A stretch of 64,000 nucleotides of DNA, taken from Streptomyces sp. ISL-10. Its GTDB lineage: Bacteria; Actinomycetota; Actinomycetes; Streptomycetales; Streptomycetaceae. Positions 1 through 64,000 of the stretch are shown here, piece after piece. Numbering within the stretch: the stretch's first letter is position 1; each line of letters begins with the position of its first letter. Below the pieces are notes generated by a model. It had not been told where the DNA came from, did not search any database, and worked only from the letters and a program-made list of their open reading frames with translations. The stretch spans positions 496,001 through 560,000 of the forward strand of contig NZ_JAGGOJ010000011.1 in the NCBI RefSeq assembly GCF_018614575.1. Reading direction: 5' to 3'. The position numbers and the translations under genes are program-made.

Positions 1-566
1 AGCAGACCGCCGACCAGGCGATCGCCGAGGCCCGTTCCGAGGCCAACAAGATCGTCGGCGAGGCGCGTTCGCGCGCCGAAGGCCTCGAGCGCGACGCCCG
101 GGCCAAGGCCGACGCGCTTGAGCGGGACGCCCAGGAGAAGCACCGCGTCGCGATGGGTTCGCTGGAGTCCGCGCGCGCCACGCTGGAGCGCAAGGTCGAG
201 GACCTGCGGGGCTTCGAGCGCGAGTACCGCACGCGTCTGAAGTCGTACCTGGAGAGCCAGCTGCGTCAGCTGGAGACCCAGTCCGATGACTCGCTGGCAC
301 CGCCGCGCAATCCGGCGGCCGCGTCGCTGCCGCCGTCCCCGGCGCCCTCCATGGCCCCGGCCGGTGCGAGCGCGCCGTCCTACGGCGGCAACCAGACGAT
401 GGGCGGCCACGGTCCTTCGCCGTCGGGTCCGTCGTACGGAGGCCAGCAGCAGATGTCGCCGGCGATGACCCAGCCGATGGCACCGGTGCGGCCGCAGGCG
501 CCGCAGCCGATGCAGCAGGCGCCGTCGCCGATGCGTGGCTTCCTGATCGACGAGGACGACAACTGA
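1..566 (+). CDS. divIVA: DivIVA-family polar growth protein, C-terminal part (5' truncated by window edge)
   Basis: The open frame runs in from the window edge (first full codon at 3) to a TGA at 564-566. The first ~95 visible residues are an uninterrupted heptad-like coiled coil rich in Ala, Glu, Arg and Lys. It contains repeated A-E/D-A-R motifs and the stretch GFEREYRTRLKSYLESQL, which is typical of actinobacterial DivIVA/Wag31. The last ~85 residues are a low-complexity Gln/Pro/Ser/Gly/Met tail ending FLIDEDDN. In Streptomyces, DivIVA marks hyphal tips and directs apical wall growth. The N-terminal lipid-binding domain is outside the window. A strong terminator follows. Family assignment is secure from the coiled coil plus PQ-rich tail and from adjacency to ileS. 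Confidence 0.9.
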   Translation, partial: QTADQAIAEARSEANKIVGEARSRAEGLERDARAKADALERDAQEKHRVAMGSLESARATLERKVEDLRGFEREYRTRLKSYLESQLRQLETQSDDSLAPPRNPAAASLPPSPAPSMAPAGASAPSYGGNQTMGGHGPSPSGPSYGGQQQMSPAMTQPMAPVRPQAPQPMQQAPSPMRGFLIDEDDN

Positions 567-608
567 CGGGGCTGCGCGCCAAGCGCGCGTAGCCGTCGGC
601 AGACTGCG

Positions 609-649
609 AGGCCGGGCCCGGAGTGCACTAGCACTCCGGGCCCGGCCTT
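609..649 (+). terminator. Rho-independent-type terminator of divIVA
   Basis: A perfect 18-bp inverted repeat (609-626 with 631-648) has a 4-nt loop (acta) and is followed by a short T run. It lies 43 nt after the divIVA stop codon. Confidence 0.9.
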
Positions 650-773
650 TTGCGCGCGCCGGCGCGCCCGCGCTGCGGGTAGCGGCGTGGCCGCGTGGCC
701 GCGTGGCCGCTGCGCGGAGCGGTTACCCTCCCCGTCCCTTTCCGAACCAGGCTCGCCCCGGACCCTGCAGCGC

Positions 774-1085
774 CCTTCGGGGGTTGCTCCGGGGTTGTGC
801 TGCCGGACCTTGTGCTGGCTTCGGTGGTTGTTCGGGGGCTGTGCTGCCGGACCTTGTGCTGGGCTTCGGGGTCGTTCGGGGGCTGTGCTCCCGGACCTCG
901 TAGTCAGCTTCGGTGGTTGTTCGGGGGCTGTGCTGCCGGACCTTGTGCTGGGCTTCGGGGTCGTTCGGGGGCTGCGCTCCCGGACCTCGTAGTCAGCTTC
1001 GGTGGTTGTTCGGGGGCTGTGCTGCCGGACCTTGTGCTGGGCTTCGGGGTTGCTCGGGGGCTGCGCTCCCGGACCTCGTAGCGGG
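774..1085. repeat. Tandem array of 44/45-bp units in an 89-bp higher-order period
   Basis: The motif beginning cttcggtggttgttcggg recurs at 819, 908 and 997, exactly 89 bp apart. Each 89-bp period is made of two related sub-units of 45 bp (ending ccggaccttgtgctggg) and 44 bp (ending ccggacctcgtagtcag). A diverged partial unit lies upstream from about 774. The array sits between divIVA and the convergent ileS. Short frames reading through it are repeat artefacts. No gene is supported between 650 and 1382. Confidence 0.85.
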
Positions 1086-1093
1086 CTTCGGGT

Positions 1094-1250
1094 GGTGTCC
1101 TCAAAACTCCGCTACGGCCTTGCGGCCGTGGGCGGGGAGCTTCCGGACGAGCTGACATCACGCAGCGAAATCCAGCCCCGCTGGGGGCACCTCCCACGGC
1201 CGCCAGGCCGTAGGGGGAGATCGAGGCGCGGGGCGCGGGGCGGAGCCCCC
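1094..1250. repeat. Dispersed Streptomyces palindromic intergenic element, variant copy A
   Basis: It shares its outer parts with the copy at 27369-27459: ggtgtcctcaa at the left, then aatccagcccc and a right end gag(g)cgcgggg..cggggcggagcccc. The centre differs and contains its own hairpins built from acggcc/ggccgt arms (around 1113-1130 and 1190-1217). It lies just beyond the 3' end of ileS and may help terminate ileS transcription. Confidence 0.6.
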
Positions 1251-1382
1251 GAAACACCGCGCGAAGGCGGTACGGGGTCCGGGGCTTGCCCCGGTTTCGG
1301 GAAGGGGGCGGGGAGGGGAAAGGCTGACGGCCCGGCCACCTACCGTGGCCGGGCCGTCAGCGCGCGCTTCGCGCGCCCCGCG

Positions 1383-4300
1383 CTACGCCTTGCGGAGGCG
1401 GAACGTCAGCGACAGGCCCTCGTCCTCGAAGGGCGAGCCGTACGACTCGTCCGCCTCACCCTCCGCGAAGTCCGTCGCCAGCACCTCCTCCGCGATCAGC
1501 GACGCGTGGTCCGCCAGCGCCGAGGACACCTCCGCGTCCGTCGAGACCCACCGCAGTGCGATCCGGTCCGCGACGTCCAGGCCGCTGTTCTTGCGCGCCT
1601 CCTGGATCAGGCGGATCGCGTCACGGGCCAGGCCCGCCCGCCGCAGCTCCGGAGTGATCTCCAGGTCCAGGGCGACCGTCGCGCCCGAGTCGGACGCCAC
1701 CGACCAGCCCTCACGCGGCGTCTCCGTGATGATGACCTCCTCCGGGGACAGCGTGATCGTCTCGCCGCCCACCTCCAGCGTGGCCTCGCCCGAGCGCAGC
1801 GCCAGGGACAGCGCCGCCGCGTCCGCCGCCGCCACCGCCTTCGCCACGTCCTGGACGCCCTTGCCGAAACGCTTGCCCAGCGCGCGGAAGTTCGCCTTCG
1901 CCGTCGTGTCGACCAGCGAGCCTCCGACCTCCGACAGCGACGCGAGCGAGGAGACGTTCAGCTCCTCCGTGATCTGGGCCTGGAGCTCGTCGGAGAGCGA
2001 GGAGAAGCCGGTCGCCGCCACCAGGGCACGGGACAGCGGCTGGCGGGTCTTCACGCCCGACTCCGCACGCGTCGCGCGGCCCAGTTCGACCAGCCGGCGC
2101 ACCAGCGCCATCTGGGACGACAGCGTCGGGTCGATCGCGTCCAGGTCGGCGGCCGGCCACGAGGACAGGTGCACCGACTCGGGGGCGTCCGGTGTCACCG
2201 GGACGATCATGTCCTGCCACACCCGCTCGGTGATGAACGGGGTCAGCGGCGCCATCAGCCGGGTCACGGTCTCGACCACGTCGTGCAGCGTGCGCAGCGC
2301 GGCCTTGTCGCCCTGCCAGAAGCGGCGGCGCGACCGGCGCACGTACCAGTTCGACAGGTCGTCCACGAACGCGGACAGCAGCTTGCCGGCGCGCTGGGTG
2401 TCGTACGCCTCCATGGCCTGGGTGACCTGGTCCACCAGCGCGTGCAGCTCGGACAGCAGCCAGCGGTCCAGGACCGTACGCTCGGCCGGTGCCGGATCGG
2501 CCGCCGACGGCGCCCAGTTCGACGTACGGGCGTACAGCGCTTGGAAGGCGACCGTGTTCCAGTACGTCAGCAGCGTCTTGCGGACGACCTCCTGGATCGT
2601 GCCGTGGCCCACCCGGCGCGCCGCCCAAGGCGAGCCGCCGGCCGCCATGAACCAGCGCACCGCGTCGGCGCCGTGCTGGTCCATCAACGGGATCGGCTGG
2701 AGGATGTTGCCCAGATGCTTGGACATCTTGCGGCCGTCCTCGGCGAGGATGTGGCCGAGGCACACCACGTTCTCGTACGACGACTTGTCGAAGACCAGCG
2801 TCCCGACGGCCATCAGCGTGTAGAACCACCCGCGCGTCTGGTCGATCGCCTCCGAGATGAACTGCGCCGGGTAGCGCTTCTCGAAGATCTCCTTGTTCTT
2901 GTACGGGTAGCCCCACTGCGCGAACGGCATCGAGCCCGAGTCGTACCAGGCGTCGATCACCTCCGGCACGCGCGTCGCGGTGTGCCCGCAGCCGTCCTGC
3001 GGGCAGGCGAAGGTGACCTCGTCGATGAACGGGCGGTGCGGGTCCAGTCCCGACTGGTCGGTGCCGGTCAGCTCGGACAGCTCCGCGAGCGAGCCGACGC
3101 AGGTGAGGTGGTTGTCCTCGCAGCGCCAGATCGGCAGCGGGGTGCCCCAGTACCGGTTGCGGGACAGCGCCCAGTCGATGTTGTTGTTGAGCCAGTCCCC
3201 GTAGCGTCCCTGCTTGACGGAGTCCGGGAACCAGTTGGTCGCCTCGTTCTCCGCGAGCAGCCGGTCCTTGACGGCCGTGGTGCGGATGTACCAGGACGGC
3301 TGTGCGTAGTAGAGCAGCGCGGTGTGGCAGCGCCAGCAGTGCGGGTAGCTGTGCTCGTAGGGGATGTGCCGGAACAGCATCCCGCGGGCCTGGAGGTCCG
3401 CAGTGAGCGCCTCGTCGGCCTTCTTGAAGAAGACGCCGCCGACCAGCGGGACGTCCTCCTGGAAGGTCCCGTCGGGACGGACGGGGTTGACGACCGGCAG
3501 ACCATAGGCGCGGCAGACCTTGAGGTCGTCCTCACCGAAGGCGGGGGACTGGTGGACCAGACCCGTACCGTCCTCGGTCGTCACATAGTCGGCGTTGACG
3601 ACGTAGTGCGCCTCCGCCGGGAACTCGACGAGTTGGAAGGGACGGTCGTACGTCCAGCGCTCCATCTCGGCGCCGGTGAACGTCTGCCCGGTGGCCTCCC
3701 AGCCCTCACCGAGCGCCTTCTGAAGCAACGGCTCGGCGACGACGAGCTTCTCCTCGCCGTTCGTCGCGACGATGTAACGGACGGAGGGATGCGCGGCGAC
3801 GGCCGTGTTGGACACCAGGGTCCACGGCGTCGTCGTCCAGACCAGCAGCGCGGCCTCGCCGGCGAGAGGGCCGGAGGTCAGCGGGAAGCGCACGAAGACC
3901 GAGGGGTCGACGACCGTCTCGTAGCCCTGCGCCAGCTCGTGGTCCGACAGTCCCGTGCCGCAGCGCGGGCACCACGGCGCGACGCGGTGGTCCTGGACCA
4001 GCAGACCCTTGCCGAAGATCTCCTTCAGCGACCACCACACCGACTGGACGTAGTCCGGGTCCATCGTGCGGTACGCGTCGTCTAGGTCGACCCAGTAACC
4101 CATACGGGTCGTGAGCTCGGCGAACGCGTCCGTGTGGCGGGTCACCGACTCGCGGCACTTGGCGTTGAACTCCGCGATGCCGTACGCCTCGATGTCCTTC
4201 TTGCCGGAGAAACCGAGCTCCTTCTCGACGGCGAGCTCGACCGGCAGGCCGTGGCAGTCCCAGCCGGCCTTGCGGGCGACGTGGTAGCCGCGCATGGTGC

Positions 4301-4526
4301 GGAAGCGGGGGAAGACGTCCTTGAAGACGCGAGCCTCGATGTGGTGGGCACCGGGCATGCCGTTGGCCGTGGGCGGGCCCTCGTAGAACACCCATTCGGG
4401 GCGGCCCTCGGACTGGTCCAGGCTCTTCGCGAAGATCTTGCTCTCGCGCCAGAAGTCGAGCACGGCGTGCTCGAGCGCGGGCAGATCTACCTGAGCGGGC
4501 ACCTGGCGGTACTGCGGCGGTGTCAT
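1383..4526 (-). CDS. ileS: Isoleucyl-tRNA synthetase
   Basis: Charges tRNA-Ile with isoleucine in the cytoplasm. The 1047-residue product has the class I signature as PGAHHIEAR (about residues 58-66, the HIGH motif) and KMSKH (lysine about 600). It also has a Cys-pair zinc-type motif CPRCGTGLSDHE near residue 190 and the editing-domain motif TTTPWTL. The ATG at 4526 is preceded by GGAGGAGAC at good spacing. The length, and the His-His form of the first motif, fit the long eukaryote-like IleRS subgroup seen in many actinobacteria. A T-box leader precedes the gene. It is convergent with divIVA. Confidence 0.97.
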   Translation of the reverse strand: MTPPQYRQVPAQVDLPALEHAVLDFWRESKIFAKSLDQSEGRPEWVFYEGPPTANGMPGAHHIEARVFKDVFPRFRTMRGYHVARKAGWDCHGLPVELAVEKELGFSGKKDIEAYGIAEFNAKCRESVTRHTDAFAELTTRMGYWVDLDDAYRTMDPDYVQSVWWSLKEIFGKGLLVQDHRVAPWCPRCGTGLSDHELAQGYETVVDPSVFVRFPLTSGPLAGEAALLVWTTTPWTLVSNTAVAAHPSVRYIVATNGEEKLVVAEPLLQKALGEGWEATGQTFTGAEMERWTYDRPFQLVEFPAEAHYVVNADYVTTEDGTGLVHQSPAFGEDDLKVCRAYGLPVVNPVRPDGTFQEDVPLVGGVFFKKADEALTADLQARGMLFRHIPYEHSYPHCWRCHTALLYYAQPSWYIRTTAVKDRLLAENEATNWFPDSVKQGRYGDWLNNNIDWALSRNRYWGTPLPIWRCEDNHLTCVGSLAELSELTGTDQSGLDPHRPFIDEVTFACPQDGCGHTATRVPEVIDAWYDSGSMPFAQWGYPYKNKEIFEKRYPAQFISEAIDQTRGWFYTLMAVGTLVFDKSSYENVVCLGHILAEDGRKMSKHLGNILQPIPLMDQHGADAVRWFMAAGGSPWAARRVGHGTIQEVVRKTLLTYWNTVAFQALYARTSNWAPSAADPAPAERTVLDRWLLSELHALVDQVTQAMEAYDTQRAGKLLSAFVDDLSNWYVRRSRRRFWQGDKAALRTLHDVVETVTRLMAPLTPFITERVWQDMIVPVTPDAPESVHLSSWPAADLDAIDPTLSSQMALVRRLVELGRATRAESGVKTRQPLSRALVAATGFSSLSDELQAQITEELNVSSLASLSEVGGSLVDTTAKANFRALGKRFGKGVQDVAKAVAAADAAALSLALRSGEATLEVGGETITLSPEEVIITETPREGWSVASDSGATVALDLEITPELRRAGLARDAIRLIQEARKNSGLDVADRIALRWVSTDAEVSSALADHASLIAEEVLATDFAEGEADESYGSPFEDEGLSLTFRLRKA

Positions 4527-4555
4527 CGTCTCCTCCGGCGGACTGTTCGTCGTTC

Positions 4556-4805
4556 CGTCCGGAGGGACGAAAGCCGATGCTCGCGCGGCCTCCGCGGTAC
4601 CACCCTCCTTGGCGGTGCACAGGTCACCGCCCCCTCATTGGGGTCGCGACGCCGGTTCTACCGGCCACGGAGGTCCGTGGCTTTCTTCCGGCGGCTCCGG
4701 GGTGATGCTTCACGTCGCGCTCGCCCCCGGGCTCTCACCGTCCCCGGGTCGCTCATGGCTGCGTACGCCGCTACTCGTCCCCATCCACGCCTTTCGCTCC
4801 GCCCA
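4556..4805 (-). promoter_or_regulatory. T-box riboswitch leader of ileS, probably controlling translation
   Basis: Read on the minus strand, this leader contains the canonical T-box GGGTGGTACCGCGG at 4605-4592. A Stem I-like region holds GACGAGTAG (4780-4772), a distal loop GGTGAGAGCCCGG (about 4739-4727) and the 3' strand GTGAAGCATCAC, in which AUC (4706-4704) is the likely isoleucine specifier. A helix AGGAGGG (4609-4603) / CCCTCC (4566-4561) can form the antisequestrator. CCCTCCGG (4566-4559) can instead pair with CCGGAGG at the ileS ribosome-binding site. No U-run terminator is visible, which fits translational T-boxes of actinobacteria. Confidence 0.85.
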
Positions 4806-5083
4806 GTGTAAGGGCCCCGGTGAGGGGCGGCCGACCGCTTTTCGCGGGGCCGCCACGCCCTGGTGCCGTTGACCCGAATGCCATACGGCCGCCGCCGCGG
4901 CCGGGCGTGGTGCGTCAGGCGGATTACCGGGCGGCGAGCTGGGCACAACGGATGCAGGCCCGGCTCCTCGCAGCCCGGGACGGGCCGAACCGGCGGCGTG
5001 CCCCGTTGCCGCGGGGCTGGTGTCGATTTATCGTCCCAGCACGATTCGCGAGCAAGATCACAAAATGTGAAGGGGCCGCGGTG

Positions 5084-6502
5084 ATGGTGGCGAAGAAGAC
5101 CGCCGAGAAGACGGCGTCAGATCGTTCCGCCGCCGTGTCGAGGGCGGCGCGCTACAGGGCCGCGCCCCGCAGGAAGCCCCCCGAACGGGCGGCGCCGGCG
5201 GACGAGCACCCGGACACCGCGGCGGGTCGCACAGCGAGGACGACCGTGGGCGGCAAGGCCGTCGGCGGGGCTCGCGCTGCCGCGCGTGGGGCGAAGAAGG
5301 CGGTGGGGGCGGATGCGACGGAGGCGCGTCAGCCGGCCGCATCGGCGAAGAAGAGCGAGCCCGCGAAGAAGGCGGCCCCGAAGAAGGCCTCCGCGAAGAA
5401 GGCACCTGGGAAGAAGGACGCGCCTGCCAAGAAGACCGCTGCCGCGCATGGGGCGAAGAAGGCGGTGGGGGCGGACGCGGCGGAGGCAGGTCGGCCGGTC
5501 GCGCCGGCGAAGAAGGCGGCTCCGAAGAAGGCGCCCGGGAAGAAGGCCGCGCGTGCGAAGGAGGCAGCCGGGAAGAAGGCCGCGCCTTCGAAGGAGGCAG
5601 CCGGGAAGAAGGCCGCGCCCGCGAAGAAGGCGCCCGCGAAGAAGGCCGCGCCCGTCAAGAAGGCAGACGCCAGGACCGCGGCTGCCGCGTCCCGGGTGGC
5701 GGCGGGCGTCGAGGAGCTCCCGCCCAAGAAGGCCGCGCGCGCCGAAGCCCTCGCCCCGGGAGCCCCCACGCCCGAGCGAGGAGCGAAGAAGGCGGTGGGG
5801 GAGAAGCAGATCCCCGCCCGGCGGGGCATGCGCGCCGCCCGGGCGGGGGCGGGGAGCGAGGACCGCGCGGTCGGTGAGGGCACCGTCGTCAGGGCGGACG
5901 CGACCACGGCCGCGCCGGGGGAGCAGGCCGCCGCCAAGAGGTCGGCGGCCAGGAAGGCCACGAGGAAAGCCGCATCCGCGGCCGGGGCCGCACAGCAGAC
6001 AGGAGCCAGGACGGTGGCAGCGAAGAAGACCGCGGGCAAGGTGTCGGGCGGAGCCGGGAGCGCGGTGGCGGTGCCCACCGCACGTACGGTGGCCGCGACC
6101 CCGCCCGGTGAGCTGGCGGTACGGCCCGGCGAGGACCCCTGGACCACAAAGGAGGTCGCCGAGGCGAGGGCGGAGCTCGCGGGCGAGGCGGCCCGCCTCA
6201 CCGCGGAGATCACCTCGTCGGAGACGGCGCTCGTCGGCCTCATGCGGGACTCCGGCGACGGAGCCGGCGACGACGAGGCCGACACCGGCACGAAGAACAT
6301 CACACGCGAGCACGAGATGGCGCTGGCCGCGAACGCCCGGGAGATGCTGGAACAGACCGAGCGGGCACTGCTACGACTCGACGCGGGGACCTACGGTCTC
6401 TGCGAGAGCTGCGGCAACCCGATCGGCAAGGCCCGGATGCAGGCGTTCCCTCGCGCGACCCTGTGCGTGGAGTGCAAGCAGAAGCAGGAGCGGAGGGGCT
6501 GA
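5084..6502 (+). CDS. DksA/TraR-type zinc-finger protein with histone H1-like Lys/Ala repeat domain
   Basis: 472 residues. The first ~300 are low complexity, dominated by AAKKAAPAKKA-type units that resemble the histone H1 tail. Within them GAKKAVG recurs four times, each spaced by Ala/Pro/Lys blocks. The last ~120 residues form a DksA-like module: an acidic helical hairpin followed by a C4 zinc finger CESC-n17-CVEC. DksA proteins act in the RNA polymerase secondary channel; the basic arm predicts nonspecific DNA binding, so a nucleoid-associated regulator is likely (inference). Start chosen at ATG 5084 (GTG at 5081 and 5087 are alternatives), after a weak AAGGGG. A small inverted repeat TCACA-aaa-TGTGA (5058-5070) lies just upstream. 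Nothing else is recognised at 4811-5057. Confidence 0.85.
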   Translation: MVAKKTAEKTASDRSAAVSRAARYRAAPRRKPPERAAPADEHPDTAAGRTARTTVGGKAVGGARAAARGAKKAVGADATEARQPAASAKKSEPAKKAAPKKASAKKAPGKKDAPAKKTAAAHGAKKAVGADAAEAGRPVAPAKKAAPKKAPGKKAARAKEAAGKKAAPSKEAAGKKAAPAKKAPAKKAAPVKKADARTAAAASRVAAGVEELPPKKAARAEALAPGAPTPERGAKKAVGEKQIPARRGMRAARAGAGSEDRAVGEGTVVRADATTAAPGEQAAAKRSAARKATRKAASAAGAAQQTGARTVAAKKTAGKVSGGAGSAVAVPTARTVAATPPGELAVRPGEDPWTTKEVAEARAELAGEAARLTAEITSSETALVGLMRDSGDGAGDDEADTGTKNITREHEMALAANAREMLEQTERALLRLDAGTYGLCESCGNPIGKARMQAFPRATLCVECKQKQERRG

Positions 6503-6561
6503 GGGCATACGCCGGTGCCGTACCCTCGTGCACAGTCAGGCACCTAGGTTGAGGGACTCAC

Positions 6562-7122
6562 GTGGCAGAGGCGGAGCGCATCATCGGTACGCCAGATGTT
6601 GACGACGAGGCTGCGGCACCTGCCGAGCGGCCTCAGGGCAGGCGCAGGGTCGTCGCGCTCTTCGTGGTGGCCCTCGTGGCCTATCTGCTGGACCTCGTCA
6701 GCAAGATCATCGTGGTGGAGAAGCTGGAGCACCACGAGCCGATCGAGATCATCGGTGATCTGCTGAAGTTCGAGGCGGTGCGCAATCCGGGTGCCGCCTT
6801 CGGCATGGGCGAGGCCTTCACCATCATCTTCACCTTCATCGCGGCGAGCGTGATCGTCGTGATCATCCGGCTGGCACGCAAGCTGTACAGCCTGCCCTGG
6901 GCGATCGCGCTCGGCCTGCTGCTCGGCGGTGCTCTCGGCAATCTCACGGACCGGATCTTCCGGTCGCCCGGCGTCTTCGAGGGCGCGGTCGTGGACTTCA
7001 TCGCGCCCGCGCACTTCGCCGTGTTCAACCTCGCGGACTCCGCCATCGTCTGCGGCGGAGTGCTCATCGTGCTGCTGTCGTTCAAGGGCCTGGATCCCGA
7101 CGGGACCGTCCACAAGGACTGA
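6562..7122 (+). CDS. lspA: Lipoprotein signal peptidase (signal peptidase II)
   Basis: Membrane aspartyl protease that removes signal peptides from diacylated prolipoproteins. 186 residues with four predicted membrane segments. Both catalytic aspartates are visible, in GNLTDR and FNLADS. The family motif VRNPGAAFG is present after the first helix. The start is GTG at 6562. The next gene begins 17 bp downstream. Lgt, which acts one step earlier in lipoprotein maturation, is also in this window (50138). Confidence 0.96.
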
Positions 7123-7139
7123 CAAGGCATACTCGACGG

Positions 7140-8081
7140 GTGAGTACCCTTCCCGAGATCCGCACCCTGCCCGTACCCGATGGCCTGGAGGGCGAGCGCG
7201 TCGACGCCGCCATCTCCCGTATGTTCGGGTTCTCCCGTACGAAGGCGGCCGAGCTTGCCGCTGCCGGGAAGGTGCAGGTCGACGGCTCGGTCGTCGGCAA
7301 GTCCGAGCGGGTGCGCGGCGGCGCCTGGCTCGAGGTCGAGATGCCCCAGGCGCCCGCGCCGGTGCAGATCGTGGCCGAGCCCGTCGAGGGCATGGAGATC
7401 GTGCACGACGACGACGACATCGTCGTGATCATGAAGCCGGTCGGCGTGGCGGCTCACCCCAGCCCCGGCTGGACCGGGACCACCGTGATCGGCGGGCTCG
7501 CCGCGGCGGGCTACCGCATCTCCACCTCGGGAGCCGCCGAGCGCCAGGGCATCGTGCACCGGCTCGACGTCGGTACGTCCGGGCTGATGGTGGTCGCCAA
7601 GTCGGAGCGGGCGTACACCCTGCTGAAGCAGCAGTTCCGCGAGCGTACGGTCGACAAGCGCTACCACGCGCTCGTTCAGGGCCACCCGGATCCGCTGAGC
7701 GGCACGATCGACGCCCCCATCGGCCGGCACCCCAGCCTCGACTACAAGTGGGCGGTCACGGCCGAGGGCAAGCCGTCGGTGACGCACTACGACCTGATCG
7801 AGGCGTTCCGCGCGGCGTCGCTGCTGGACATCAAGCTGGAGACCGGCCGCACGCACCAGATCCGGGTGCACATGGCGGCCCACCGCCATCCCTGCGTGGG
7901 CGACCTGACGTACGGCGCCGACCCCACGATGGCCAAGAGGCTCGGGCTGACCCGGCAGTGGCTGCACGCGGTGCGGCTCGGATTCGAGCACCCGGCGGAC
8001 GGGCAGTGGGTGGAGTTCGCGAGCGAGTACCCCGACGACCTCCAGCAGGCCCTGGACAAGATCGCAGCGGAGAGCGCATGA
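7140..8081 (+). CDS. rluD: Pseudouridine synthase, RluD/RluA family
   Basis: Isomerises specific uridines in structured RNA, most likely 23S rRNA helix 69 if it is the true RluD. 313 residues: an N-terminal S4 RNA-binding domain (about 15-75, with the [19 protein letters not shown] pattern) and an RluA catalytic domain with the HRLDVGTSG motif carrying the catalytic Asp. [10 protein letters not shown] follows near the C-terminus. The start is GTG at 7140. The gene overlaps the next one by ATGA, implying coupled translation. The family is certain; the exact RNA target is inferred. Confidence 0.93.
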
Positions 8082-8557
8082 GCGCGTACACCGTGCGGGT
8101 CGCGGTCGGCCCCGACGACCGGGAGGCGTGCTTCGCGGTCCGCAAGGCGGTCTTCGTCGCCGAGCAGCGGGTGCCGGAGGACATCGAGTACGACGCGTAC
8201 GACGCCGAGGAGACGGACACCGTGCACGTCCTCGCGGTCCGCGCGGACGGTGTGCCGCTGGGCACGGGCCGGCTGCTGCACGGCGCGGCCGCCGTGCACC
8301 GGACCGGCGGCGACCTCGCCATCGGCTCGCTCGGACGGCTCGCGGTGACCAAGGACGCGCGCGGACTCGGGGTGGGCGTGGCCCTGGTGCGCGCCATCGA
8401 GGACGCGGCGCGCGAGCGGGGTCTGGCGGCGGTCGACCTGCATGCGCAGACCCATGCGACGGGCTTCTACGAGCGCCTCGGGTACGCGGCGTACGGGGCC
8501 GAGTTCCTGGACGCAGGCATCCCGCACCGGTCCATGCGGCGCGCCCTGCGTCCCTGA
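8078..8557 (+). CDS. GNAT-family N-acetyltransferase (ElaA-like)
   Basis: 159 residues. Acetyl-CoA binding is indicated by the [10 protein letters not shown] loop of motif A and by the preceding IGSLGRLAV strand. The N-terminal [18 protein letters not shown] block is typical of ElaA-type GNAT proteins. The C-terminus has the GFYERLGY signature. The substrate is unknown. It overlaps rluD by 4 bp, so the two are probably co-translated. Confidence 0.85.
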
Positions 8558-8679
8558 GCGCACCGGCGCCGCAGCGCGGGCGTGTACGCGACGGCGGAGG
8601 CGTTTACGCGGTTCGGCCGGTCCCCGTGGCAGGGTTGAGACCTTGATCCCTTGAGGCTCCCGGCCGGCGGAGGACGCTC

Positions 8680-10266
8680 GTGGACCAATTGGCGCTGCTG
8701 TTCGCCCTGTTGTTCGGCGCCGTCGTGACCGTGCCGCTCGGTCAGCGGCTGGGGCTGCCCGCGCCGGTGCTGATGACACTCGCCGGGATCGTACTGGCCT
8801 TCCTGCCCTTCGTGCCCAACGTCGACGTACCGCCCGAACTCATCCTGCCGCTGCTGCTGCCGCCGTTGCTGTACGCGGCCGTGCAGCGCACCTCCTGGCG
8901 GCAGTTCACGGCCAACGCCCGGCCCATCCTGCTGCTCGCCGTCGCGCTCGTGTTCGTCACGACCGCCGCGGTCGGCGCGGTCGCCCACGCCGTCGTCCCC
9001 GGCCTGCCGATCGCCGCCGCGGTCGCGCTCGGCGCGCTGGTCGCACCACCCGATCCGGTGGCGGCGACCGCGGTCGCCGGTTCGCTGGGGCTGCCGCGGC
9101 GATTGGTGTCGATCATGGAGGGCGAAGGGCTGTTCAACGACGTGACGGCCATCGTGCTCTACCACGTGGCGATCGTGGCGGCCGTGAGCGGCGAGTTCTC
9201 CTGGGGGGCCGCCGCGGGGGAACTGGTGCTGTCGGCGGTCGTCGCCGTGGCGGTGGGCCTCGCGCTCGGCTGGGTCTCCAACAGGCTGATGGGGGTGCTC
9301 GGCGACGCGACCCTGCAGGTCGGTCTGACGCTCATGGTGCCGTTCGCCAGCTACGTGCTGGCCGAGCAGCTTATGGGCTCGGGGGTCCTCGCCGTCCTCA
9401 CCACCGCACTGTTCCTCGCCGAGTACACCGCGGACGCGGACGACGTGATGGGGCGGCTCGCGGGGAACACGTTCTGGCAGATCGTCGACACCCTGGTCAC
9501 CGGCGTCGCCTTCGGGCTCATCGGCCTCGAACTGCACCATGTCTTCGGCACCGCCGACGACCGGCTCGGCCGGCTGCTCGGCTGGAGCGCAGCAGTCGTC
9601 GCGGTCGTCGTGGGCGTACGGCTGCTGTGGCTGCTGCCCGCCGCATGGCTCGCCAAACGGCTGCACCACCTGCGCGACTACGACGAGGACGTGCCCACCA
9701 CCTGGCGGGAGACCGTCGTCCTGTGGTGGGCGGGGATGCGGGGCGTGGCGTCGGTCGCGCTGGCCCTCGCGATTCCGCTGGAGACGGACGACGGTGCGGG
9801 CTTCCCCGGACGCGAGGTGATCATCTTCATCGCGTTCGCCGTCATTGTGGCGACCCTGGTCTGCCAGGGCATGACGCTGCCGTGGCTGGTGCGGCGGCTC
9901 GGGGTCCGCGCGGACACCGACGCCGAGCGCGAGCTGGAGCGCATGCTCGCGATCCGGGCGGCGAAGGCCGCCAAGGCCCGGCTCAAGGAGATCGAGGCGG
10001 AGGAGGAGCTGTCCGAGGAGGTCAGCGAGCGGCTCCAGCGGGGCGCGTTCGACATGGGAGCCCGCATCAGTCCGGACATCGTGGACGAGGAGCGGCGGGA
10101 CTGGTTCGCGAAGCGGGCCCAGCGGATGGCGACGGTGCGGCGCATCCAGCGGGAGATGATGTCGGCTGCGCGCCACGCGGTGCTGTCGGCGCGCAGCGAA
10201 CCGGGCGCGGACCCCGAGATCGTGGACCGGGTGCTGCGTCACTTGGACGTGCACAGCCTGCGGTGA
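8680..10266 (+). CDS. Na+/H+ antiporter, CPA1/NhaP family
   Basis: 528 residues with about 12 membrane segments over the first ~400, then a charged cytoplasmic tail that is helical and rich in Glu, Arg and Lys. Family motifs are the ion-binding PPDPVAATAV, the GEGLFNDVTAIV segment and MRGVASVALALAIP. It exchanges Na+ (or K+) for protons for pH and salt homeostasis. The start is GTG at 8680 after GGAGGAC. It stands alone: 122 bp follow the GNAT gene, and a repeat-filled gap follows it. Confidence 0.92.
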   Translation: MDQLALLFALLFGAVVTVPLGQRLGLPAPVLMTLAGIVLAFLPFVPNVDVPPELILPLLLPPLLYAAVQRTSWRQFTANARPILLLAVALVFVTTAAVGAVAHAVVPGLPIAAAVALGALVAPPDPVAATAVAGSLGLPRRLVSIMEGEGLFNDVTAIVLYHVAIVAAVSGEFSWGAAAGELVLSAVVAVAVGLALGWVSNRLMGVLGDATLQVGLTLMVPFASYVLAEQLMGSGVLAVLTTALFLAEYTADADDVMGRLAGNTFWQIVDTLVTGVAFGLIGLELHHVFGTADDRLGRLLGWSAAVVAVVVGVRLLWLLPAAWLAKRLHHLRDYDEDVPTTWRETVVLWWAGMRGVASVALALAIPLETDDGAGFPGREVIIFIAFAVIVATLVCQGMTLPWLVRRLGVRADTDAERELERMLAIRAAKAAKARLKEIEAEEELSEEVSERLQRGAFDMGARISPDIVDEERRDWFAKRAQRMATVRRIQREMMSAARHAVLSARSEPGADPEIVDRVLRHLDVHSLR

Positions 10267-10274
10267 GCCGCCGC

Positions 10275-10500
10275 GCCGTCGACCACGAGGCCTGTCGTGA
10301 GCGGCGGCCGGGTCGGGCCGCGGCGCCTGCGCTGCTTGTGGCGAGCGGCCGCCCCGTCGGCCCGTCGACTACGAGTCTGTGGTGAGCCGCCGGGTCGGGC
10401 CGCGGCGCCTGCGTGGCCAGTGATGAGCCGCCGCCGGGCAGGGCCGCGTCGCCTGCGCTGCCTGTGGTGAAGCGCCGCCGCGTCGGATCAGGGTGGGCAG
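10275..10500. repeat. Degenerate direct repeats downstream of the antiporter gene
   Basis: The string gggtcgggccgcggcgcctgcg occurs twice, with a diverged third copy (gggcagggccgcgtcgcctgcg). Cgtcga(c/t)(c/t)acgag precedes the first two, and g(t/g)ggtga or variants separate the units, at roughly 75-85 bp spacing. It fills the gap between the convergent antiporter and methyltransferase genes. No gene is supported here. Confidence 0.6.
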
Positions 10501-10519
10501 CCCGGTCAACCGCCGCCGG

Positions 10520-11038
10520 TCACGCCACGGTGACCTGCACGCCGAGCAGCGCGGCACGTTCCGTCAGGCCCGTCGAGACCACCGTGGTGGCACCGGGCCA
10601 GGTGAGCTTGGGCAGCAGAATGTCCTTCATCTCGCGCACCATGGCGGGCGCCGGAGGCTCGTAGAACAGCGACAGCGTTCCGCCGGGGGCCAGCAGGCCG
10701 CGGAGCAGGGCCACTTCGCGGTCGGCGGCGGACGTCCAGAAGACGTTGACGTTCACGGCGAAGATCTTGTCGAACCGGTCGCCGCCGCGCGGCAGTTCGG
10801 TGAGGTCCAGCCGGCGCACCTCGGCCCGCCCCGCCGAGATGTGTGCGTGGTTGCGCCGGCGGGCAGTGTCGACGGCGTGCGCCGAGCGGTCGATCGCGGT
10901 CACGGTGCCGGTGGTCAGGCGCGCTGCGACCAGACCGACCGCGACACCGGGGCCGCAGCCGATCTCCAGCACCCGGTCATCGGGCCGTACGTCCAGCTGT
11001 TCGACGGCCCAGGCGAGGCGCTGCGGCACGGAGGTCAC
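10520..11038 (-). CDS. Class I SAM-dependent methyltransferase
   Basis: 172 residues. The SAM-binding motif I is VLEIGCGPGVAVG (about 23-35), followed by an acidic loop AIDRS (motif II) and a motif IV-like FDKIFAVNVN. Such small Methyltransf_11/25-type enzymes methylate unidentified small molecules. The start is ATG at 11038. The gene lies 58 bp downstream of the mscS-like gene on the same strand and may be co-transcribed with it. Confidence 0.85.
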   Translation of the reverse strand: MTSVPQRLAWAVEQLDVRPDDRVLEIGCGPGVAVGLVAARLTTGTVTAIDRSAHAVDTARRRNHAHISAGRAEVRRLDLTELPRGGDRFDKIFAVNVNVFWTSAADREVALLRGLLAPGGTLSLFYEPPAPAMVREMKDILLPKLTWPGATTVVSTGLTERAALLGVQVTVA

Positions 11039-11096
11039 GCGTCCAGGGTAGGACGTCCCGCCCCCGCTGGTCGCCGCCGCGCCATGGGGCAGGGCA

Positions 11097-12227
11097 TCAG
11101 CCGCGGCCGGTGCGGGGGCCGTTGTCGTCGGGCGCGGCGAGGGGGCTGGGCACCGGTGCGGACGAGGACGCGGGCCACTGGCCCGACGGCGGCACCGAGG
11201 CGGCCGACGTCGCGATGCGCGGCAGCGCGTAGGGATGCTTCTCGCACAGCCAAGCCACCATCCGCTCGCGTACCGTGCAGCGTGCCGTCCAGACGTCGTC
11301 GGCGTCTTTCGCGGTCACCACCGCCCGCACCTGGATCGTGCTCGGTGTGGTGTCCGTCACCGCGAGGCTCCAGTCGCGGCGGTCCCAGGCGGGGCAGTCC
11401 TCGAGGATCTCCCGCAGCTTCTCCCGCATCAGCGCCACCGGAGCCGAGTGGTCCAGGTGGAAGAAGACGCTGCCCGTCATCTGCGCGCCGCCGCGGGACC
11501 AGTTCTCGAACGGCTTGCTGGTGAAGTACGACACGGGCATCGTGATCCGCCGCTCGTCCCAGGTCCGTACGGCGAGGAAGGTGAGCGTCACCTCCTCGAC
11601 CACGCCCCACTCGCCGTCGACCACCACGGTGTCGCCGATGCGCACCATGTCGCCGAACGCGATCTGGAAGCCGGCGAAGAGATTGCCGAGTGTCGACTGC
11701 GCGGCCACACCCGCGACGATGCCGAGGATGCCCGCGGACGCCAGCATCGAGGTGCCGACCTTCTCCATGCCGGGGAAGGTGAGCAGCATCGCGGCGGCCG
11801 CGACGACGGCCACGACCGCGGTGACGATGCGCATGATCAGGGTGACCTGCGTGCGCACCCGGCGGACGCGGGCCGGGTCCCGCGTCGAGGAGGCGTAGCG
11901 GGCGTACGTCGACTCCACCGCGGCCGACACGATACGGGTCACCAGCCAGGCGCTCGCCCCGATCAGCACCAGGGACAGGACGTGTCCGATGCCCGCGCCG
12001 CGGTCCCGCACGAGCGGCTGGTGTATCTCGCCGTACGACGCCCGCAGCAGCGCTGAGAGCAGCACGACCTGCAACGGCAGGCGGCAGCGGCGCAGCATGC
12101 CCCACAGCGGGGTCTCCGGGTGGCGGTCGTCGACTCGGCGCAGCAGCCGGTCGACGGCCCAGCCGACGAGCAGCATCACCACCACCGATCCACCGACGAC
12201 GGTCAACGGGCGCAGTACGTTCTCCAT
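11097..12227 (-). CDS. MscS-family small-conductance mechanosensitive channel
   Basis: 376 residues. About four membrane helices occupy residues 1-160. The pore-lining TM3 (GILGIVAGVAAQSTLGNLFAGFQ) is the strongest family signature, followed by the beta domain GDMVRIGDTVVVDGEWGVVEEVTL. It opens under hypo-osmotic shock to release solutes. The ATG at 12227 is preceded by AGGGAGAC. A longer in-frame extension upstream lacks a ribosome site and overlaps the divergent hydrolase gene. The C-terminal ~35 residues are Pro/Ser-rich. Confidence 0.9.
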   Translation of the reverse strand: MENVLRPLTVVGGSVVVMLLVGWAVDRLLRRVDDRHPETPLWGMLRRCRLPLQVVLLSALLRASYGEIHQPLVRDRGAGIGHVLSLVLIGASAWLVTRIVSAAVESTYARYASSTRDPARVRRVRTQVTLIMRIVTAVVAVVAAAAMLLTFPGMEKVGTSMLASAGILGIVAGVAAQSTLGNLFAGFQIAFGDMVRIGDTVVVDGEWGVVEEVTLTFLAVRTWDERRITMPVSYFTSKPFENWSRGGAQMTGSVFFHLDHSAPVALMREKLREILEDCPAWDRRDWSLAVTDTTPSTIQVRAVVTAKDADDVWTARCTVRERMVAWLCEKHPYALPRIATSAASVPPSGQWPASSSAPVPSPLAAPDDNGPRTGRG

Positions 12228-12300
12228 GTCTCCCTGACTCCGTGGCTCGTGTGCCTTCGCTGGCGCGTCGCACGGCGGAGGCGGCTGGCAGGATGGCCGG

Positions 12301-12870
12301 ATGGACATCATGCTTTTCCACTCCGCCTTCGGTCTGCGGCCCGCGGTGCACGCCGCGGCCGACCGGCTGCGGGCCGCCGGGCACGAGGTTCGCGTGCCCG
12401 ACCTCTTCGACGGACAAACCGCCGATTCGACGGAGGAGGGCCGGGACATCAAGGACCGTATCGGCCAGGAAGAGCTGCTGCGCCGTGCGATCGGCGCGGC
12501 GGCGCCGTATTCCGACGCGGGTCTGGTGTACGCCGGGTTCTCCCTCGGCGGCGCGATCGCGCAGAACCTCGCGCTCGCCGACGACAAGGCCCGCGGGCTG
12601 CTGCTCCTGCACGGGACCTCGGACATCGCCGAGGGGACGGCGGTGGACGGCCTTCCCGTCCAGTTGCATGTCGCCGACCCGGACCCCTTCGAGCCGGACG
12701 ACTGGCTGAACAGCTGGTACCTGCGGATGCAGCGGGCCGGCGCGGACGTGGAGGTCCACCGCTACGCGGGAGCCGGGCACCTCTACACCGATCCCGAGCT
12801 GCCGGACCACGACGAGGACGCGGCCGAGCAGACGTGGCGGGTCGCGCTCGCGTTCCTCGACACGCTGTAG
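12301..12870 (+). CDS. Dienelactone hydrolase-family alpha/beta hydrolase
   Basis: 189 residues with a compact alpha/beta hydrolase fold. The nucleophile elbow reads GFSLGG, so serine replaces the cysteine usual in true dienelactone hydrolase. A late acidic residue (ADPDPFEPDDW) and His in AGAGHLY complete a plausible triad. The substrate is unknown. It is transcribed divergently from the mscS-like gene (74 bp apart) and is convergent with the metalloprotease gene. Confidence 0.85.
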   Translation: MDIMLFHSAFGLRPAVHAAADRLRAAGHEVRVPDLFDGQTADSTEEGRDIKDRIGQEELLRRAIGAAAPYSDAGLVYAGFSLGGAIAQNLALADDKARGLLLLHGTSDIAEGTAVDGLPVQLHVADPDPFEPDDWLNSWYLRMQRAGADVEVHRYAGAGHLYTDPELPDHDEDAAEQTWRVALAFLDTL

Positions 12871-12901
12871 GACCTTGTCTGCCTGGTCCCGCCTGGTCCC
12901 G

Positions 12902-12950
12902 CCTGGTCCCGCCTGATCCGGCCGGACAGGACGGATCAGGCGGGACCAGG
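12902..12950. terminator. Large hairpin between convergent genes, built partly from 10-bp tandem repeats
   Basis: A perfect 19-bp inverted repeat (12902-12920 with 12932-12950) has an 11-nt loop. The 5' side begins inside three perfect tandem copies of gcctggtccc (12881-12910), followed by a fourth diverged copy. Confidence 0.8.
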
Positions 12951-12972
12951 CCGGACACCGGGACATACGCAC

Positions 12973-13002
12973 GCTGCCGAGCTGCTTGAGCAGCTCGGCA
13001 GC
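12973..13002. terminator. Second bidirectional hairpin between the hydrolase and metalloprotease genes
   Basis: A perfect 13-bp inverted repeat (12973-12985 with 12990-13002, arm GCTGCCGAGCTGC) has loop TTGA. It sits 51 bp from the stop of the minus-strand metalloprotease, so it probably terminates that gene. Confidence 0.8.
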
Positions 13003-13053
13003 GGCCGTTCCTTCACGTCCCCGGCGTGTTCGGGACGCCGGGGATCCGATGTG

Positions 13054-14061
13054 TCAGCTCGCGCGGTACGCGGTCCAGTGGTCCTTCATGCGCTGTACCT
13101 GGCCCGAGGTGAACTGGAACATGCACGCGTCGTACGTGTAGTCCATGAAGTTGTGGATCGGGTCCGCCCCGGTCTTGCTGGCGCAGCTGTCACGGCCGGT
13201 CGGGCACTGGTAGGCGGGGCTCTTCTCGGCGGGGGTGTCCGTCACGTAGTCGCCGTTGCCGTTACAGCCGCCCTGGAAGGTGTGGTAGAGGCCCATCCAG
13301 TGGCCGACCTCGTGGGTGGCGGTGTCGCCCTCGTCGTAGTTGGTGGCCGTGCCGCCGGGCAGCGAGGCGTCGAGGACGACGACACCGTCCATCGACGGGT
13401 TGGAGTTGTACGAGGAGGGGAAGGTCGCCCAGCCGAGCAGGCCGCCGCTGAGGTTGGCGGTGTAGAAGTTGAGCGCGCCGGCGCCGCCCTGGCGGAGGGT
13501 GGACTTCATCTGCTTCTCCGCGGTGGAGCCGGAGGCCAGGTTGTACCAGGTCGGGTTGTTGGAGTAGTCGGTGCCGGCCAGTGTGAACTGGAAGCCGGAG
13601 TCGACGTTTCCGGTGCCCTGGCCGGCGAAGGCGGAGTTGAGAACCGCCATCTGGCTGCTGATCTGGGCGCTCGTGAGCTTGCCCTTGTCACCGTCGTGGA
13701 TGACGTGGAAGTAGACCGGGATGCTCACCGCGGCGGTGGTGGACAGGCCGCGGGCGTTGGTGCGCGCCGCCTCCAGTCTCTTCTTCAGATCCGCGTCCAT
13801 GGCCTTCGCCTTGGTCGCGGTGATCTCGTTGGGCTCGTTGACGTGGCCGGCGCCGGGGCGCGTCTCGCGGGCCGTGGCGCTTTCGTGCTCGTGCGTGTCC
13901 TCCACGCACTCCTCGGCGGACGAGGCCGCGGAGAGGGAGGACTGGGGGGCGGCGACGCTGCCGGGAGCGGAGAGCGGCGCGATGGCCAGGGTTCCGGCCA
14001 TGATCGCCGTACCGACTGCGCGGTGGCGCAGACGGGGGGATATACGGGCAAGAGCACGCAT
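13054..14061 (-). CDS. Secreted zinc metalloprotease, M43 (pappalysin/cytophagalysin-like) family
   Basis: 335 residues. A Sec signal peptide ([27 protein letters not shown]) is followed by a propeptide-like helical region. The catalytic domain has zinc motif [11 protein letters not shown] and a Met-turn NFMDY. Paired cysteines (CNGNG, YQCP, DSCAS, DACMF) suggest disulfides. It is an extracellular endopeptidase of unknown substrate. ATG 14061 is preceded by CGAGGAGACGTC, so the longer frame back to 14160 is not needed. A gap of 296 bp separates it from phoD; only the phoD terminator was seen there. Confidence 0.9.
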
Positions 14062-14247
14062 GACGTCTCCTCGCGGGGGGTTGTAGAGGGGGCCGTTCCT
14101 GGCCACCGCGGGGAGATTACGGGTGCATGTCAGATCTTGATGAGGATCGATCAAGCCCAATCAATCGTGGGGTGATTACGGACATCAGGGAGAAAAGTTT
14201 TGGCCATGTCCGGCACGTGAGATCTGCACGTAACGCAGGACGTGACG

Positions 14248-14297
14248 ACGACGGGTGGTGTGTCCGCATTCATGGTGCGGAACACGCCACCCGTCGT
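14248..14297 (-). terminator. Terminator hairpin of phoD
   Basis: Imperfect inverted repeat: acgacgggtggtgtg-tccgca (14248-14268) pairs with 14276-14297, with one G-T wobble and a one-base bulge. It lies about 60 bp past the phoD stop in the transcribed direction. Confidence 0.75.
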
Positions 14298-14357
14298 AGC
14301 GATGTGATCTTCCGTTAACCGTTCGGTGAGTGGCTGAAAATCGCCCCTCTGTTCCTG

Positions 14358-16004
14358 CTAGCGCACCGGCTGATTCACTCGCTCGACCTTTTGCGTTCCG
14401 CTCACGGTGCGGTACGAGCGCGACCACGCGGACGTTGCGTCCGGGTTCGTCCGGTCCGAGACGGTGTAGTAGTCCATCTGCGTCCGCTCGGCCGTCACAT
14501 CCAGGACGCCGTAGCCGTGGTTGTCCATGTCCACCCACTTCACATGGCGGTTGGCGGCGCGGATCGCGGCCTGGGCGACCAGCGAGACGGTCCCGGGAGC
14601 GACATGGAGGAGGTCGTCCAGGTTGTCGGAGGTCACCGACGTCACGACGAACTCGGTCGCGGCGGACGCCGACAGCGGATACGTGGCGGCCCTGACCGGC
14701 ACGTCGTTGGCCCACGCCATGTGGATGTCGCCCGTGAGGAACACCGTGTTGCGGATACCGCGCTGCGTCAGATGGGTCAGCAACTCCTTGCGGTCGTCCG
14801 TGTAGCCGTCCCACTGGTCGACGTTGACCGCCAGCCCCTCCTGCGGCAGCCCCAGCAGCTCGGCGAGCGGGCCCAGCAGATGCGCGGGCAGCGAGCCGAA
14901 GGCGACCGGCGAGATCATCACCGAGGTGCCGACCAGCTGCCAGGAGGCGTCGGACGACGCGAGGCCCGCCTTCAGCCAGTCCAGCTGGGCCCGGCCGGTG
15001 AGCGTGCGGTCCGGGTCGTCGACGTCGCCGTTGCCTATGCCGGACTGCTGCGACCGGAACGAGCGCAGGTCCAGCAGATGCAGATCGGCCAGCCTGCCGA
15101 AGCGCAGCCGGCGGTACACGGTGCCCTCGGTGGACGCGCGGACCGGCATCCACTCGAAGTACGCCTGCTTGGCCGCCGCCACGCGCGCGGTCCAGTCGCC
15201 CTCGGTCTCCGGCGTGTGGTTCTCCGCGCCGCCCGACCAGGTGTCGTTGGCGAACTCGTGGTCGTCCCATATGGCGATCACCGGATGCGCGGCGTGCAGC
15301 GCCTGCAGGTCGGCGTCCGTCTTGTAGGTGGCGTGCCTCAGGCGGTAGTCGGCGAGACTCGCGATCTCGTGTCCCGGCTCGTGCCGCCGTACGGCGTATT
15401 CCTCGGCCGGGTAGCCGCCCGTGGCGTACTCGTAGATGTAGTCGCCGAGATGCAGGACCGCGTCGAGGTCCGTGCGGGTGGCCAGATGGCGGTACGCGGA
15501 GAACCAGCCGGCCTCCCAGTTGGCGCACGAGACCACGCCGAAACGCACACCGGTCGCGGCGGCGTCGGTGGCCGGAGCGGTCCGGGCGCGGCCGACCGGG
15601 GAGACGGCCGTACCGGCCGTGAAGCGGTACCAGTAGGTGCTCGCCGGGCGCAGACCCCGGACGTCCGCCTTGACGGTGTGGTCGGTGGCGGCCCGGGAGG
15701 TGGCGCTGCCGCGGGCGACGACCCGGGCGAAGTCCCTGTCCTCCGCGACCTCCCAGCCCACGGTCGTGTCCGCGCCTTTGCCGGAGCCCGGCACGGCGTC
15801 GTCGCTCGGCGTGAGGCGCGTCCACAGCAGGACGCCGTCGGGCAGTGGGTCGCCCGACGCGACGCCGTGGTCGAAGGAGGGGCTCTGGTCCGCCGCGGTG
15901 GCGGGGACGGTCTGGGCCGCGAGAAGGGGGGCGGCGACAGCGGTGGCGGCAGCGGCCTTGACGACCGTGCGGCGACTGGGAGTTGTGCGGAATCGACTGG
16001 TCAC
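14358..16004 (-). CDS. phoD: Alkaline phosphatase D, Tat-exported phosphodiesterase/phosphomonoesterase
   Basis: 548 residues. The twin-arginine signal ([20 protein letters not shown]) marks Tat export of a folded metalloenzyme. A fibronectin-like PhoD_N domain (about 40-140) precedes the catalytic domain. Metal ligands lie in [27 protein letters not shown] and [11 protein letters not shown]. It releases phosphate from organic phosphoesters or teichoic acids outside the cell, and is usually PhoP-controlled in Streptomyces. I did not find a convincing PHO box upstream. The preceding dsbA-like gene has its own terminator, so phoD should have its own promoter. Confidence 0.95.
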
Positions 16005-16030
16005 GGCCGATCAGACTACTGATCGGTAAG

Positions 16031-16073
16031 CCGAACGGGCGGGCGAACCAGGAAAGTTCGCCCGCCCGTTCGG
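16031..16073 (-). terminator. Terminator between the dsbA-like gene and phoD
   Basis: A perfect 18-bp inverted repeat (16031-16048 with 16056-16073) has a 7-nt loop. It lies 32 bp after the stop of the minus-strand thioredoxin gene and 26 bp before the phoD start. Confidence 0.85.
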
Positions 16074-16105
16074 AGACGGTCAGCCGCGGCCGGCCGCGGG
16101 TGCGC

Positions 16106-16921
16106 TCAGCCCTTGAGGGCCTTGTCGATCGCCGTGGTGAACTGCTCCACCGTCATGGGCGCGTTGTCGCTGCCCTCGGCCGTGATCTTCTTGCCGTCCA
16201 TCTTCAGCGTCGGCGTACCGCCCACCCCGCTGTCGTCGAACATCTTCGACATCTTCATCGCCCAGGCGTCGAAGGTCCCGTCCTCGACGTTCTTCTTGAA
16301 CTCGCTGTTGTTCTTCAGGGCGGGCACCGAGTCGGCGACCTCGAGCAGATACGCGTCCTCGGCGAACTTGTCGTCGCTCTCCTCGGGGTGGAACTTCTCC
16401 GAGTAGAGCGCCGACTTGTACGCCATGAAGGCGTCGGGGCTCACGTTCAGCGCCGCACCCAGCGCGCTCAGCGCGTTCTTGGAGCCCTCGCCGTTGTCGG
16501 CGTTGTCGATGAACGTGGCGCCGATGTACTTGATCTTGTACTTCCCGGCCTCGACGTCCTTGTCGACCGTCTCGCCCACGGCCTGCTCGAACACCCCGCA
16601 GACCGGGCAGCGGGAGTCCTCGTACAGCTCCAGCGTCTTCTTCGCGTCCGTCTTGCCGATGACGACGGTCGTGCCGTTCTCGCCCTCGGTGTTCTTCGGG
16701 GCGGTGACGCTGCTCTCGTCGGCCACCGACTCCCAGTGGGACGGCTTGTTGGCCTGCATGATGCCGAAGCCGACACCACCGGCGATCGCCAGGACCAGGA
16801 CGCCGGTACCGGCGACGATCAGCTGACGGCGCAGCTTGTCCTTCTTGGCCTGGCGCTCGCGTTCCAGACGCAGCCGCTCACGGGCCGCTGCCTTGTTGGC
16901 CTGGCTGTTGCGCTTGCTCAT
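16106..16921 (-). CDS. Membrane-anchored DsbA-like thioredoxin-fold protein (copy 1)
   Basis: 271 residues. A short, strongly basic cytoplasmic tail (RERLRLERERQAKKDKLRR) is followed by one membrane helix (about 35-57) and an extracytoplasmic thioredoxin fold with active site CPVC. A cis-Pro loop GGTPTL follows the helical insertion. It probably makes or reshuffles disulfides in exported proteins. Of two possible starts, ATG 16921 is favoured because GGAG lies 9 nt upstream; ATG 16927 is only 3 nt from it. A paralogue with the same architecture is at 49163. Confidence 0.88.
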   Translation of the reverse strand: MSKRNSQANKAAARERLRLERERQAKKDKLRRQLIVAGTGVLVLAIAGGVGFGIMQANKPSHWESVADESSVTAPKNTEGENGTTVVIGKTDAKKTLELYEDSRCPVCGVFEQAVGETVDKDVEAGKYKIKYIGATFIDNADNGEGSKNALSALGAALNVSPDAFMAYKSALYSEKFHPEESDDKFAEDAYLLEVADSVPALKNNSEFKKNVEDGTFDAWAMKMSKMFDDSGVGGTPTLKMDGKKITAEGSDNAPMTVEQFTTAIDKALKG

Positions 16922-16986
16922 GATCATTCACTCCATGGGGACAACGGGGAGAAGGGGACTTCCGGCCGGGCGCGCAGAGCGCGGCG

Positions 16987-17679
16987 TCACGCGCAGGGCG
17001 CGACCGGACGCGGAGGCCCCCTCCGTCCCACGGAGTGCACCAGCTGGAGCGCACGGGAGGGGCGGGGCTCGCGATGTTCCCGGCGGCCCGTCGTACGCGG
17101 GGCGCCGCGCGTGCCGCGCAGCGCGGCGACCGCGAGCAGCAGCGGTCGGAAGGCGAACACGCCCACCGAGCGCAGCAGCGACGCCAGCGCCGCCTCGCCG
17201 CGCCGCAGCCAGGCGGCCGCGACCAGGCCCACCGAGACATGCGCGGCGAGCAGCAGCCAGGGCACGGCGGGGTCGGGGGACTGCAGCAGGGCGCCGAGGC
17301 CCCCGGTGTGCGCGGCCGCCGCCACGCCGGGCAACTGGGCGCCGATGCTGCCACCGCACAGCACATCGAGACCGACCGCACGCAGCGACCCGGTGACCGG
17401 GCCGCCGGCCGCCCCGTAACAGGCGTGCTGGCCCGCGGTGAAGACCGTGTCGGCCGCCAGCTCCAGCGGGATCAGCAGACCGGCGATCCGCGGGAAACCG
17501 CGCTCCCCGCCCGACAGCGCGCAGGCGACGGCGAAGACGGCGGCGGTCAGCGCGGCGACCGTCGTCAGCGGCAACGGAGCCTGCGAGAGCAGCACATGGG
17601 AGGCGGCGGACAGCGTCACGACCAGTGCCGTGAAGACCGCCGCCCGCAGCGCCCTGAGCCGCATCCCGGATATGTCCAT
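16987..17679 (-). CDS. Integral membrane protein of unknown function
   Basis: 230 residues with about five hydrophobic helices and an Arg/Pro-rich C-terminal tail of ~45 residues. I recognise no family motif. An extracytoplasmic or loop pair CYGAA and DVLCGG might form a disulfide. It lies 65 bp upstream of the dsbA-like gene on the same strand, so the two may be one transcript. The start (ATG 17679) lacks a clear ribosome-binding site; ATG 17664 is an alternative. Confidence 0.7.
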   Translation of the reverse strand: MDISGMRLRALRAAVFTALVVTLSAASHVLLSQAPLPLTTVAALTAAVFAVACALSGGERGFPRIAGLLIPLELAADTVFTAGQHACYGAAGGPVTGSLRAVGLDVLCGGSIGAQLPGVAAAAHTGGLGALLQSPDPAVPWLLLAAHVSVGLVAAAWLRRGEAALASLLRSVGVFAFRPLLLAVAALRGTRGAPRTTGRREHREPRPSRALQLVHSVGRRGPPRPVAPCA

Positions 17680-17765
17680 CGCCGTGAGTTTGTCACGCCC
17701 TCCCGTAAGGGATCCCTAAAGGCCCGGGGCGGCCGGCCTTGCTCCGCCGGCCTCCGGGCACGCGC

Positions 17766-19130
17766 TTACAGGCCCGGGGCCGCCGACCTGTAGGCATCCG
17801 TCGCCCCCAGGCCGGGGATCCTGCCGTTGCGGAACAGGTCCACGAAGATCTGGTGGTCCGCCCGGGCCCGGGCGCCGTAGCCGTGCGCGAAGTCGACCAG
17901 CAGCTCGCCGAAGCCGTCCTCGTCCGCCGCGATCGCCGCGTCGATGGCGCGCTCGGTGGAGAACGGCACCAGTGAGTGCCCGCTCTCGTCGTCCGCCGCC
18001 GCGTGCATCGTCGCCGTCGCCCGGCCGAGGTCGGCGACGACGGCCGCTATCTGAGCCGGGTCGTCGATGTCCGACCAGTCAAGGTCCACCGCGTACGGGG
18101 AGACCTCGGCGACCAGCTGGCCGGAGCCGTCCAGCTCGGTCCAGCCCAGCCACGGGTCGGCGTGGTCCTGGAGCGCGCGCTGCGAGATCACCGTGCGGTG
18201 GCCCTCGTGCCGGAAGTAGTCGCGGATCTCCGGGTCGGTGATGTGGCGGGAGACGGCCGGCGTCTGCGCCTGCTTCATGTAGATCACGACATCGTTCTCC
18301 AGGGCGTCGCTGTTGCCCTCCAGGAGGATGTTGTACGAGGGGAGGCCGGCCGAGCCGATACCGATGCCCCGTCGGCCCACCACGTCCTTGACCCGGTAGG
18401 AGTCGGGGCGGGTCAGGCTCGACTCCGGCAGCGTCTCCAGATAGCCGTCGAAGGCGGCGAGCACCTTGTAGCGCGTGGCCGCGTCCAGCTCGATCGAGCC
18501 GGCGCCCGAGGCGAACCGCCGCTCGAAGTCACGGATCTCGGTCATCGAGTCCAGCAGCGAGAACCGGGTCAGGGAGCGGGCCGTGCGCAGGGCGCCCAGC
18601 AGGGGGCCCTCGGCGGTGTCCAGCGTGAACGGCGGCAGCTCGTCGTTCTTCGCCCCGGCCGCGAGGGCGTGGACGCGCTCGCGGTAGGCGGCGGCGCAGA
18701 TCCGTACGAGATCGGTGATCTGGTCGTCGCTCAGCGCCTTGGTGTAGCCGATCAGGGCGATCGAGGCGGCCAGGCGCTTGACGTCCCAGGTGAAGGGACC
18801 GACATAGGCCTCGTCGAAGTCGTTGACGTTGAATATCAGGCGGCCGTTGGCGTCCATGTAGGTGCCGAAGTTCTCCGCGTGGAGATCGCCGTGGATCCAC
18901 ACCCGGCCGGTGCGCTCGTCCAGGAAGGGGCCGCCGTGCCGCTCCCGCTCCAGGTCGCTGTAGAACAGGCATGCCGTGCCCCGGTAGAACGCGAAGGCCG
19001 AGGCCGCCATCTTGCGGAACTTGACCCGGAAGGCGGCCGGGTCGGCGGCCAGGAGCTCGCCGAAAGCGGTGTCGAAGACGGCGAGGATCTCCTCGCCGCG
19101 CTGCTCGGCGGTGGGCTGCGGGACCGGCAT
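17766..19130 (-). CDS. DUF2252-family protein (kinase-like fold)
   Basis: 454 residues. DUF2252 signatures are FYRGTACLFY near residue 50, WIHGDLHAENFG and FNVNDFDEAYVGPFTWDVKRL. HGDLHxEN followed by NDFDE resembles the catalytic loop and DFD metal motif of aminoglycoside-phosphotransferase-like kinases, so a small-molecule kinase activity is possible but unproven. ATG 19130 has AGGAGG 9 nt upstream. It is divergent from dnaE with 221 bp between them, in which G/C-run hairpins lie just before dnaE. Confidence 0.85.
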   Translation of the reverse strand: MPVPQPTAEQRGEEILAVFDTAFGELLAADPAAFRVKFRKMAASAFAFYRGTACLFYSDLERERHGGPFLDERTGRVWIHGDLHAENFGTYMDANGRLIFNVNDFDEAYVGPFTWDVKRLAASIALIGYTKALSDDQITDLVRICAAAYRERVHALAAGAKNDELPPFTLDTAEGPLLGALRTARSLTRFSLLDSMTEIRDFERRFASGAGSIELDAATRYKVLAAFDGYLETLPESSLTRPDSYRVKDVVGRRGIGIGSAGLPSYNILLEGNSDALENDVVIYMKQAQTPAVSRHITDPEIRDYFRHEGHRTVISQRALQDHADPWLGWTELDGSGQLVAEVSPYAVDLDWSDIDDPAQIAAVVADLGRATATMHAAADDESGHSLVPFSTERAIDAAIAADEDGFGELLVDFAHGYGARARADHQIFVDLFRNGRIPGLGATDAYRSAAPGL

Positions 19131-19351
19131 CGCGGGGTGCCTCCTGGTGCAGGAAAAAGGACAGGCGTTTCCGCCCCGTCCAACGCGTGACGGTGCGCAG
19201 GAGTGCCCGCACGCCACCCCTCGTCGAGGGGGTTTCGCCCCGCGGTTTCCCACCGGGTGTCAGTCCCTCGCCGTAGACTTCCAGGCTGTCCCCCAAAGCG
19301 GGGGTCCGGGGGTGTGCCCCCCGGAAGACTGCAGCCCGGAGGCCATCCGCC

Positions 19352-22300
19352 GTGACCAAGCCGCCCTTCACGCACCTGCACGTCCACACCCAGTACTCGC
19401 TGCTGGACGGTGCTGCGCGGCTCAAGGACATGTTCGACGCGTGCAACGAGATGGGCATGACCCATATCGCCATGTCCGACCACGGCAATCTCCACGGGGC
19501 GTACGACTTCTTCCACTCCGCGCAGAAGGCCGGCGTCACTCCGATCATCGGCATCGAGGCGTATGTCGCGCCCGAGTCCCGGCGCAACAAGCGCAAGATC
19601 CAGTGGGGCCAGCCGCACCAGAAGCGCGATGACGTCTCCGGTTCCGGTGGTTACACCCACAAGACCATCTGGGCGGCCAATGCGACGGGCCTGCACAACC
19701 TCTTCCGGCTCTCCTCCGACGCGTACGCGGAGGGCTGGCTGCAGAAGTGGCCGCGGATGGACAAGGAGACCATCGCCCAGTGGTCCGAGGGGCTGATCGC
19801 CTCCACCGGCTGCCCCTCCGGCGAGCTCCAGACCCGACTGCGCCTCGGCCAGTTCGACGAGGCCCTGAAGTCCGCCTCCGAGTACCAGGACATCTTCGGC
19901 AAGGACCGCTACTTCCTGGAGCTGATGGACCACGGCATCGAGATCGAGCGCCGCGTCCGCGACGGACTGCTGGAGATCGGCAAGAAGCTCGGCATCCCGC
20001 CGCTGGTGACCAACGACTCCCACTACACGTATGCGCACGAGGCGACCGCCCACGACGCGCTGCTGTGCATCCAGACCGGCAAGAACCTCTCCGACCCCGA
20101 CCGCTTCAAGTTCGACGGCACCGGCTACTACCTCAAGTCGACCGACGAGATGTATGCGATCGACTCCTCCGACGCCTGGCAGGAGGGGTGCCGCAACACC
20201 CTCCTGGTCGCCCAGCAGGTCGAGACGGAGGGGATGTTCGAGAAGCGCGACCTGATGCCGAAGTTCGACATCCCCGAGGGGCACACCGAGGTCACCTGGT
20301 TCAAGGAGGAGGTCCGGCGCGGCATGGAGCGCCGCTATCCGGGAGGCATCCCCGAGGACCGCCAGCGGCAGGCCGAGTACGAGATGGACGTCATCATCCA
20401 GATGGGGTTCCCGGGGTACTTCCTCGTCGTCGCCGACTTCATCATGTGGGCGAAGAACCAGGGCATCGCGGTGGGCCCCGGCCGTGGCTCCGCGGCCGGT
20501 TCGATCGTGGCGTACGCCCTGGGCATCACCGACCTCGACCCGATCCCGCACGGTCTGATCTTCGAGCGGTTCCTCAACCCCGAGCGCGTCTCCATGCCCG
20601 ACGTCGACATCGACTTCGACGAGCGCAGGCGCGTCGAAGTGATCAGGTATGTGACGGAGAAGTACGGCGCCGACAAGGTCGCCATGATCGGCACGTACGG
20701 CAAGATCAAGGCGAAGAACGCGATCAAGGACTCCGCCCGCGTGCTGGGCTATCCGTACGCGATGGGAGACCGGCTCACCAAGGCCATGCCCGCCGACGTC
20801 CTCGGCAAGGGCATCGACCTCAACGGCATCACCGATCCCTCCCACCCGCGCTACAGCGAGGCCGGCGAGATCCGCGCGATGTACGAGAACGAGCCGGACG
20901 TGAAGAAGGTCATCGACACCGCCAAGGGCGTCGAGGGCCTGGTCCGGCAGATGGGCGTGCACGCCGCCGGCGTGATCATGTCCAGCGAGACCATCACCGA
21001 GCATGTCCCCGTGTGGGTCAGGCACACCGACGGCGTGACCATCACCCAGTGGGACTACCCGCAGTGCGAGTCGCTCGGCCTGCTGAAGATGGACTTCCTG
21101 GGCCTGCGCAACCTCACGATCATGGACGACGCCATCAAGATGGTGAAGTCCAACAAGGGCATCGACCTGGAGATGCTCTCCCTCCCGCTCGACGACCCCA
21201 AGACCTTCGAGCTGCTCCAGCGCGGTGACACCCTCGGCGTCTTCCAGTTCGACGGCGGGCCCATGCGCTCCCTGCTGCGGCTGATGAAGCCCGACAACTT
21301 CGAAGACATCTCCGCCGTGTCCGCGCTCTACCGCCCGGGCCCGATGGGCATGAACTCCCACACGAACTACGCCCTGCGCAAGAACAAGCAGCAGGAGATC
21401 ACGCCGATCCACCCGGAGCTGGAGGAGCCCCTCAGGGAGGTCCTGGACGTCACCTACGGCCTGATCGTCTACCAGGAGCAGGTGCAGAAGGCCGCCCAGA
21501 TCATCGCCGGGTACTCGCTCGGCGAGGCCGACATCCTCCGCCGCGTGATGGGCAAGAAGAAGCCCGACGAACTGGCGAAGAACTTCGTCCTCTTCCAGAA
21601 GGGCGCCCGGGAGAAGGGCTACAGCGACGAGGCCATCCAGGCGCTGTGGGACGTGCTGGTCCCCTTCGCCGGATACGCCTTCAACAAGGCGCACTCCGCC
21701 GCGTACGGCCTCGTCTCCTACTGGACGGCGTACCTCAAGGCCAACCACCCCGCGGAGTACATGGCGGCGCTGCTCACCTCGGTCAAGGACGACAAGGACA
21801 AGTCGGCCGTCTATCTGAACGAGTGCCGGCGCATGGGCATCAAGGTGCTCCCGCCCAACGTCAACGAGTCCATGTCGAACTTCGCCGCCCAGGGCGACGA
21901 CGTGATCCTCTTCGGCCTCACCGCCGTGCGCAACGTCGGGCAGAACGTCGTGGAGTCGATCATCAGGACCCGCAAGGCGAAGGGGAAGTACAGCTCCTTC
22001 CCCGACTTCCTCGACAAGGTCGAGGCCGTCGTCTGCAACAAGCGCACCGTCGAGTCCCTCATCAAGGCCGGCGCCTTCGACGAGATGGGCCACACCCGCA
22101 AGGGCCTGGTCGCCCACCACGAGCCGATGATCGACAACGTGGTCGCGGTCAAGCGCAAGGAAGCCGAGGGGCAGTTCGATCTCTTCGGCGGCATGGGCGA
22201 GGAGGAGAGCAGTGAGCCCGGCTTCGGCCTCGACGTCGAGTTCTCCGACGTCGAGTGGGAGAAGTCGTATCTGCTCGCCCAGGAGCGCGAGATGCTCGGC

Positions 22301-22891
22301 CTGTACGTCTCCGACCACCCGCTCTTCGGCATCGAGCACGTCCTGTCCGACAAGACGGACGCGGCGATCTCCCAGCTGACGGGCGGCGAGCACGCGGACG
22401 GCGCGGTCGTCACCATCGGCGGCATCATCTCCGGCCTGCAGCGCAAGATGACCAAGCAGGGCAACGCCTGGGCGATCGCCACCGTCGAGGACCTCGCCGG
22501 TTCGATCGAGTGCATGTTCTTCCCGGCGACGTACCAGCTCGTGTCCACCCAGCTCGTCGAGGACACCGTGGTCTTCGTCAAGGGGCGCCTCGACAAGCGA
22601 GAGGACGTGCCCAGGCTCGTCGCCATGGAGCTGATGGTCCCGGACCTGTCGTCGGCCGGCACCAACGCGCCGGTCGTCGTGACCATCCCGACGGTCAAGG
22701 TCACCCCGCCCATGGTCAGCCGCCTCGGCGAGATCCTCAGCCATCACAAGGGCAACACCGAGGTACGGATCAAACTCCAGGGCCCGCGCAAGACGACGGT
22801 GCTCCGGCTCGACCGGCACCGCGTCCAGCCCGACCCCGCGCTGTTCGGCGACCTGAAGGTGCTGCTCGGCCCGTCCTGCCTGGCCGGCTGA
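19352..22891 (+). CDS. dnaE: DNA polymerase III alpha subunit (replicative)
   Basis: 1179 residues, the main replicative polymerase. An N-terminal PHP domain begins FTHLHVHTQYSLLDGA, keeping the His residues of the metal centre and so possibly a proofreading or pyrophosphatase role. The palm motif PDVDIDFDERRR lies at about 416-427, with GPGRGSAAGS just before it. An HhH region and an OB-fold (about 1000-1080, VTIGGIISGLQRK) are near the C-terminus. GTG 19352 is preceded by GGAGG. It is a full-length DnaE1-type protein. Confidence 0.97.
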   Translation: MTKPPFTHLHVHTQYSLLDGAARLKDMFDACNEMGMTHIAMSDHGNLHGAYDFFHSAQKAGVTPIIGIEAYVAPESRRNKRKIQWGQPHQKRDDVSGSGGYTHKTIWAANATGLHNLFRLSSDAYAEGWLQKWPRMDKETIAQWSEGLIASTGCPSGELQTRLRLGQFDEALKSASEYQDIFGKDRYFLELMDHGIEIERRVRDGLLEIGKKLGIPPLVTNDSHYTYAHEATAHDALLCIQTGKNLSDPDRFKFDGTGYYLKSTDEMYAIDSSDAWQEGCRNTLLVAQQVETEGMFEKRDLMPKFDIPEGHTEVTWFKEEVRRGMERRYPGGIPEDRQRQAEYEMDVIIQMGFPGYFLVVADFIMWAKNQGIAVGPGRGSAAGSIVAYALGITDLDPIPHGLIFERFLNPERVSMPDVDIDFDERRRVEVIRYVTEKYGADKVAMIGTYGKIKAKNAIKDSARVLGYPYAMGDRLTKAMPADVLGKGIDLNGITDPSHPRYSEAGEIRAMYENEPDVKKVIDTAKGVEGLVRQMGVHAAGVIMSSETITEHVPVWVRHTDGVTITQWDYPQCESLGLLKMDFLGLRNLTIMDDAIKMVKSNKGIDLEMLSLPLDDPKTFELLQRGDTLGVFQFDGGPMRSLLRLMKPDNFEDISAVSALYRPGPMGMNSHTNYALRKNKQQEITPIHPELEEPLREVLDVTYGLIVYQEQVQKAAQIIAGYSLGEADILRRVMGKKKPDELAKNFVLFQKGAREKGYSDEAIQALWDVLVPFAGYAFNKAHSAAYGLVSYWTAYLKANHPAEYMAALLTSVKDDKDKSAVYLNECRRMGIKVLPPNVNESMSNFAAQGDDVILFGLTAVRNVGQNVVESIIRTRKAKGKYSSFPDFLDKVEAVVCNKRTVESLIKAGAFDEMGHTRKGLVAHHEPMIDNVVAVKRKEAEGQFDLFGGMGEEESSEPGFGLDVEFSDVEWEKSYLLAQEREMLGLYVSDHPLFGIEHVLSDKTDAAISQLTGGEHADGAVVTIGGIISGLQRKMTKQGNAWAIATVEDLAGSIECMFFPATYQLVSTQLVEDTVVFVKGRLDKREDVPRLVAMELMVPDLSSAGTNAPVVVTIPTVKVTPPMVSRLGEILSHHKGNTEVRIKLQGPRKTTVLRLDRHRVQPDPALFGDLKVLLGPSCLAG

Positions 22892-22948
22892 CCCTTCGCC
22901 GCGCGGCGCAGTCACGCGGAAGCAGCCACGCGGAAGCAGTTCACGCAG

Positions 22949-22982
22949 AAGGGGCGCACCCGTTGTCACGGGCGCGCCCCTT
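22949..22982. terminator. Bidirectional terminator between dnaE and the small basic gene
   Basis: A 15-bp inverted repeat with one mismatch (22949-22963 with 22968-22982, arm AAGGGGCGC) has loop tgtc and flanking A and T residues on each side. Two direct copies of cacgcggaagcag precede it. Confidence 0.85.
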
Positions 22983-22999
22983 CTTGCCGCTTACGTCCG

Positions 23000-23170
23000 T
23001 CAGTTGTGGCCGAAGCGCTTCTGCCGGCCCTTGTGGGCCACGTCGGACGGCGTCACCTGCGCCGCGCGCTGCTCCGCCTGCGCCTCCATCGAGGACTTGG
23101 TGGCCTCCTGACGGCCGCGCTCCGCCGGAGAGGACTTCTGTCTGCGTTCACGGTTCTTGTTCTTGGCCAT
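23000..23170 (-). CDS. Small highly basic conserved protein, function unknown
   Basis: 56 residues starting MAKNKNRERRQKSSPAERG and ending KGRQKRFGHN. It is extremely rich in Lys, Arg and Gln with no hydrophobic segment, so probably disordered and nucleic-acid associated (inference). ATG 23170 has AGGAGG 8 nt upstream, a strong reason to believe it. It is convergent with dnaE. The 313 bp between this gene and the NYN gene hold no further gene that I can see. Confidence 0.8.
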   Translation of the reverse strand: MAKNKNRERRQKSSPAERGRQEATKSSMEAQAEQRAAQVTPSDVAHKGRQKRFGHN

Positions 23171-23483
23171 GGTGGTTGCCTCCTGTGAGGGTCTGGGTGC
23201 CAGAGCCGCTGTCAGGCTCACATAGGTGAATAACCGGCGCATTTTGGATCATTGCGGACCGTAGTCGCCCGTCAGGGGCCTGGACCGGTCGATCCGCCAC
23301 GCCGATGATCGAGTTCCGGCCGTCAACACTGCGGCAGTCGGGCAGACTCGAAGGAAACCCGGAAGAATCCCCGATCCGGACCTTTCCCGGCCTCCGAGTT
23401 CCCGCGATCACCGGACCTGCCCGGCGCTCGCGCACAGCTGACGGGAACGTCGCCGAAAGAGTCCCCGAAAGAGGGTGGAACGC

Positions 23484-24761
23484 GTGGACCGCTGCGTCGT
23501 CCTGGTGGACGCCGGATATCTGCTGGGCGCCGCCGCGAGCCTTCTCGCGGGAGAACCGGCGCGGTCGCGGATCACCGTCGACCACTCCGCCCTGATCCAT
23601 GGCCTGCGCGACCTCGCCGAGGCCGACACCGAACGCCCGCTGCTGCGCATCTACTGGTTCGACGGCGCCCCCGACCGGGTGCCCCAGCCCGAGCACCGCA
23701 GGCTGCGGGTGATGCCCAGGGTCACGGTCCGCCTCGGCGCCCTGACCCGAAGCGACGGCCGCTGGGCCCAGAAGGGCGTCGACGCGGCCATGCACGCCGA
23801 GCTCACCGAACTGGCCAGGAACCGGGCCTGTTCCGACGTGGTGCTCGTCACCGGCGACGGCGATCTGCTGCCCGGCCTGATGTCCGCCAAGGAGCACGGC
23901 GTCGCCGTCCACCTGTGGGCCGTCCAGGCCGCCGACGGCGACTACAACCAATCCGAGGACCTGGTCGCCGAGGCCGACGAACGCCGCGTCCTCGACCGGG
24001 TCTGGATCACCCGCGCGGTACGGGCCAGGGAACTCACCGGCGTCTGCGCCCCGGCTCCCGTGCCGCGCCCCGAGATCGCCGCCATCCTGTCCGCGCCGCT
24101 GCCCGAGTCGGCGCTCGCCGACTCGGCCGAGCGCGCGGCCGAGTCCGCCGCGTGCAACGGCGCACCACCCGCACCCGCCGACGACGCCCCCGACACCACA
24201 CCCGCCCCCGCCGCCCCGGCCAAGGGCGTGCCCACGCCCAAGGACCTCGCCGGACTGCGCGCCCCCGGCCAGCAGCCCGCGGCCCACCCCGTGAACGCCA
24301 CCCTGCGCTGGTCCTCCGACAAGGGCTGGATCGACCGGTCGGGACAGGGAGCGCTCGGCGAACCGCCGGAGAGCGCGTCCCTGCCCACCCTCGCGCAGCT
24401 CACCAGCGCCGAGCAGCGCTGGGCCGACCGGGAGGAGGACATCACCACCGTCGGCGGCGACCCCTTCGAGGTGGGCCAGGTCTTCGCCCGCCGCTGGATG
24501 GAACGGCTGCCGGAGACCGGCCACGTGCAGAAGCTGTCCGGCCTGTATCCGCGCATCCCGCACCGCATCGACGGCGAACTGCTGCGTTACGCGGCGCGTT
24601 TCGGACTTCTCGCCCACAAGGACGACCAGATCGACGAGCACGACCGCTATGCGATCCGGGCCGGATTCTGGCGCGAGATCGATGTGCGGACGGCCACCGA
24701 GCACGCCCCTGCGGGGGAGCAGTCGGGGCCCGAGGGCATTCGGGGCGGCCGGACCCCGTAG
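23484..24761 (+). CDS. NYN-domain (PIN-like) putative RNase
   Basis: 425 residues. The N-terminal NYN domain (about 1-160) has VDAGYL with the first catalytic Asp, KGVDAAMHAEL, and VTGDGDLLP with further acidic residues, as in metal-dependent PIN/NYN ribonucleases. A disordered Ala/Pro linker (about 190-270) leads to a conserved C-terminal helical domain (FARRWMERL to IRAGFWREI) that may bind RNA or partners. GTG 23484 has GAGGG 8 nt upstream; the in-frame GTG at 23475 has no spacing for one. It is followed 11 bp later by the ABC transporter genes. Confidence 0.85.
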   Translation: MDRCVVLVDAGYLLGAAASLLAGEPARSRITVDHSALIHGLRDLAEADTERPLLRIYWFDGAPDRVPQPEHRRLRVMPRVTVRLGALTRSDGRWAQKGVDAAMHAELTELARNRACSDVVLVTGDGDLLPGLMSAKEHGVAVHLWAVQAADGDYNQSEDLVAEADERRVLDRVWITRAVRARELTGVCAPAPVPRPEIAAILSAPLPESALADSAERAAESAACNGAPPAPADDAPDTTPAPAAPAKGVPTPKDLAGLRAPGQQPAAHPVNATLRWSSDKGWIDRSGQGALGEPPESASLPTLAQLTSAEQRWADREEDITTVGGDPFEVGQVFARRWMERLPETGHVQKLSGLYPRIPHRIDGELLRYAARFGLLAHKDDQIDEHDRYAIRAGFWREIDVRTATEHAPAGEQSGPEGIRGGRTP

Positions 24762-24772
24762 TCTCGTACCTC

Positions 24773-25756
24773 GTGAGTACGGTGTGCGTGGTGCGGGATC
24801 TGGTCAAGACGTACCCCGCCGCGCGCGGCAGGAGGGGCACGCCCGGGACACCCGAGGTGCGTGCCACCGACGGGATCAGCCTCGATGTCCGGCGCGGCGA
24901 GGTCTTCGGCCTGCTCGGGCCCAACGGCGCGGGCAAGTCCACCCTGGTGCGCCAGCTCACCGGGCTCATGCGCCCCGACTCCGGCGCCGTCGAGCTCCTC
25001 GGCCACGACCTGGTGCGCCATCCCGAGCGGGCGGCCCGGCTGATCGGCTACCTCGGCCAGGAGTCCACCGCCCTCGACGAACTGACCGTCGCCCTCGCCG
25101 CCGAGACCACCGGGCGGCTGCGCGGGCTGACCGTCCGGCAGGCGCGGCACGAACGGGACGCAGTCCTGGACGAGCTCGGACTCACCGCACTCGCCGCGCG
25201 CCCCCTCAAGAAACTGTCCGGCGGTCAGCGGCGGCTCGCCTGTTTCGCGGCGACCCTCGTGGGCGAGCGGCCGGTCCTGATCCTGGACGAACCGACGACC
25301 GGTATGGACCCCGTCGCGCGGCGTGCCGTGTGGGCGGCGGTCGACCGCAGGCGCGCCGAGCACGGCGCGACCGTGCTCCTCGTCACCCACAACGTCATCG
25401 AGGCCGAGACCGTCCTCGACCGTGTCGCCGTGCTCGACCGCGGCCGTGTCATCGCCTGCGACTCGCCCTCCGGACTGAAGGAGCGGGTCGCAGGCGAGGT
25501 CCGCGTGGAACTGGTGTGGCGCGAGCGGGCGCCGCTGGACGTCCCCGAGGTCGCGGCACTGCGCGGTGTCGCCCAGGAGTCCGGCCGTCGGTGGGTGCTG
25601 CGGCTGGGGCCGGAGGAGGCGCGGGCGGCGGTCGCCGCGGTGACGGGCGGTGCGGCGTTCGCTGCGCTCGACGACTTCACGCTGGCCACCCCGAGTCTGG
25701 AGGACGTGTACTTGGCACTCGGCGGGAACACGACGAAGGGGCTGGTCAAGGCGTGA
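24773..25756 (+). CDS. ABC transporter ATP-binding protein
   Basis: 327 residues. Walker A GPNGAGKST, signature LSGGQ, Walker B LILDEP and the H-loop THN are all intact, so it should hydrolyse ATP. A C-terminal ~80-residue extension is typical of DrrA/CcmA-type exporter ATPases. Its last codons overlap the permease start (GTGA), so the two form one exporter. The substrate cannot be read from the sequence. GTG 24773 is the start. Confidence 0.92.
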   Translation: MSTVCVVRDLVKTYPAARGRRGTPGTPEVRATDGISLDVRRGEVFGLLGPNGAGKSTLVRQLTGLMRPDSGAVELLGHDLVRHPERAARLIGYLGQESTALDELTVALAAETTGRLRGLTVRQARHERDAVLDELGLTALAARPLKKLSGGQRRLACFAATLVGERPVLILDEPTTGMDPVARRAVWAAVDRRRAEHGATVLLVTHNVIEAETVLDRVAVLDRGRVIACDSPSGLKERVAGEVRVELVWRERAPLDVPEVAALRGVAQESGRRWVLRLGPEEARAAVAAVTGGAAFAALDDFTLATPSLEDVYLALGGNTTKGLVKA

Positions 25757-26574
25757 GCATCATCTCCGCCGAGTCGGCGAGGACCACGAGCGGGGCGGCG
25801 CCCGTCACCGGGCACGCGCCCGCACCGCTCGCGCCGCGGGCACGGCTGCTGCCGGCGCTCGCCGCCGTGTACCGGGCGCAGCTGTCCCGGGCGCGGGTCG
25901 CCCGGATCCCGCTGCTGTTCGTGGCGACCTTCCAGTCCGTCGGGATCATGGTCCTGATGCGCGGGGTCGTCGACGGCGGAACGGAGGCGAAGGCGGTCGT
26001 CGCCGGCGCGAGCGTGCTCGTCGTCGCCTTCGTCGCGCTGAATCTGCTCGCCCAGTACTTCGGGCAGCTGCGCGCCGGCGGCGGCCTCGACCACTACGCC
26101 ACGCTGCCGGTGCCGCCCGCCGCCGTGGTGCTGGGCGCGGCAGCGGCGTACGCCTCCTTCACCGTGCCGGGCACCGTGGTGACGGCGGTCGCGGGCAGCG
26201 TGCTCTTCCAGCTGCCGCTGACGCACCTGTGGGTCCTCGCCGCGGTGATCCCGCTGTCCGGCGCGGCCCTGGCCGGACTGGGCGCGGCCCTCGGCCTGCT
26301 CGCGCCGCGCCAGGAGCTGGCGACGCTGCTCGGCCAGCTGGGCATGTCGGCGGCGCTGCTGCTCGGCGTGCTCCCGGCGGACCGGCTGCCGGCACCGATC
26401 GGGTACGCCCGCGACCTGCTGCCCTCCACCTACGGGGTCGAAGCGCTGGCCCGTACCTTCGACGCGCGTCCCGACTGGGCCGCGGTCGGCCTCGATCTCG
26501 CGGTCTGCGCGGTCGTCGGAGTGGTGTCGCTGGCCGCGGCGACGTGGGCGTACCGGCGGGCGGCAGTCCGGTGA
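25753..26574 (+). CDS. ABC-2 type transporter permease
   Basis: 273 residues. An Ala/Pro-rich N-terminal tail is followed by six hydrophobic helices from about residue 50 to the end, matching ABC-2 permeases that partner DrrA-like ATPases. Translation is coupled to the ATPase gene by a 4-bp overlap. Confidence 0.9.
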   Translation: MSIISAESARTTSGAAPVTGHAPAPLAPRARLLPALAAVYRAQLSRARVARIPLLFVATFQSVGIMVLMRGVVDGGTEAKAVVAGASVLVVAFVALNLLAQYFGQLRAGGGLDHYATLPVPPAAVVLGAAAAYASFTVPGTVVTAVAGSVLFQLPLTHLWVLAAVIPLSGAALAGLGAALGLLAPRQELATLLGQLGMSAALLLGVLPADRLPAPIGYARDLLPSTYGVEALARTFDARPDWAAVGLDLAVCAVVGVVSLAAATWAYRRAAVR

Positions 26575-26608
26575 GGCGTCACTCGGGCGGGCCTGGCACG
26601 ATGGCGGT

Positions 26609-27280
26609 GTGACCGCACCGCTGACGCCTCCCCACCAGCCGAACGAGCAGCCCTCGGGCGACAACCCCTGGCAGTCGCCGTCCTCGGGCCCTGTCCCCGC
26701 GGGTGCGACCTGGACCGGCGACGGACCGGGCGAGAAGGACGGCCGGAACACGGACGAGCTGCGCAAGGACCTCCGGGACGGCGCCGTGGTGCTGGTGGCC
26801 GTGACGGTGCTCGGTGTGGCGCTCGGGCTGCTGTGGCTGTGGCTGGCGCCGCGGGTGCCGCTCGTCTCCCACGACAACGGGGTCTTCCTCAAGGACACGG
26901 AGGGCGAGGAGGCCATCGGCGCAGACGGAACGTTTGCTCTGCTGGCGGCCGGGCTGGGCGCGCTGAGCGCGGCGGCCGTTTTCCTGTACCGCCGCACCGG
27001 CGGCATCGTCCTGGTGGTGGCGCTCGCGCTCGGCGGCGTGCTGGCTTCGCTGCTCGGCTGGGGCGTCGGCGTCTGGTTCGGCCCGACGACCGACGTGGTG
27101 GAACACGCGCGCGAGGTGGGCGAGGGCGTCACGTTCGACGCGTACCTGGAACTGGGCGCGAAGAACGCGCTGTTGGCGTGGCCGCTGTCGGCGTCGGCGG
27201 TCCACCTGGGTCTGACGGCCCTGTTCGGGCCGCGGGACCCGGAGCCGGAGTGGGAGTCGCACGGTCCCTGGCAGGCGTGA
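26609..27280 (+). CDS. Four-helix integral membrane protein, function unknown
   Basis: 223 residues. A Pro/Ser/Gly-rich cytoplasmic N-terminus (about 1-50) precedes four membrane helices, with an acidic loop after the first (HDNGVFLKDTEGEEA). No enzymatic motif is visible. GTG 26609 is used, 34 bp after the permease gene on the same strand, so it may belong to the same transcript. Confidence 0.75.
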   Translation: MTAPLTPPHQPNEQPSGDNPWQSPSSGPVPAGATWTGDGPGEKDGRNTDELRKDLRDGAVVLVAVTVLGVALGLLWLWLAPRVPLVSHDNGVFLKDTEGEEAIGADGTFALLAAGLGALSAAAVFLYRRTGGIVLVVALALGGVLASLLGWGVGVWFGPTTDVVEHAREVGEGVTFDAYLELGAKNALLAWPLSASAVHLGLTALFGPRDPEPEWESHGPWQA

Positions 27281-27368
27281 CCTTCCCCCACCCCGCCCCT
27301 TCCCGTACCGGGCTCTGCCCGGCCCCGTACCTCCGGCCCCGTACCGGGCTCCGTACCGCGGTTCGCGC

Positions 27369-27459
27369 GGTGTCCTCAATCGCCGGACGGGCTGGATTTT
27401 CGCTGCGCGGAATCCAGCCCCGCCGGCGATTGAGGCGCGGGGTTCGGGGCGGAGCCCCG
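27369..27459. repeat. Dispersed Streptomyces palindromic intergenic element, copy B
   Basis: A 25-bp inverted repeat (27374-27398 with 27411-27435) matches except at two positions, arm CCTCAATCGCCGG. It is followed by a second GC-rich hairpin ending cggggcggagcccc. It lies between convergent genes and may act as a bidirectional terminator. Related copies are at 1094-1250 and 46830-46876. Confidence 0.8.
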
Positions 27460-27503
27460 ACGGGGGCGTTGCGCTCTCCGGGCACGGCCGGAGCGGAGCA
27501 TCC

Positions 27504-27694
27504 CGGTACCGGCGGCCCTCCGGCCGCTGGGTGCGGCTGATGGGAGTGAGTTGTCGGTAGCAGCGGCCCGCAGCCGCTTGGCGCGGTCGATCGCAGCGAG
27601 CTGCCGGTAACCGCGGCCTCCAGCCGCTGCGCGCGGTCCATCGGAGCGCGCCCCCGGCAACCCCGCCCCTGGTAACCGCGGCCCCCGGGCGCTA
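27504..27694. repeat. Diverged 50-65-bp tandem repeats extending into the 3' end of ybaK
   Basis: Units starting (c)ggta(a/c/g)c(c/a)gcggcc begin at about 27504, 27555, 27605 and 27671, each followed by a (g/c)cgct..gcgcgg..gatcg core. The last unit includes the final codons of the minus-strand ybaK gene (APIGRA stop), so the other units look like diverged duplications of that gene end. Confidence 0.65.
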
Positions 27695-28189
27695 CGCGCG
27701 GCCGATCGGGGCCATGGTCGCCGATGTCAGGGCGGCGAGGGACTCCGGGGACAGTTCGACCTCCAGGCCGCGGCGGCCCGCCGAGATGCAGATCGAGTCG
27801 TGCTGCGCCGCCGACGCGTCCAGGACCGTCGGCAGGCGCTTGCGCTGGCCGAGGGGCGAGATGCCGCCGCGTACGTAGCCCGTCGTGCGTTCCGCCGCCG
27901 CCGGGTCCGCCATCGTCGCCCGCTTGCCGCCCACCGCCGCCGCCAGTGCCTTCAGGTCGAGCTGGCCCGCGACCGGGACCACCGCCACCGTCAGGGTGCC
28001 GTCCACGTCCGCGACGAGGGTCTTGAAGACGCGGTCGGGCGAGACGCCGAGTGCCTCCGCCGCCTCCTCGCCGTACGACGGCGTCGACGGATCGTGGTCG
28101 TACGCGTGCAGCGTGAACGGCGTGCCCGCGGCCGTCAGGGCCACCGTCGCGGGCGTGCCTCCCGACTGCTTCTTCTGCTTCTTCGCCAT
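27692..28189 (-). CDS. ybaK: Cys-tRNA(Pro)/Cys-tRNA(Cys) deacylase, YbaK/EbsC family
   Basis: 165 residues. The YbaK fold is seen from FTLHAYDHD, EEAAEALGVSPDRVFKTLVADVDG and the catalytic-pocket segment YVRGGISPLGQRKRLPTVLD. It hydrolyses misacylated Cys-tRNA(Pro) in trans to proline-tRNA ligase. The N-terminus is basic (MAKKQKKQ). It ends inside a tandem-repeat unit and lies 17 bp downstream of the LON-domain gene on the same strand, so the two are probably co-transcribed. Confidence 0.92.
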   Translation of the reverse strand: MAKKQKKQSGGTPATVALTAAGTPFTLHAYDHDPSTPSYGEEAAEALGVSPDRVFKTLVADVDGTLTVAVVPVAGQLDLKALAAAVGGKRATMADPAAAERTTGYVRGGISPLGQRKRLPTVLDASAAQHDSICISAGRRGLEVELSPESLAALTSATMAPIGRA

Positions 28190-28206
28190 GTGGGCGGTCC
28201 CTCCCG

Positions 28207-28947
28207 TCAGTTGGGGCTCGTCGGCTGCCGGGTCAGGTCGACCATCGGCAGCGACGGGAGATGGCGCAGTACAGCCGTCTCCGTTCGCAGCAGCTTCAGT
28301 TCCTCTCGCAGCCGCGTCGCCGTGTCCGGCGCCTGGAGCAGCCGCTGCTTCGCGGGGGTGTCCAGCACCGCCGCCGCGGCGACCAGATAGGAGACCACCG
28401 ACGGCTCGTCCGGCAGCTCCGTGCCCGTCGACAGCGTCCGCTCGCGCGCGCCCGCCAGTCGCTGCTGGTAGGTGCGGAAGGCCCGCAGCACACCCTCCGC
28501 GAGCGCGCCGGCCCCGTCACCCGGCTCCTCGGGGATCTCCTCGAACTCCGCCGTCAGGAACGGGCCGCTCGCGTCCACGGACAGCAGCTTCACCCGCGTC
28601 GTCCCGGTCGCCAGGACCTCGAAGCTGCCGTCCGCCCGCTCCCGGATCGTTGCCGCGTCGGCGATGCAGCCCACCTGGTGGAACGCCTGGATCGGGTCGG
28701 GTCCGAAGCCGGCCGCGGGGCCGCGCTCCATGACGGTCGTCGGGTCCGGCATGCCGGGCGCGGTGGGCGCGACCTCCCGTCCGTCCCGGATGGCGACGAC
28801 GGCGAAGCGCCTCGGCTCCTCCTCGTCCGTCTTCAACAGTTCGCGCATCATGGCGCGGTAACGCTCCTCGAAGATGTTCAGGGGCAGTACGAGCCCAGGG
28901 AACAGCACCGAGTTCAGCGGGAAGAGGGGGAGGCGAGCGGTGGTCAC
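28207..28947 (-). CDS. LON substrate-binding domain protein
   Basis: 246 residues. It begins LPLFPLNSVLFPGLVLPLNIFEERYR, the hallmark of the LON N-terminal (ASCH/PUA-like) domain. There is no AAA+ or Ser-Lys protease part, so this is the stand-alone form, whose role is unknown. GTG 28947 is chosen because the family starts here; the frame extends further upstream without support. It sits 5 bp after the next minus-strand gene. Confidence 0.88.
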   Translation of the reverse strand: MTTARLPLFPLNSVLFPGLVLPLNIFEERYRAMMRELLKTDEEEPRRFAVVAIRDGREVAPTAPGMPDPTTVMERGPAAGFGPDPIQAFHQVGCIADAATIRERADGSFEVLATGTTRVKLLSVDASGPFLTAEFEEIPEEPGDGAGALAEGVLRAFRTYQQRLAGARERTLSTGTELPDEPSVVSYLVAAAAVLDTPAKQRLLQAPDTATRLREELKLLRTETAVLRHLPSLPMVDLTRQPTSPN

Positions 28948-28952
28948 AGGGG

Positions 28953-29978
28953 TCAAGAGTAATGGGCGCCGGATCGGCCCCCGCGCCCGCACAGCGGCAT
29001 CGTGTACGCGACCTCTACGCACGCCCCGTCGCGGGCCCGCAGGAACTGCCCCAGCGGGTCGTCCGTCACCGAGGTCCAGGGGAAGGAGGTGGCGTACGGG
29101 CCGATCAGCCGGAACTGCGCCAGCGCGTCCGCCCATCGCCCTCGCGCCATGAGCACGTAGGTGAGCGTGTTGCGGACCTCGGCCGGCCAGGGGTCGCCCG
29201 CCGCGTAGTCGGCGGACAGCGAGATCGCGAGGTCCGCCGCCGCGTCGATCCGGTCGTCCTGCACCGACGTCGTCGGCTCAGAGGCGAGCAGCTGGGCGAA
29301 CGCCGCCCGGACGGGGAGCGCCTGGATCAGCGAACCGGGCAGCGCGTCGGCGGCCGCCTGCTCGGCGAAGTCGAAGCACTCGCGGTGCGAGCCGTACCAC
29401 TGGGCGGACAGATACTGCAGGGCCGCCACATGGCAGCCGTAGTGGTGCGACGACCGGCGGATGGCCCGTTCCCACAGGGACTCGAAGGCCGTGTGCGTGG
29501 CATGGGTTCCCCGCGCGTGGTCCAGTGCGATGCGCCACGGCACCGGGTCGCTCGGTTCGGCGTCCGCCGCCGCGTCGATCAGCGGACCGACCTCCCGCAG
29601 CCGCTCGGCGCGCGCCGGCGACTCCCACGCCCGCGCGAGCGCGAGCTGCGCCTTCACGAGCAGCGCGTCCGCGTCGCGGGGCGCGGCGCCGAGCCAGCCG
29701 GCGAGCCACTCGTCGCGATTGCGGGCGAAGGCCGCGAGCCGCGACACGTATCGGTCGCGGTTCTCCCATTCGGCCGATTCCCGGGTGGTCGCCAGCAGTT
29801 TCGCCGCTCCCTCGTACTCGCCCTCGGCGGCCGCGACGAGCGCGGGACCGAGCCGCTCGTCGGGGGCGTCGAGCAGTACCGCGTCATCGGGCACAAGGCC
29901 TTCGGACAGCCGGGGCGTATGACGGATCATGCGCGCGGTACGGGTCAGGGCGCGAAGGAAAGACATGGTGCGGACCAT
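28953..29978 (-). CDS. Hypothetical helical repeat protein
   Basis: 341 residues, Ala/Arg/Leu-rich and predicted all-helical. Repeated A-x-x-x-W/Y-A patterns (EGEYEGAAKLL, RDEWLAGWL, GRWADALAQF) look like a degenerate TPR array. No signal or membrane segment is seen. ATG 29966 (MSFLRAL) is an alternative start; neither has a clear ribosome site. It is directly upstream of the LON-domain gene, giving a three-gene unit with ybaK. Function unknown. Confidence 0.7.
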   Translation of the reverse strand: MVRTMSFLRALTRTARMIRHTPRLSEGLVPDDAVLLDAPDERLGPALVAAAEGEYEGAAKLLATTRESAEWENRDRYVSRLAAFARNRDEWLAGWLGAAPRDADALLVKAQLALARAWESPARAERLREVGPLIDAAADAEPSDPVPWRIALDHARGTHATHTAFESLWERAIRRSSHHYGCHVAALQYLSAQWYGSHRECFDFAEQAAADALPGSLIQALPVRAAFAQLLASEPTTSVQDDRIDAAADLAISLSADYAAGDPWPAEVRNTLTYVLMARGRWADALAQFRLIGPYATSFPWTSVTDDPLGQFLRARDGACVEVAYTMPLCGRGGRSGAHYS

Positions 29979-30108
29979 TGAAAACCGCAGGTGAGCGCCG
30001 CGCCAGTAGCCACCTGTGAATCTTTGGTAGCGGCGGAAAGGTTGTCCGTGCGCGGGTCAAGAGATCGTAAAGGCGAGTCGAGGCGCGTCGCAAAGAGAGC
30101 TCGGCGCC

Positions 30109-31710
30109 TCAGCCGCGGCGCAGCAGACGCGACGCGCCCGCTGCCACCGTGGTCGCCAGAATCCACCCGAGAAGCACCAGTGCCGCCGAAGCCCATTGCC
30201 AGTGCCCGTCAAGTCGCCAGTAGCCGTCCTGGCCGAGATTGATCACCGGAATGAGCAGATCCAGCGCATACAGAGCGGGATTCCATTCCGGATGCTCGTC
30301 CTTCTTGATCGGATCCGGACCGACCTGGGAGAAGGCGATCGTGCCCGCCGCCCACAGCACGGCCATCCACAGCGCCGCCCGCCCCGGCCGGTAGCCGTAC
30401 GCCACGGTCCAGTCCTGGAGATACCCCCACAGCTTCGCGGCCAGCGGCAGCGTCTCGCGCCGCCTGCGCTGCTTGGCCAGCAGCACCTCACGCGCGTCCG
30501 CGTCCTCACCGCTGTTGCGCAGCACCATCGCGAGACGTTCGTACGGCTCCGGGGAGTACTCCGGCGTCGCCGATGCCACCCACTCCAGCCGGCGCGACAG
30601 CGGGAACTCCTCGTAAGGGACAAGGTTCTCGTAGACGAAGCCGCCCATCGCCAGGCCGCCCGGCCCCGGCCAGCTCGCCGCCAGGTCGATCAGCGTCACC
30701 ACCTTGGCGCCGTTCAGCACGACCCGGCCCTCCTCGGGACGCTCCGCGTTGAACCGCAGTTCCGGTGTCGTGATCCGGCGCAGCGACAGCTCCTCGTGCG
30801 GACTCAAGCCGAACCGCGCGCCGTTGAGATCGACCGCGTCACCGAACCGCCCGTCGTCCAGGCGCACCCCGCCGTAGCACTCGAAGGGCTGCAGCCGCGA
30901 GCCGCGCACCGGCACCCCTTGGGCGGTGATCCCGAACGGGGGAGTGGCGCCCTGGTTGCCGGTGGCGACGCTCACCCATGCGCCCGTCATGTACAGCGTG
31001 CGCTCCACGCTCAGCTGCGGGGCGTTCAGCGCGCGCCGCTCCGCCGCGGCCCGCAGCCGGCTGCCGCGCAGACTGAGCGAGACCCCGATCTTCGCGCCGC
31101 GCAGACTGAACTCGCCGTAGGTCTCGATCAGTTCGGCCTGTAAGTCCTGGGCGACCGACATGCCGTCCGCGGTGATGGCGCGCCCGCGGCGGTCCGGCCG
31201 CACATGGATCTGGTTGATCAGCAGGTCCGTGCCGATCTGCGCGTCGGTGAGCCGGATGCCGTGCTCCACCCGGCAGCGCGGCAGGTGCAGATCGCCCTCC
31301 GTGCGCAGCCGGGCCGCCTCGATGCGCGGAATCGCGCAGCTGACCAGGCGCACGGTCGTGAAGTGCGCCTCCGGCATCAGCAGCTCGTTCTCGAATCGGC
31401 AGCTGTTGAGCTCGACGTAGGGGCCGATGCTGCCGCCGGCGAGCTTGAGGGTGCCGGTGATCTGGACGCCGCGCAGCTTGAGCGCCGCGACACGGCCGGG
31501 CCGCGCCGAGGGCCCGTTCAGCAGCAGCCGCGCCAGGATGGAGGCTCGGACGCTGCGCTCGGGACCCCAGGGGCGGGGCGAGAAAGGATCGTTCAGCAGG
31601 GGATCGATGTCGCTGAGGTCGTGCGTGCTTCCATTTCTGAAGGCGTTCCACATGTGCAGTTCGGTCGGGCTCAGTCCCTCCGGAGGCCCGTCGTCAAGCG
31701 GCTCCGTCAC
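30109..31710 (-). CDS. Membrane-anchored beta-helix (pentapeptide-like) protein with TTA codon
   Basis: 533 residues. The long central part (about 80-370) has regularly spaced short strands of the form L-x-x-A/G-x-I/L (LKLRGVQITGTLKLAGGSIG, FSLRGAKIGVSLSLRGSRL), suggesting a right-handed beta-helix. The C-terminus has two to three membrane helices around a pore-like loop (DLLIPVINLGQDGYW). Homologues are often called membrane-associated oxidoreductases, but I see no cofactor motif. GTG 31710 has GGAGGGG 5 nt upstream and is preferred to ATG 31728. Codon 190 is TTA (31143-31141), predicting bldA control. Divergent from hisD. Confidence 0.75.
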   Translation of the reverse strand: MTEPLDDGPPEGLSPTELHMWNAFRNGSTHDLSDIDPLLNDPFSPRPWGPERSVRASILARLLLNGPSARPGRVAALKLRGVQITGTLKLAGGSIGPYVELNSCRFENELLMPEAHFTTVRLVSCAIPRIEAARLRTEGDLHLPRCRVEHGIRLTDAQIGTDLLINQIHVRPDRRGRAITADGMSVAQDLQAELIETYGEFSLRGAKIGVSLSLRGSRLRAAAERRALNAPQLSVERTLYMTGAWVSVATGNQGATPPFGITAQGVPVRGSRLQPFECYGGVRLDDGRFGDAVDLNGARFGLSPHEELSLRRITTPELRFNAERPEEGRVVLNGAKVVTLIDLAASWPGPGGLAMGGFVYENLVPYEEFPLSRRLEWVASATPEYSPEPYERLAMVLRNSGEDADAREVLLAKQRRRRETLPLAAKLWGYLQDWTVAYGYRPGRAALWMAVLWAAGTIAFSQVGPDPIKKDEHPEWNPALYALDLLIPVINLGQDGYWRLDGHWQWASAALVLLGWILATTVAAGASRLLRRG

Positions 31711-31853
31711 TGCCGCCCCTCCGCTCATTGGCTCGTACAGCTGTTCTTCCCGCTGCGTGACGGCCTGAACGCTAGTGGTGATAGTCGGCCGGAGATGATC
31801 TGAGGTGGCTGTTTTCGGCCTCCGGGAGGGGTGGGGGCCTGGTGACGGCCGCG

Positions 31854-31876
31854 TCTGTATCAGCCACTGATACAGA
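31854..31876 (+). promoter_or_regulatory. Perfect palindromic operator candidate upstream of hisD
   Basis: Arms TCTGTATCAG (31854-31863) and CTGATACAGA (31867-31876) are perfect inverted repeats around cca. It is unusually AT-rich for this genome and lies 37 bp before the hisD GTG, in the divergent gap with the beta-helix gene. Confidence 0.7.
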
Positions 31877-31913
31877 ACACAACCGCCGGATCCGGTCTGA
31901 GAGAATTGACCAC

Positions 31914-33236
31914 GTGATCTCTCGAATCGATCTGCGCGGCGACACCCTCCCCGAGGGTGGCGCTCTGCGCGACCTGCTGCCCCGTGCCGAATTCGACGTG
32001 GCGGCCGCCCTGGAGAAGGTGCGGCCGATCTGCGAGGACGTGCATCATCGTGGCGACGCGGCGCTGATCGAGTACACGGAGAAATTCGACGGCGTCACCC
32101 TCGACCAGGTGCGCGTGCCCGCCGCAGCCCTGACCAGGGCGCTGGACGAGCTCGACGCCGAGGTCAGGGCCGCGCTGGAGGAGTCGATCCGGCGCGCCAG
32201 GATCGTCCACCGCGCGCAGCGCCGCAAGGATCACACCACCCAGGTCGTCCCCGGCGGCACCGTCACCGAGAAGTGGGTCCCCGTCGACCGGGTCGGGCTC
32301 TACGCACCCGGCGGCCGCTCCGTCTACCCGTCCTCCGTGATCATGAACGTGGTGCCCGCGCAGGAGGCCGGTGTCGTCTCCATCGCGCTCGCGTCCCCCG
32401 CGCAGAAGGAGTTCAACGGCCTTCCGCACCCCACGATCCTCGCGGCCTGCGCCCTGCTCGGCGTCCACGAGGTGTACGCGGTCGGCGGCGCCACCGCCGT
32501 CGCGATGTTCGCGTACGGCACCGAGTCCTGCCCCCCGGCGAACATGGTCACCGGCCCCGGCAACATCTGGGTCGCCGCCGCCAAGCGGTACTTCACCGGC
32601 CGCATCGGCATCGACGCGGAAGCCGGCCCCACCGAGATCGCGATCCTCGCCGACTCGACCGCCGACCCCGTACATGTGGCCGCCGACCTGATCAGCCAGG
32701 CCGAGCACGACCCGCTGGCCGCGGCCGTGCTCGTCACCGACTCCGAGGAGCTCGCCGCCGCGGTCGAGCGCGAGCTGGTGCCGCAGGTCGCCGCCACCAA
32801 GCATGTCGAGGACCGGATCAAGCCCGCCCTCGCCGGCCGGCAGTCCGCGATCGTCCTGGTAGGCGGCCTGGACGACGGCCTCAAGGTCGTCGACGCCTAC
32901 GGCGCCGAGCACCTGGAGATCCAGACCGCCGACGCCGCCGATGTCGCGGCCCGGGTCCGCAACGCCGGCGCGATCTTCGTCGGCCCCTGGGCGCCGGTGT
33001 CCCTCGGCGACTACGCCGCCGGCTCCAACCACGTCCTGCCGACCGGCGGCTGCGCCTGCCACTCCTCGGGTCTGTCCGTGCAGTCGTTCCTGCGCGGCAT
33101 CCACATCGTGGACTACACACGCGACGCGCTCGCCGAGGTCACCCACCACGTCGTCACGCTCGCCGAGGCGGAGGACCTCCCCGCGCACGGCGCCGCGATG
33201 AAGGCACGGTTCGGCTGGAAGGTGCCGGGACAGTGA
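31914..33236 (+). CDS. hisD: Histidinol dehydrogenase
   Basis: Catalyses the last two steps of histidine synthesis (L-histidinol to L-histidine, NAD-dependent, zinc enzyme). 440 residues. Visible motifs: [44 protein letters not shown], the zinc-ligand region SQAEHDP and [13 protein letters not shown] 31914 (ISRIDLRG) fits the family start. A gagaat sequence 7 nt upstream could be a -10 box for a leaderless mRNA. It is the first gene of the his operon and overlaps hisC by GTGA. Confidence 0.96.
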
Positions 33237-34348
33237 CCGGGGACATCGGAATCGACGACCTGCCGATCCGGGACGAGCTGCGCGGCAAGTCCCCTTACGG
33301 GGCGCCCCAGCTCGACGTCCCCGTCCGGCTGAACACCAACGAGAACCCCTATCCGCTGCCCGAGCCGCTCGTCGAGCGCATCGCGGAGCGCGTGCGCGAC
33401 GCCGCACGGGGCCTCAACCGCTACCCCGACCGGGACGCGGTCGAGCTGCGCACCGAGCTCGCCGCCTACCTCACCCGGACGACCGGCCACCAGGTGTCGG
33501 CCGCCAACGTCTGGGCCGCCAACGGTTCCAACGAGGTCATCCAGCAGTTGCTGCAGACCTTCGCCGGACCGGGCAGGACCGCCATCGGCTTCGAGCCGTC
33601 GTACTCCATGCACGGCCTGATCTCCCGCAGCACCGGCACCGGCTGGATCTCCGGCCCGCGCAACGCCGACTTCACCGTCGACGTCGCCGCGGCCGAGGCA
33701 GCCGTCGCCGAGCTCCGCCCGGACGTCGTGTTCGTCACCACGCCCAACAACCCGACGGGCACCGCCGTCGACGCGGGCACCGTCATCGCGCTGTACGAGG
33801 CCGCGCAGGCGGCCAAGCCGTCCCTGGTCGTGGTGGACGAGGCGTACGTGGAGTTCAGCCACCACCCCTCGCTGCTGCCGCTGATCGAGGGCCGGCCCAA
33901 CCTTGTGGTCTCGCGGACCATGTCGAAGGCATTCGGCGCCGCCGGGCTGCGCCTCGGCTACCTGGCCGCGCACCCCGCCGTGGTCGACGCCGTCCAGCTG
34001 GTACGCCTGCCGTACCACCTGTCGGCCGTCACCCAGGCCACCGCGCTGGCCGCCCTGGAGCACACCGATACGCTGCTCGGGTACGTCGAGCAGCTGAAGA
34101 CCGAACGGGACCGGCTGGTCGACGAACTGCGCGCCATCGGCTACGAGGTCACGGAGTCCGACGCCAACTTCGTGCAGTTCGGACGCTTCGACGATGCCCC
34201 TGCGATGTGGCAGCAGATCCTCGACCGGGGTGTCCTGGTCCGTGACAACGGCGTACCGGGCTGGCTGCGGGTCACCGCCGGCACGCCCGAAGAGAACGAC
34301 GCGTTCCTCGATGCGGTTCGCGCACTGAAGAAGGAGCAGAGCTCATGA
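33233..34348 (+). CDS. hisC: Histidinol-phosphate aminotransferase
   Basis: PLP-dependent class I/II aminotransferase that converts imidazole-acetol phosphate to histidinol phosphate. 371 residues. It has the substrate-side [12 protein letters not shown] start, [16 protein letters not shown] and the PLP lysine in SRTMSKAFG. Both ends overlap neighbours by 4 bp (hisD, hisB). Confidence 0.96.
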
Positions 34349-34938
34349 GCCGCACTGGACGGGTCGAGCGCACCACCAAGGAGACCTCGGTCGTCGTCGA
34401 GATCGACCTCGACGGCACCGGCAAGGTCGACGTCGCCACCGGCGTCGGCTTCTTCGACCACATGCTGGACCAGCTCGGCAGGCACGGCCTGTTCGACCTG
34501 ACCGTCAAGACCGACGGCGACCTGCACATCGACACCCACCACACCATCGAGGACACCGCGCTCGCGCTCGGCGCCGCCTTCAAGCAGGCCCTCGGCGACA
34601 AGGTCGGCATCTACCGCTTCGGCAACTGCACCGTGCCCCTGGACGAGTCCCTCGCGCAGGTCACGGTGGACCTCTCCGGCCGCCCGTACCTGGTGCACAC
34701 CGAGCCGGAGAACATGGCGCCGATGATCGGCACCTACGACACGACGATGACCCGTCACATCCTGGAGTCCTTCGTCGCCCAGGCGCAGATAGCTCTGCAC
34801 GTCCACGTCCCGTACGGGCGCAACGCGCACCACATCGTCGAGTGCCAGTTCAAGGCCCTCGCCCGCGCCCTGCGCTACGCCTCGGAGCGCGACCCGCGCG
34901 CCGCCGGCATCCTGCCGTCCACGAAGGGCGCCCTCTGA
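34345..34938 (+). CDS. hisB: Imidazoleglycerol-phosphate dehydratase
   Basis: 197 residues, the monofunctional form without a phosphatase domain. Manganese-binding repeats are [13 protein letters not shown] and [12 protein letters not shown] in the first half, and [15 protein letters not shown] in the second. ATG 34345 has GGAG 9 nt upstream, within the hisC end. Confidence 0.97.
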
Positions 34939-34940
34939 GC

Positions 34941-35108
34941 ATGACCGGCCTGTCCACCATCCTCATCGTCGTCGGGCTGTTCCTCGCCGGCGGTGTCTAC
35001 TCCTTCTCCAAGCAGAAGATGCCCAAGGGTCCCATCGTGCTGCTGGCCTCAGCCTCCGCGATGTGCCTGGTAGCCGGCGTCCTGCGGATTCAGGGGATCT
35101 GGGTATGA
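34941..35108 (+). CDS. Small two-helix membrane protein inside the his operon
   Basis: 55 residues: two hydrophobic helices ([19 protein letters not shown] and [17 protein letters not shown]) separated by a basic turn SKQKMPKGP. It starts 2 bp after the hisB stop and overlaps the hisH start by 4 bp (ATGA), so it is embedded in the his mRNA and translationally coupled. No known function. Confidence 0.85.
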
Positions 35109-35746
35109 GCCCACAGAAGAAGGTCGTCGTCTTCGACTACGGCTTCGGCAACGTCCGCTCCGCCGAGCGCGCGCTCGCGCGGGTCGGCGCCGACGTCGAG
35201 ATCACGCGTGACTACGACAAGGCCATGAACGCCGACGGACTGCTCGTCCCCGGCGTCGGCGCCTTCTCCGCCTGCATGGACGGGCTGAAGAAGGCCCGCG
35301 GCGAATGGGTCGTCGACCGCAGACTGTCCGGCGGCCGGCCCGTCATGGGCATCTGCGTCGGCATGCAGATCCTGTTCGCCCGTGGCATCGAGCACGGCGT
35401 CGAGACCGAGGGTCTCGACGAGTGGCCCGGCACCGTCGGCCCGCTGAAGGCCCCGGTCGTTCCCCACATGGGCTGGAACACCGTCGACGCGCCCGCGGAC
35501 AGCGAGCTCTTCGCCGGAGTCGGTGCCGACGAGCGGTTCTACTTCGTGCACTCCTACGCGGTGAACGAGTGGAACTTCGAGGTCACCAACGCCGCCCTGC
35601 GCGCACCGAAGGTGACCTGGGCCACGCACGGCGAGCCCTTCGTCGCCGCCGTCGAGAACGGCGCGCTGTGGGCCACCCAGTTCCACCCCGAGAAGTCCGG
35701 CGACGCCGGCGCCCAGCTGCTGACCAACTGGATCGAGACGCTCTGA
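35105..35746 (+). CDS. hisH: Imidazole glycerol phosphate synthase, glutaminase subunit
   Basis: Class I glutamine amidotransferase that feeds ammonia to HisF. 213 residues. Motifs are [15 protein letters not shown], the oxyanion PGVGAF, nucleophile GICVGMQ (Cys) and the His-Glu pair in [10 protein letters not shown]. It overlaps the small membrane gene and priA. Confidence 0.97.
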
Positions 35747-36471
35747 TGCCGAAGCTTGAACTCCTCCCCGCAGTCGACGTCCGCGACGGCCAGGCCGTCC
35801 GGCTCGTGCATGGCGAGTCCGGTACGGAGACCTCGTACGGCTCCCCGCTGGAGGCCGCCCTCACCTGGCAGCGCGCGGGCGCCGAGTGGTTGCACCTCGT
35901 CGACCTGGACGCCGCCTTCGGCACCGGCGACAACCGTGACCTGATCGCCGAGGTCGCCGGGGCCATGGACATCAAGGTCGAGCTGTCCGGCGGCATCCGC
36001 GACGACGCCTCGCTCGAGGCCGCGCTCGCCACCGGCTGCCGCCGCGTCAACCTGGGCACCGCCGCGCTGGAGACCCCCGAGTGGGTCGCCAAGGTCATCG
36101 CCCGGTACGGCGACCGGATCGCCGTCGGCCTCGACGTGCGGGGCACCACGCTGCGCGGCCGCGGCTGGACCCGCGACGGCGGCGACCTGTACGAGACCCT
36201 GGCCCGCCTCGACTCCGAGGGCTGCGCCCGGTACGTCGTCACCGACATCGCCAAGGACGGCACGCTCCAGGGCCCCAACCTGGAGCTGCTGCGCAACGTG
36301 TGCGCCGCGACCGACAAGCCCGTCGTCGCCTCCGGCGGCGTCTCCTCCCTCGACGACCTGCGGGCGCTGGCCTCGCTGGTGCCCGAGGGCGTCGAGGGCG
36401 CGATCGTCGGAAAGGCGCTCTACGCCAAGGCGTTCACCCTCGAAGAGGCACTCGCGGCGGTGTCCGCATGA
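35746..36471 (+). CDS. priA: Bifunctional HisA/TrpF isomerase (PriA)
   Basis: A (beta/alpha)8 isomerase of 241 residues acting on both ProFAR (histidine) and phosphoribosyl anthranilate (tryptophan). The catalytic pair is Asp in [10 protein letters not shown] and in [23 protein letters not shown] carries the Arg/Trp loop used by actinobacterial PriA for the second substrate. No separate trpF is in the window, although trpE, trpC, trpB and trpA are, which fits the dual role. The start overlaps the hisH stop by one base. Confidence 0.94.
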
Positions 36472-36866
36472 CCGACGCCGTACGCCGGGTCGGCTCGGGC
36501 GGTCCGTGGGAGGAGTCCTTCGGCTACTCCCGCGCCGTCCAGCTGCCGAACGGCCTGGTCCTGGTCTCCGGCTGCACATCCATCGTCGGCGGCGAGATCT
36601 CCGCGGGCGGCCCGTTCGAGCAGACGATGACCGCCTTCGGGGTGGCCGTCGACGCACTCAAAGAACTCGGCCTCGGAGCCGAGGACGTGGTCCGCACACG
36701 TATGTACATCACTCACGCCCGGGATATAGATGAAGTGGGCCGCGCACACAAGGAGTGGTTCGGCGAGGTCCGTCCGGCCGCGTCGATGCTGATCGTCTCC
36801 GGCTTCGTCGACCCCTCGCTGGTCGTCGAGGTGGAGGTCGAGGCGTACCGAGGAGGTGCGGAATGA
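36468..36866 (+). CDS. RidA (YjgF/UK114) family protein, non-canonical
   Basis: 132 residues with the Rid fold ([55 protein letters not shown]). True RidA enamine/imine deaminases carry an Arg in the PARS/PARCA motif; here the equivalent segment is [12 protein letters not shown], without it. It is therefore probably another Rid subgroup. It overlaps priA and hisF by 4 bp each, suggesting a role in the his pathway, perhaps scavenging a reactive intermediate. Confidence 0.88.
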
Positions 36867-37618
36867 CCCTCGCGGTCCGAGTGATCCCCTGCCTGGACGT
36901 CGACGCCGGCCGGGTCGTCAAGGGCGTCAACTTCCAGAACCTGCGCGACGCGGGCGACCCTGTCGAGATGGCCAAGCTGTACGACGCCGAGGGCGCCGAC
37001 GAGCTCACATTCCTCGACATCACCGCCTCGTCCGGGAACCGGGAGACGACATACGACGTGGTGCGCCGCACCGCCGAGCAGGTCTTCATCCCGCTCACCG
37101 TCGGCGGTGGCGTGCGCAGCGCCGAGGACGTCGACAAGCTGCTGCGGGCAGGCGCCGACAAGGTCGGCGTCAACACCGCGGCGATCGCCCGGCCGGAGCT
37201 GATCCGCGAGATCGCCGAGCGGTTCGGCCGCCAGGTGCTGGTGCTCTCGGTCGACGCCCGGCGGACCGCGTCGGGCTCGTTCGAGGTCACGACGCACGGC
37301 GGCCGCAAGGGCACCGGCATCGACGCCGTCGAGTGGGCGCACCGGGCCGCCGAGCTGGGCGCCGGCGAGATCCTGCTCAACTCGATGGACGCCGACGGCA
37401 CCAAGGACGGCTACGACACCGAGATGATCGCGGCCGTGCGCAAGCACGTCACGGTCCCGGTGATCGCCTCCGGCGGCGCCGGCAGGCTGGCCCACTTCCC
37501 GCCGGCCGTCGAGGCGGGCGCGGACGCGGTGCTCGCCGCCTCCGTGTTCCACTTCGGCGATCTGCGGATCTCGCAGGTCAAGGAAACACTGCGGGCGGCG
37601 GGCCACCCGGTGCGCTGA
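36863..37618 (+). CDS. hisF: Imidazole glycerol phosphate synthase, cyclase subunit
   Basis: 251 residues, TIM barrel. It has the [21 protein letters not shown] start with catalytic Asp, and [17 protein letters not shown]. The second catalytic Asp lies in [15 protein letters not shown], and a phosphate-binding loop VIASGGAG follows. It makes IGP and AICAR with HisH. It is the last gene of the hisD-to-hisF run. Confidence 0.97.
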
Positions 37619-38221
37619 GGCAGCGGCTCCCTGCTCCCGAGGGCCGCTGCTCGGGTCGGTGTCGACCCGGAGAGCATCGGCCCCGCGGAGCGGGCGGGCG
37701 ACGTGTGCGCCCCGGGTGGACGGGTCCGCTTCCCTCGCCCGCTGCTGCGTGCCGCCCTTCCTGCACCGCACGCGCGGTGGGAACGGCCCCCGCGCACCGA
37801 GCCGCCGCCGTGCACGGACTGCCGGCGGCGGTGCCCGGCGGCGGTGATCGAGGGGCCGTGCGGGAGCCTGCCGCGCCTGGCCCATCCGGCGGGCGCCACG
37901 ACCCCCGTGGTCCGCTGCCCCGGCCCACCCGGCCTGTCACGGCCTGCCCGGCCTGCCCGGCCCACCCGGCCTGTCACGGCCTGCCCGGCCTGTCAGGCGT
38001 GACCTGGCAGGCATCGGGCGCGAGACCGTCGCCGGGGAGGCGCGGCATCTCCGATGGGGGCGATCGACGCAGATGCGTTGCTAGACCGTGATGCGGAAAA
38101 TGTCGCATACCCCTGGGGTACCGACCGGGCGGTATGTCATTCTGCGGACGTCAGGAAGATCCGGGGCACGGCCTGCCCCCGACCGCCGCACCGGAGCCAA
38201 CCGACTCCCCTGGAGGCCGCC
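37619..38221. other. Intergenic region without a supported gene
   Basis: A possible 8-bp terminator stem for hisF (37620-37627 with 37643-37650) comes first, then GC-rich sequence whose frames are unconvincing. A 37-bp tandem repeat occurs at 37921-37994: cggcccacccggcctgtcacggcctgcc-type units starting at 37921 and 37958, then a partial third. The regulatory region of the PucR gene follows. Inverted arms gcatacc (38105-38111) and ggtatgt (38131-38137) surround a palindrome TACCCC-t-GGGGTA (38108-38120). Confidence 0.6.
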
Positions 38222-39742
38222 ATGCCGCACGTCCTGCGTTCGCGCGTCAGAGCCCTGCCCGCGCCCTCCGCCGCACCGCAGCGTTCACGCTCGCTCGTCG
38301 ACGCCGAGGCACTCGCCGCCCTGCACCGGGCCGCGCAGGTCCTCCTCGACGACCTGGCCGGCCTCACCAGCAGCCTGGTGGCGGAGCTGCGCGAGCAGGA
38401 ACCGGCGTACCGCGCGATGATCGATGCCGATGCCTCGGGGGTGTGGCAGGAGGTCCACCTGTCGCTGCGGCACAGCATCGAGTCGATGATCCGGCCACGC
38501 GAGATGCGGGAGGCGGCGCGGCTGATCTCCCGGCGGATCGGCGCATCGCGGGCCGAGCAGGGCATGCCGCTCGACGCGCTGCTGCACGCCTTCCGCCTCG
38601 GCGGCGCCATGGTGTGGCAGGGGCTCGTGGACGAGACCGCGCGCCGTCACCCGGAGGACATGCGGCTGCTCGTGCACGTGGCGGCGGACGTGTGGACCTT
38701 CGTCGACGAGCACTGCCGCCTGGTCGCCGAGGCGTACCACCAGACGGAACGGCAGCTGGCATGGCGGAGGGAGAACAGGGTGCGGCTGATGACCGAGGCA
38801 CTGCTGGAGGGCGCCACCCGCATCACCGACCTCCCCGAGGTCGCCGCGACCCTGGCCCTGCCGGAGGCCGGTCGGTACGCGGTGGTCGCCGTCTCTCCCG
38901 GCGCGCCGGCCGTCCACGCCCCGCCGGCGCTGCCGGCCGGCACCCGCGCCCTGTGGCACGCGTCGGAGGACGGCGAACTGGCGATCGTCCTCCTGGACGC
39001 GGACTCCGACACGGACCGGCATCTGGGCGGGCATGGACACCCGGCCGTGGACGCGAGCGTGTGCACGGACGGGCCCTGGGCCGCGGACGGGCACCCGGAC
39101 ACGGACAGCCCCGCGCGCAGGGACACCCGCCCGGACCCGGACGGGCACCCGGACACGGGCAGCCACCCGCACCCGGACGGGCGCCGGCACATGGACAGGC
39201 GCCTGGGCGCGGAGGCGGAGCACGGCGAACTCGCCCGTCCGGAGCCGCCGCGTCGCACCGGGACGGGCGCGCCCACCACACCCGCCGAGCTGGCCGCGCG
39301 CCTGGACGTGCCGCCCGGCGTCCGGGTCGGCATCAGTCCGGCCGTCACCGGTCTCGCCGCCGTGGGGGAGGCCCGCGGCTACGCGGAGATCGCGCTGCGC
39401 GCCTGTCCGCGTGACGGCGGTGTCGTCCTCCTCGACGAGCACCTGCCCGCCGCGCTCGTCGTCACCTCGCCGAACCTCGGCAGGGCACTGGCCGACCGCG
39501 TACTGGGTCCGCTCGGCGGCATCGACCCCGCCGACCGCCAACTCCTCGTCGAGACCCTCACCGCGTGGTTAAGGTCCGACGGCTCCGCGCAGCGCGCCGC
39601 GAAGCTCCTGTACTGCCACCGCAACACGGTGCTCAACCGGCTGCGGCGCTTCGAGCAGCTCACCGGCCGGTCGCTGTCCCGGCCGTCCGACGCGGTCGAA
39701 GTGTCTCTCGCGCTCACGGCCGCACGCCTGCTGACGACCTGA
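38222..39742 (+). CDS. PucR/CdaR-type transcriptional regulator containing a TTA codon
   Basis: 506 residues. The N-terminal helical region (about 30-175, with SLRHSIESMIRPREMREAARLISRRI) matches the RsbRD-like domain often fused to PucR regulators. A GGDEF-like middle domain is split by a low-complexity Asp/Gly/His/Pro insertion (about 260-340). The C-terminal HTH_30 motif is QRAAKLLYCHRNTVLNRLRRFEQLTG. ATG 38222 has GGAGG just upstream. Codon 450 is TTA (39569-39571), so expression should need the bldA tRNA. Its target genes are unknown; it may control its own promoter. Confidence 0.9.
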   Translation: MPHVLRSRVRALPAPSAAPQRSRSLVDAEALAALHRAAQVLLDDLAGLTSSLVAELREQEPAYRAMIDADASGVWQEVHLSLRHSIESMIRPREMREAARLISRRIGASRAEQGMPLDALLHAFRLGGAMVWQGLVDETARRHPEDMRLLVHVAADVWTFVDEHCRLVAEAYHQTERQLAWRRENRVRLMTEALLEGATRITDLPEVAATLALPEAGRYAVVAVSPGAPAVHAPPALPAGTRALWHASEDGELAIVLLDADSDTDRHLGGHGHPAVDASVCTDGPWAADGHPDTDSPARRDTRPDPDGHPDTGSHPHPDGRRHMDRRLGAEAEHGELARPEPPRRTGTGAPTTPAELAARLDVPPGVRVGISPAVTGLAAVGEARGYAEIALRACPRDGGVVLLDEHLPAALVVTSPNLGRALADRVLGPLGGIDPADRQLLVETLTAWLRSDGSAQRAAKLLYCHRNTVLNRLRRFEQLTGRSLSRPSDAVEVSLALTAARLLTT

Positions 39743-39853
39743 CAGATCCGCCCTGTGCCGGGGCACAGGCCCGCGCCGCTTCCGCCTGTGCTCCGGCACC
39801 GGAGATCCGCGGACCGCTGTACGCGCCGCCGTGGCCCTGGTGGCCTGGGCGTC

Positions 39854-40322
39854 ATGCATTCCCTCGTACCTCTGGCCCTCGCTCCGGGCGGCGAAGGCCC
39901 CTCCCTCGCCCTTGTCGTCTTTCTCGCCTTCGTCGCCGTCTCGCTTCTGCTGTGCAGCCTGGCGGCCGCCGACGAGGACGACCCCGACCACTTCTACGCC
40001 GGCGGGGCGGCCCTCGGCCCGGTCGGCGGCGGGCTGGCCGTCTCCGGTGACTACGTCTCGGCGGCGACGCTGCTCAGCACCACCGGCTCGGTGGCCCTCA
40101 CGGGCAGGACGGCGTCCTCTTCGCGTGCGCGACCGTGGCCTCTCTCGCCCTGGTGATGCTGCTCCTGGCACGTCCACTGCGCCAGGACGGCGTGTACACG
40201 CTGGGCGACTTCGTCTCCGCCCGCCTCGGCGACGCGTCCGTGCGCCGGGCCCTCGGCGTCGCCACCCTGGTCGTCCTCCTCCCGTTGCTGGTGGTCCAAC
40301 TGGCCACCGCCGGGCGCCCGGA
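39854..40322 (+). pseudogene. Decayed N-terminal fragment of a sodium:solute symporter (ActP/SSS family)
   Basis: The first frame reads MHSLVPLALAPGGEG and [40 protein letters not shown], typical of the SSS family start. At about 40105 one base is missing. The other frame continues [43 protein letters not shown], still family-like, to about 40322. Nothing of the remaining ~350 residues follows. A frameshift plus loss of the 3' two-thirds makes it a pseudogene. Confidence 0.85.
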
Positions 40323-40423
40323 GCCGTGCGGTGTATGCCGCGCGGCGGCCGACGGCCACGAGGGGACGATGCGCGGGCCCGGTACCACCCGGACGATCTC
40401 GGCCGCTCGGAACGGAGGGCCGC

Positions 40424-40650
40424 CTCCGCACCTGGCGCCTGCTGGCCCCGTCCGCCAGGGCGGTGTGCGCCGAGGATGTCGCCGAGGCCCTGGCCGTGCT
40501 GCACGCAACCGACCCGGCCACCTGGCGGCCACGGCCCGGATGCGCGCCCCCCCAGATCGCGGACGTCGTGCCTGCCCTCTACGACGACCTCACCCTGGAG
40601 CGCGGGCTCTGCACGCGCTCCAGGGTGCGCACGATGTTCATCGTCCCTGC
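40424..40650 (+). pseudogene. N-terminal fragment of a winged-helix (HTH_42/AlkZ-like) DNA-binding protein
   Basis: One frame reads [35 protein letters not shown] and RVRTMFIVP. It resembles the start of HTH_42 proteins (LHATDPA, ALYxxRTLVR, MRRTMFVV) related to AlkZ-type DNA glycosylases. It has diverged spacing, no start codon with a ribosome site, and nothing of the C-terminal ~300 residues. It abuts the convergent TIGR03085 gene. Confidence 0.65.
40592..40626 (-). terminator. Hairpin downstream of the TIGR03085 gene
   Basis: A perfect 13-bp inverted repeat (40592-40604 with 40614-40626, arm ACCCTGGAGCGCG) has a 9-nt loop. It lies 36 bp beyond the minus-strand stop codon. Confidence 0.7.
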
Positions 40651-40662
40651 CGCCCCCGGACC

Positions 40663-41295
40663 TCAGATCCCCAGCTTCGCCTCACGCGCCCGCGCGATCG
40701 CGTCCTTGTCGCCCTCCAGGTCCACCCGCGACGCGTCCTGGCGTCCGAAGGCGAAGAACGTCAGCTCGCCGGGCTCCCCGGTCACCGTCACCACCGGCGT
40801 CCCGCGGTGCGCCACCGCCGTCTGCCCATTCGGCCTGCGCAGCACCAGGCCCACCGGCGACCTGCGCCCCAGCAGCCGCGCGCCCTTCTCCAGACGCGAC
40901 CACAGGACGTTCTCGAACACCTTGTCCAGATCGCGCGGCGCCCAGTCGGGCTGCGCCCGCCGCACGTCCTCGGCGTGGACGAAGAACTCGATCGTGTTCG
41001 CCGCCTCGTCGACCTGCTTGATGGCGTACGGGGACATCCGCGGCGGTCCCGTACGGATCAGCTGGACCAGCTCCTCGTACGGCTTCGCGGCGAACTCCGC
41101 CTGGATCCGCTCCGCACGGTCCCTGAGCGCCCTGAGCAGAATCCCGCCCGCGGCGTCGGGCCGGTGCTCGCGCATCACCACGTGCGCCGCCAGCTCTCGC
41201 GTCGTCCAGCCGTCGCACAGGGTCGGAGCATCAGGCCCCGCGGCCTCCAACAGATCGGCGAGGAGAAGTCGTTCACGCTTCGCATGGGTCGACAT
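40663..41295 (-). CDS. TIGR03085-type DinB/maleylpyruvate-isomerase-like metal-binding protein
   Basis: 210 residues. The N-terminal four-helix DinB/MDMPI-like domain has [24 protein letters not shown] and a later [14 protein letters not shown]; their His residues are the usual metal ligands. A C-terminal beta-rich SCP2-like part follows. Members are often mycothiol-dependent, but the reaction is unknown here. ATG 41295. Divergent from hisI (117 bp). Confidence 0.82.
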
Positions 41296-41412
41296 GCCCG
41301 CCAGCGTACGGCCGCTCAGCCGGGTCCGCCCAGTGGAGACACCCACCGCCCGGCCGGGTCCGCACAGTGGACGCACCGTCCGGGCCGTCCCCCGGCACGG
41401 CACAATGGGCGC

Positions 41413-41796
41413 ATGACCAGCAGTGTCCCCGCGAGTGCCCTCGATCCCGCCGTCGCCGCCCGCCTCAAGCGCAGCGCCGACGGCCTCCTGCCCGCCATCG
41501 CCCAGCAGTACGACACCGGTGAGGTGCTGATGCTCGGCTGGATGGACGACGAGGCACTGCACCGCACCCTGACCACCGGCCGCTGCACCTACTGGTCCCG
41601 CAGCCGCCAGGAGTACTGGGTCAAGGGTGACACCTCCGGCCATGTGCAGCACGTGAAGTCGGTCGCCCTGGACTGCGACGCCGACACCGTGCTCGTCAAG
41701 GTCGACCAGGTCGGCGCCGCCTGCCACACCGGCGCCCGGACCTGCTTCGACGCCGACGTCCTGTTCGACGCCGATGCCCTGTCGCTCGGCGAGTAG
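41413..41796 (+). CDS. hisI: Phosphoribosyl-AMP cyclohydrolase
   Basis: Third step of histidine synthesis. 127 residues, cyclohydrolase only (no HisE domain). Motifs are [18 protein letters not shown], the metal site [14 protein letters not shown] and the zinc cysteines in [14 protein letters not shown] 41413. It is separated from the main his operon by the regulator and pseudogenes, and is followed after 11 bp by trpE. Confidence 0.96.
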
Positions 41797-41807
41797 GGTC
41801 TGCCGCC

Positions 41808-43304
41808 ATGGATCTCGAGACCTTCCGCAAGCTGGCCGCCGACCGTCGTGTCATCCCCGTCAGCCGCCGCCTGCTGGCGGACGGCGACACGCCGGTCGGG
41901 CTCTACCGCAAGCTCGCCGCCGAGCGCCCCGGCACGTTCCTCCTGGAGTCGGCGGAGAACGGCCGCTCCTGGTCGCGCTACTCGTTCATCGGCGTGCGCT
42001 CCGACGCCACACTGACCGTGCGCGACGGCGAGGCGCACTGGCTCGGGGGCCCGCCCGTCGGCGTCCCCACCAGCGGTGACCCGCTCACCGCCCTGCGCGA
42101 GACTGTCCAGACCCTGCACACTCCGCGTGACCTCGCATCCGCCATGCCCCCCTTCACCGGCGGCATGGTCGGCTACCTCGGGTACGACATCGTCCGCAGG
42201 CTCGAGAAGATCGGCCCCGGCGAACGCGACGACCTGCGGCTGCCCGAGCTCACCATGCTGCTCACCTCGGACCTCGCGGTCATGGACCACTGGGACGGCA
42301 GCGTCCTGCTGATCGCCAACGCGATCAACCACAACTGCCTCGACACCGGGGTCGACGAGGCGTACGCGGACGCCGTCGCCCGCCTCGACGCCATGGAGGC
42401 GGACCTCGCCCGGCCGCTCGTCTCCGCGCCCGCCGCACTGCCGCCCTCGGAGCTGCCCGAGTTCTCCGCGCTGTGGGGAGGCCGGGACTATCAGGACGCC
42501 GTCGAGGACATCAAGGAGCGCATCCGGGCCGGCGAGGCGTTCCAGGTCGTGCCCTCGCAGCGGTTCGAGACGCCGTGCACGGCCGGCGCGCTGGACGTCT
42601 ACCGGGTGCTGCGGGCCACCAACCCCTCGCCGTACATGTACCTCTTCCGCTTCGACGGCTTCGACGTCGTCGGCTCCAGCCCCGAGGCGCTGGTCAAGGT
42701 CGAGGACGGGCAGGCCATGCTCCACCCGATCGCCGGCACCCGCCCGCGCGGTGCCACCCCGCAGGAGGACCACGACCTCGCCGAGGAACTGCTCGCCGAC
42801 CCCAAGGAACGCGCCGAGCACCTGATGCTCGTCGACCTCGGCCGCAACGACCTCGGCCGTGTCTGCGAACCCGGCAGCGTCGAGGTCGTCGACTTCATGT
42901 CGATCGAGCGGTACTCCCACGTCATGCACATCGTCTCCACGGTGACCGGCAGGGTCGCCGAAGGCCGGACCGCCTTCGACGTCCTCACCGCCTGCTTCCC
43001 CGCGGGAACCCTGTCCGGTGCGCCCAAGCCCCGCGCGATGCAGATCATCGACGAGCTGGAGCCTTCGCGGCGCGGACTGTACGGCGGTGCCGTCGGCTAC
43101 CTGGACTTCGCCGGAGACTCCGACACCGCCATCGCCATCAGGACGGCGCTGCTGCGCGACGGCACGGCGTACGTCCAGGCCGGAGCGGGTGTCGTCGCCG
43201 ACTCCGACCCGGTCGCCGAGGACACCGAGTGCCGCAACAAGGCGGCGGCGGTGCTGCGTGCCGTCCACACCGCCAACCGCCTGAACGACGCCGCGGGGCG
43301 GTAA
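41808..43304 (+). CDS. trpE: Anthranilate synthase component I
   Basis: 498 residues. The N-terminal feedback motif is FLLESAE (the LLES tryptophan-binding element). The chorismate-binding catalytic domain has IAGTRPRG, LVDLGRNDLGRVC and TLSGAPKPRAMQIIDELE. It makes anthranilate from chorismate with a glutamine amidotransferase (TrpG), which is not in the window. The 11-bp gap to hisI means the two are co-transcribed. No Trp-rich leader peptide is visible before it. Confidence 0.96.
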   Translation: MDLETFRKLAADRRVIPVSRRLLADGDTPVGLYRKLAAERPGTFLLESAENGRSWSRYSFIGVRSDATLTVRDGEAHWLGGPPVGVPTSGDPLTALRETVQTLHTPRDLASAMPPFTGGMVGYLGYDIVRRLEKIGPGERDDLRLPELTMLLTSDLAVMDHWDGSVLLIANAINHNCLDTGVDEAYADAVARLDAMEADLARPLVSAPAALPPSELPEFSALWGGRDYQDAVEDIKERIRAGEAFQVVPSQRFETPCTAGALDVYRVLRATNPSPYMYLFRFDGFDVVGSSPEALVKVEDGQAMLHPIAGTRPRGATPQEDHDLAEELLADPKERAEHLMLVDLGRNDLGRVCEPGSVEVVDFMSIERYSHVMHIVSTVTGRVAEGRTAFDVLTACFPAGTLSGAPKPRAMQIIDELEPSRRGLYGGAVGYLDFAGDSDTAIAIRTALLRDGTAYVQAGAGVVADSDPVAEDTECRNKAAAVLRAVHTANRLNDAAGR

Positions 43305-43318
43305 GGGATAGTGGACGC

Positions 43319-43960
43319 GTGAGTGCCGTACCCGTACCCCAGTCCCGCGCGGCGGCCCCGCCGGCCGCCACGAGCGGCGGCCGCCGCAGCCTCGCCGCGG
43401 CCCTGCTCCTCGGCGCCGCCGGAGCGACCGTCGTCCTGCTCGCCGCCGGCCGGATCTGGGCCGAGGGGCACGCCTCGGTCGGCGGCGGAACCGTCGCGCT
43501 CGACGCGAAGGGCGGGGACGTCACGGGCGTGCCCACCGCCCTCGCGATCGTCGGCCTCGCCGCGCTCGTCGCCGTCTTCGCCGTGCGCAACGGCGGTCGC
43601 GTCGTCGTCTCCGGGCTGCTGGCCCTCAGCGGCGCGGGTGCGACGCTGGCCGCGCTGCTGGGTGCGTCCGACAGCGCCGCGCTCGACGAGAAGGCGGCGC
43701 GGACCACGGGCGACGCCGGCGCGACGGTCGAGGCGCTCACACACACGGCCTGGCCGTATGTCACCGTCGCCGGCGGGGTGTTGATCCTGCTCGCGGGAGC
43801 CCTGGCCCTGCGGTACGGCAGGCAGTGGCCGACCATGTCCGGCCGCTACGAGCGCGACGGGACGCCCCGTCCCCGCAAGGCGGCCGTGGTGGACCCCGAC
43901 CGGCCCGAGGACCTCTGGAAGGCCCTGGACCGCGGCGAGGACCCGACGCGCGAAGGGTGA
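43319..43960 (+). CDS. Trp-operon-associated membrane protein, TIGR02234 family
   Basis: 213 residues with four membrane helices: one near 22-47, a pair around 72-120, and one near 145-165. A GRIWAEG motif and a WPYVTVAGG segment are typical of the conserved Trp_oprn_chp family found next to actinobacterial trp genes. Its function is unknown. GTG 43319, 14 bp after trpE. Confidence 0.88.
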   Translation: MSAVPVPQSRAAAPPAATSGGRRSLAAALLLGAAGATVVLLAAGRIWAEGHASVGGGTVALDAKGGDVTGVPTALAIVGLAALVAVFAVRNGGRVVVSGLLALSGAGATLAALLGASDSAALDEKAARTTGDAGATVEALTHTAWPYVTVAGGVLILLAGALALRYGRQWPTMSGRYERDGTPRPRKAAVVDPDRPEDLWKALDRGEDPTREG

Positions 43961-44063
43961 CCCCAGCTCATCACGCCTGTTGCCGTACGGGACAATGACA
44001 GCGAGCGTCCGGCTCAGCACGAGCACCAGCTCACGACAGCGCATCAGAAACGAGGAGCAACTC

Positions 44064-44318
44064 ATGGCGGGCAGCAGCCACGGACACACCCCGGCCGCCT
44101 GGACCGGTGTCACCATCTCGTTCATCGGCTTCTGCGTCGCAGGCGTCTTCATGGTGGCGAACAGCCCGGTCGGCTTCTGGGCCGGTTCGGCCCTGATCGT
44201 GATCGGCGCGATCGCGGGCGGCGCCATGAAGATGGCCGGCTTCGGCACGCCGAAGGAGCCGCAGGACGTGGTCGAGGCCCGGGAGCGTGCCGCCGCACGG
44301 GAGAGGGCGACCGCGTGA
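44064..44318 (+). CDS. HGxxPAAW-family small membrane protein
   Basis: 84 residues containing HGHTPAAWTG near the N-terminus, two hydrophobic helices and a charged C-terminal tail. It is conserved near trp genes in Streptomyces, of unknown function. ATG 44064 has GAGGAG upstream. Confidence 0.88.
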   Translation: MAGSSHGHTPAAWTGVTISFIGFCVAGVFMVANSPVGFWAGSALIVIGAIAGGAMKMAGFGTPKEPQDVVEARERAAARERATA

Positions 44319-44403
44319 CGCGGTGACGACCCGACCCACGAGACGGCGCAGCACGGACACGACCGGGCTGCGCCGTTCTGCTGCAACGGTGCAGAATCAC
44401 GCC

Positions 44404-45597
44404 ATGACCGCCATGCCCCGCCCCACGCCCCGCCCTGCCGAGCCGGGGCCGCTGCACGGGGCCGCCGCTGCGTCTGCCCCGCCGCCCGCGGCCGCTGCGC
44501 CGCCGGTCACGCCCGCGGCCCCCGTCGGTCCGACCGCTTCCGACCGGCCCATGCCGCCGCCCGCCCATTCGGCCCCGCGGGGGCCCAAGGGCCAGGAGAT
44601 CGCCACGCCGGTCCGGCGGCCTGCGACGCCGCAGGCGGGCGCTATGTCCGGCTCGCCGCCCGCGGCCGCTGCGCCGCCGGGCACGCCCGCGGCCCCCGTC
44701 GGTCCGACTGCTTCCGACCGGCCCATGCCGCCGCCCGCCCATTCGGCCCCGCGGGGGCCCAAGGGCCAGGAGATCGCCACGCCGGTCCGGCGGCCTGCGA
44801 CGCCGCAGGCGGCCGCTGCGCCGGGCACGCCGCTCCAGGGCGCTGTCGCCGCCACGCGACAGGCGGCCCCAGCGCCGGGCATGCCGCAGAGGAGCGCAGG
44901 TACCCCGGTCGGGAGCGCCGCTGCGCCGGGCGCCCCGCACGCCCATTCGGCCACCCAGGGGCCGGAGGGCCAGGAGATCGCCGCGCCGCCGCAGCCGGCT
45001 GCTGAGCCCGGTACGCCGCGGGCAGCCGCAGCGACCGACACGCCACACACGCCCTCCCCGCCGCGGGCATGCGCAGCCACCGACACGCCACACGCGCCCG
45101 CCACACCGCACAGGGGCGCAGCGCCTGATGGGTCGGCGCGTGGGTGGGCCGTCCGGGACGGGGTGGACGCAGCGGGCGTGGGCGGCGGCGCGCGACACCG
45201 TGGGATCGCGCGGCGGGTCGCCGCGCCCCTCGCGGCGCTCGGTGGCGTCGCCGCCGCCTTCGCCTACGTCGGCACCATCGACCCCAACGAGCCCGGCCAT
45301 TACCCCGTCTGCCCCCTCCTCCGCTTCACCGGCATCTACTGCCCCGGCTGCGGCGGCCTCCGCAGCGCCCACGCCTTCATCCACGGCGATCTGGCCACCG
45401 CCCTCGGAGCCAACGCCGCCGCCGTCGCCGGCTACGCCGTTTTCGCCGTCGTATGGGTCGTGTGGCTGGCTCGCTCCGTACAGAGCCGCCCGCTGCGCAT
45501 CGGTCTCACCCCCGGCTGGTGGTGGGCCGTGGGCAGCGTCCTGCTCGCCTTCAGCGTGGTGCGGAACCTGCCGTTCGGATCCGCGCTCGCCCCATGA
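44404..45597 (+). CDS. DUF2752 membrane protein with Pro/Ala-rich repeat extension
   Basis: 397 residues. The C-terminal ~125 residues are the DUF2752 core: two to three helices and the motif [28 protein letters not shown]. The first ~250 residues are disordered, Pro/Ala/Thr-rich, and include a near-perfect 58-residue duplication (DNA period 174 bp, 44481-44639 and 44655-44813) plus shorter degenerate repeats. Start ATG 44404. The role is unknown; the Cys-rich motif could bind metal. Confidence 0.82.
44481..44813 (+). repeat. 174-bp tandem duplication within the DUF2752 gene
   Basis: Two ~159-bp copies differ at only a few positions (ggtcac/gggcac, gaccgct/gactgct), start at 44481 and 44655, and stay in frame. 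The near identity shows a recent duplication. Confidence 0.85.
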
Positions 45598-45709
45598 AGT
45601 CCCAGGTAGTGGGACAGCGGCCGACCGGATGAGCACCCTGGGCGCTCCTGCGGATACCATCGAGTTGGCTGATCCTCAACCATCACCCTCCCGGAAGGGG
45701 GCCGCTCGC

Positions 45710-46519
45710 GTGAGTGTGCTCGACGAGATCATCGAAGGTGTGCGCGCCGACATGGAAGAGCGGCAGGCGCGCGTCAGCCTCGACGAGCTCAAGGAGCGCG
45801 CCGCCAAGGCTCCCGCGGCCAAGGACGGCGTCGCCGCACTGCGCGGTGAGGGCGTCACGGTGATCTGCGAGGTGAAGCGCTCCAGCCCCTCCAAGGGCGC
45901 GCTCGCCGCGATCGCCGACCCGGCGGGGCTCGCCGCCGACTACGAGGCGGGCGGCGCGGCCGTCATCTCCGTGCTCACCGAGCAGCGCCGCTTCGGCGGA
46001 TCGCTCGCCGACCTCGAGGCCGTCCGGGCCAGGGTCGACATCCCGGTGCTGCGCAAGGACTTCATCGTCTCCGCGTACCAGTTGTGGGAGGCGCGCGCGT
46101 ACGGCGCCGACCTGGCGCTTTTGATCGTCGCCGCGCTGGAGCAGGAGGCCCTGGTCTCCCTGATCGAGCGTGCCGAGTCCATCGGCCTCACCCCGCTGGT
46201 CGAGGTGCACGACGAGGACGAGGTCGAGCGCGCCGTGGACGCGGGCGCGAAGATCATCGGTGTCAACGCCCGGGACCTGAAGACGCTCAAGGTCGACCGC
46301 TCCACGTTCGAGCGGGTCGCCCCCGAGATCCCGGCGCACATCGTCAAGGTCGCCGAGTCGGGTGTGCGCGGCCCGCACGACCTGATCGCCTACGCCAACG
46401 CGGGCGCGGACGCCGTGCTCGTCGGCGAGTCCCTCGTCACCGGCCGCGACCCCAAATCGGCGGTCGCCGACCTGGTGGCGGCGGGTGCCCATCCCGCGCT
46501 GCGGCACGGGCGGGGCTGA
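45710..46519 (+). CDS. trpC: Indole-3-glycerol phosphate synthase
   Basis: 269 residues, TIM barrel, monofunctional (no TrpF domain). Catalytic motifs are [32 protein letters not shown] and [10 protein letters not shown], and the phosphate loop is VAESGVRG. The start is GTG at 45710. It is the first gene of trpC-trpM-trpB-trpA. The 112-bp leader shows no clear attenuator. Confidence 0.96.
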
Positions 46520-46526
46520 CCACAGC

Positions 46527-46766
46527 ATGACCGCCGTCCGCCGCGGACCCACCCCGGGCTCGCGCCCGGGTCCCGTCGGCGTGCCCGCGGCGACGGCCAC
46601 ACCGGCGTGCGGCCCGTACGCACGCCTGGCCCGCGGCTGCCGACCGCGCGGCTGCCGGGCGCCGGCGCGGCGGGTGCACGGGCGGCGGGTGCGTTACGTC
46701 ATCGGCGACGAGCCGGGACAGGTCAACGGGATGCGATGGCGCGCCGCGGCGCGCGCCGGCCGCTAG
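46527..46766 (+). CDS. trpM: TrpM-like small basic modulator of tryptophan synthesis
   Basis: 79 residues, very Arg-rich (ARLARGCRPRGCRAPARRVHGRRVRYVIGDEPGQ) and lying between trpC and trpB. Position, size and the conserved RYVIGDEPGQVNGMRW segment match my memory of Streptomyces trpM (also called trpX), which modulates Trp levels and differentiation. ATG 46527, 7 bp after trpC. Confidence 0.8.
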   Translation: MTAVRRGPTPGSRPGPVGVPAATATPACGPYARLARGCRPRGCRAPARRVHGRRVRYVIGDEPGQVNGMRWRAAARAGR

Positions 46767-46829
46767 GCCGTTTCCCTCCCATGCTCTTCCCGGGGCCTCG
46801 CCCCGGACCCGTACCGCCACCGGCCGGTT

Positions 46830-46876
46830 CTCGATCACCGGACGGGCTCCCTGCCGGAGCCCCGCCGGCACTCGAG
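46830..46876. repeat. Dispersed palindromic element, shortened copy C, between trpM and trpB
   Basis: Imperfect inverted arms ctcgatcaccggacgggct (46830-46848) and agccccgccggcactcgag (46858-46876) are related to the cctcaatcgccgg element at 27374. Nothing else is seen in this 228-bp gap except a direct repeat cgccctgaaa before trpB. Confidence 0.6.
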
Positions 46877-46994
46877 GGCAGCCGGAAGGTGCGGGGTGGG
46901 AAGGTCTGCGACGGTGCGCGGCACGCCCGACGTCCTGCACACCCACATCCGGGGCCCCGCCCTGAAACGCCCTGAAACAAGGAGCATCGTCGCC

Positions 46995-48287
46995 ATGTCC
47001 AGCGACTACTTCATCCCCGACCCCGAGGGTCAGGTCCCCAGCCCCGCGGGCTACTTCGGTGACTTCGGCGGAAAGTTCATCCCCGAAGCCCTCGTCGCCG
47101 CCGTCGACGAGGTCGCGGTCGAGTACGAGAAGGCCAAGTCGGATCCCGCCTTCGCCGCCGAACTCGGCGAACTCATGGTCAACTACACCGGCCGCCCCAG
47201 CGCCCTCACCGAGGTGTCCCGGTTCGCCGAGCACGCCGGCGGAGCGCGCCTCTTCCTCAAGCGCGAGGACCTCAACCACACCGGCTCGCACAAGATCAAC
47301 AATGTGCTGGGCCAGGCCCTTCTCACCAAGCGCATGGGCAAGACGCGGGTCATCGCCGAGACCGGCGCCGGTCAGCACGGTGTGGCCACGGCCACCGCCT
47401 GCGCGCTGTTCGGGCTCGAATGCACCATCTACATGGGTGAGATCGACACCCGGCGGCAGGCACTCAACGTCGCCCGCATGCGGATGCTCGGCGCCGAGGT
47501 CGTCGCCGTGCAGTCCGGCAGCCGTACCCTCAAGGACGCCATCAACGAGGCGTTCCGCGACTGGGTCGCCAACGTCGACCACACCCACTACCTCTTCGGC
47601 ACCGTCGCCGGCCCGCACCCCTTCCCCGCCATGGTCCGCGACTTCCACCGCGTCATCGGCGTCGAGACCAGGCGCCAGATCCTGGAGCGCGCCGGGCGCC
47701 TCCCGGACGCCGCCGTCGCCTGCGTCGGCGGCGGGTCGAACGCGATCGGGCTCTTCCACGCCTTCATCCCGGACACGGGCGTCCGCCTGATCGGCTGCGA
47801 GCCCGCCGGACACGGCATCGAGACCGGGGAGCACGCGGCCACCCTCACCGCGGGCGAGCCCGGCATCCTGCACGGCTCGCGTTCCTACGTCCTCCAGGAC
47901 GACGAGGGCCAGATCACCGAGCCGTACTCCATCTCGGCCGGGCTCGACTACCCGGGCATCGGCCCCGAGCACTCGTACCTCAAGGACACCGGCCGCGGCG
48001 AGTACCGCGCGGTCACCGACGACGCCGCCATGCAGGCGCTGCGCCTGCTGTCCCGCACCGAGGGCATCATCCCGGCCATCGAGTCGGCGCACGCGCTGGC
48101 CGGTGCACTCGAGGTCGGCCGCGAGCTCGGCAAGGACGGACTGATCGTGGTCAATCTGTCCGGCCGCGGCGACAAGGACATGGACACCGCCGCCCGTTAC
48201 TTCGGGCTGTACGACACCGACGCCCGGGTCGAGGCCGACGCCTCCGCCGACGACGGCGCCGCCGAGATCCAGGGGGACGCGAAGTGA
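46995..48287 (+). CDS. trpB: Tryptophan synthase beta chain
   Basis: 430 residues, PLP enzyme joining indole and serine. The PLP lysine is in HTGSHKINN, and [22 protein letters not shown] and NLSGRGDKD are intact. It has ~20 extra acidic residues at the C-terminus. ATG 46995 has AAGGAG upstream; it overlaps trpA by 4 bp. Confidence 0.97.
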
Positions 48288-49099
48288 GCGGCACCATCCA
48301 GCTTCTGAGCGACACGCTCGCGGCGGCGAGGAACGAGGGCCGGGCCGCGCTCATCGCCTACCTGCCCGCCGGTTTCCCGACCGTCGACCTCGGTATCGAG
48401 GCCGTCAAGGCAGCCTTCGACGGCGGCGCCGACGTCGTCGAGGTCGGACTGCCGCACAGCGACCCCGTCCTCGACGGGCCGGTCATCCAGACCGCCGACG
48501 ACATCGCCCTGCGCGGCGGCGTCCGGATCGCCGATGTGATGCGCACGGTCCGCGAGGCCCATGCGGCCACGGGCAAGCCGGTGCTGGTGATGACGTACTG
48601 GAATCCGATCGACCGGTACGGCGTCGAGCGGTTCACCGCCGAGCTCGCCGACGCGGGCGGCGCCGGGTGCATCCTGCCCGACCTGCCGTTCGAGGAGGCG
48701 GGCCTGTGGAGGGAGCACGCCGAGAAGCACGGTCTCGCCACCGTCTTCGTCGTCGCTCCGAGCAGCAGGGACGAGCGGCTCGCCAAGATCACGGCCGCCG
48801 GTTCCGGCTTCGTCTACGCGGCCTCCCTGATGGGCGTCACGGGCACGCGTGAGTCGGTCGGCGCCCAGGCCCAGGACCTGGTGGCGCGCACGCGTGCCAC
48901 CACGGACCTGCCCGTGTGCGTCGGACTCGGTGTGTCCAACCCGGCCCAGGCGGCCGAGGTCGCCTCGTTCGCCGACGGCGTGATCGTCGGCTCCGCCTTC
49001 GTCAAGCGCATGCTCGACGCCCCGGACGAGGCCGCGGCCGTCGACGCCGTACGGGAACTGGCGGGCGATCTTGCCCGGGGTGTGCGCGGCGGCGCGTAG
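48284..49099 (+). CDS. trpA: Tryptophan synthase alpha chain
   Basis: 271 residues. Catalytic Glu and Asp lie in [16 protein letters not shown] and ILPDLPFEE; a phosphate loop is in VGLGVSNP. It releases indole from indole-3-glycerol phosphate for TrpB. It is followed by a terminator hairpin 20 bp after the stop. Confidence 0.96.
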
Positions 49100-49119
49100 C
49101 TCGTACGGGTGGATGTGGG

Positions 49120-49149
49120 ACCGGGGAGGCGTGCTGACGCCTCCCCGGT
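49120..49149 (+). terminator. Hairpin after trpA
   Basis: A perfect 13-bp inverted repeat (49120-49132 with 49137-49149, arm ACCGGGGAGGCGT) has loop gctg. It ends 13 nt before the GTG of the next gene, so it may also affect translation there. Confidence 0.8.
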
Positions 49150-49162
49150 TCGTTTGCGGATT

Positions 49163-50011
49163 GTGAGCGAGAACGAAGAACGAAAGCGGACCGCACGCGA
49201 GCGGCTCCAGCAGGAACGGAAGCGGGACCAGGCGCGCGAGAAGCGCCGGCGGACCCTGATCGTGGCGGCGGCCGTCGTCGGAGTCCTCGGCCTGGCCGCC
49301 GTGGTCGGCCTGATCGCGGCGAACACCGGCAAGGACGGGGACGGCGCGTCGGAGACCGGACCGCTCTCGGCGCCGAGCGGGGCGGAGGGCGAGGAGCAGC
49401 TCGCGATCCCGGTCGGCGCGAGCGATGCGCCCTCCACCCTCACGGTGTGGGAGGACTTCCGCTGCCCGGCCTGCGCCCAGTTCGAGAACGCCCTGCGGGA
49501 GACGATCCACGAGCTGGAGAAGGCCGGCAAGATCAAGACCGAGTACCACCTCGCCACCCTCATCGACGGCAACATGGGCGGCAGCGGCTCCCTGCGCGCG
49601 GCGAACGCGGCGGCCTGCGCCCAGGACGCCGGCAAGTTCCCCGAATACCACGACGTGCTCTTCATGAATCAGCCGCCCGAGCCGGACGACGCCTTCGCGG
49701 ACAACAACAGACTCATCGACCTCGCCGGCGAGGTCGAGGGCCTCGACACGCCCGCCTTCCGCAGCTGCGTCGAGGGCGGCAGGCACGACGGCTGGGTCAA
49801 GAAGTCCAACGAGGCGTTCCAGAAAGGCGGCTTCGGTGGCACGCCGACGGTGCAGCTCAACGGCGAGTCGATCTTCCCGGCGAAGGGCAAGGAGCAGATC
49901 TCCGTGGCCAACTTCAAGAAGTGGGTCGAGGAGGCCAACAAGGGCAAGAAGCCCGGCACCCAGCGGCCCGCGGCGGGCGTCGGCGGGTCCGCGGGCGCGT
50001 CGTCGTCCTGA
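49163..50011 (+). CDS. Membrane-anchored DsbA-like thioredoxin-fold protein (copy 2)
   Basis: 282 residues with the same layout as the gene at 16106: a basic tail (KRTARERLQQERKRDQAREKRRR), one membrane helix, an acidic linker, then a DsbA-like domain with CPAC and the cis-Pro loop GGTPTV. Start GTG 49163; no Shine-Dalgarno is visible because the trpA terminator hairpin lies just upstream. It probably acts on exported proteins, and lies just before lgt. Confidence 0.87.
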   Translation: MSENEERKRTARERLQQERKRDQAREKRRRTLIVAAAVVGVLGLAAVVGLIAANTGKDGDGASETGPLSAPSGAEGEEQLAIPVGASDAPSTLTVWEDFRCPACAQFENALRETIHELEKAGKIKTEYHLATLIDGNMGGSGSLRAANAAACAQDAGKFPEYHDVLFMNQPPEPDDAFADNNRLIDLAGEVEGLDTPAFRSCVEGGRHDGWVKKSNEAFQKGGFGGTPTVQLNGESIFPAKGKEQISVANFKKWVEEANKGKKPGTQRPAAGVGGSAGASSS

Positions 50012-50137
50012 CAACCGCCGCTTCCCCGGCACGGCGTCCGCTTTGTTGCGCGACGGCCGGGGGCCGGGGCCTGTTACCCAGACGTTGCCGGGTGGGTTGT
50101 CGTACGTCCCACCCGGCACGGTAGCGTCGGGGCTGCC

Positions 50138-51106
50138 ATGGACATCGCCTACATTCCCAGCCCGTCGACCGGAGTGATCCATCTTGGACCGCTCCCGCTG
50201 CGCGGCTATGCCTTCTGCATCATCATCGGCGTCTTCGTAGCCGTCTGGTACGGCAACAAGCGCTGGGTCGCCCGGGGCGGCAAGGCCGGCACCGTCGCCG
50301 ACATCGCTGTCTGGGCCGTGCCCTTCGGCCTCGTCGGCGGCCGGCTCTACCACGTGATCACCGACTACCAGCTGTACTTCAGCGAGGGTGAGAACTGGGT
50401 CGACGCATTCAAGATCTGGGAGGGCGGCCTCGGTATCTGGGGGGCGATCGCGCTGGGCGCGGTCGGTGCCTGGATCGGCTGCCGCCGCCGGGGTATTCCG
50501 CTTCCGGCCTGGGCCGACGCCCTCGCCCCCGCGGTCGCCTTCGCCCAGGCCATCGGCCGCTGGGGCAACTGGTTCAACCAGGAGCTCTACGGCAAGCCCA
50601 CCGACCTGCCCTGGGCCCTGAAGATCACCGAGGGCCCGAACCGGGAGGCCGGCCTCTACCACCCGACGTTCCTCTACGAGTCCCTGTGGTGCATCGGCGT
50701 CGCGCTGCTCGTGATCTGGGCCGACCGCCGCTTCAAGCTGGGCCACGGCCGGGCGTTCGCGCTCTACGTCGCCGCCTACTGCGTGGGCCGCGGCTGGATC
50801 GAGTACATGCGGGTCGACGAGGCGCATCACGTGCTGGGCCTGCGGCTGAACGTATGGACCTCGATCGTGGTCTTCCTGCTGGCCGTGGTGTACATGGTCG
50901 TCTCGGCCCGGCTGCGCCCGGGCCGTGAGGCGATCGTGGAGCCCGCGGCGGTGGACCTCGCCAAGAAGGCCGGGGACGAGAGCGCCGAGAAGGCGGAGAG
51001 CTCCGAGAACACCGACGACGTCGGCGCCGCGGCTGCCGATGCGGCCCACGACCCCGATGCGGCCACCGACGCCGACGGGGACGCCAGATCGGCAGACAAG
51101 GGCTGA
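50138..51106 (+). CDS. lgt: Phosphatidylglycerol:prolipoprotein diacylglyceryl transferase
   Basis: First step of lipoprotein maturation in the membrane. 322 residues with seven helices. The signature GRWGNWFNQELYG carries the key Arg and Asn, and YHPTFLYESLW follows. The C-terminal ~55 residues are an acidic Ala/Asp/Glu cytoplasmic tail common in actinobacterial Lgt. ATG 50138. Confidence 0.97.
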   Translation: MDIAYIPSPSTGVIHLGPLPLRGYAFCIIIGVFVAVWYGNKRWVARGGKAGTVADIAVWAVPFGLVGGRLYHVITDYQLYFSEGENWVDAFKIWEGGLGIWGAIALGAVGAWIGCRRRGIPLPAWADALAPAVAFAQAIGRWGNWFNQELYGKPTDLPWALKITEGPNREAGLYHPTFLYESLWCIGVALLVIWADRRFKLGHGRAFALYVAAYCVGRGWIEYMRVDEAHHVLGLRLNVWTSIVVFLLAVVYMVVSARLRPGREAIVEPAAVDLAKKAGDESAEKAESSENTDDVGAAAADAAHDPDAATDADGDARSADKG

Positions 51107-51120
51107 GGGCAGAACCGTGG

Positions 51121-51157
51121 CGAAGACCGCCGGAGGCGACGCCTCCGGCGGTCTTCG
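51121..51157. terminator. Bidirectional terminator between lgt and the citE-like operon
   Basis: A perfect 17-bp inverted repeat (51121-51137 with 51141-51157, arm CGAAGACCGCCGGAGGC) has a 3-nt loop. It sits 14 bp after lgt and about 170 bp from the end of the convergent operon. Confidence 0.88.
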
Positions 51158-51323
51158 CGTATCGGGAGCGGAGTCCCCGGGCCCGAAGCACCGGCCTCGG
51201 ACTCCTGAGGCTCCGACTCCCGGGGGCCCGGCTCGTGCGGGCCGCAGAGTCCGCACCTGCCGGGCCGGCTGCCCGGTGCGGCCGCACCGCGTGGCGGGCG
51301 CAGCGGGCGGGGCGCGGTGGGTG

Positions 51324-52127
51324 TCAGGGCTCCCAGTCCCGTGCGGCGAGGTCGAGCGTGCGCTGTGCGGCCGCCACGACCGCCGCATCGACGAACCGTC
51401 CGTCCGGCAGGGCCATCGCGCCCTCGTCCTCGGCGGCCGCCTTCACGATCTCCTCGGCGGCTTCGATCTCCTGCGGAGTCGGCCGGTAGGCGCGCTCGAT
51501 GACCGGCAGCTGACGGGGATGGATGGCCGCGCGGCCGAGGAAGCCGATGGAGCGGCCGTGGGCGCACGACGCGTGCAGCGCGTCGAGGTCGAGGATGTCG
51601 GGGAACACGGACTGCGTCGGCGGCGCCAGCCCGGCCGCACGGGCCGCGACCACCGTGCGGGTGCGCGGCCAGTCGAGACCGGTGTCGCCGCGCACGCCCA
51701 GGTCGGCGCGGAGATCGGACTCGCCGAGGGCGATGCCTCGGACGGCGTTGTGGGCGGTGGCGATGGCGTAAGCGTGCTCGACCGCGAGCGCCGACTCCAG
51801 CAGCGCGTACAAGGGGACGCCCGGTGCCGCGGCCGCGATCTGCTGAATGTCAGTGGCGTATGCGACCTTGGGAACACGCAGCGCTGTCAGACCTGGCAGC
51901 CCTGTGAGGGTCTCGATGTCCAGGGGGGAGTTGATGCGGACATGGACCGGCAGGGGCAGGTGGGAGGAGAGCAGTTCGGCCGTGGCGGCAAGAGCGTATT
52001 CCTTGCGGCCCTGGGCCACCGCGTCCTCGAGGTCGACGATGACGACGTCGGCGCCGGAGGCAATGGCCTTGTGCACGACGTCGGGGCGGTCACCGGGGGC
52101 ATAGAGCCAGGTCAGGGGGAAGGTCAT
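51324..52127 (-). CDS. CitE-like CoA-ester lyase (HpcH/HpaI aldolase family)
   Basis: 267 residues, TIM barrel. The family start is WLYAPGDRPDVVHKAIASGADVVIVDLEDAV, with metal and CoA residues in VHVRINSP, LLESALAVEHA and ALGESDLRADLG. No citD or citF is nearby, so it is not citrate lyase; stand-alone members cleave malyl-, citramalyl- or related CoA esters. ATG 52127 has GAAGGAG upstream and overlaps the CoA-transferase stop by 4 bp. Last gene of the seven-gene operon. Confidence 0.9.
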   Translation of the reverse strand: MTFPLTWLYAPGDRPDVVHKAIASGADVVIVDLEDAVAQGRKEYALAATAELLSSHLPLPVHVRINSPLDIETLTGLPGLTALRVPKVAYATDIQQIAAAAPGVPLYALLESALAVEHAYAIATAHNAVRGIALGESDLRADLGVRGDTGLDWPRTRTVVAARAAGLAPPTQSVFPDILDLDALHASCAHGRSIGFLGRAAIHPRQLPVIERAYRPTPQEIEAAEEIVKAAAEDEGAMALPDGRFVDAAVVAAAQRTLDLAARDWEP

Positions 52128-53338
52128 AGAGCTCCTTCGGTGCGCAGTGCGGCGATGTCGGCCGGGGTGAGACCCAGTTCGGAGAGCACCTCTTCGGTGT
52201 CGGCGCCGTGCGGGCGGCCGGCCCAGCGGATGGCGCCAGGAGTCTCGGAGAGCCGGAAGAGGACGTTCTGCATGCGCAGCGGGCCCAGCTCGGGGTCGGG
52301 GACCTCGGTGATCGTCCCGAGCGCCTGGTACTGGGGGTCGGCGACGATGTCGCGGACGTCGTAGACCGGAGCGATCGCCGCCTCGGCTTTTTCGAACGCG
52401 GCCACGGCGTCGGTGCGGGTGTGCTGTGCGATCCATCCGCCGACCGCCTCGTCGAGCAGGTCGGCGTGCTCGGCGCGGCCGTGGCCGGTGGCGAACCAGG
52501 GCTCGTCGATCAGCTCGGGGCGGCCGACCAGGTGCATCACCCGTTCGGCGACGGACTGGGCGGAGGTGGAGACGGCGAGCCAACTGCCGTCGGCCGTGCG
52601 GTAGATGTTGCGGGGAGCGTTGTTGCGGGACCGGTTGCCGGTGCGCGGCTGGACGTAGCCGAGCTGGTCGTACCAGAGCAGTTGCGGTCCGAGTACGGCG
52701 AGGATGGGTTCGATGATCGCCATGTCGACCACCTGGCCCCGGCCGGTGGTGGTGCGGGCGGCGAGCGCGGTCATCACGGCGTAGGCGGTGGCGAGCGCGG
52801 CGACGGAGTCGGCGAGACCGAAGGGCGGCAGGGTGGGCGGGCCTTCGGGCTCGCCGGTGGCGGCGGCGAATCCGCTCATCGCCTCCGCGAGCGTCCCGAA
52901 CCCGGGCCGCTGCGAGTACGGCCCGAACTGGCCGAAGCCCGTGATCCGGGTGAGGACGAGACGGGGGTTGGCCGCGCTCAGCTCCTCCCAGCCGAGGCCC
53001 CACTTCTCCAGGGTGCCCGGGCGGAAGTTCTCGACGACCACGTCGGCCGTCGTCGCGAGGCGCAGCAGCGTGGCCCGGCCGCCGGGTGTGGACAGATCGA
53101 GGGTGACATTGCGCTTGTTGCGGCCGAGGACCTTCCACCACAGCCCGACGCCGTCCTTGGCGGGCCCGTGGCCGCGGGACGGATCGGGGCGGGTGGGGTG
53201 CTCGACCTTGATGACCTCGGCGCCGAAGTCGCCGAGCAGGGTGGCGCACAGCGGACCGGCGAAGAGGGTCGCGAGGTCGAGGACGCGGAGTCCGGTCAGG
53301 GGGGCGGGCGGGGTGTCCGGCGTGGGAGAGGGGGTCAT
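52124..53338 (-). CDS. CaiB/BaiF (class III) CoA-transferase
   Basis: 404 residues. The start LRVLDLATLFAGPLCATLLGDFGAEVIKVE and the later VENFRPGTLEKWGL are diagnostic; the catalytic Asp is in PFGLADSVAAL. It moves CoA between carboxylic acids and could activate the substrate of the adjacent CitE-like lyase. It overlaps both neighbours by 4 bp. Confidence 0.92.
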   Translation of the reverse strand: MTPSPTPDTPPAPLTGLRVLDLATLFAGPLCATLLGDFGAEVIKVEHPTRPDPSRGHGPAKDGVGLWWKVLGRNKRNVTLDLSTPGGRATLLRLATTADVVVENFRPGTLEKWGLGWEELSAANPRLVLTRITGFGQFGPYSQRPGFGTLAEAMSGFAAATGEPEGPPTLPPFGLADSVAALATAYAVMTALAARTTTGRGQVVDMAIIEPILAVLGPQLLWYDQLGYVQPRTGNRSRNNAPRNIYRTADGSWLAVSTSAQSVAERVMHLVGRPELIDEPWFATGHGRAEHADLLDEAVGGWIAQHTRTDAVAAFEKAEAAIAPVYDVRDIVADPQYQALGTITEVPDPELGPLRMQNVLFRLSETPGAIRWAGRPHGADTEEVLSELGLTPADIAALRTEGAL

Positions 53339-54222
53339 GAGGCGGCGTCGATCTCGGGGCGGTAGGGCATGGAGGTGGACGCTCCTGGGCGTTGGACGGA
53401 CAGGGCGGCGGCGGTGGAGGCCCACGCCAGGGCCTCGGGGACCGGTTTTCCTTCCCCGAGGGCGACGGCGAGGGTGCCGACGAAGGTGTCGCCGGCCGCG
53501 GTGGTGTCCACGGCGGCGACCTGGGGTGCGGGCACGGTGACGGGTTCGGTGTCGCGGGCGGCGTACAGACAGCCCGCGGCGCCGAGGGTGATGACGACTT
53601 CGGGGACCTGTCGCAGCAGGGCTTCGGCCGCGCCGTGCGGGTCGGCGACTCCGGTGAGGGTGGCCGCCTCGTGCTCGTTGGGGACCAGCAGGCCGGTGAC
53701 GGCGAGGAGTTCGGGCGGCAGTGGCTGCGCGGGAGAGGGGGTGAGCACGGTGCGTACGGCATGCCGGTGAGCGGCCTCGGCGCCGTTGAGCACGGCGCTG
53801 AGCGGCAGTTCGAGCTGTAGCAGGAGGAGGTCGGCGGTGGCGATGAGGGCTTCGTCGCCGGGTGACAGACCGGTCACGGTGCCGTTGGCGCCGGGGATGA
53901 CGACGATGGAGTTCCCGCCCTCGTCGTCGACGACGATGTGCGCGGTGCCGGAGGGGCCTTCCGCGGTGCGCAGCAGATCGGTGTCGACGCCCGACGCGTC
54001 GAGGGTGTGACGGAGCACGGCGCCGAAGTCGTCGGACCCCACGGCGCCGATCATGGTGACGTCACCGCCCGCGCGGGCGGCGGCCACGGCCTGGTTCGCG
54101 CCCTTGCCACCGGGGACCGTACGGAACTCCCGTCCCGTGACGGTCTCTCCGCGCTCGGGGGCGTGCGCGACATAGGCGACGAGGTCCATGTTGGTGCTGC
54201 CGAGCACCACGATGCCGGTCAT
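53335..54222 (-). CDS. rbsK: Ribokinase-type PfkB sugar/nucleoside kinase
   Basis: 295 residues. VVLGSTNMDLV start, PGGKGANQAVAAARAGG substrate signature and DTTAAGDTFVGTLA with the catalytic Asp are typical of ribokinase. It likely phosphorylates free ribose or a ribose-containing product. Overlaps of 4 bp on each side tie it to the ADP-ribosylglycohydrolase genes. A nucleoside kinase of the same family is an alternative. Confidence 0.9.
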   Translation of the reverse strand: MTGIVVLGSTNMDLVAYVAHAPERGETVTGREFRTVPGGKGANQAVAAARAGGDVTMIGAVGSDDFGAVLRHTLDASGVDTDLLRTAEGPSGTAHIVVDDEGGNSIVVIPGANGTVTGLSPGDEALIATADLLLLQLELPLSAVLNGAEAAHRHAVRTVLTPSPAQPLPPELLAVTGLLVPNEHEAATLTGVADPHGAAEALLRQVPEVVITLGAAGCLYAARDTEPVTVPAPQVAAVDTTAAGDTFVGTLAVALGEGKPVPEALAWASTAAALSVQRPGASTSMPYRPEIDAAS

Positions 54223-55841
54223 GGGCGGAGTGCCTCCTTCAGCGTGAGACGGGCCAGGGTGTCGAAGCCGGCGCCGTCGAATCCGGCGACGGAGGTGGAC
54301 AGCCGGTTCTTCAGCGGGGCCGTCCAGTGGTCCGGCAGCCTCCCGGGGTGGCCGGCCAGCAGCCCGGCGAGCGAACCGGCCGTCGCACCGCCCGAGTCGG
54401 TGTCGAGCCCGCCGGAGACGGCACGGCAGACGGTGCCGGTGAAGTCGCCGTCGGCATGGGTGAGTGCGGCGGCGAGCAGGGCGGCGTTGGGCAGGGCGTG
54501 CACCCAGTGGTACGCGCCGTAGGCGGCGTGCACGCGGTCGACGGCGCGGTCGAAGTCGGCCTCCGAGCGGGCCGCTTCGACGCCGAAGCGTACGGCGCGG
54601 GCGAGGCGGGAGCCGGTCGGTACGACGGTCAGGCCGGTGGCGATCGCCTCGTGCACATCGGTGGTGCCGCCGGCCGCCGTCGCGATGGCGCCGGCGGTGA
54701 ACATCGCGCTGTAGACGCCGTTCGCGGTGTGGGTGAGCACGGCGTCGCGGTAAGCCTGCTCGGCCGCGGCGGCCGGATCGCCGGGGTTGGTCCAGCCGTG
54801 CAGGTCGGCCCGGATCGAGGCGCCGATCCATTCGCGGAAGGGGTTGCGATGGGTGGCGGTGAGCGGGGGCTCGATGCCGGAGAGGAGGTTGCGGTAGGCG
54901 ATGCGTTCGGCGGTGAAGGTCCGCCCGGCGGGGAGTTCGTCCAGCCACAGGGCGCCGACCTGCGCTGTGGTGAACGCACGGCCGTGGCGCTGGAGGAGGA
55001 CGAGGGCGAGGAGGGGATAGTTCAGGTCGTCGTCCTCGGGCATGCCGTCGATGTTCTCGGCGAGCGACGTGGCTGCGCTGCGCCGGTTCCACGGGTGGGC
55101 GGCGGCGAGTTCGGCAGGCAGGCCCTTGGCCGTGAAGTAGGCGGTGGGGGGCCAGTTCCCGGTGGCGCGGCCGATGGCGCGGATGGCCTGGAGGGGCAGC
55201 TTCTCGACGGGCTTGCCGAGCAGGCACCCGACGGCACGGCCGAGCCATGCGGCATGCAGGGCGTGCAGCAGGGACTCGTCAGGGGGCCGGGACGCGCCGG
55301 GAATGCGCCCCTCGGGCCCGGCGGCCGCGAGCCGCGTGCCGTGAGCGTGGACATCCGGTTCCCACTGCGGGGAATGCGGCTCCGCGGGCGACGACAGGCG
55401 TTCGGCGGGCGCCGGGTCGCCCGGACGGCCGTGTGCGACGGCCGGCGCCGACCGCACGGCGCTCGCGGCAGGGGGCGCGCTGTCCCGGGCCCCGGGGCCC
55501 GGGTCGGCGGCCGGGGCCCGGTGGCGGTCAGGGCCGTGCCGCGGGGGCGACGGCCACTGAGGGCAGGCCGCGACGATCGACGGCCAGTCCGTCGGCTCGT
55601 CGGCTGCCAACGGGGAGGACAGCGCGGCCAGTTCGTCGAGCAGCTCTTCGGCGAGCGCCCGCAGCTCCGGGCGCGGCGGATCCGGGGAAGCGCCCGCGCG
55701 GGGCGGGGCGTATCTGCCGCCGGCGGCCAGCCAGCGGTCGCGCACGGCCGTAGCGTCGCGGCCGTCCTGCTCCGCCTGCCGGAGCTCGTGGCCGACGAGG
55801 TCCTCCGGCTGCACCCAGGTCAGGCGCAACAGGCTGGTCAT
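54219..55841 (-). CDS. ADP-ribosylglycohydrolase-family protein 1 (with N-terminal extension)
   Basis: 540 residues. The first ~200, including a Pro/Ala-rich linker, are an extension outside the family core. The core then has LGRAVGCLLGKPVEKL (the usual Asp replaced by Cys), PEDDDLNYPLL (acidic metal site) and GGLDTDSGGATAGSLAG (C-terminal Asp pair). The metal ligands differ from classic DraG/ARH enzymes, so a distinct substrate is likely. It starts at ATG 55841, overlapping the next paralogue by ATGA. Confidence 0.87.
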   Translation of the reverse strand: MTSLLRLTWVQPEDLVGHELRQAEQDGRDATAVRDRWLAAGGRYAPPRAGASPDPPRPELRALAEELLDELAALSSPLAADEPTDWPSIVAACPQWPSPPRHGPDRHRAPAADPGPGARDSAPPAASAVRSAPAVAHGRPGDPAPAERLSSPAEPHSPQWEPDVHAHGTRLAAAGPEGRIPGASRPPDESLLHALHAAWLGRAVGCLLGKPVEKLPLQAIRAIGRATGNWPPTAYFTAKGLPAELAAAHPWNRRSAATSLAENIDGMPEDDDLNYPLLALVLLQRHGRAFTTAQVGALWLDELPAGRTFTAERIAYRNLLSGIEPPLTATHRNPFREWIGASIRADLHGWTNPGDPAAAAEQAYRDAVLTHTANGVYSAMFTAGAIATAAGGTTDVHEAIATGLTVVPTGSRLARAVRFGVEAARSEADFDRAVDRVHAAYGAYHWVHALPNAALLAAALTHADGDFTGTVCRAVSGGLDTDSGGATAGSLAGLLAGHPGRLPDHWTAPLKNRLSTSVAGFDGAGFDTLARLTLKEALRP

Positions 55842-57064
55842 CGGGCGTCCGTCAGCTCGGCGAACGCCGCCTCGTGGGCGCGGCGGCGCGCCAGGTCCCG
55901 GGCGTGGATCTCCCGCGCCACGGCCGTCAGCTCCACGGCGGGCGCGCGCAGATCGACCCGGCTCGCCTCGGCAACCCGCTCCGTCCACTCCTGCGGTACG
56001 GCCCCCTCGCCGTGCAGGGCTCCCACGATCGCTCCGGCCATCGTCGCGATCGAGTCGCAGTCGCGCCCGTAGTTGACGCAGGACAGGACCGTACGCCGGA
56101 AGTCGCCGTCACCGACCAGCAGCATGCCGAGGGCGATGGGCAACTCCTCGATCGAGTGCAGTCGCGAGGGCCGCCGCGCCCCCAGCGACGGGGCGCGGTA
56201 GTCGGGACCGACCGTGTCGAACGGTGCCACCGCGGCCCGCAGCGGGCCGAGCGCGGACTCGAAGTCCGAGTGATGGGCGGCCGCTTCGGCGACGGCCTCG
56301 ATCGCGGCCTGTGTGCCGTCCTTGGCGAGGGCGAGCGCCGCGTCCACCACGGTGGCGGGCGTCGACTGAGGAAGGCAGGCCGCGGCGACCGCCGCCGCGA
56401 AGACGCCGGCCGCCTCGCGGCCGTACGAGGACTGGTGCGCGCCGGCGATGTCGAGGGCCTCGTGGTACGCGGCCGTCGGGTCGGCGGCGTTGACGAGGCC
56501 GACCGGTGCCATGTACATCGCGGCACCGCAGTTGACGATGTTGCCGACGCCCGCCTCGCGCGGGTCGTTGTGCCCGTAGTACAGGCGGTGGACGATCCAC
56601 TTCTCGGCCAGGAAGACCCGGTGCAGGGGGAGGGCCTCTGCCTCCAGTTCGGGGATCCAGCGGGTGTTGGAGATCAGGTCCGGGACGAGGTGGTCGGCGA
56701 CGGCGTAGGCGTCCAGATGGTCGCGGACGGTGGCGTAGACGCGGACCAGGGCATGGGTCATCAACGTGTCGTCGGTGATGTGGCCGTTGCCCTTGTGGTA
56801 AGGGGCGAGCGGGCGCGCGGTGCGCCATTCGTCGCCGTTCCAGGGGCCGACGATGCCTTCGACGCGGCCGCCGTGCCGCTCGACGATCTGTTCCGGTGTG
56901 TAGCCCTCGACGGGGCCGCCGAGAGCGTCGCCGACGGCGGCGCCCACGAGGCTGCCCCGGAAGCGGTCGTCGAGTGAGGGGGGCGGGGGAGTCGTACGCT
57001 CTGCCGTCGACGTGTTCGTCGTGCTCGCCGCGCTCGCCGCCGTGTTCGCCGTCGCTGTCGTCAT
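55838..57064 (-). CDS. ADP-ribosylglycohydrolase-family protein 2
   Basis: 408 residues. A Thr/Ala-rich N-terminus is followed by the classical core: GAAVGDALGGPVEGY, GHITDDTLMTHAL and NYGRDCDSIATMAGAI. All three acidic metal-binding motifs are intact, so it is probably an active hydrolase of an N- or O-ribosyl bond. ATG 57064. The 75-bp gap to paralogue 3 is the only non-overlapping junction in the operon. Confidence 0.9.
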   Translation of the reverse strand: MTTATANTAASAASTTNTSTAERTTPPPPSLDDRFRGSLVGAAVGDALGGPVEGYTPEQIVERHGGRVEGIVGPWNGDEWRTARPLAPYHKGNGHITDDTLMTHALVRVYATVRDHLDAYAVADHLVPDLISNTRWIPELEAEALPLHRVFLAEKWIVHRLYYGHNDPREAGVGNIVNCGAAMYMAPVGLVNAADPTAAYHEALDIAGAHQSSYGREAAGVFAAAVAAACLPQSTPATVVDAALALAKDGTQAAIEAVAEAAAHHSDFESALGPLRAAVAPFDTVGPDYRAPSLGARRPSRLHSIEELPIALGMLLVGDGDFRRTVLSCVNYGRDCDSIATMAGAIVGALHGEGAVPQEWTERVAEASRVDLRAPAVELTAVAREIHARDLARRRAHEAAFAELTDAR

Positions 57065-57139
57065 GCCCCGATTGTTCCCTTGGGGTGGCGGTTGACGGCG
57101 TACCGCGCGCCCGGATTCGACCGTGGCCCCTCGGCTGCC

Positions 57140-58351
57140 CTACAGCGTGTCCGCGAGCAGGCCGGCGAGGTCGACGAGGTCCGTCCCGGCGAGATGGGGC
57201 AGGGCGCAGCCCGCGAGGATGCGGCAGGACTCGCGCCAGGTGCCGGGCACGGCGTCGCCGCCGCCGAGGACGCCGGTCAGCGCGCCGGCCAGCGCGGGCG
57301 CGGAGTCGGCGACCCGGGAGAGACACGCGGCCGCGGGCACCGCCTCGGCGACCCGGCCGCGGGCGGCGATGGTGACGGCGAGTGCGATGGGGACGGTCTC
57401 GGCTGCGGCGATGCCGTAGCTGTACACGTGGTCGACGATCTGATGCTCCAGCAGGGGCACAAGCTCGAACGCCCCTTCGGCGCCGCGGGCGAGTGCGACG
57501 GCGTGGCGCGCGTTGCGGCCGATCTCCGTGGACTCGGGAAGCTGGGCCAGTGCGGTCTCGACGGTGTCGTCGACGGACGCGCCGCCGAGCGCCGCGGCCA
57601 CGGCGGCGGCCATGGCACGCGCGCCGTGCACTCCGTCGCCGTCCTGGGTGTAGCGGGCGTCGAACTCGGCGAGTTCGGCGGCCGCGGCCGGGTCGCCGGG
57701 ATGCACGACGGCGAGTACGGCGGCCCGTACGCAGGCCGCGTCGTCGAAGTAGTGCGGATTGTCGTGGCCGGTGGCGGGCGGGCGCAGCCCGGTCGCGAGG
57801 TTGCCCAGTCCGGCGCGTACGGAGATGCGGGCGCGCAGGGGGAGCACGGCGGACTCGACCTCGGGGGCGCGGTCGGCGGCCGCGGCGACCTGGCTGGCGA
57901 GGGAGTTCCAGGCCAGGTCCACGGCGGCGCGCACCCGGCGGCCGGGTGCGAGGCCGCGGAAGTGGTCGCCGGAGGCGGTGAGCACGGTCCCGGCGGCGAA
58001 CGCGGCCCACTCGGCGTCGTCGGACGGACCGAGCCGGAGGGGTTCCGGGGGCTGGTTGAGGGCGATGGGCACGGGGAGGGTGGTGGTGGCGTTGTGCTCG
58101 GCGAAGGTGTCGAGCTCCCGGGTGAGCCGCCGGGTCCACTCGGGCATGCGGCCGGCGCGATGCCGCGCGGCGGGCCAGCCGGCGGCGTCGCCTGCGGCGA
58201 GCCCGAGCAGCAGCCCCTCGACCGCCCGTTCCGGGCCCGGTGGCGTCGCCTTCGTACGGGCAGGAGGCCCGGCCCCGGTCTCCTGGGGCGGGGGCGCGTG
58301 GGGAGGGGTCGCGTCGGTCGTGGGCAGGCCCTCGGGGGGTGGGGGCGTCAT
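57140..58351 (-). CDS. ADP-ribosylglycohydrolase-family protein 3 (divergent)
   Basis: 403 residues. The core start LLLGLAAGDAAGWP is present and an acidic SDDAEWAAF replaces TDDT. The C-terminal Asp-x-Asp site is degraded to SRVADSAPALAGAL. It may be catalytically altered or a binding paralogue. The first 45 residues are Pro-rich. ATG 58351 overlaps paralogue 4 by 4 bp. Confidence 0.85.
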   Translation of the reverse strand: MTPPPPEGLPTTDATPPHAPPPQETGAGPPARTKATPPGPERAVEGLLLGLAAGDAAGWPAARHRAGRMPEWTRRLTRELDTFAEHNATTTLPVPIALNQPPEPLRLGPSDDAEWAAFAAGTVLTASGDHFRGLAPGRRVRAAVDLAWNSLASQVAAAADRAPEVESAVLPLRARISVRAGLGNLATGLRPPATGHDNPHYFDDAACVRAAVLAVVHPGDPAAAAELAEFDARYTQDGDGVHGARAMAAAVAAALGGASVDDTVETALAQLPESTEIGRNARHAVALARGAEGAFELVPLLEHQIVDHVYSYGIAAAETVPIALAVTIAARGRVAEAVPAAACLSRVADSAPALAGALTGVLGGGDAVPGTWRESCRILAGCALPHLAGTDLVDLAGLLADTL

Positions 58352-59400
58352 CGCGGGATGGGGGTCAGGAGCGTGGCCACGTCCAGGACGTGGTGGCCGC
58401 GCATCGACGGGAGGCAGCTGCCGCGGACCGGGCCGATCGCCGACGCCCATGCGTCCGGGATCGCCCGCGCCCCGGACACCGCTCCCGACAGCGCCCCCGC
58501 CACCGCCGCGGTCGTGTCCGCGTCGCGGCCCATGTTCACCGCCGTGAGCACCGAGCCGCGGAAGTCTCCGCGGGCCGCCGCGAACGCGCCGAAGGCCAGA
58601 CCCACCGCCTCCGGTGCCAGGTCCGTCCAGGGATAGCCGCCGATCACCACGGTCGAGCGGATCGCGCGTTCCATGGTGAGGACGTCCGGGTAGGCGCGGC
58701 CCGCCGCCACCACCGCGCGGCGCATCGAGCGGGCCGTCCACGAGTCCATCGGCACCACCGACAGCGCCGCGCCGATCACCCCGGCCGGCCCCGCGCCGCC
58801 CATCGCCGCCGCGACCCCGGCCGCGACCGCGCGGCCGCCGTAGATGCCCTCGCCGTCGTGGCTGACGCTGCCGTCGATCGTCACCAGCCGGGCTGCCTCC
58901 TCCGGCTGCCCGGCCGCGAAGACGCCGAACGGGGCCGCCCGCATCGCCAGGCCGTCGCTCCATGCGTGCCGGTGCTGCGCCGAGATCGGGGCGGCGAGGC
59001 CGCGGCGGAGGTTCTCCAGCGTGCCGCGCTCGCTGAAGCCCGCGCCGCGGAAGGGGCCCTCGTCCAGGTCCGCGATCCACTCGTGCCACGCCGACTCGAC
59101 ATGCGCGACGGTCAGCTTTGAACCGTGCCGGGCGAGGAGCAGGCCCGAGAAGATCGCGTACTCGGTGTCGTCCGTCCCCGCGGGATCGTCGCTGACGAAG
59201 CCCTCGATACGGCCCCAGCGGCGGCGGATCTCGGAGGGCCGCAGGTTCTCGGCGGGCGCGCCGAGCGCGTCGCCGACCGCGAGGCCGAGCAGCGCGCCCC
59301 TCGCCCGGTCGTGGACGTCCGCGGCGCGGGGGAGGGCGTCGGCGGCGGGCGTCCGTTCCCCGGACGCCGAGGCTGTGGACGTCTCGGTCAGCAACTCCAT
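58348..59400 (-). CDS. ADP-ribosylglycohydrolase-family protein 4 (first gene of operon)
   Basis: 350 residues with an intact core: GLAVGDALGAPAENL, GTDDTEYAIFS and NMGRDADTTAAVAGAL, matching the dinuclear metal site of DraG/ARH hydrolases. It is promoter-proximal; a LacI-like palindrome lies 69 bp upstream of its ATG (59400). It probably carries a principal activity of the pathway. Confidence 0.91.
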   Translation of the reverse strand: MELLTETSTASASGERTPAADALPRAADVHDRARGALLGLAVGDALGAPAENLRPSEIRRRWGRIEGFVSDDPAGTDDTEYAIFSGLLLARHGSKLTVAHVESAWHEWIADLDEGPFRGAGFSERGTLENLRRGLAAPISAQHRHAWSDGLAMRAAPFGVFAAGQPEEAARLVTIDGSVSHDGEGIYGGRAVAAGVAAAMGGAGPAGVIGAALSVVPMDSWTARSMRRAVVAAGRAYPDVLTMERAIRSTVVIGGYPWTDLAPEAVGLAFGAFAAARGDFRGSVLTAVNMGRDADTTAAVAGALSGAVSGARAIPDAWASAIGPVRGSCLPSMRGHHVLDVATLLTPIPR

Positions 59401-59468
59401 GAGGGGCCCTTTCGCGCGCGCGAGCCTGTTCCCGGATATGTGCCACGCGCCGCCCGCGAAACAGCCAA

Positions 59469-59480
59469 AGAAACGTTTCT
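59469..59480. promoter_or_regulatory. LacI-family operator-like palindrome
   Basis: AGAAACGTTTCT is a perfect 12-bp palindrome with the central CG step typical of LacI/RbsR-type operators. It lies in the 217-bp divergent gap between the ADP-ribosylglycohydrolase operon and the VIT gene. Confidence 0.7.
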
Positions 59481-59617
59481 GTCACCCGGCTCGCTGCACC
59501 GCTCCCTGGTAGGTAAGTACGGCCTGCCTTGCTGGCGCGCCCCTTACGTGGTGCGTATTTTCGAGGGATCGAGGGGGAGCGGGCCCGCCGGGTGCCGCTG
59601 CTGGAAAGGGGATAGCT

Positions 59618-60346
59618 GTGTCCATCATCGAAACCGAGGCCGCGCTTCACGAGGCGCACCGTGACAACCACACCCACCGTGATGTGAACGGCGGCTGGCT
59701 GCGCCCTGCGGTGTTCGGTGCGATGGACGGGCTCGTTTCCAACCTCGCCCTGATGACCGGCGTTGCGGGCGGTGCCGTCTCGCCGCAGACCGTCGTGATC
59801 ACGGGACTGGCGGGACTCGCGGCCGGCGCGTTCTCCATGGCGGCGGGCGAGTACACCTCCGTCGCCTCGCAGCGCGAGCTCGTCCAAGCCGAACTGGACG
59901 TCGAGCGGCGGGAGTTGCGCAAGCACCCGGTGGACGAGATGGAGGAGCTCGCCGCGCTCTACGTCGCCCGTGGCGTCGAGCCCCCGCTCGCCCGTGAGGT
60001 GGCCATGCAGCTCTCCCGGGATCCGGAGCAGGCGCTGGAGATCCACGCCCGCGAGGAGCTCGGCATCGATCCCGACGATCTGCCTTCGCCCGCCGTCGCC
60101 GCCGTCTCCTCCTTCGGTTCGTTCGCGCTCGGCGCGCTGCTGCCGGTCCTGCCGTACCTCCTGGGCGCCACCGCCCTGTGGCCGGCCGTGCTGCTCGCCC
60201 TGGTCGGTCTTTTCGCCTGCGGCGCGCTGGTGGCCAGGGTCACGGCTCGCAGCTGGTGGTTCAGCGGGCTGCGTCAGTTCGCGCTGGGCGGGGCCGCGGC
60301 GGCCGTCACGTACGGTCTGGGCATGCTCATCGGCGCCGCCGTCTGA
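59618..60346 (+). CDS. VIT1/CCC1-family iron/manganese transporter
   Basis: 242 residues. Signature FGAMDGLVSNLALMTGVAGG begins helix 1; GLAAGAFSMAAGEYTSVASQRE ends helix 2, and a cytosolic Glu-rich metal-binding domain (about 88-150) follows. Three helices complete the fold. It moves Fe2+ or Mn2+ out of the cytoplasm. GTG 59618 has GGAAAGGGG upstream. A weak iron-box-like sequence is at 59509-59527. Confidence 0.9.
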   Translation: MSIIETEAALHEAHRDNHTHRDVNGGWLRPAVFGAMDGLVSNLALMTGVAGGAVSPQTVVITGLAGLAAGAFSMAAGEYTSVASQRELVQAELDVERRELRKHPVDEMEELAALYVARGVEPPLAREVAMQLSRDPEQALEIHAREELGIDPDDLPSPAVAAVSSFGSFALGALLPVLPYLLGATALWPAVLLALVGLFACGALVARVTARSWWFSGLRQFALGGAAAAVTYGLGMLIGAAV

Positions 60347-60380
60347 CGGGGACTCTGCCCCGGATTCCGCACCGGTCCTG

Positions 60381-60477
60381 GTCCAGGGCCGGTGCGGTGG
60401 CGCGTCGAGGGCGGGTGCGGTCGCGCGTCCAGGGCCGGTGCGGGGACGCGCGTCCAGGGCCGGTGCGGGGACGTTTC
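60381..60477. repeat. Four 23-25-bp tandem repeats downstream of the VIT gene
   Basis: GTCCAGGGCCGGTGCGG-type units start at 60381, 60404 (diverged gtcgagggcgg), 60427 and 60452, separated by short GC-rich spacers. No gene is seen between 60347 and 60856. Confidence 0.8.
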
Positions 60478-60575
60478 GAAGACCCGCGCTGGCGTTTCGG
60501 GGCTGTGTCGGCGACCCTGTGACGTACGTCCTCTCCTCGGATCGGGGTCGGGATGAGACACTATGCAAGGCACAA

Positions 60576-60613
60576 CATAAGTAGCCGTTACCCGGCGGTT
60601 TCGACGCCGTAAT
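60576..60613. promoter_or_regulatory. GlnR-box-like array upstream of gltB
   Basis: On the minus strand the pentamers ATTAC, GAAAC, GTAAC and TTATG are each separated by exactly 6 nt (60613 down to 60576). The actinobacterial GlnR consensus is gTnAc-n6-GaAAc repeated twice; the first three fit well and the fourth is weak. Confidence 0.65.
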
Positions 60614-60856
60614 CACCGGGCATGAGCCGTAGGCGCTGCGGGCAACGAAGCCCGCTCCTGCGATGGTCCTCCGAATCCCGATCCGCCGGTCTGTTCGGCT
60701 GTGACCCACCCTTCACCGCTTGGCGCGGTGTCCGCATGCTGGAATGAGCTATCCGCTTTCCGAGAAGCACTCCATCATGTAACCTGCACGAAATTTCGCG
60801 GAGGGCCAACGTCGTCCCTCGGCACTGCACATGCCACGACGACGACGGGAGAGCCG

Positions 60857-63800
60857 ATGCGTTCCGACGCCTGGTCGCCCATGGACGGTCGCCCCGCCCC
60901 CCAGGGGATGTACGACCCCCGTAACGAACACGACGCCTGCGGTGTCGGGTTCGTGGCCACCCTCACCGGTGTAGCCAGCCATGAGCTGGTCGAGCAGGCG
61001 CTGACCGTACTGCGGAACCTCGAACACCGCGGCGCCACCGGCTCCGAGCCCGACTCCGGCGACGGCGCCGGCATCCTGATGCAGGTGCCGGACGCGTTCC
61101 TGCGCGAGGTCGCCGGATTCGACCTTCCCGACGCCGGTTCGTACGCCGTCGGCATCGCCTTCCTTCCCGCCGACGGCTCCGCACAGGCCGTCTCGCGGAT
61201 CGAGACGATCGCCGCCGAAGAGGGCCTGAACGTCCTCGGCTGGCGCGAGGTCCCCGTCACGCCCGACCTCCTCGGCAACGGCGCCCGGGCCACCATGCCC
61301 GCCTTCCGCCAGCTCTTCGTGGCCGACGGCAGGAGCCGCGGCATCGCGCTGGACCGCAAGGCCTTCGTGCTGCGCAAGCGCTCCGAGCGCGAGGCAGGGG
61401 TGTACTTCCCCTCCCTCTCCGCCCGCACGATTGTCTACAAGGGCATGCTGACCACCGGACAGCTGGAGCCCTTCTTCCCGGACCTGTCCGACCGCCGCTG
61501 CGCCACCGCCGTCGCGCTCGTGCACTCCCGGTTCTCCACGAACACGTTCCCGAGCTGGCCGCTGGCCCACCCGTACCGGTTCGTCGCGCACAACGGCGAG
61601 ATCAACACGGTCAAGGGCAACCGCAACTGGATGCGCGCCCGTGAGTCCCAGCTCGCGACCGGACTCTTCGGCGAGGGCGCCTTGGACCGGATCTTCCCGG
61701 TCTGCACCCCCGACGCGTCCGACTCCGCCTCCTTCGACGAGGTCCTGGAGCTGCTGCACCTCGGCGGGCGTTCGCTGCCGCACTCCGTGCTGATGATGGT
61801 CCCCGAGGCGTGGGAGAACCACGACTCGATGGACCCGGCCCGGCGCGCTTTCTACCAGTACCACTCCACGATGATGGAGCCCTGGGACGGCCCGGCCTGC
61901 GTCACCTTCACCGACGGCACCCAGGTCGGCGCGGTCCTCGACCGCAACGGACTGCGCCCCGGCCGCTACTGGGTCACCGACGACGGTCTCGTCGTCCTCT
62001 CCTCCGAGGTCGGCGTCCTCGACATCGACCCCGCCAAGGTCGTCCGCAAGGGCCGGCTCCAGCCCGGCAAGATGTTCCTCGTCGACACCGCCGAGCACCG
62101 CATCATCGAGGACGACGAGATCAAGTCCGCCCTCGCCGCCGAGGCTCCGTACGCCGAGTGGCTGGAGACCGGCGAGATCGAGCTCGAGGACCTGCCCGAG
62201 CGCGAGCACATCGTCCACACCCACGCCTCGGTCACCCGCCGCCAGCAGACCTTCGGCTACACCGAGGAGGAGCTGCGCGTCATCCTGGCGCCGATGGCCC
62301 GCACCGGTGGCGAGCCGCTCGGCTCGATGGGCACCGACTCGCCGATCGCCGCGCTCTCCGAGCGGCCGCGGCTGCTCTTCGACTACTTCACCCAGCTGTT
62401 CGCGCAGGTCACCAACCCGCCGCTGGACGCCATCCGCGAGGAGCTCGTCACCTCGCTGCACTCCTCGCTCGGCCCCCAGGGCAACCTGCTGGAGCCGACC
62501 GCCGCGTCCTGCCGCAGCGTCACCCTGCCCTTCCCGGTGATCGACAACGACGAGCTGGCCAAGCTCATCCACATCAACGCCGACGGCGACATGCCCGGCA
62601 TGACGGCCGCCACGCTCGCCGGCCTCTACCGGGTCTCCGGCGGCGGCGACGCGCTGGCCGCCCGGATCGAGGAGATCTGCGCCGAGGCCGACGCCGCCAT
62701 CGAGAACGGCGCGCGCCTGATCGTGCTCTCCGACCGGCACTCGGACGCCGAACACGCGCCGATCCCGTCGCTGCTGCTCACCTCGGCCGTGCACCACCAC
62801 CTCATCCGCACCAAGCAGCGCACCCAGGTGGGCCTGCTGGTCGAGGCCGGTGACGTGCGCGAGGTCCACCACGTCGCGCTGCTCATCGGCTACGGCGCCG
62901 CCGCCGTCAACCCGTACCTGGCGATGGAGTCCGTCGAGGACCTGGTCCGCGCCGGCACGTTCATCGAGGGCCTGGAGCCCGAGCAGGCCATCCGCAACCT
63001 GATCTACGCCCTCGGCAAGGGCGTCCTCAAGGTCATGTCCAAGATGGGCATCTCCACGGTCGCCTCCTACCGCGGCGCGCAGGTCTTCGAGGCCGTCGGC
63101 CTGGACGAGGCGTTCGTCGAGAAGTACTTCAACGGCACCGCCACCAAGATCGGCGGCGCCGGTCTCGACGTCGTCGCCAAGGAAGTCGCCGCCCGTCACG
63201 CCAAGGCCTACCCGGCCTCCGGCGTCCCCTCCGCGCACCGTGCGCTGGAGATCGGCGGCGAGTACCAGTGGCGCCGCGAGGGCGAGCCGCACCTGTTCGA
63301 CCCCGAGACGGTCTTCCGCCTGCAGCACGCCACGCGCTCCAAGCGGTACGACATCTTCAAGAAGTACACGGACCGCGTGAACGAGCAGTCCGAGCGGCTG
63401 ATGACCCTGCGCGGCCTCTTCGGCTTCAAGTCCGGCCGCGAGCCGATCTCCATCGACGAGGTCGAGCCCGTCTCCGAGATCGTCAAGCGCTTCTCCACCG
63501 GCGCCATGTCGTACGGCTCCATCTCCAAGGAGGCGCACGAGACCCTCGCGATCGCCATGAACCAGCTGGGCGCCAAGTCCAACACCGGTGAGGGCGGCGA
63601 GGACCCGGAGCGTCTCTACGACCCCGAGCGCCGCTCCTCCATCAAGCAGGTCGCCTCCGGCCGCTTCGGCGTCACCAGCGAGTACCTGGTCAACGCGGAC
63701 GACATCCAGATCAAGATGGCCCAGGGCGCCAAGCCCGGCGAGGGCGGCCAGCTGCCCGGCCACAAGGTCTACCCGTGGGTGGCCAAGACGCGTCACTCGA

Positions 63801-64000
63801 CGCCGGGCGTGGGCCTGATCTCCCCGCCGCCGCACCACGACATCTACTCCATCGAGGACCTGGCCCAGCTGATCCACGACCTCAAGAACGCGAACCCGGC
63901 CGCGCGTATCCACGTGAAGCTGGTGTCCGAGGTCGGAGTCGGCACGGTCGCCGCGGGTGTCTCCAAGGCGCACGCCGATGTCGTCCTCATCTCCGGCCAC
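60857..64000 (+). CDS. gltB: Glutamate synthase (GOGAT) large subunit, 3' truncated by window edge
   Basis: 1048 codons are visible of about 1500. A ~27-residue propeptide (ending NEHDA) precedes Cys28, the N-terminal nucleophile of the class II glutaminase (CGVGFVA). [25 protein letters not shown] and [12 protein letters not shown] complete that domain. A central domain follows, then the start of the FMN synthase domain ([43 protein letters not shown]). It transfers glutamine amide to 2-oxoglutarate in ammonium assimilation. ATG 60857 has GGGAGA upstream. The frame is open to the window end. Confidence 0.97.

Follow-up and report, generated by a model that had tools for sequence, protein, structure and literature searches.

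Operators of the RbsR, PurR and CytR type, to which regulators of the LacI family bind, are built from AAACG half-sites. In Streptomyces coelicolor, the genes SCO2028-SCO2030, which encode DraG-like hydrolases, presumably belong to the same operon as the one described here, with a gene order near gltB and trp. SCO2028 and SCO2030 have no detectable activity on U-alpha-ADPr in the accessible parts of two sources (PMC5087735, PMC13036486), the first of which also counts seven uncharacterized DraG homologues in S. coelicolor. In Escherichia coli, the yegTUV operon encodes a predicted ADP-ribosylglycohydrolase and a sugar kinase; it is controlled by the repressor GgaR/YegW with ADP-glucose as effector and, in the accessible part of the source, is this regulator’s single target in the genome (PMC10819704). 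Streptomyces offers many ADP-ribosylglycohydrolase-like proteins without known substrates, and we found no paper, judged by titles and the beginnings of abstracts, on a LacI-linked operon of this enzyme family in actinobacteria.

The window analysed here is a stretch of 64 kb (C3:496001-560000) from a genome of 7.83 Mb. On its minus strand lies an operon whose first four genes encode ADP-ribosylglycohydrolase family (ARG) proteins with PF03747, namely ARG1 (58348..59400; E 1.8e-56), ARG2 (57140..58348; E 6.5e-34), ARG3 (55838..57064; E 2.6e-52) and ARG4 (54219..55838, start not fixed; E 1.5e-41). The PfkB kinase that follows (53335..54222, minus strand; PF00294) scores 311.6 bits against TIGR02152, above the cut-off of 299.65, and is the ribokinase that a first-pass annotation of this DNA had placed in the operon. 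A class III CoA-transferase (52124..53338, minus strand; PF02515, E 1.8e-124) and an HpcH/CitE-type lyase (51324..52130, minus strand; PF03328), whose nearest NCBIfam model, RipC (NF038242), stays below its cut-off, come next. On the plus strand, a divergent VIT1-family gene (59618..60346; PF01988, E 2.6e-70) directly adjoins the ARG promoter.

The divergent region between the ATG of ARG1 (59400) and the GTG of the VIT1-family gene (59618) carries, at 59469-59480, an exact match to AGAAACGTTTCT. This is, as first described, a perfect 12-bp palindrome with CG at its centre, and its even symmetry and AAACG-like half-sites are those of a LacI operator. It is the single match in the 64-kb window even when up to two mismatches are allowed; since 15 of 100 dinucleotide shuffles of the window contain at least one such match, the bare word is only mildly unusual. 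In the whole genome there are two exact copies, and the degenerate pattern KAAACGTTTM occurs at just those two places. The second copy (L001:1501-1512) falls in a prophage-like stretch, a short way upstream of a gene that matches the phage major tail protein family phrog_2491 (1.7e-29), a position that fits chance. Real operators of this form probably do exist in the genus, because GAAACGTTTC is commoner over 150 Streptomyces genomes than its reversed control (367 versus 137); at least five copies are present in 23 of the 150 genomes, and other regulons may use the GAAACGTTTC operator in some strains.

ARG1 loci were collected from at least 80 named Streptomyces loci and from 115 of 150 genomes of the genus, and the upstream comparison comprises 189 regions: the window, 80 named loci and 108 further genomes, with some genomes entered twice as identical rows in the two sets. 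Five genomes whose matches were short, split or cut (G080, G089, G113, G118 and G136), a second copy from G014 and L190, which gave no alignment, were left out. The neighbour across the upstream region is VIT1 in 179 regions, a solute-binding protein gene in eight and neither in two, one of the latter being G120, with lacI beside ARG1, and the other ending at a contig end.

Three blocks are conserved on the ARG1 side. The first, CGGGTGAC (59481..59488, minus strand; TGTCGACCGGGTGAY in many relatives), is conserved across Streptomyces, with CGGGTGAY present in 116 of the 189 regions, compared with 3.7 on average in shuffles. The second, TTGGCT (59463..59468, minus strand; nrGnCT in relatives), may be a -35 region and is modestly conserved, its four 3' columns holding 0.5-0.9 bits that are partly conditioned by the choice of rows. 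The third, GTGGCACATAT (59436..59446, minus strand), could be a -10 or start region, and its relatives’ form TGG[GC]ACA is found in 124/189 regions (shuffled mean 7.3). A scan of 59300-59700 gave no sigma-70 consensus pair and no terminator, and 59200-59900 contained no riboswitch or other known RNA. Exact TGTCGACCGGGTGAY occurs at 55 places in 53 of the 150 genomes, mostly once per genome; 37 of these places are in front of ARG1 and 18 are elsewhere, which rules it out as an element unique to ARG1, and the sole TGTCGACCGGGTGAY of the window’s genome (C33:784560) is not at ARG1. The CGGGTGAC/TGTCGACCGGGTGAY block is a candidate for the site of a single-target regulator or for an unusual promoter element; by eye, GGGTGAC was also considered as a direct repeat of the PhoP/GlnR type.

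On the VIT1 side, the imperfect dyad GGTAAGTACGGCCTGCCTTGCTGGC (59512..59536, plus strand) is strongly conserved, its parts GCCAGCAAGGMAGG and AGGCCGTACTTACC occurring in 87 and 74 of the 189 regions with a shuffled mean of 0. We take this dyad to resemble a DtxR-type iron box, a likeness that would fit iron control of the VIT1-family gene. Another 12-bp palindrome, ATTGCATGCAAT, present in 14 of 81 upstream regions, was rejected as an operator, as it corresponds to the IACN codons after the start. We note that it is a perfect palindrome in the first ARG1 codons of L010, L013, L040 and others, where it is probably coding and its symmetry is curious.

The first two ARG1-side blocks are separated by a variable spacer of 12 nt, and the palindrome occupies precisely this spacer. 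Since a MAFFT alignment of 81 upstream regions was too gappy, rows were instead anchored on CGGGTGA, and column statistics were taken from the 84 rows that remained of 113 anchored ones after redundancy was removed; these statistics are conditional on [CG]GGGTGA and in part on the two blocks downstream. In these rows the 12 spacer columns hold 0.04-0.80 bits each. Exact GAAACGTTTC is present in three of the 189 upstream regions (the window, S. xantholiticus (L005) and G128 (L094); shuffled mean 0.1), and 14 regions, these three included, have it with at most one mismatch (1.5 in shuffles). A tree of ARG1 with 110 rows groups the exact carriers in a single clade (SH-aLRT 98) and places the one-mismatch palindromes in its sister group and in a second Streptomyces group, with five label changes in all. 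Five or six of the six complementary pairs across the spacer are found in 6/84 rows, against about 1.4 by column shuffling; this excess and that of the one-mismatch sites are partly due to relatedness. Conservation upstream of orthologous operons, on which the first-pass annotation had staked its operator, has thus largely failed. We consider AGAAACGTTTCT to be, with a probability of roughly 0.55, a lineage-specific, non-operator spacer sequence between CGGGTGAC and nrGnCT rather than the operon’s conserved operator. What counts most against this reading is the position of the site: in 7.8 Mb there are just two KAAACGTTTM sites, and one of them is at this very operon; given that the same operon carries KAAACGTTTM elsewhere, chance would make this a notable coincidence.

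In the neighbouring clades, the left arm has diverged (AGAGAC, AGACAC, AGAAAG, AGGGAT), in contrast to a constant right arm, GTTTC, so that symmetry is not what is conserved there. Such a pattern, with GGGTGACAG and GTTTC retained and the nucleotides between them varying, is what would be seen if the conserved unit were the asymmetric GGGTGACAGnnnCGTTTCT, read by another regulator or a sigma factor, and if the palindrome were a by-product in the window’s clade. GTTTC at that spacing is missing in many other clades, however, and we regard this explanation as improbable. NrtR, considered because its effector is ADP-ribose and the operon encodes enzymes of this kind, was ruled out, as the mycobacterial motif published in the accessible part of the source, GTTTTCGA-N7-TCGAAAAC, differs (PMC6800001).

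Within the exact-carrier clade the picture is more favourable to function. In fact, all 12 palindrome columns are invariant in these three diverged genomes versus 59% of the columns outside the block (P about 0.002, uncorrected), and the longest invariant run in the three carriers’ non-coding region is the 20-nt CGGGTGACAGAAACGTTTCT. The site also lies upstream of the putative -35 block. These features would be expected of a live operator that is bound by a non-cognate LacI, one of the ten in this genome, and places the ARG operon under a sugar or nucleoside response. The rarity of such sites, two in the genome, points the same way, as does the core, which the window site has in common with the lacI-linked operators of this operon type; most relatives, on the other hand, lack the site.

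Those linked operators come from relatives in which the operon has its own LacI. Across the class, 35 of 197 genomes searched have ARG1; 21 of these lie outside Streptomyces, and 20 of the latter were used (G282 was left out). The LacI profile was built from seven of the ten LacI proteins of the window’s genome, with the helix-turn-helix recognised by pattern. Of the 20 non-Streptomyces loci, 19 have a LacI-family gene upstream of ARG1, and in 17 it is RbsR-like, on the ARG1 strand and about 3-4 kb upstream. In L220 and L221 it is divergent and adjacent and belongs to another LacI subfamily, and L222 has no LacI gene within the examined stretch. Four ARG relatives are present in 17/20 loci and are joined by ribokinase and CoA-transferase genes in 14/20, some loci being ended by contig ends. 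Within Streptomyces, a minority clade has the same arrangement, with a same-strand, RbsR-like lacI upstream of ARG1; among the 80 named loci, a LacI gene is present in one, L081 of Streptomyces sp. NBC_01306. The best model for this LacI is RbsR (NF047341; 193.8 bits, below the cut-off of 382). In L081 and L206, ABC permeases and a solute-binding protein are encoded between lacI and ARG1, with PF00528 detected for one permease in each and PF01547 in L081.

Operators accompany these genes. Of the 28 loci examined, 25 have KAAACGTTTM at a distance of up to 250 nt upstream of the LacI helix-turn-helix, whereas 100 shuffles gave 0.0. It is missing from L215, which has GAAGCGCTTC, and from L220 and L221, whose LacI proteins are 33-42% identical to the others compared. 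Several Streptomyces copies have tandem operator pairs, for example CTGTAAACGTTTCCAG and CTGGAAACGTTTACAG. LacI/RbsR-type control, as first proposed from the palindrome, is therefore borne out for the operon family by RbsR-like lacI genes, by AAACGTTT-type operators and by the sugar-ABC genes of L081 and L206; for the palindrome in this genome it is not supported, since the site is largely not conserved, a cognate LacI was not found and the matrix score is low.

This score derives from a symmetrised matrix of 35 lacI-linked sites. The pattern used to pick these sites requires K/M at +-5 and an AA..TT core, so that weaker ones, for example the first operator in L234, did not enter the matrix. 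The window site does not match this matrix: it scores 7.8 bits versus 12.8-30.1 for the 35 linked operators (median 26.1) and ranks second in the 64-kb window, where the best other site has 8.1 bits. When loci were held out one by one, one of the 35 sites fell below 7.8 (L215, the GCGC variant); when groups were held out, none of 15 (Streptomyces), none of 4 and none of 16 fell below the window site under the same matrix. The main departure is at positions +-6, where the window palindrome has A/T and all 35 collected sites have G/C. In 179 promoters that lack the lacI cassette, operator-like sites show no excess over shuffles (8 versus 7.3 at 6 bits, 4 versus 3.7 at 8 bits and 1 versus 1.7 at 10 bits).

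The genome encodes ten LacI domains, all on contigs other than the window’s, in agreement with the earlier statement that the window itself has no LacI gene. The accompanying proposal that the regulator is encoded elsewhere stands insofar as these ten genes exist; the cognate LacI was not found among them. A search at E <= 1e-70 over 150 Streptomyces genomes detected a relative of the ARG-linked LacI in eight (G014, G036, G046, G049, G058, G072, G104 and G120) and no ortholog in the window’s genome, and, in the best four of ten per query, the genome’s own LacI proteins are at most 40% identical to linked ones. RbsR is the best NCBIfam model, below cut-off, for five of the ten, which lends some support to a non-cognate LacI acting at the palindrome. 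A regulator with its own copy of the palindrome, the check suggested at the outset, did not emerge: the two exact copies are those already described, and no site within one mismatch was found in any of the ten lacI loci or, genome-wide, near them. Sites with two mismatches number three in these loci, where about 3.7 are expected, and the one nearest to a lacI, at L092, precedes the LacI domain by 146 nt. A AAACGTTT palindrome is absent from all ten lacI promoters; five have other central-CG palindromes, for example TGGGAGCGCTCTCA (L089), AGCAAGCGCTTTCT (L085) and TGACAACGTTGTCC (L086), and five have none by the criterion used. The best operator-matrix score at these promoters is 6.8 bits (L087). 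With this evidence on both sides, control of the ARG operon through the palindrome by one of the ten is in our view rather unlikely, and, as far as sequence comparison can tell, the palindrome most likely does not function as a LacI site in this genome. The LacI idea thus holds for the operon family but probably not for this particular site.

The history of the lacI cassette bears on whether the palindrome could be left over from it. In L081 and G058, lacI and the solute-binding protein gene occupy the place between VIT1 and ARG1 that is the promoter in the window, as would be expected if AGAAACGTTTCT were the core of an operator that remained after a former lacI-ABC-ARG operon lost its lacI. 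G120 (L238/L225) shows what looks like a decay stage of the lacI cassette: lacI, with one in-frame stop, lies directly beside ARG1, the solute-binding protein gene between them is absent, and one operator is kept and the other degraded. However, a tree of 51 chosen ARG1 proteins unites the nine Streptomyces rows that have the cassette, plus one that lacks it, in a clade (99) that is itself surrounded by cassette-less rows. The cassette group includes G120 and G119, the latter with a solute-binding protein gene but no lacI found in the examined stretch. G014 has both a cassette-bearing and a cassette-less copy, the second next to a gltB-like start as judged by eye. These relationships fit a genus that was cassette-less early on and later acquired the complete operon by exchange, but equally a series of several losses. 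In cassette-less lineages that branch more basally, the CGGGTGA-spacer promoters have no AAACGTTT in the spacer, so that the window palindrome appears derived rather than inherited. As, moreover, a second operator is absent at the window site and its flanks differ at +-6 from all collected sites, descent from a lost cassette seems to us very unlikely.

A derived palindrome could also mean that the window’s clade re-acquired a AAACGTTT operator and so brought the enzymes under a different LacI. Actinobacteria would then have a LacI-ruled operon for the import and breakdown of a ribosylated compound, with the order lacI (RbsR-like), two ABC permeases, solute-binding protein, four ARG genes, ribokinase, CoA-transferase and lyase, of which most Streptomyces would keep only the enzyme half, beside gltB. 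We hold this scenario to be doubtful.

With AGAAACGTTTCT read as spacer sequence, two modes of expression may be proposed. In the other actinobacteria and in one Streptomyces clade, LacI would keep its own promoter, and with it the entire operon, repressed; an imported ribosyl or sugar-like compound would end the repression by binding to LacI. In the window’s genome, a short local promoter formed by the conserved blocks would drive the enzyme genes in the absence of that LacI, and the enzymes may act on compounds made inside the cell. The conserved blocks CGGGTGAC, TTGGCT and GTGGCACAT are predicted to matter for expression, whereas a change in the palindrome is predicted to have little effect. 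Because relatives link LacI, transporter genes and ribokinase to it, the four-paralog set would seem to serve the catabolism of an imported ribosylated compound rather than, or in addition to, protein de-ADP-ribosylation. An inducer of the LacI makes the question of substrates testable. In this respect the LacI-ABC-ARG regulon of the relatives is a more useful result than the palindrome itself, which serves as a caution that a textbook LacI-like word can stand at the right operon without the regulator.

Compared with operators of the RbsR, PurR and CytR type, the window palindrome has the same central CG and the core AAACGTTT, and the LacI of L081 matches best to RbsR; it differs in having A/T at +-6 and no partner lacI found in the genome. 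For SCO2028-SCO2030 of S. coelicolor, the accessible parts of the cited work treat the enzymes and not how the operon is regulated (PMC5087735, PMC13036486). To yegTUV of E. coli, as far as the accessible part of its source describes it, the likeness lies in the union of an ADP-ribosylglycohydrolase and a sugar kinase in one repressor-ruled operon (PMC10819704). That system uses a GntR-family repressor, a putative nucleoside transporter of the MFS type and one ARG gene, whereas the actinobacterial form combines a LacI, ABC-transporter genes and four ARG genes.
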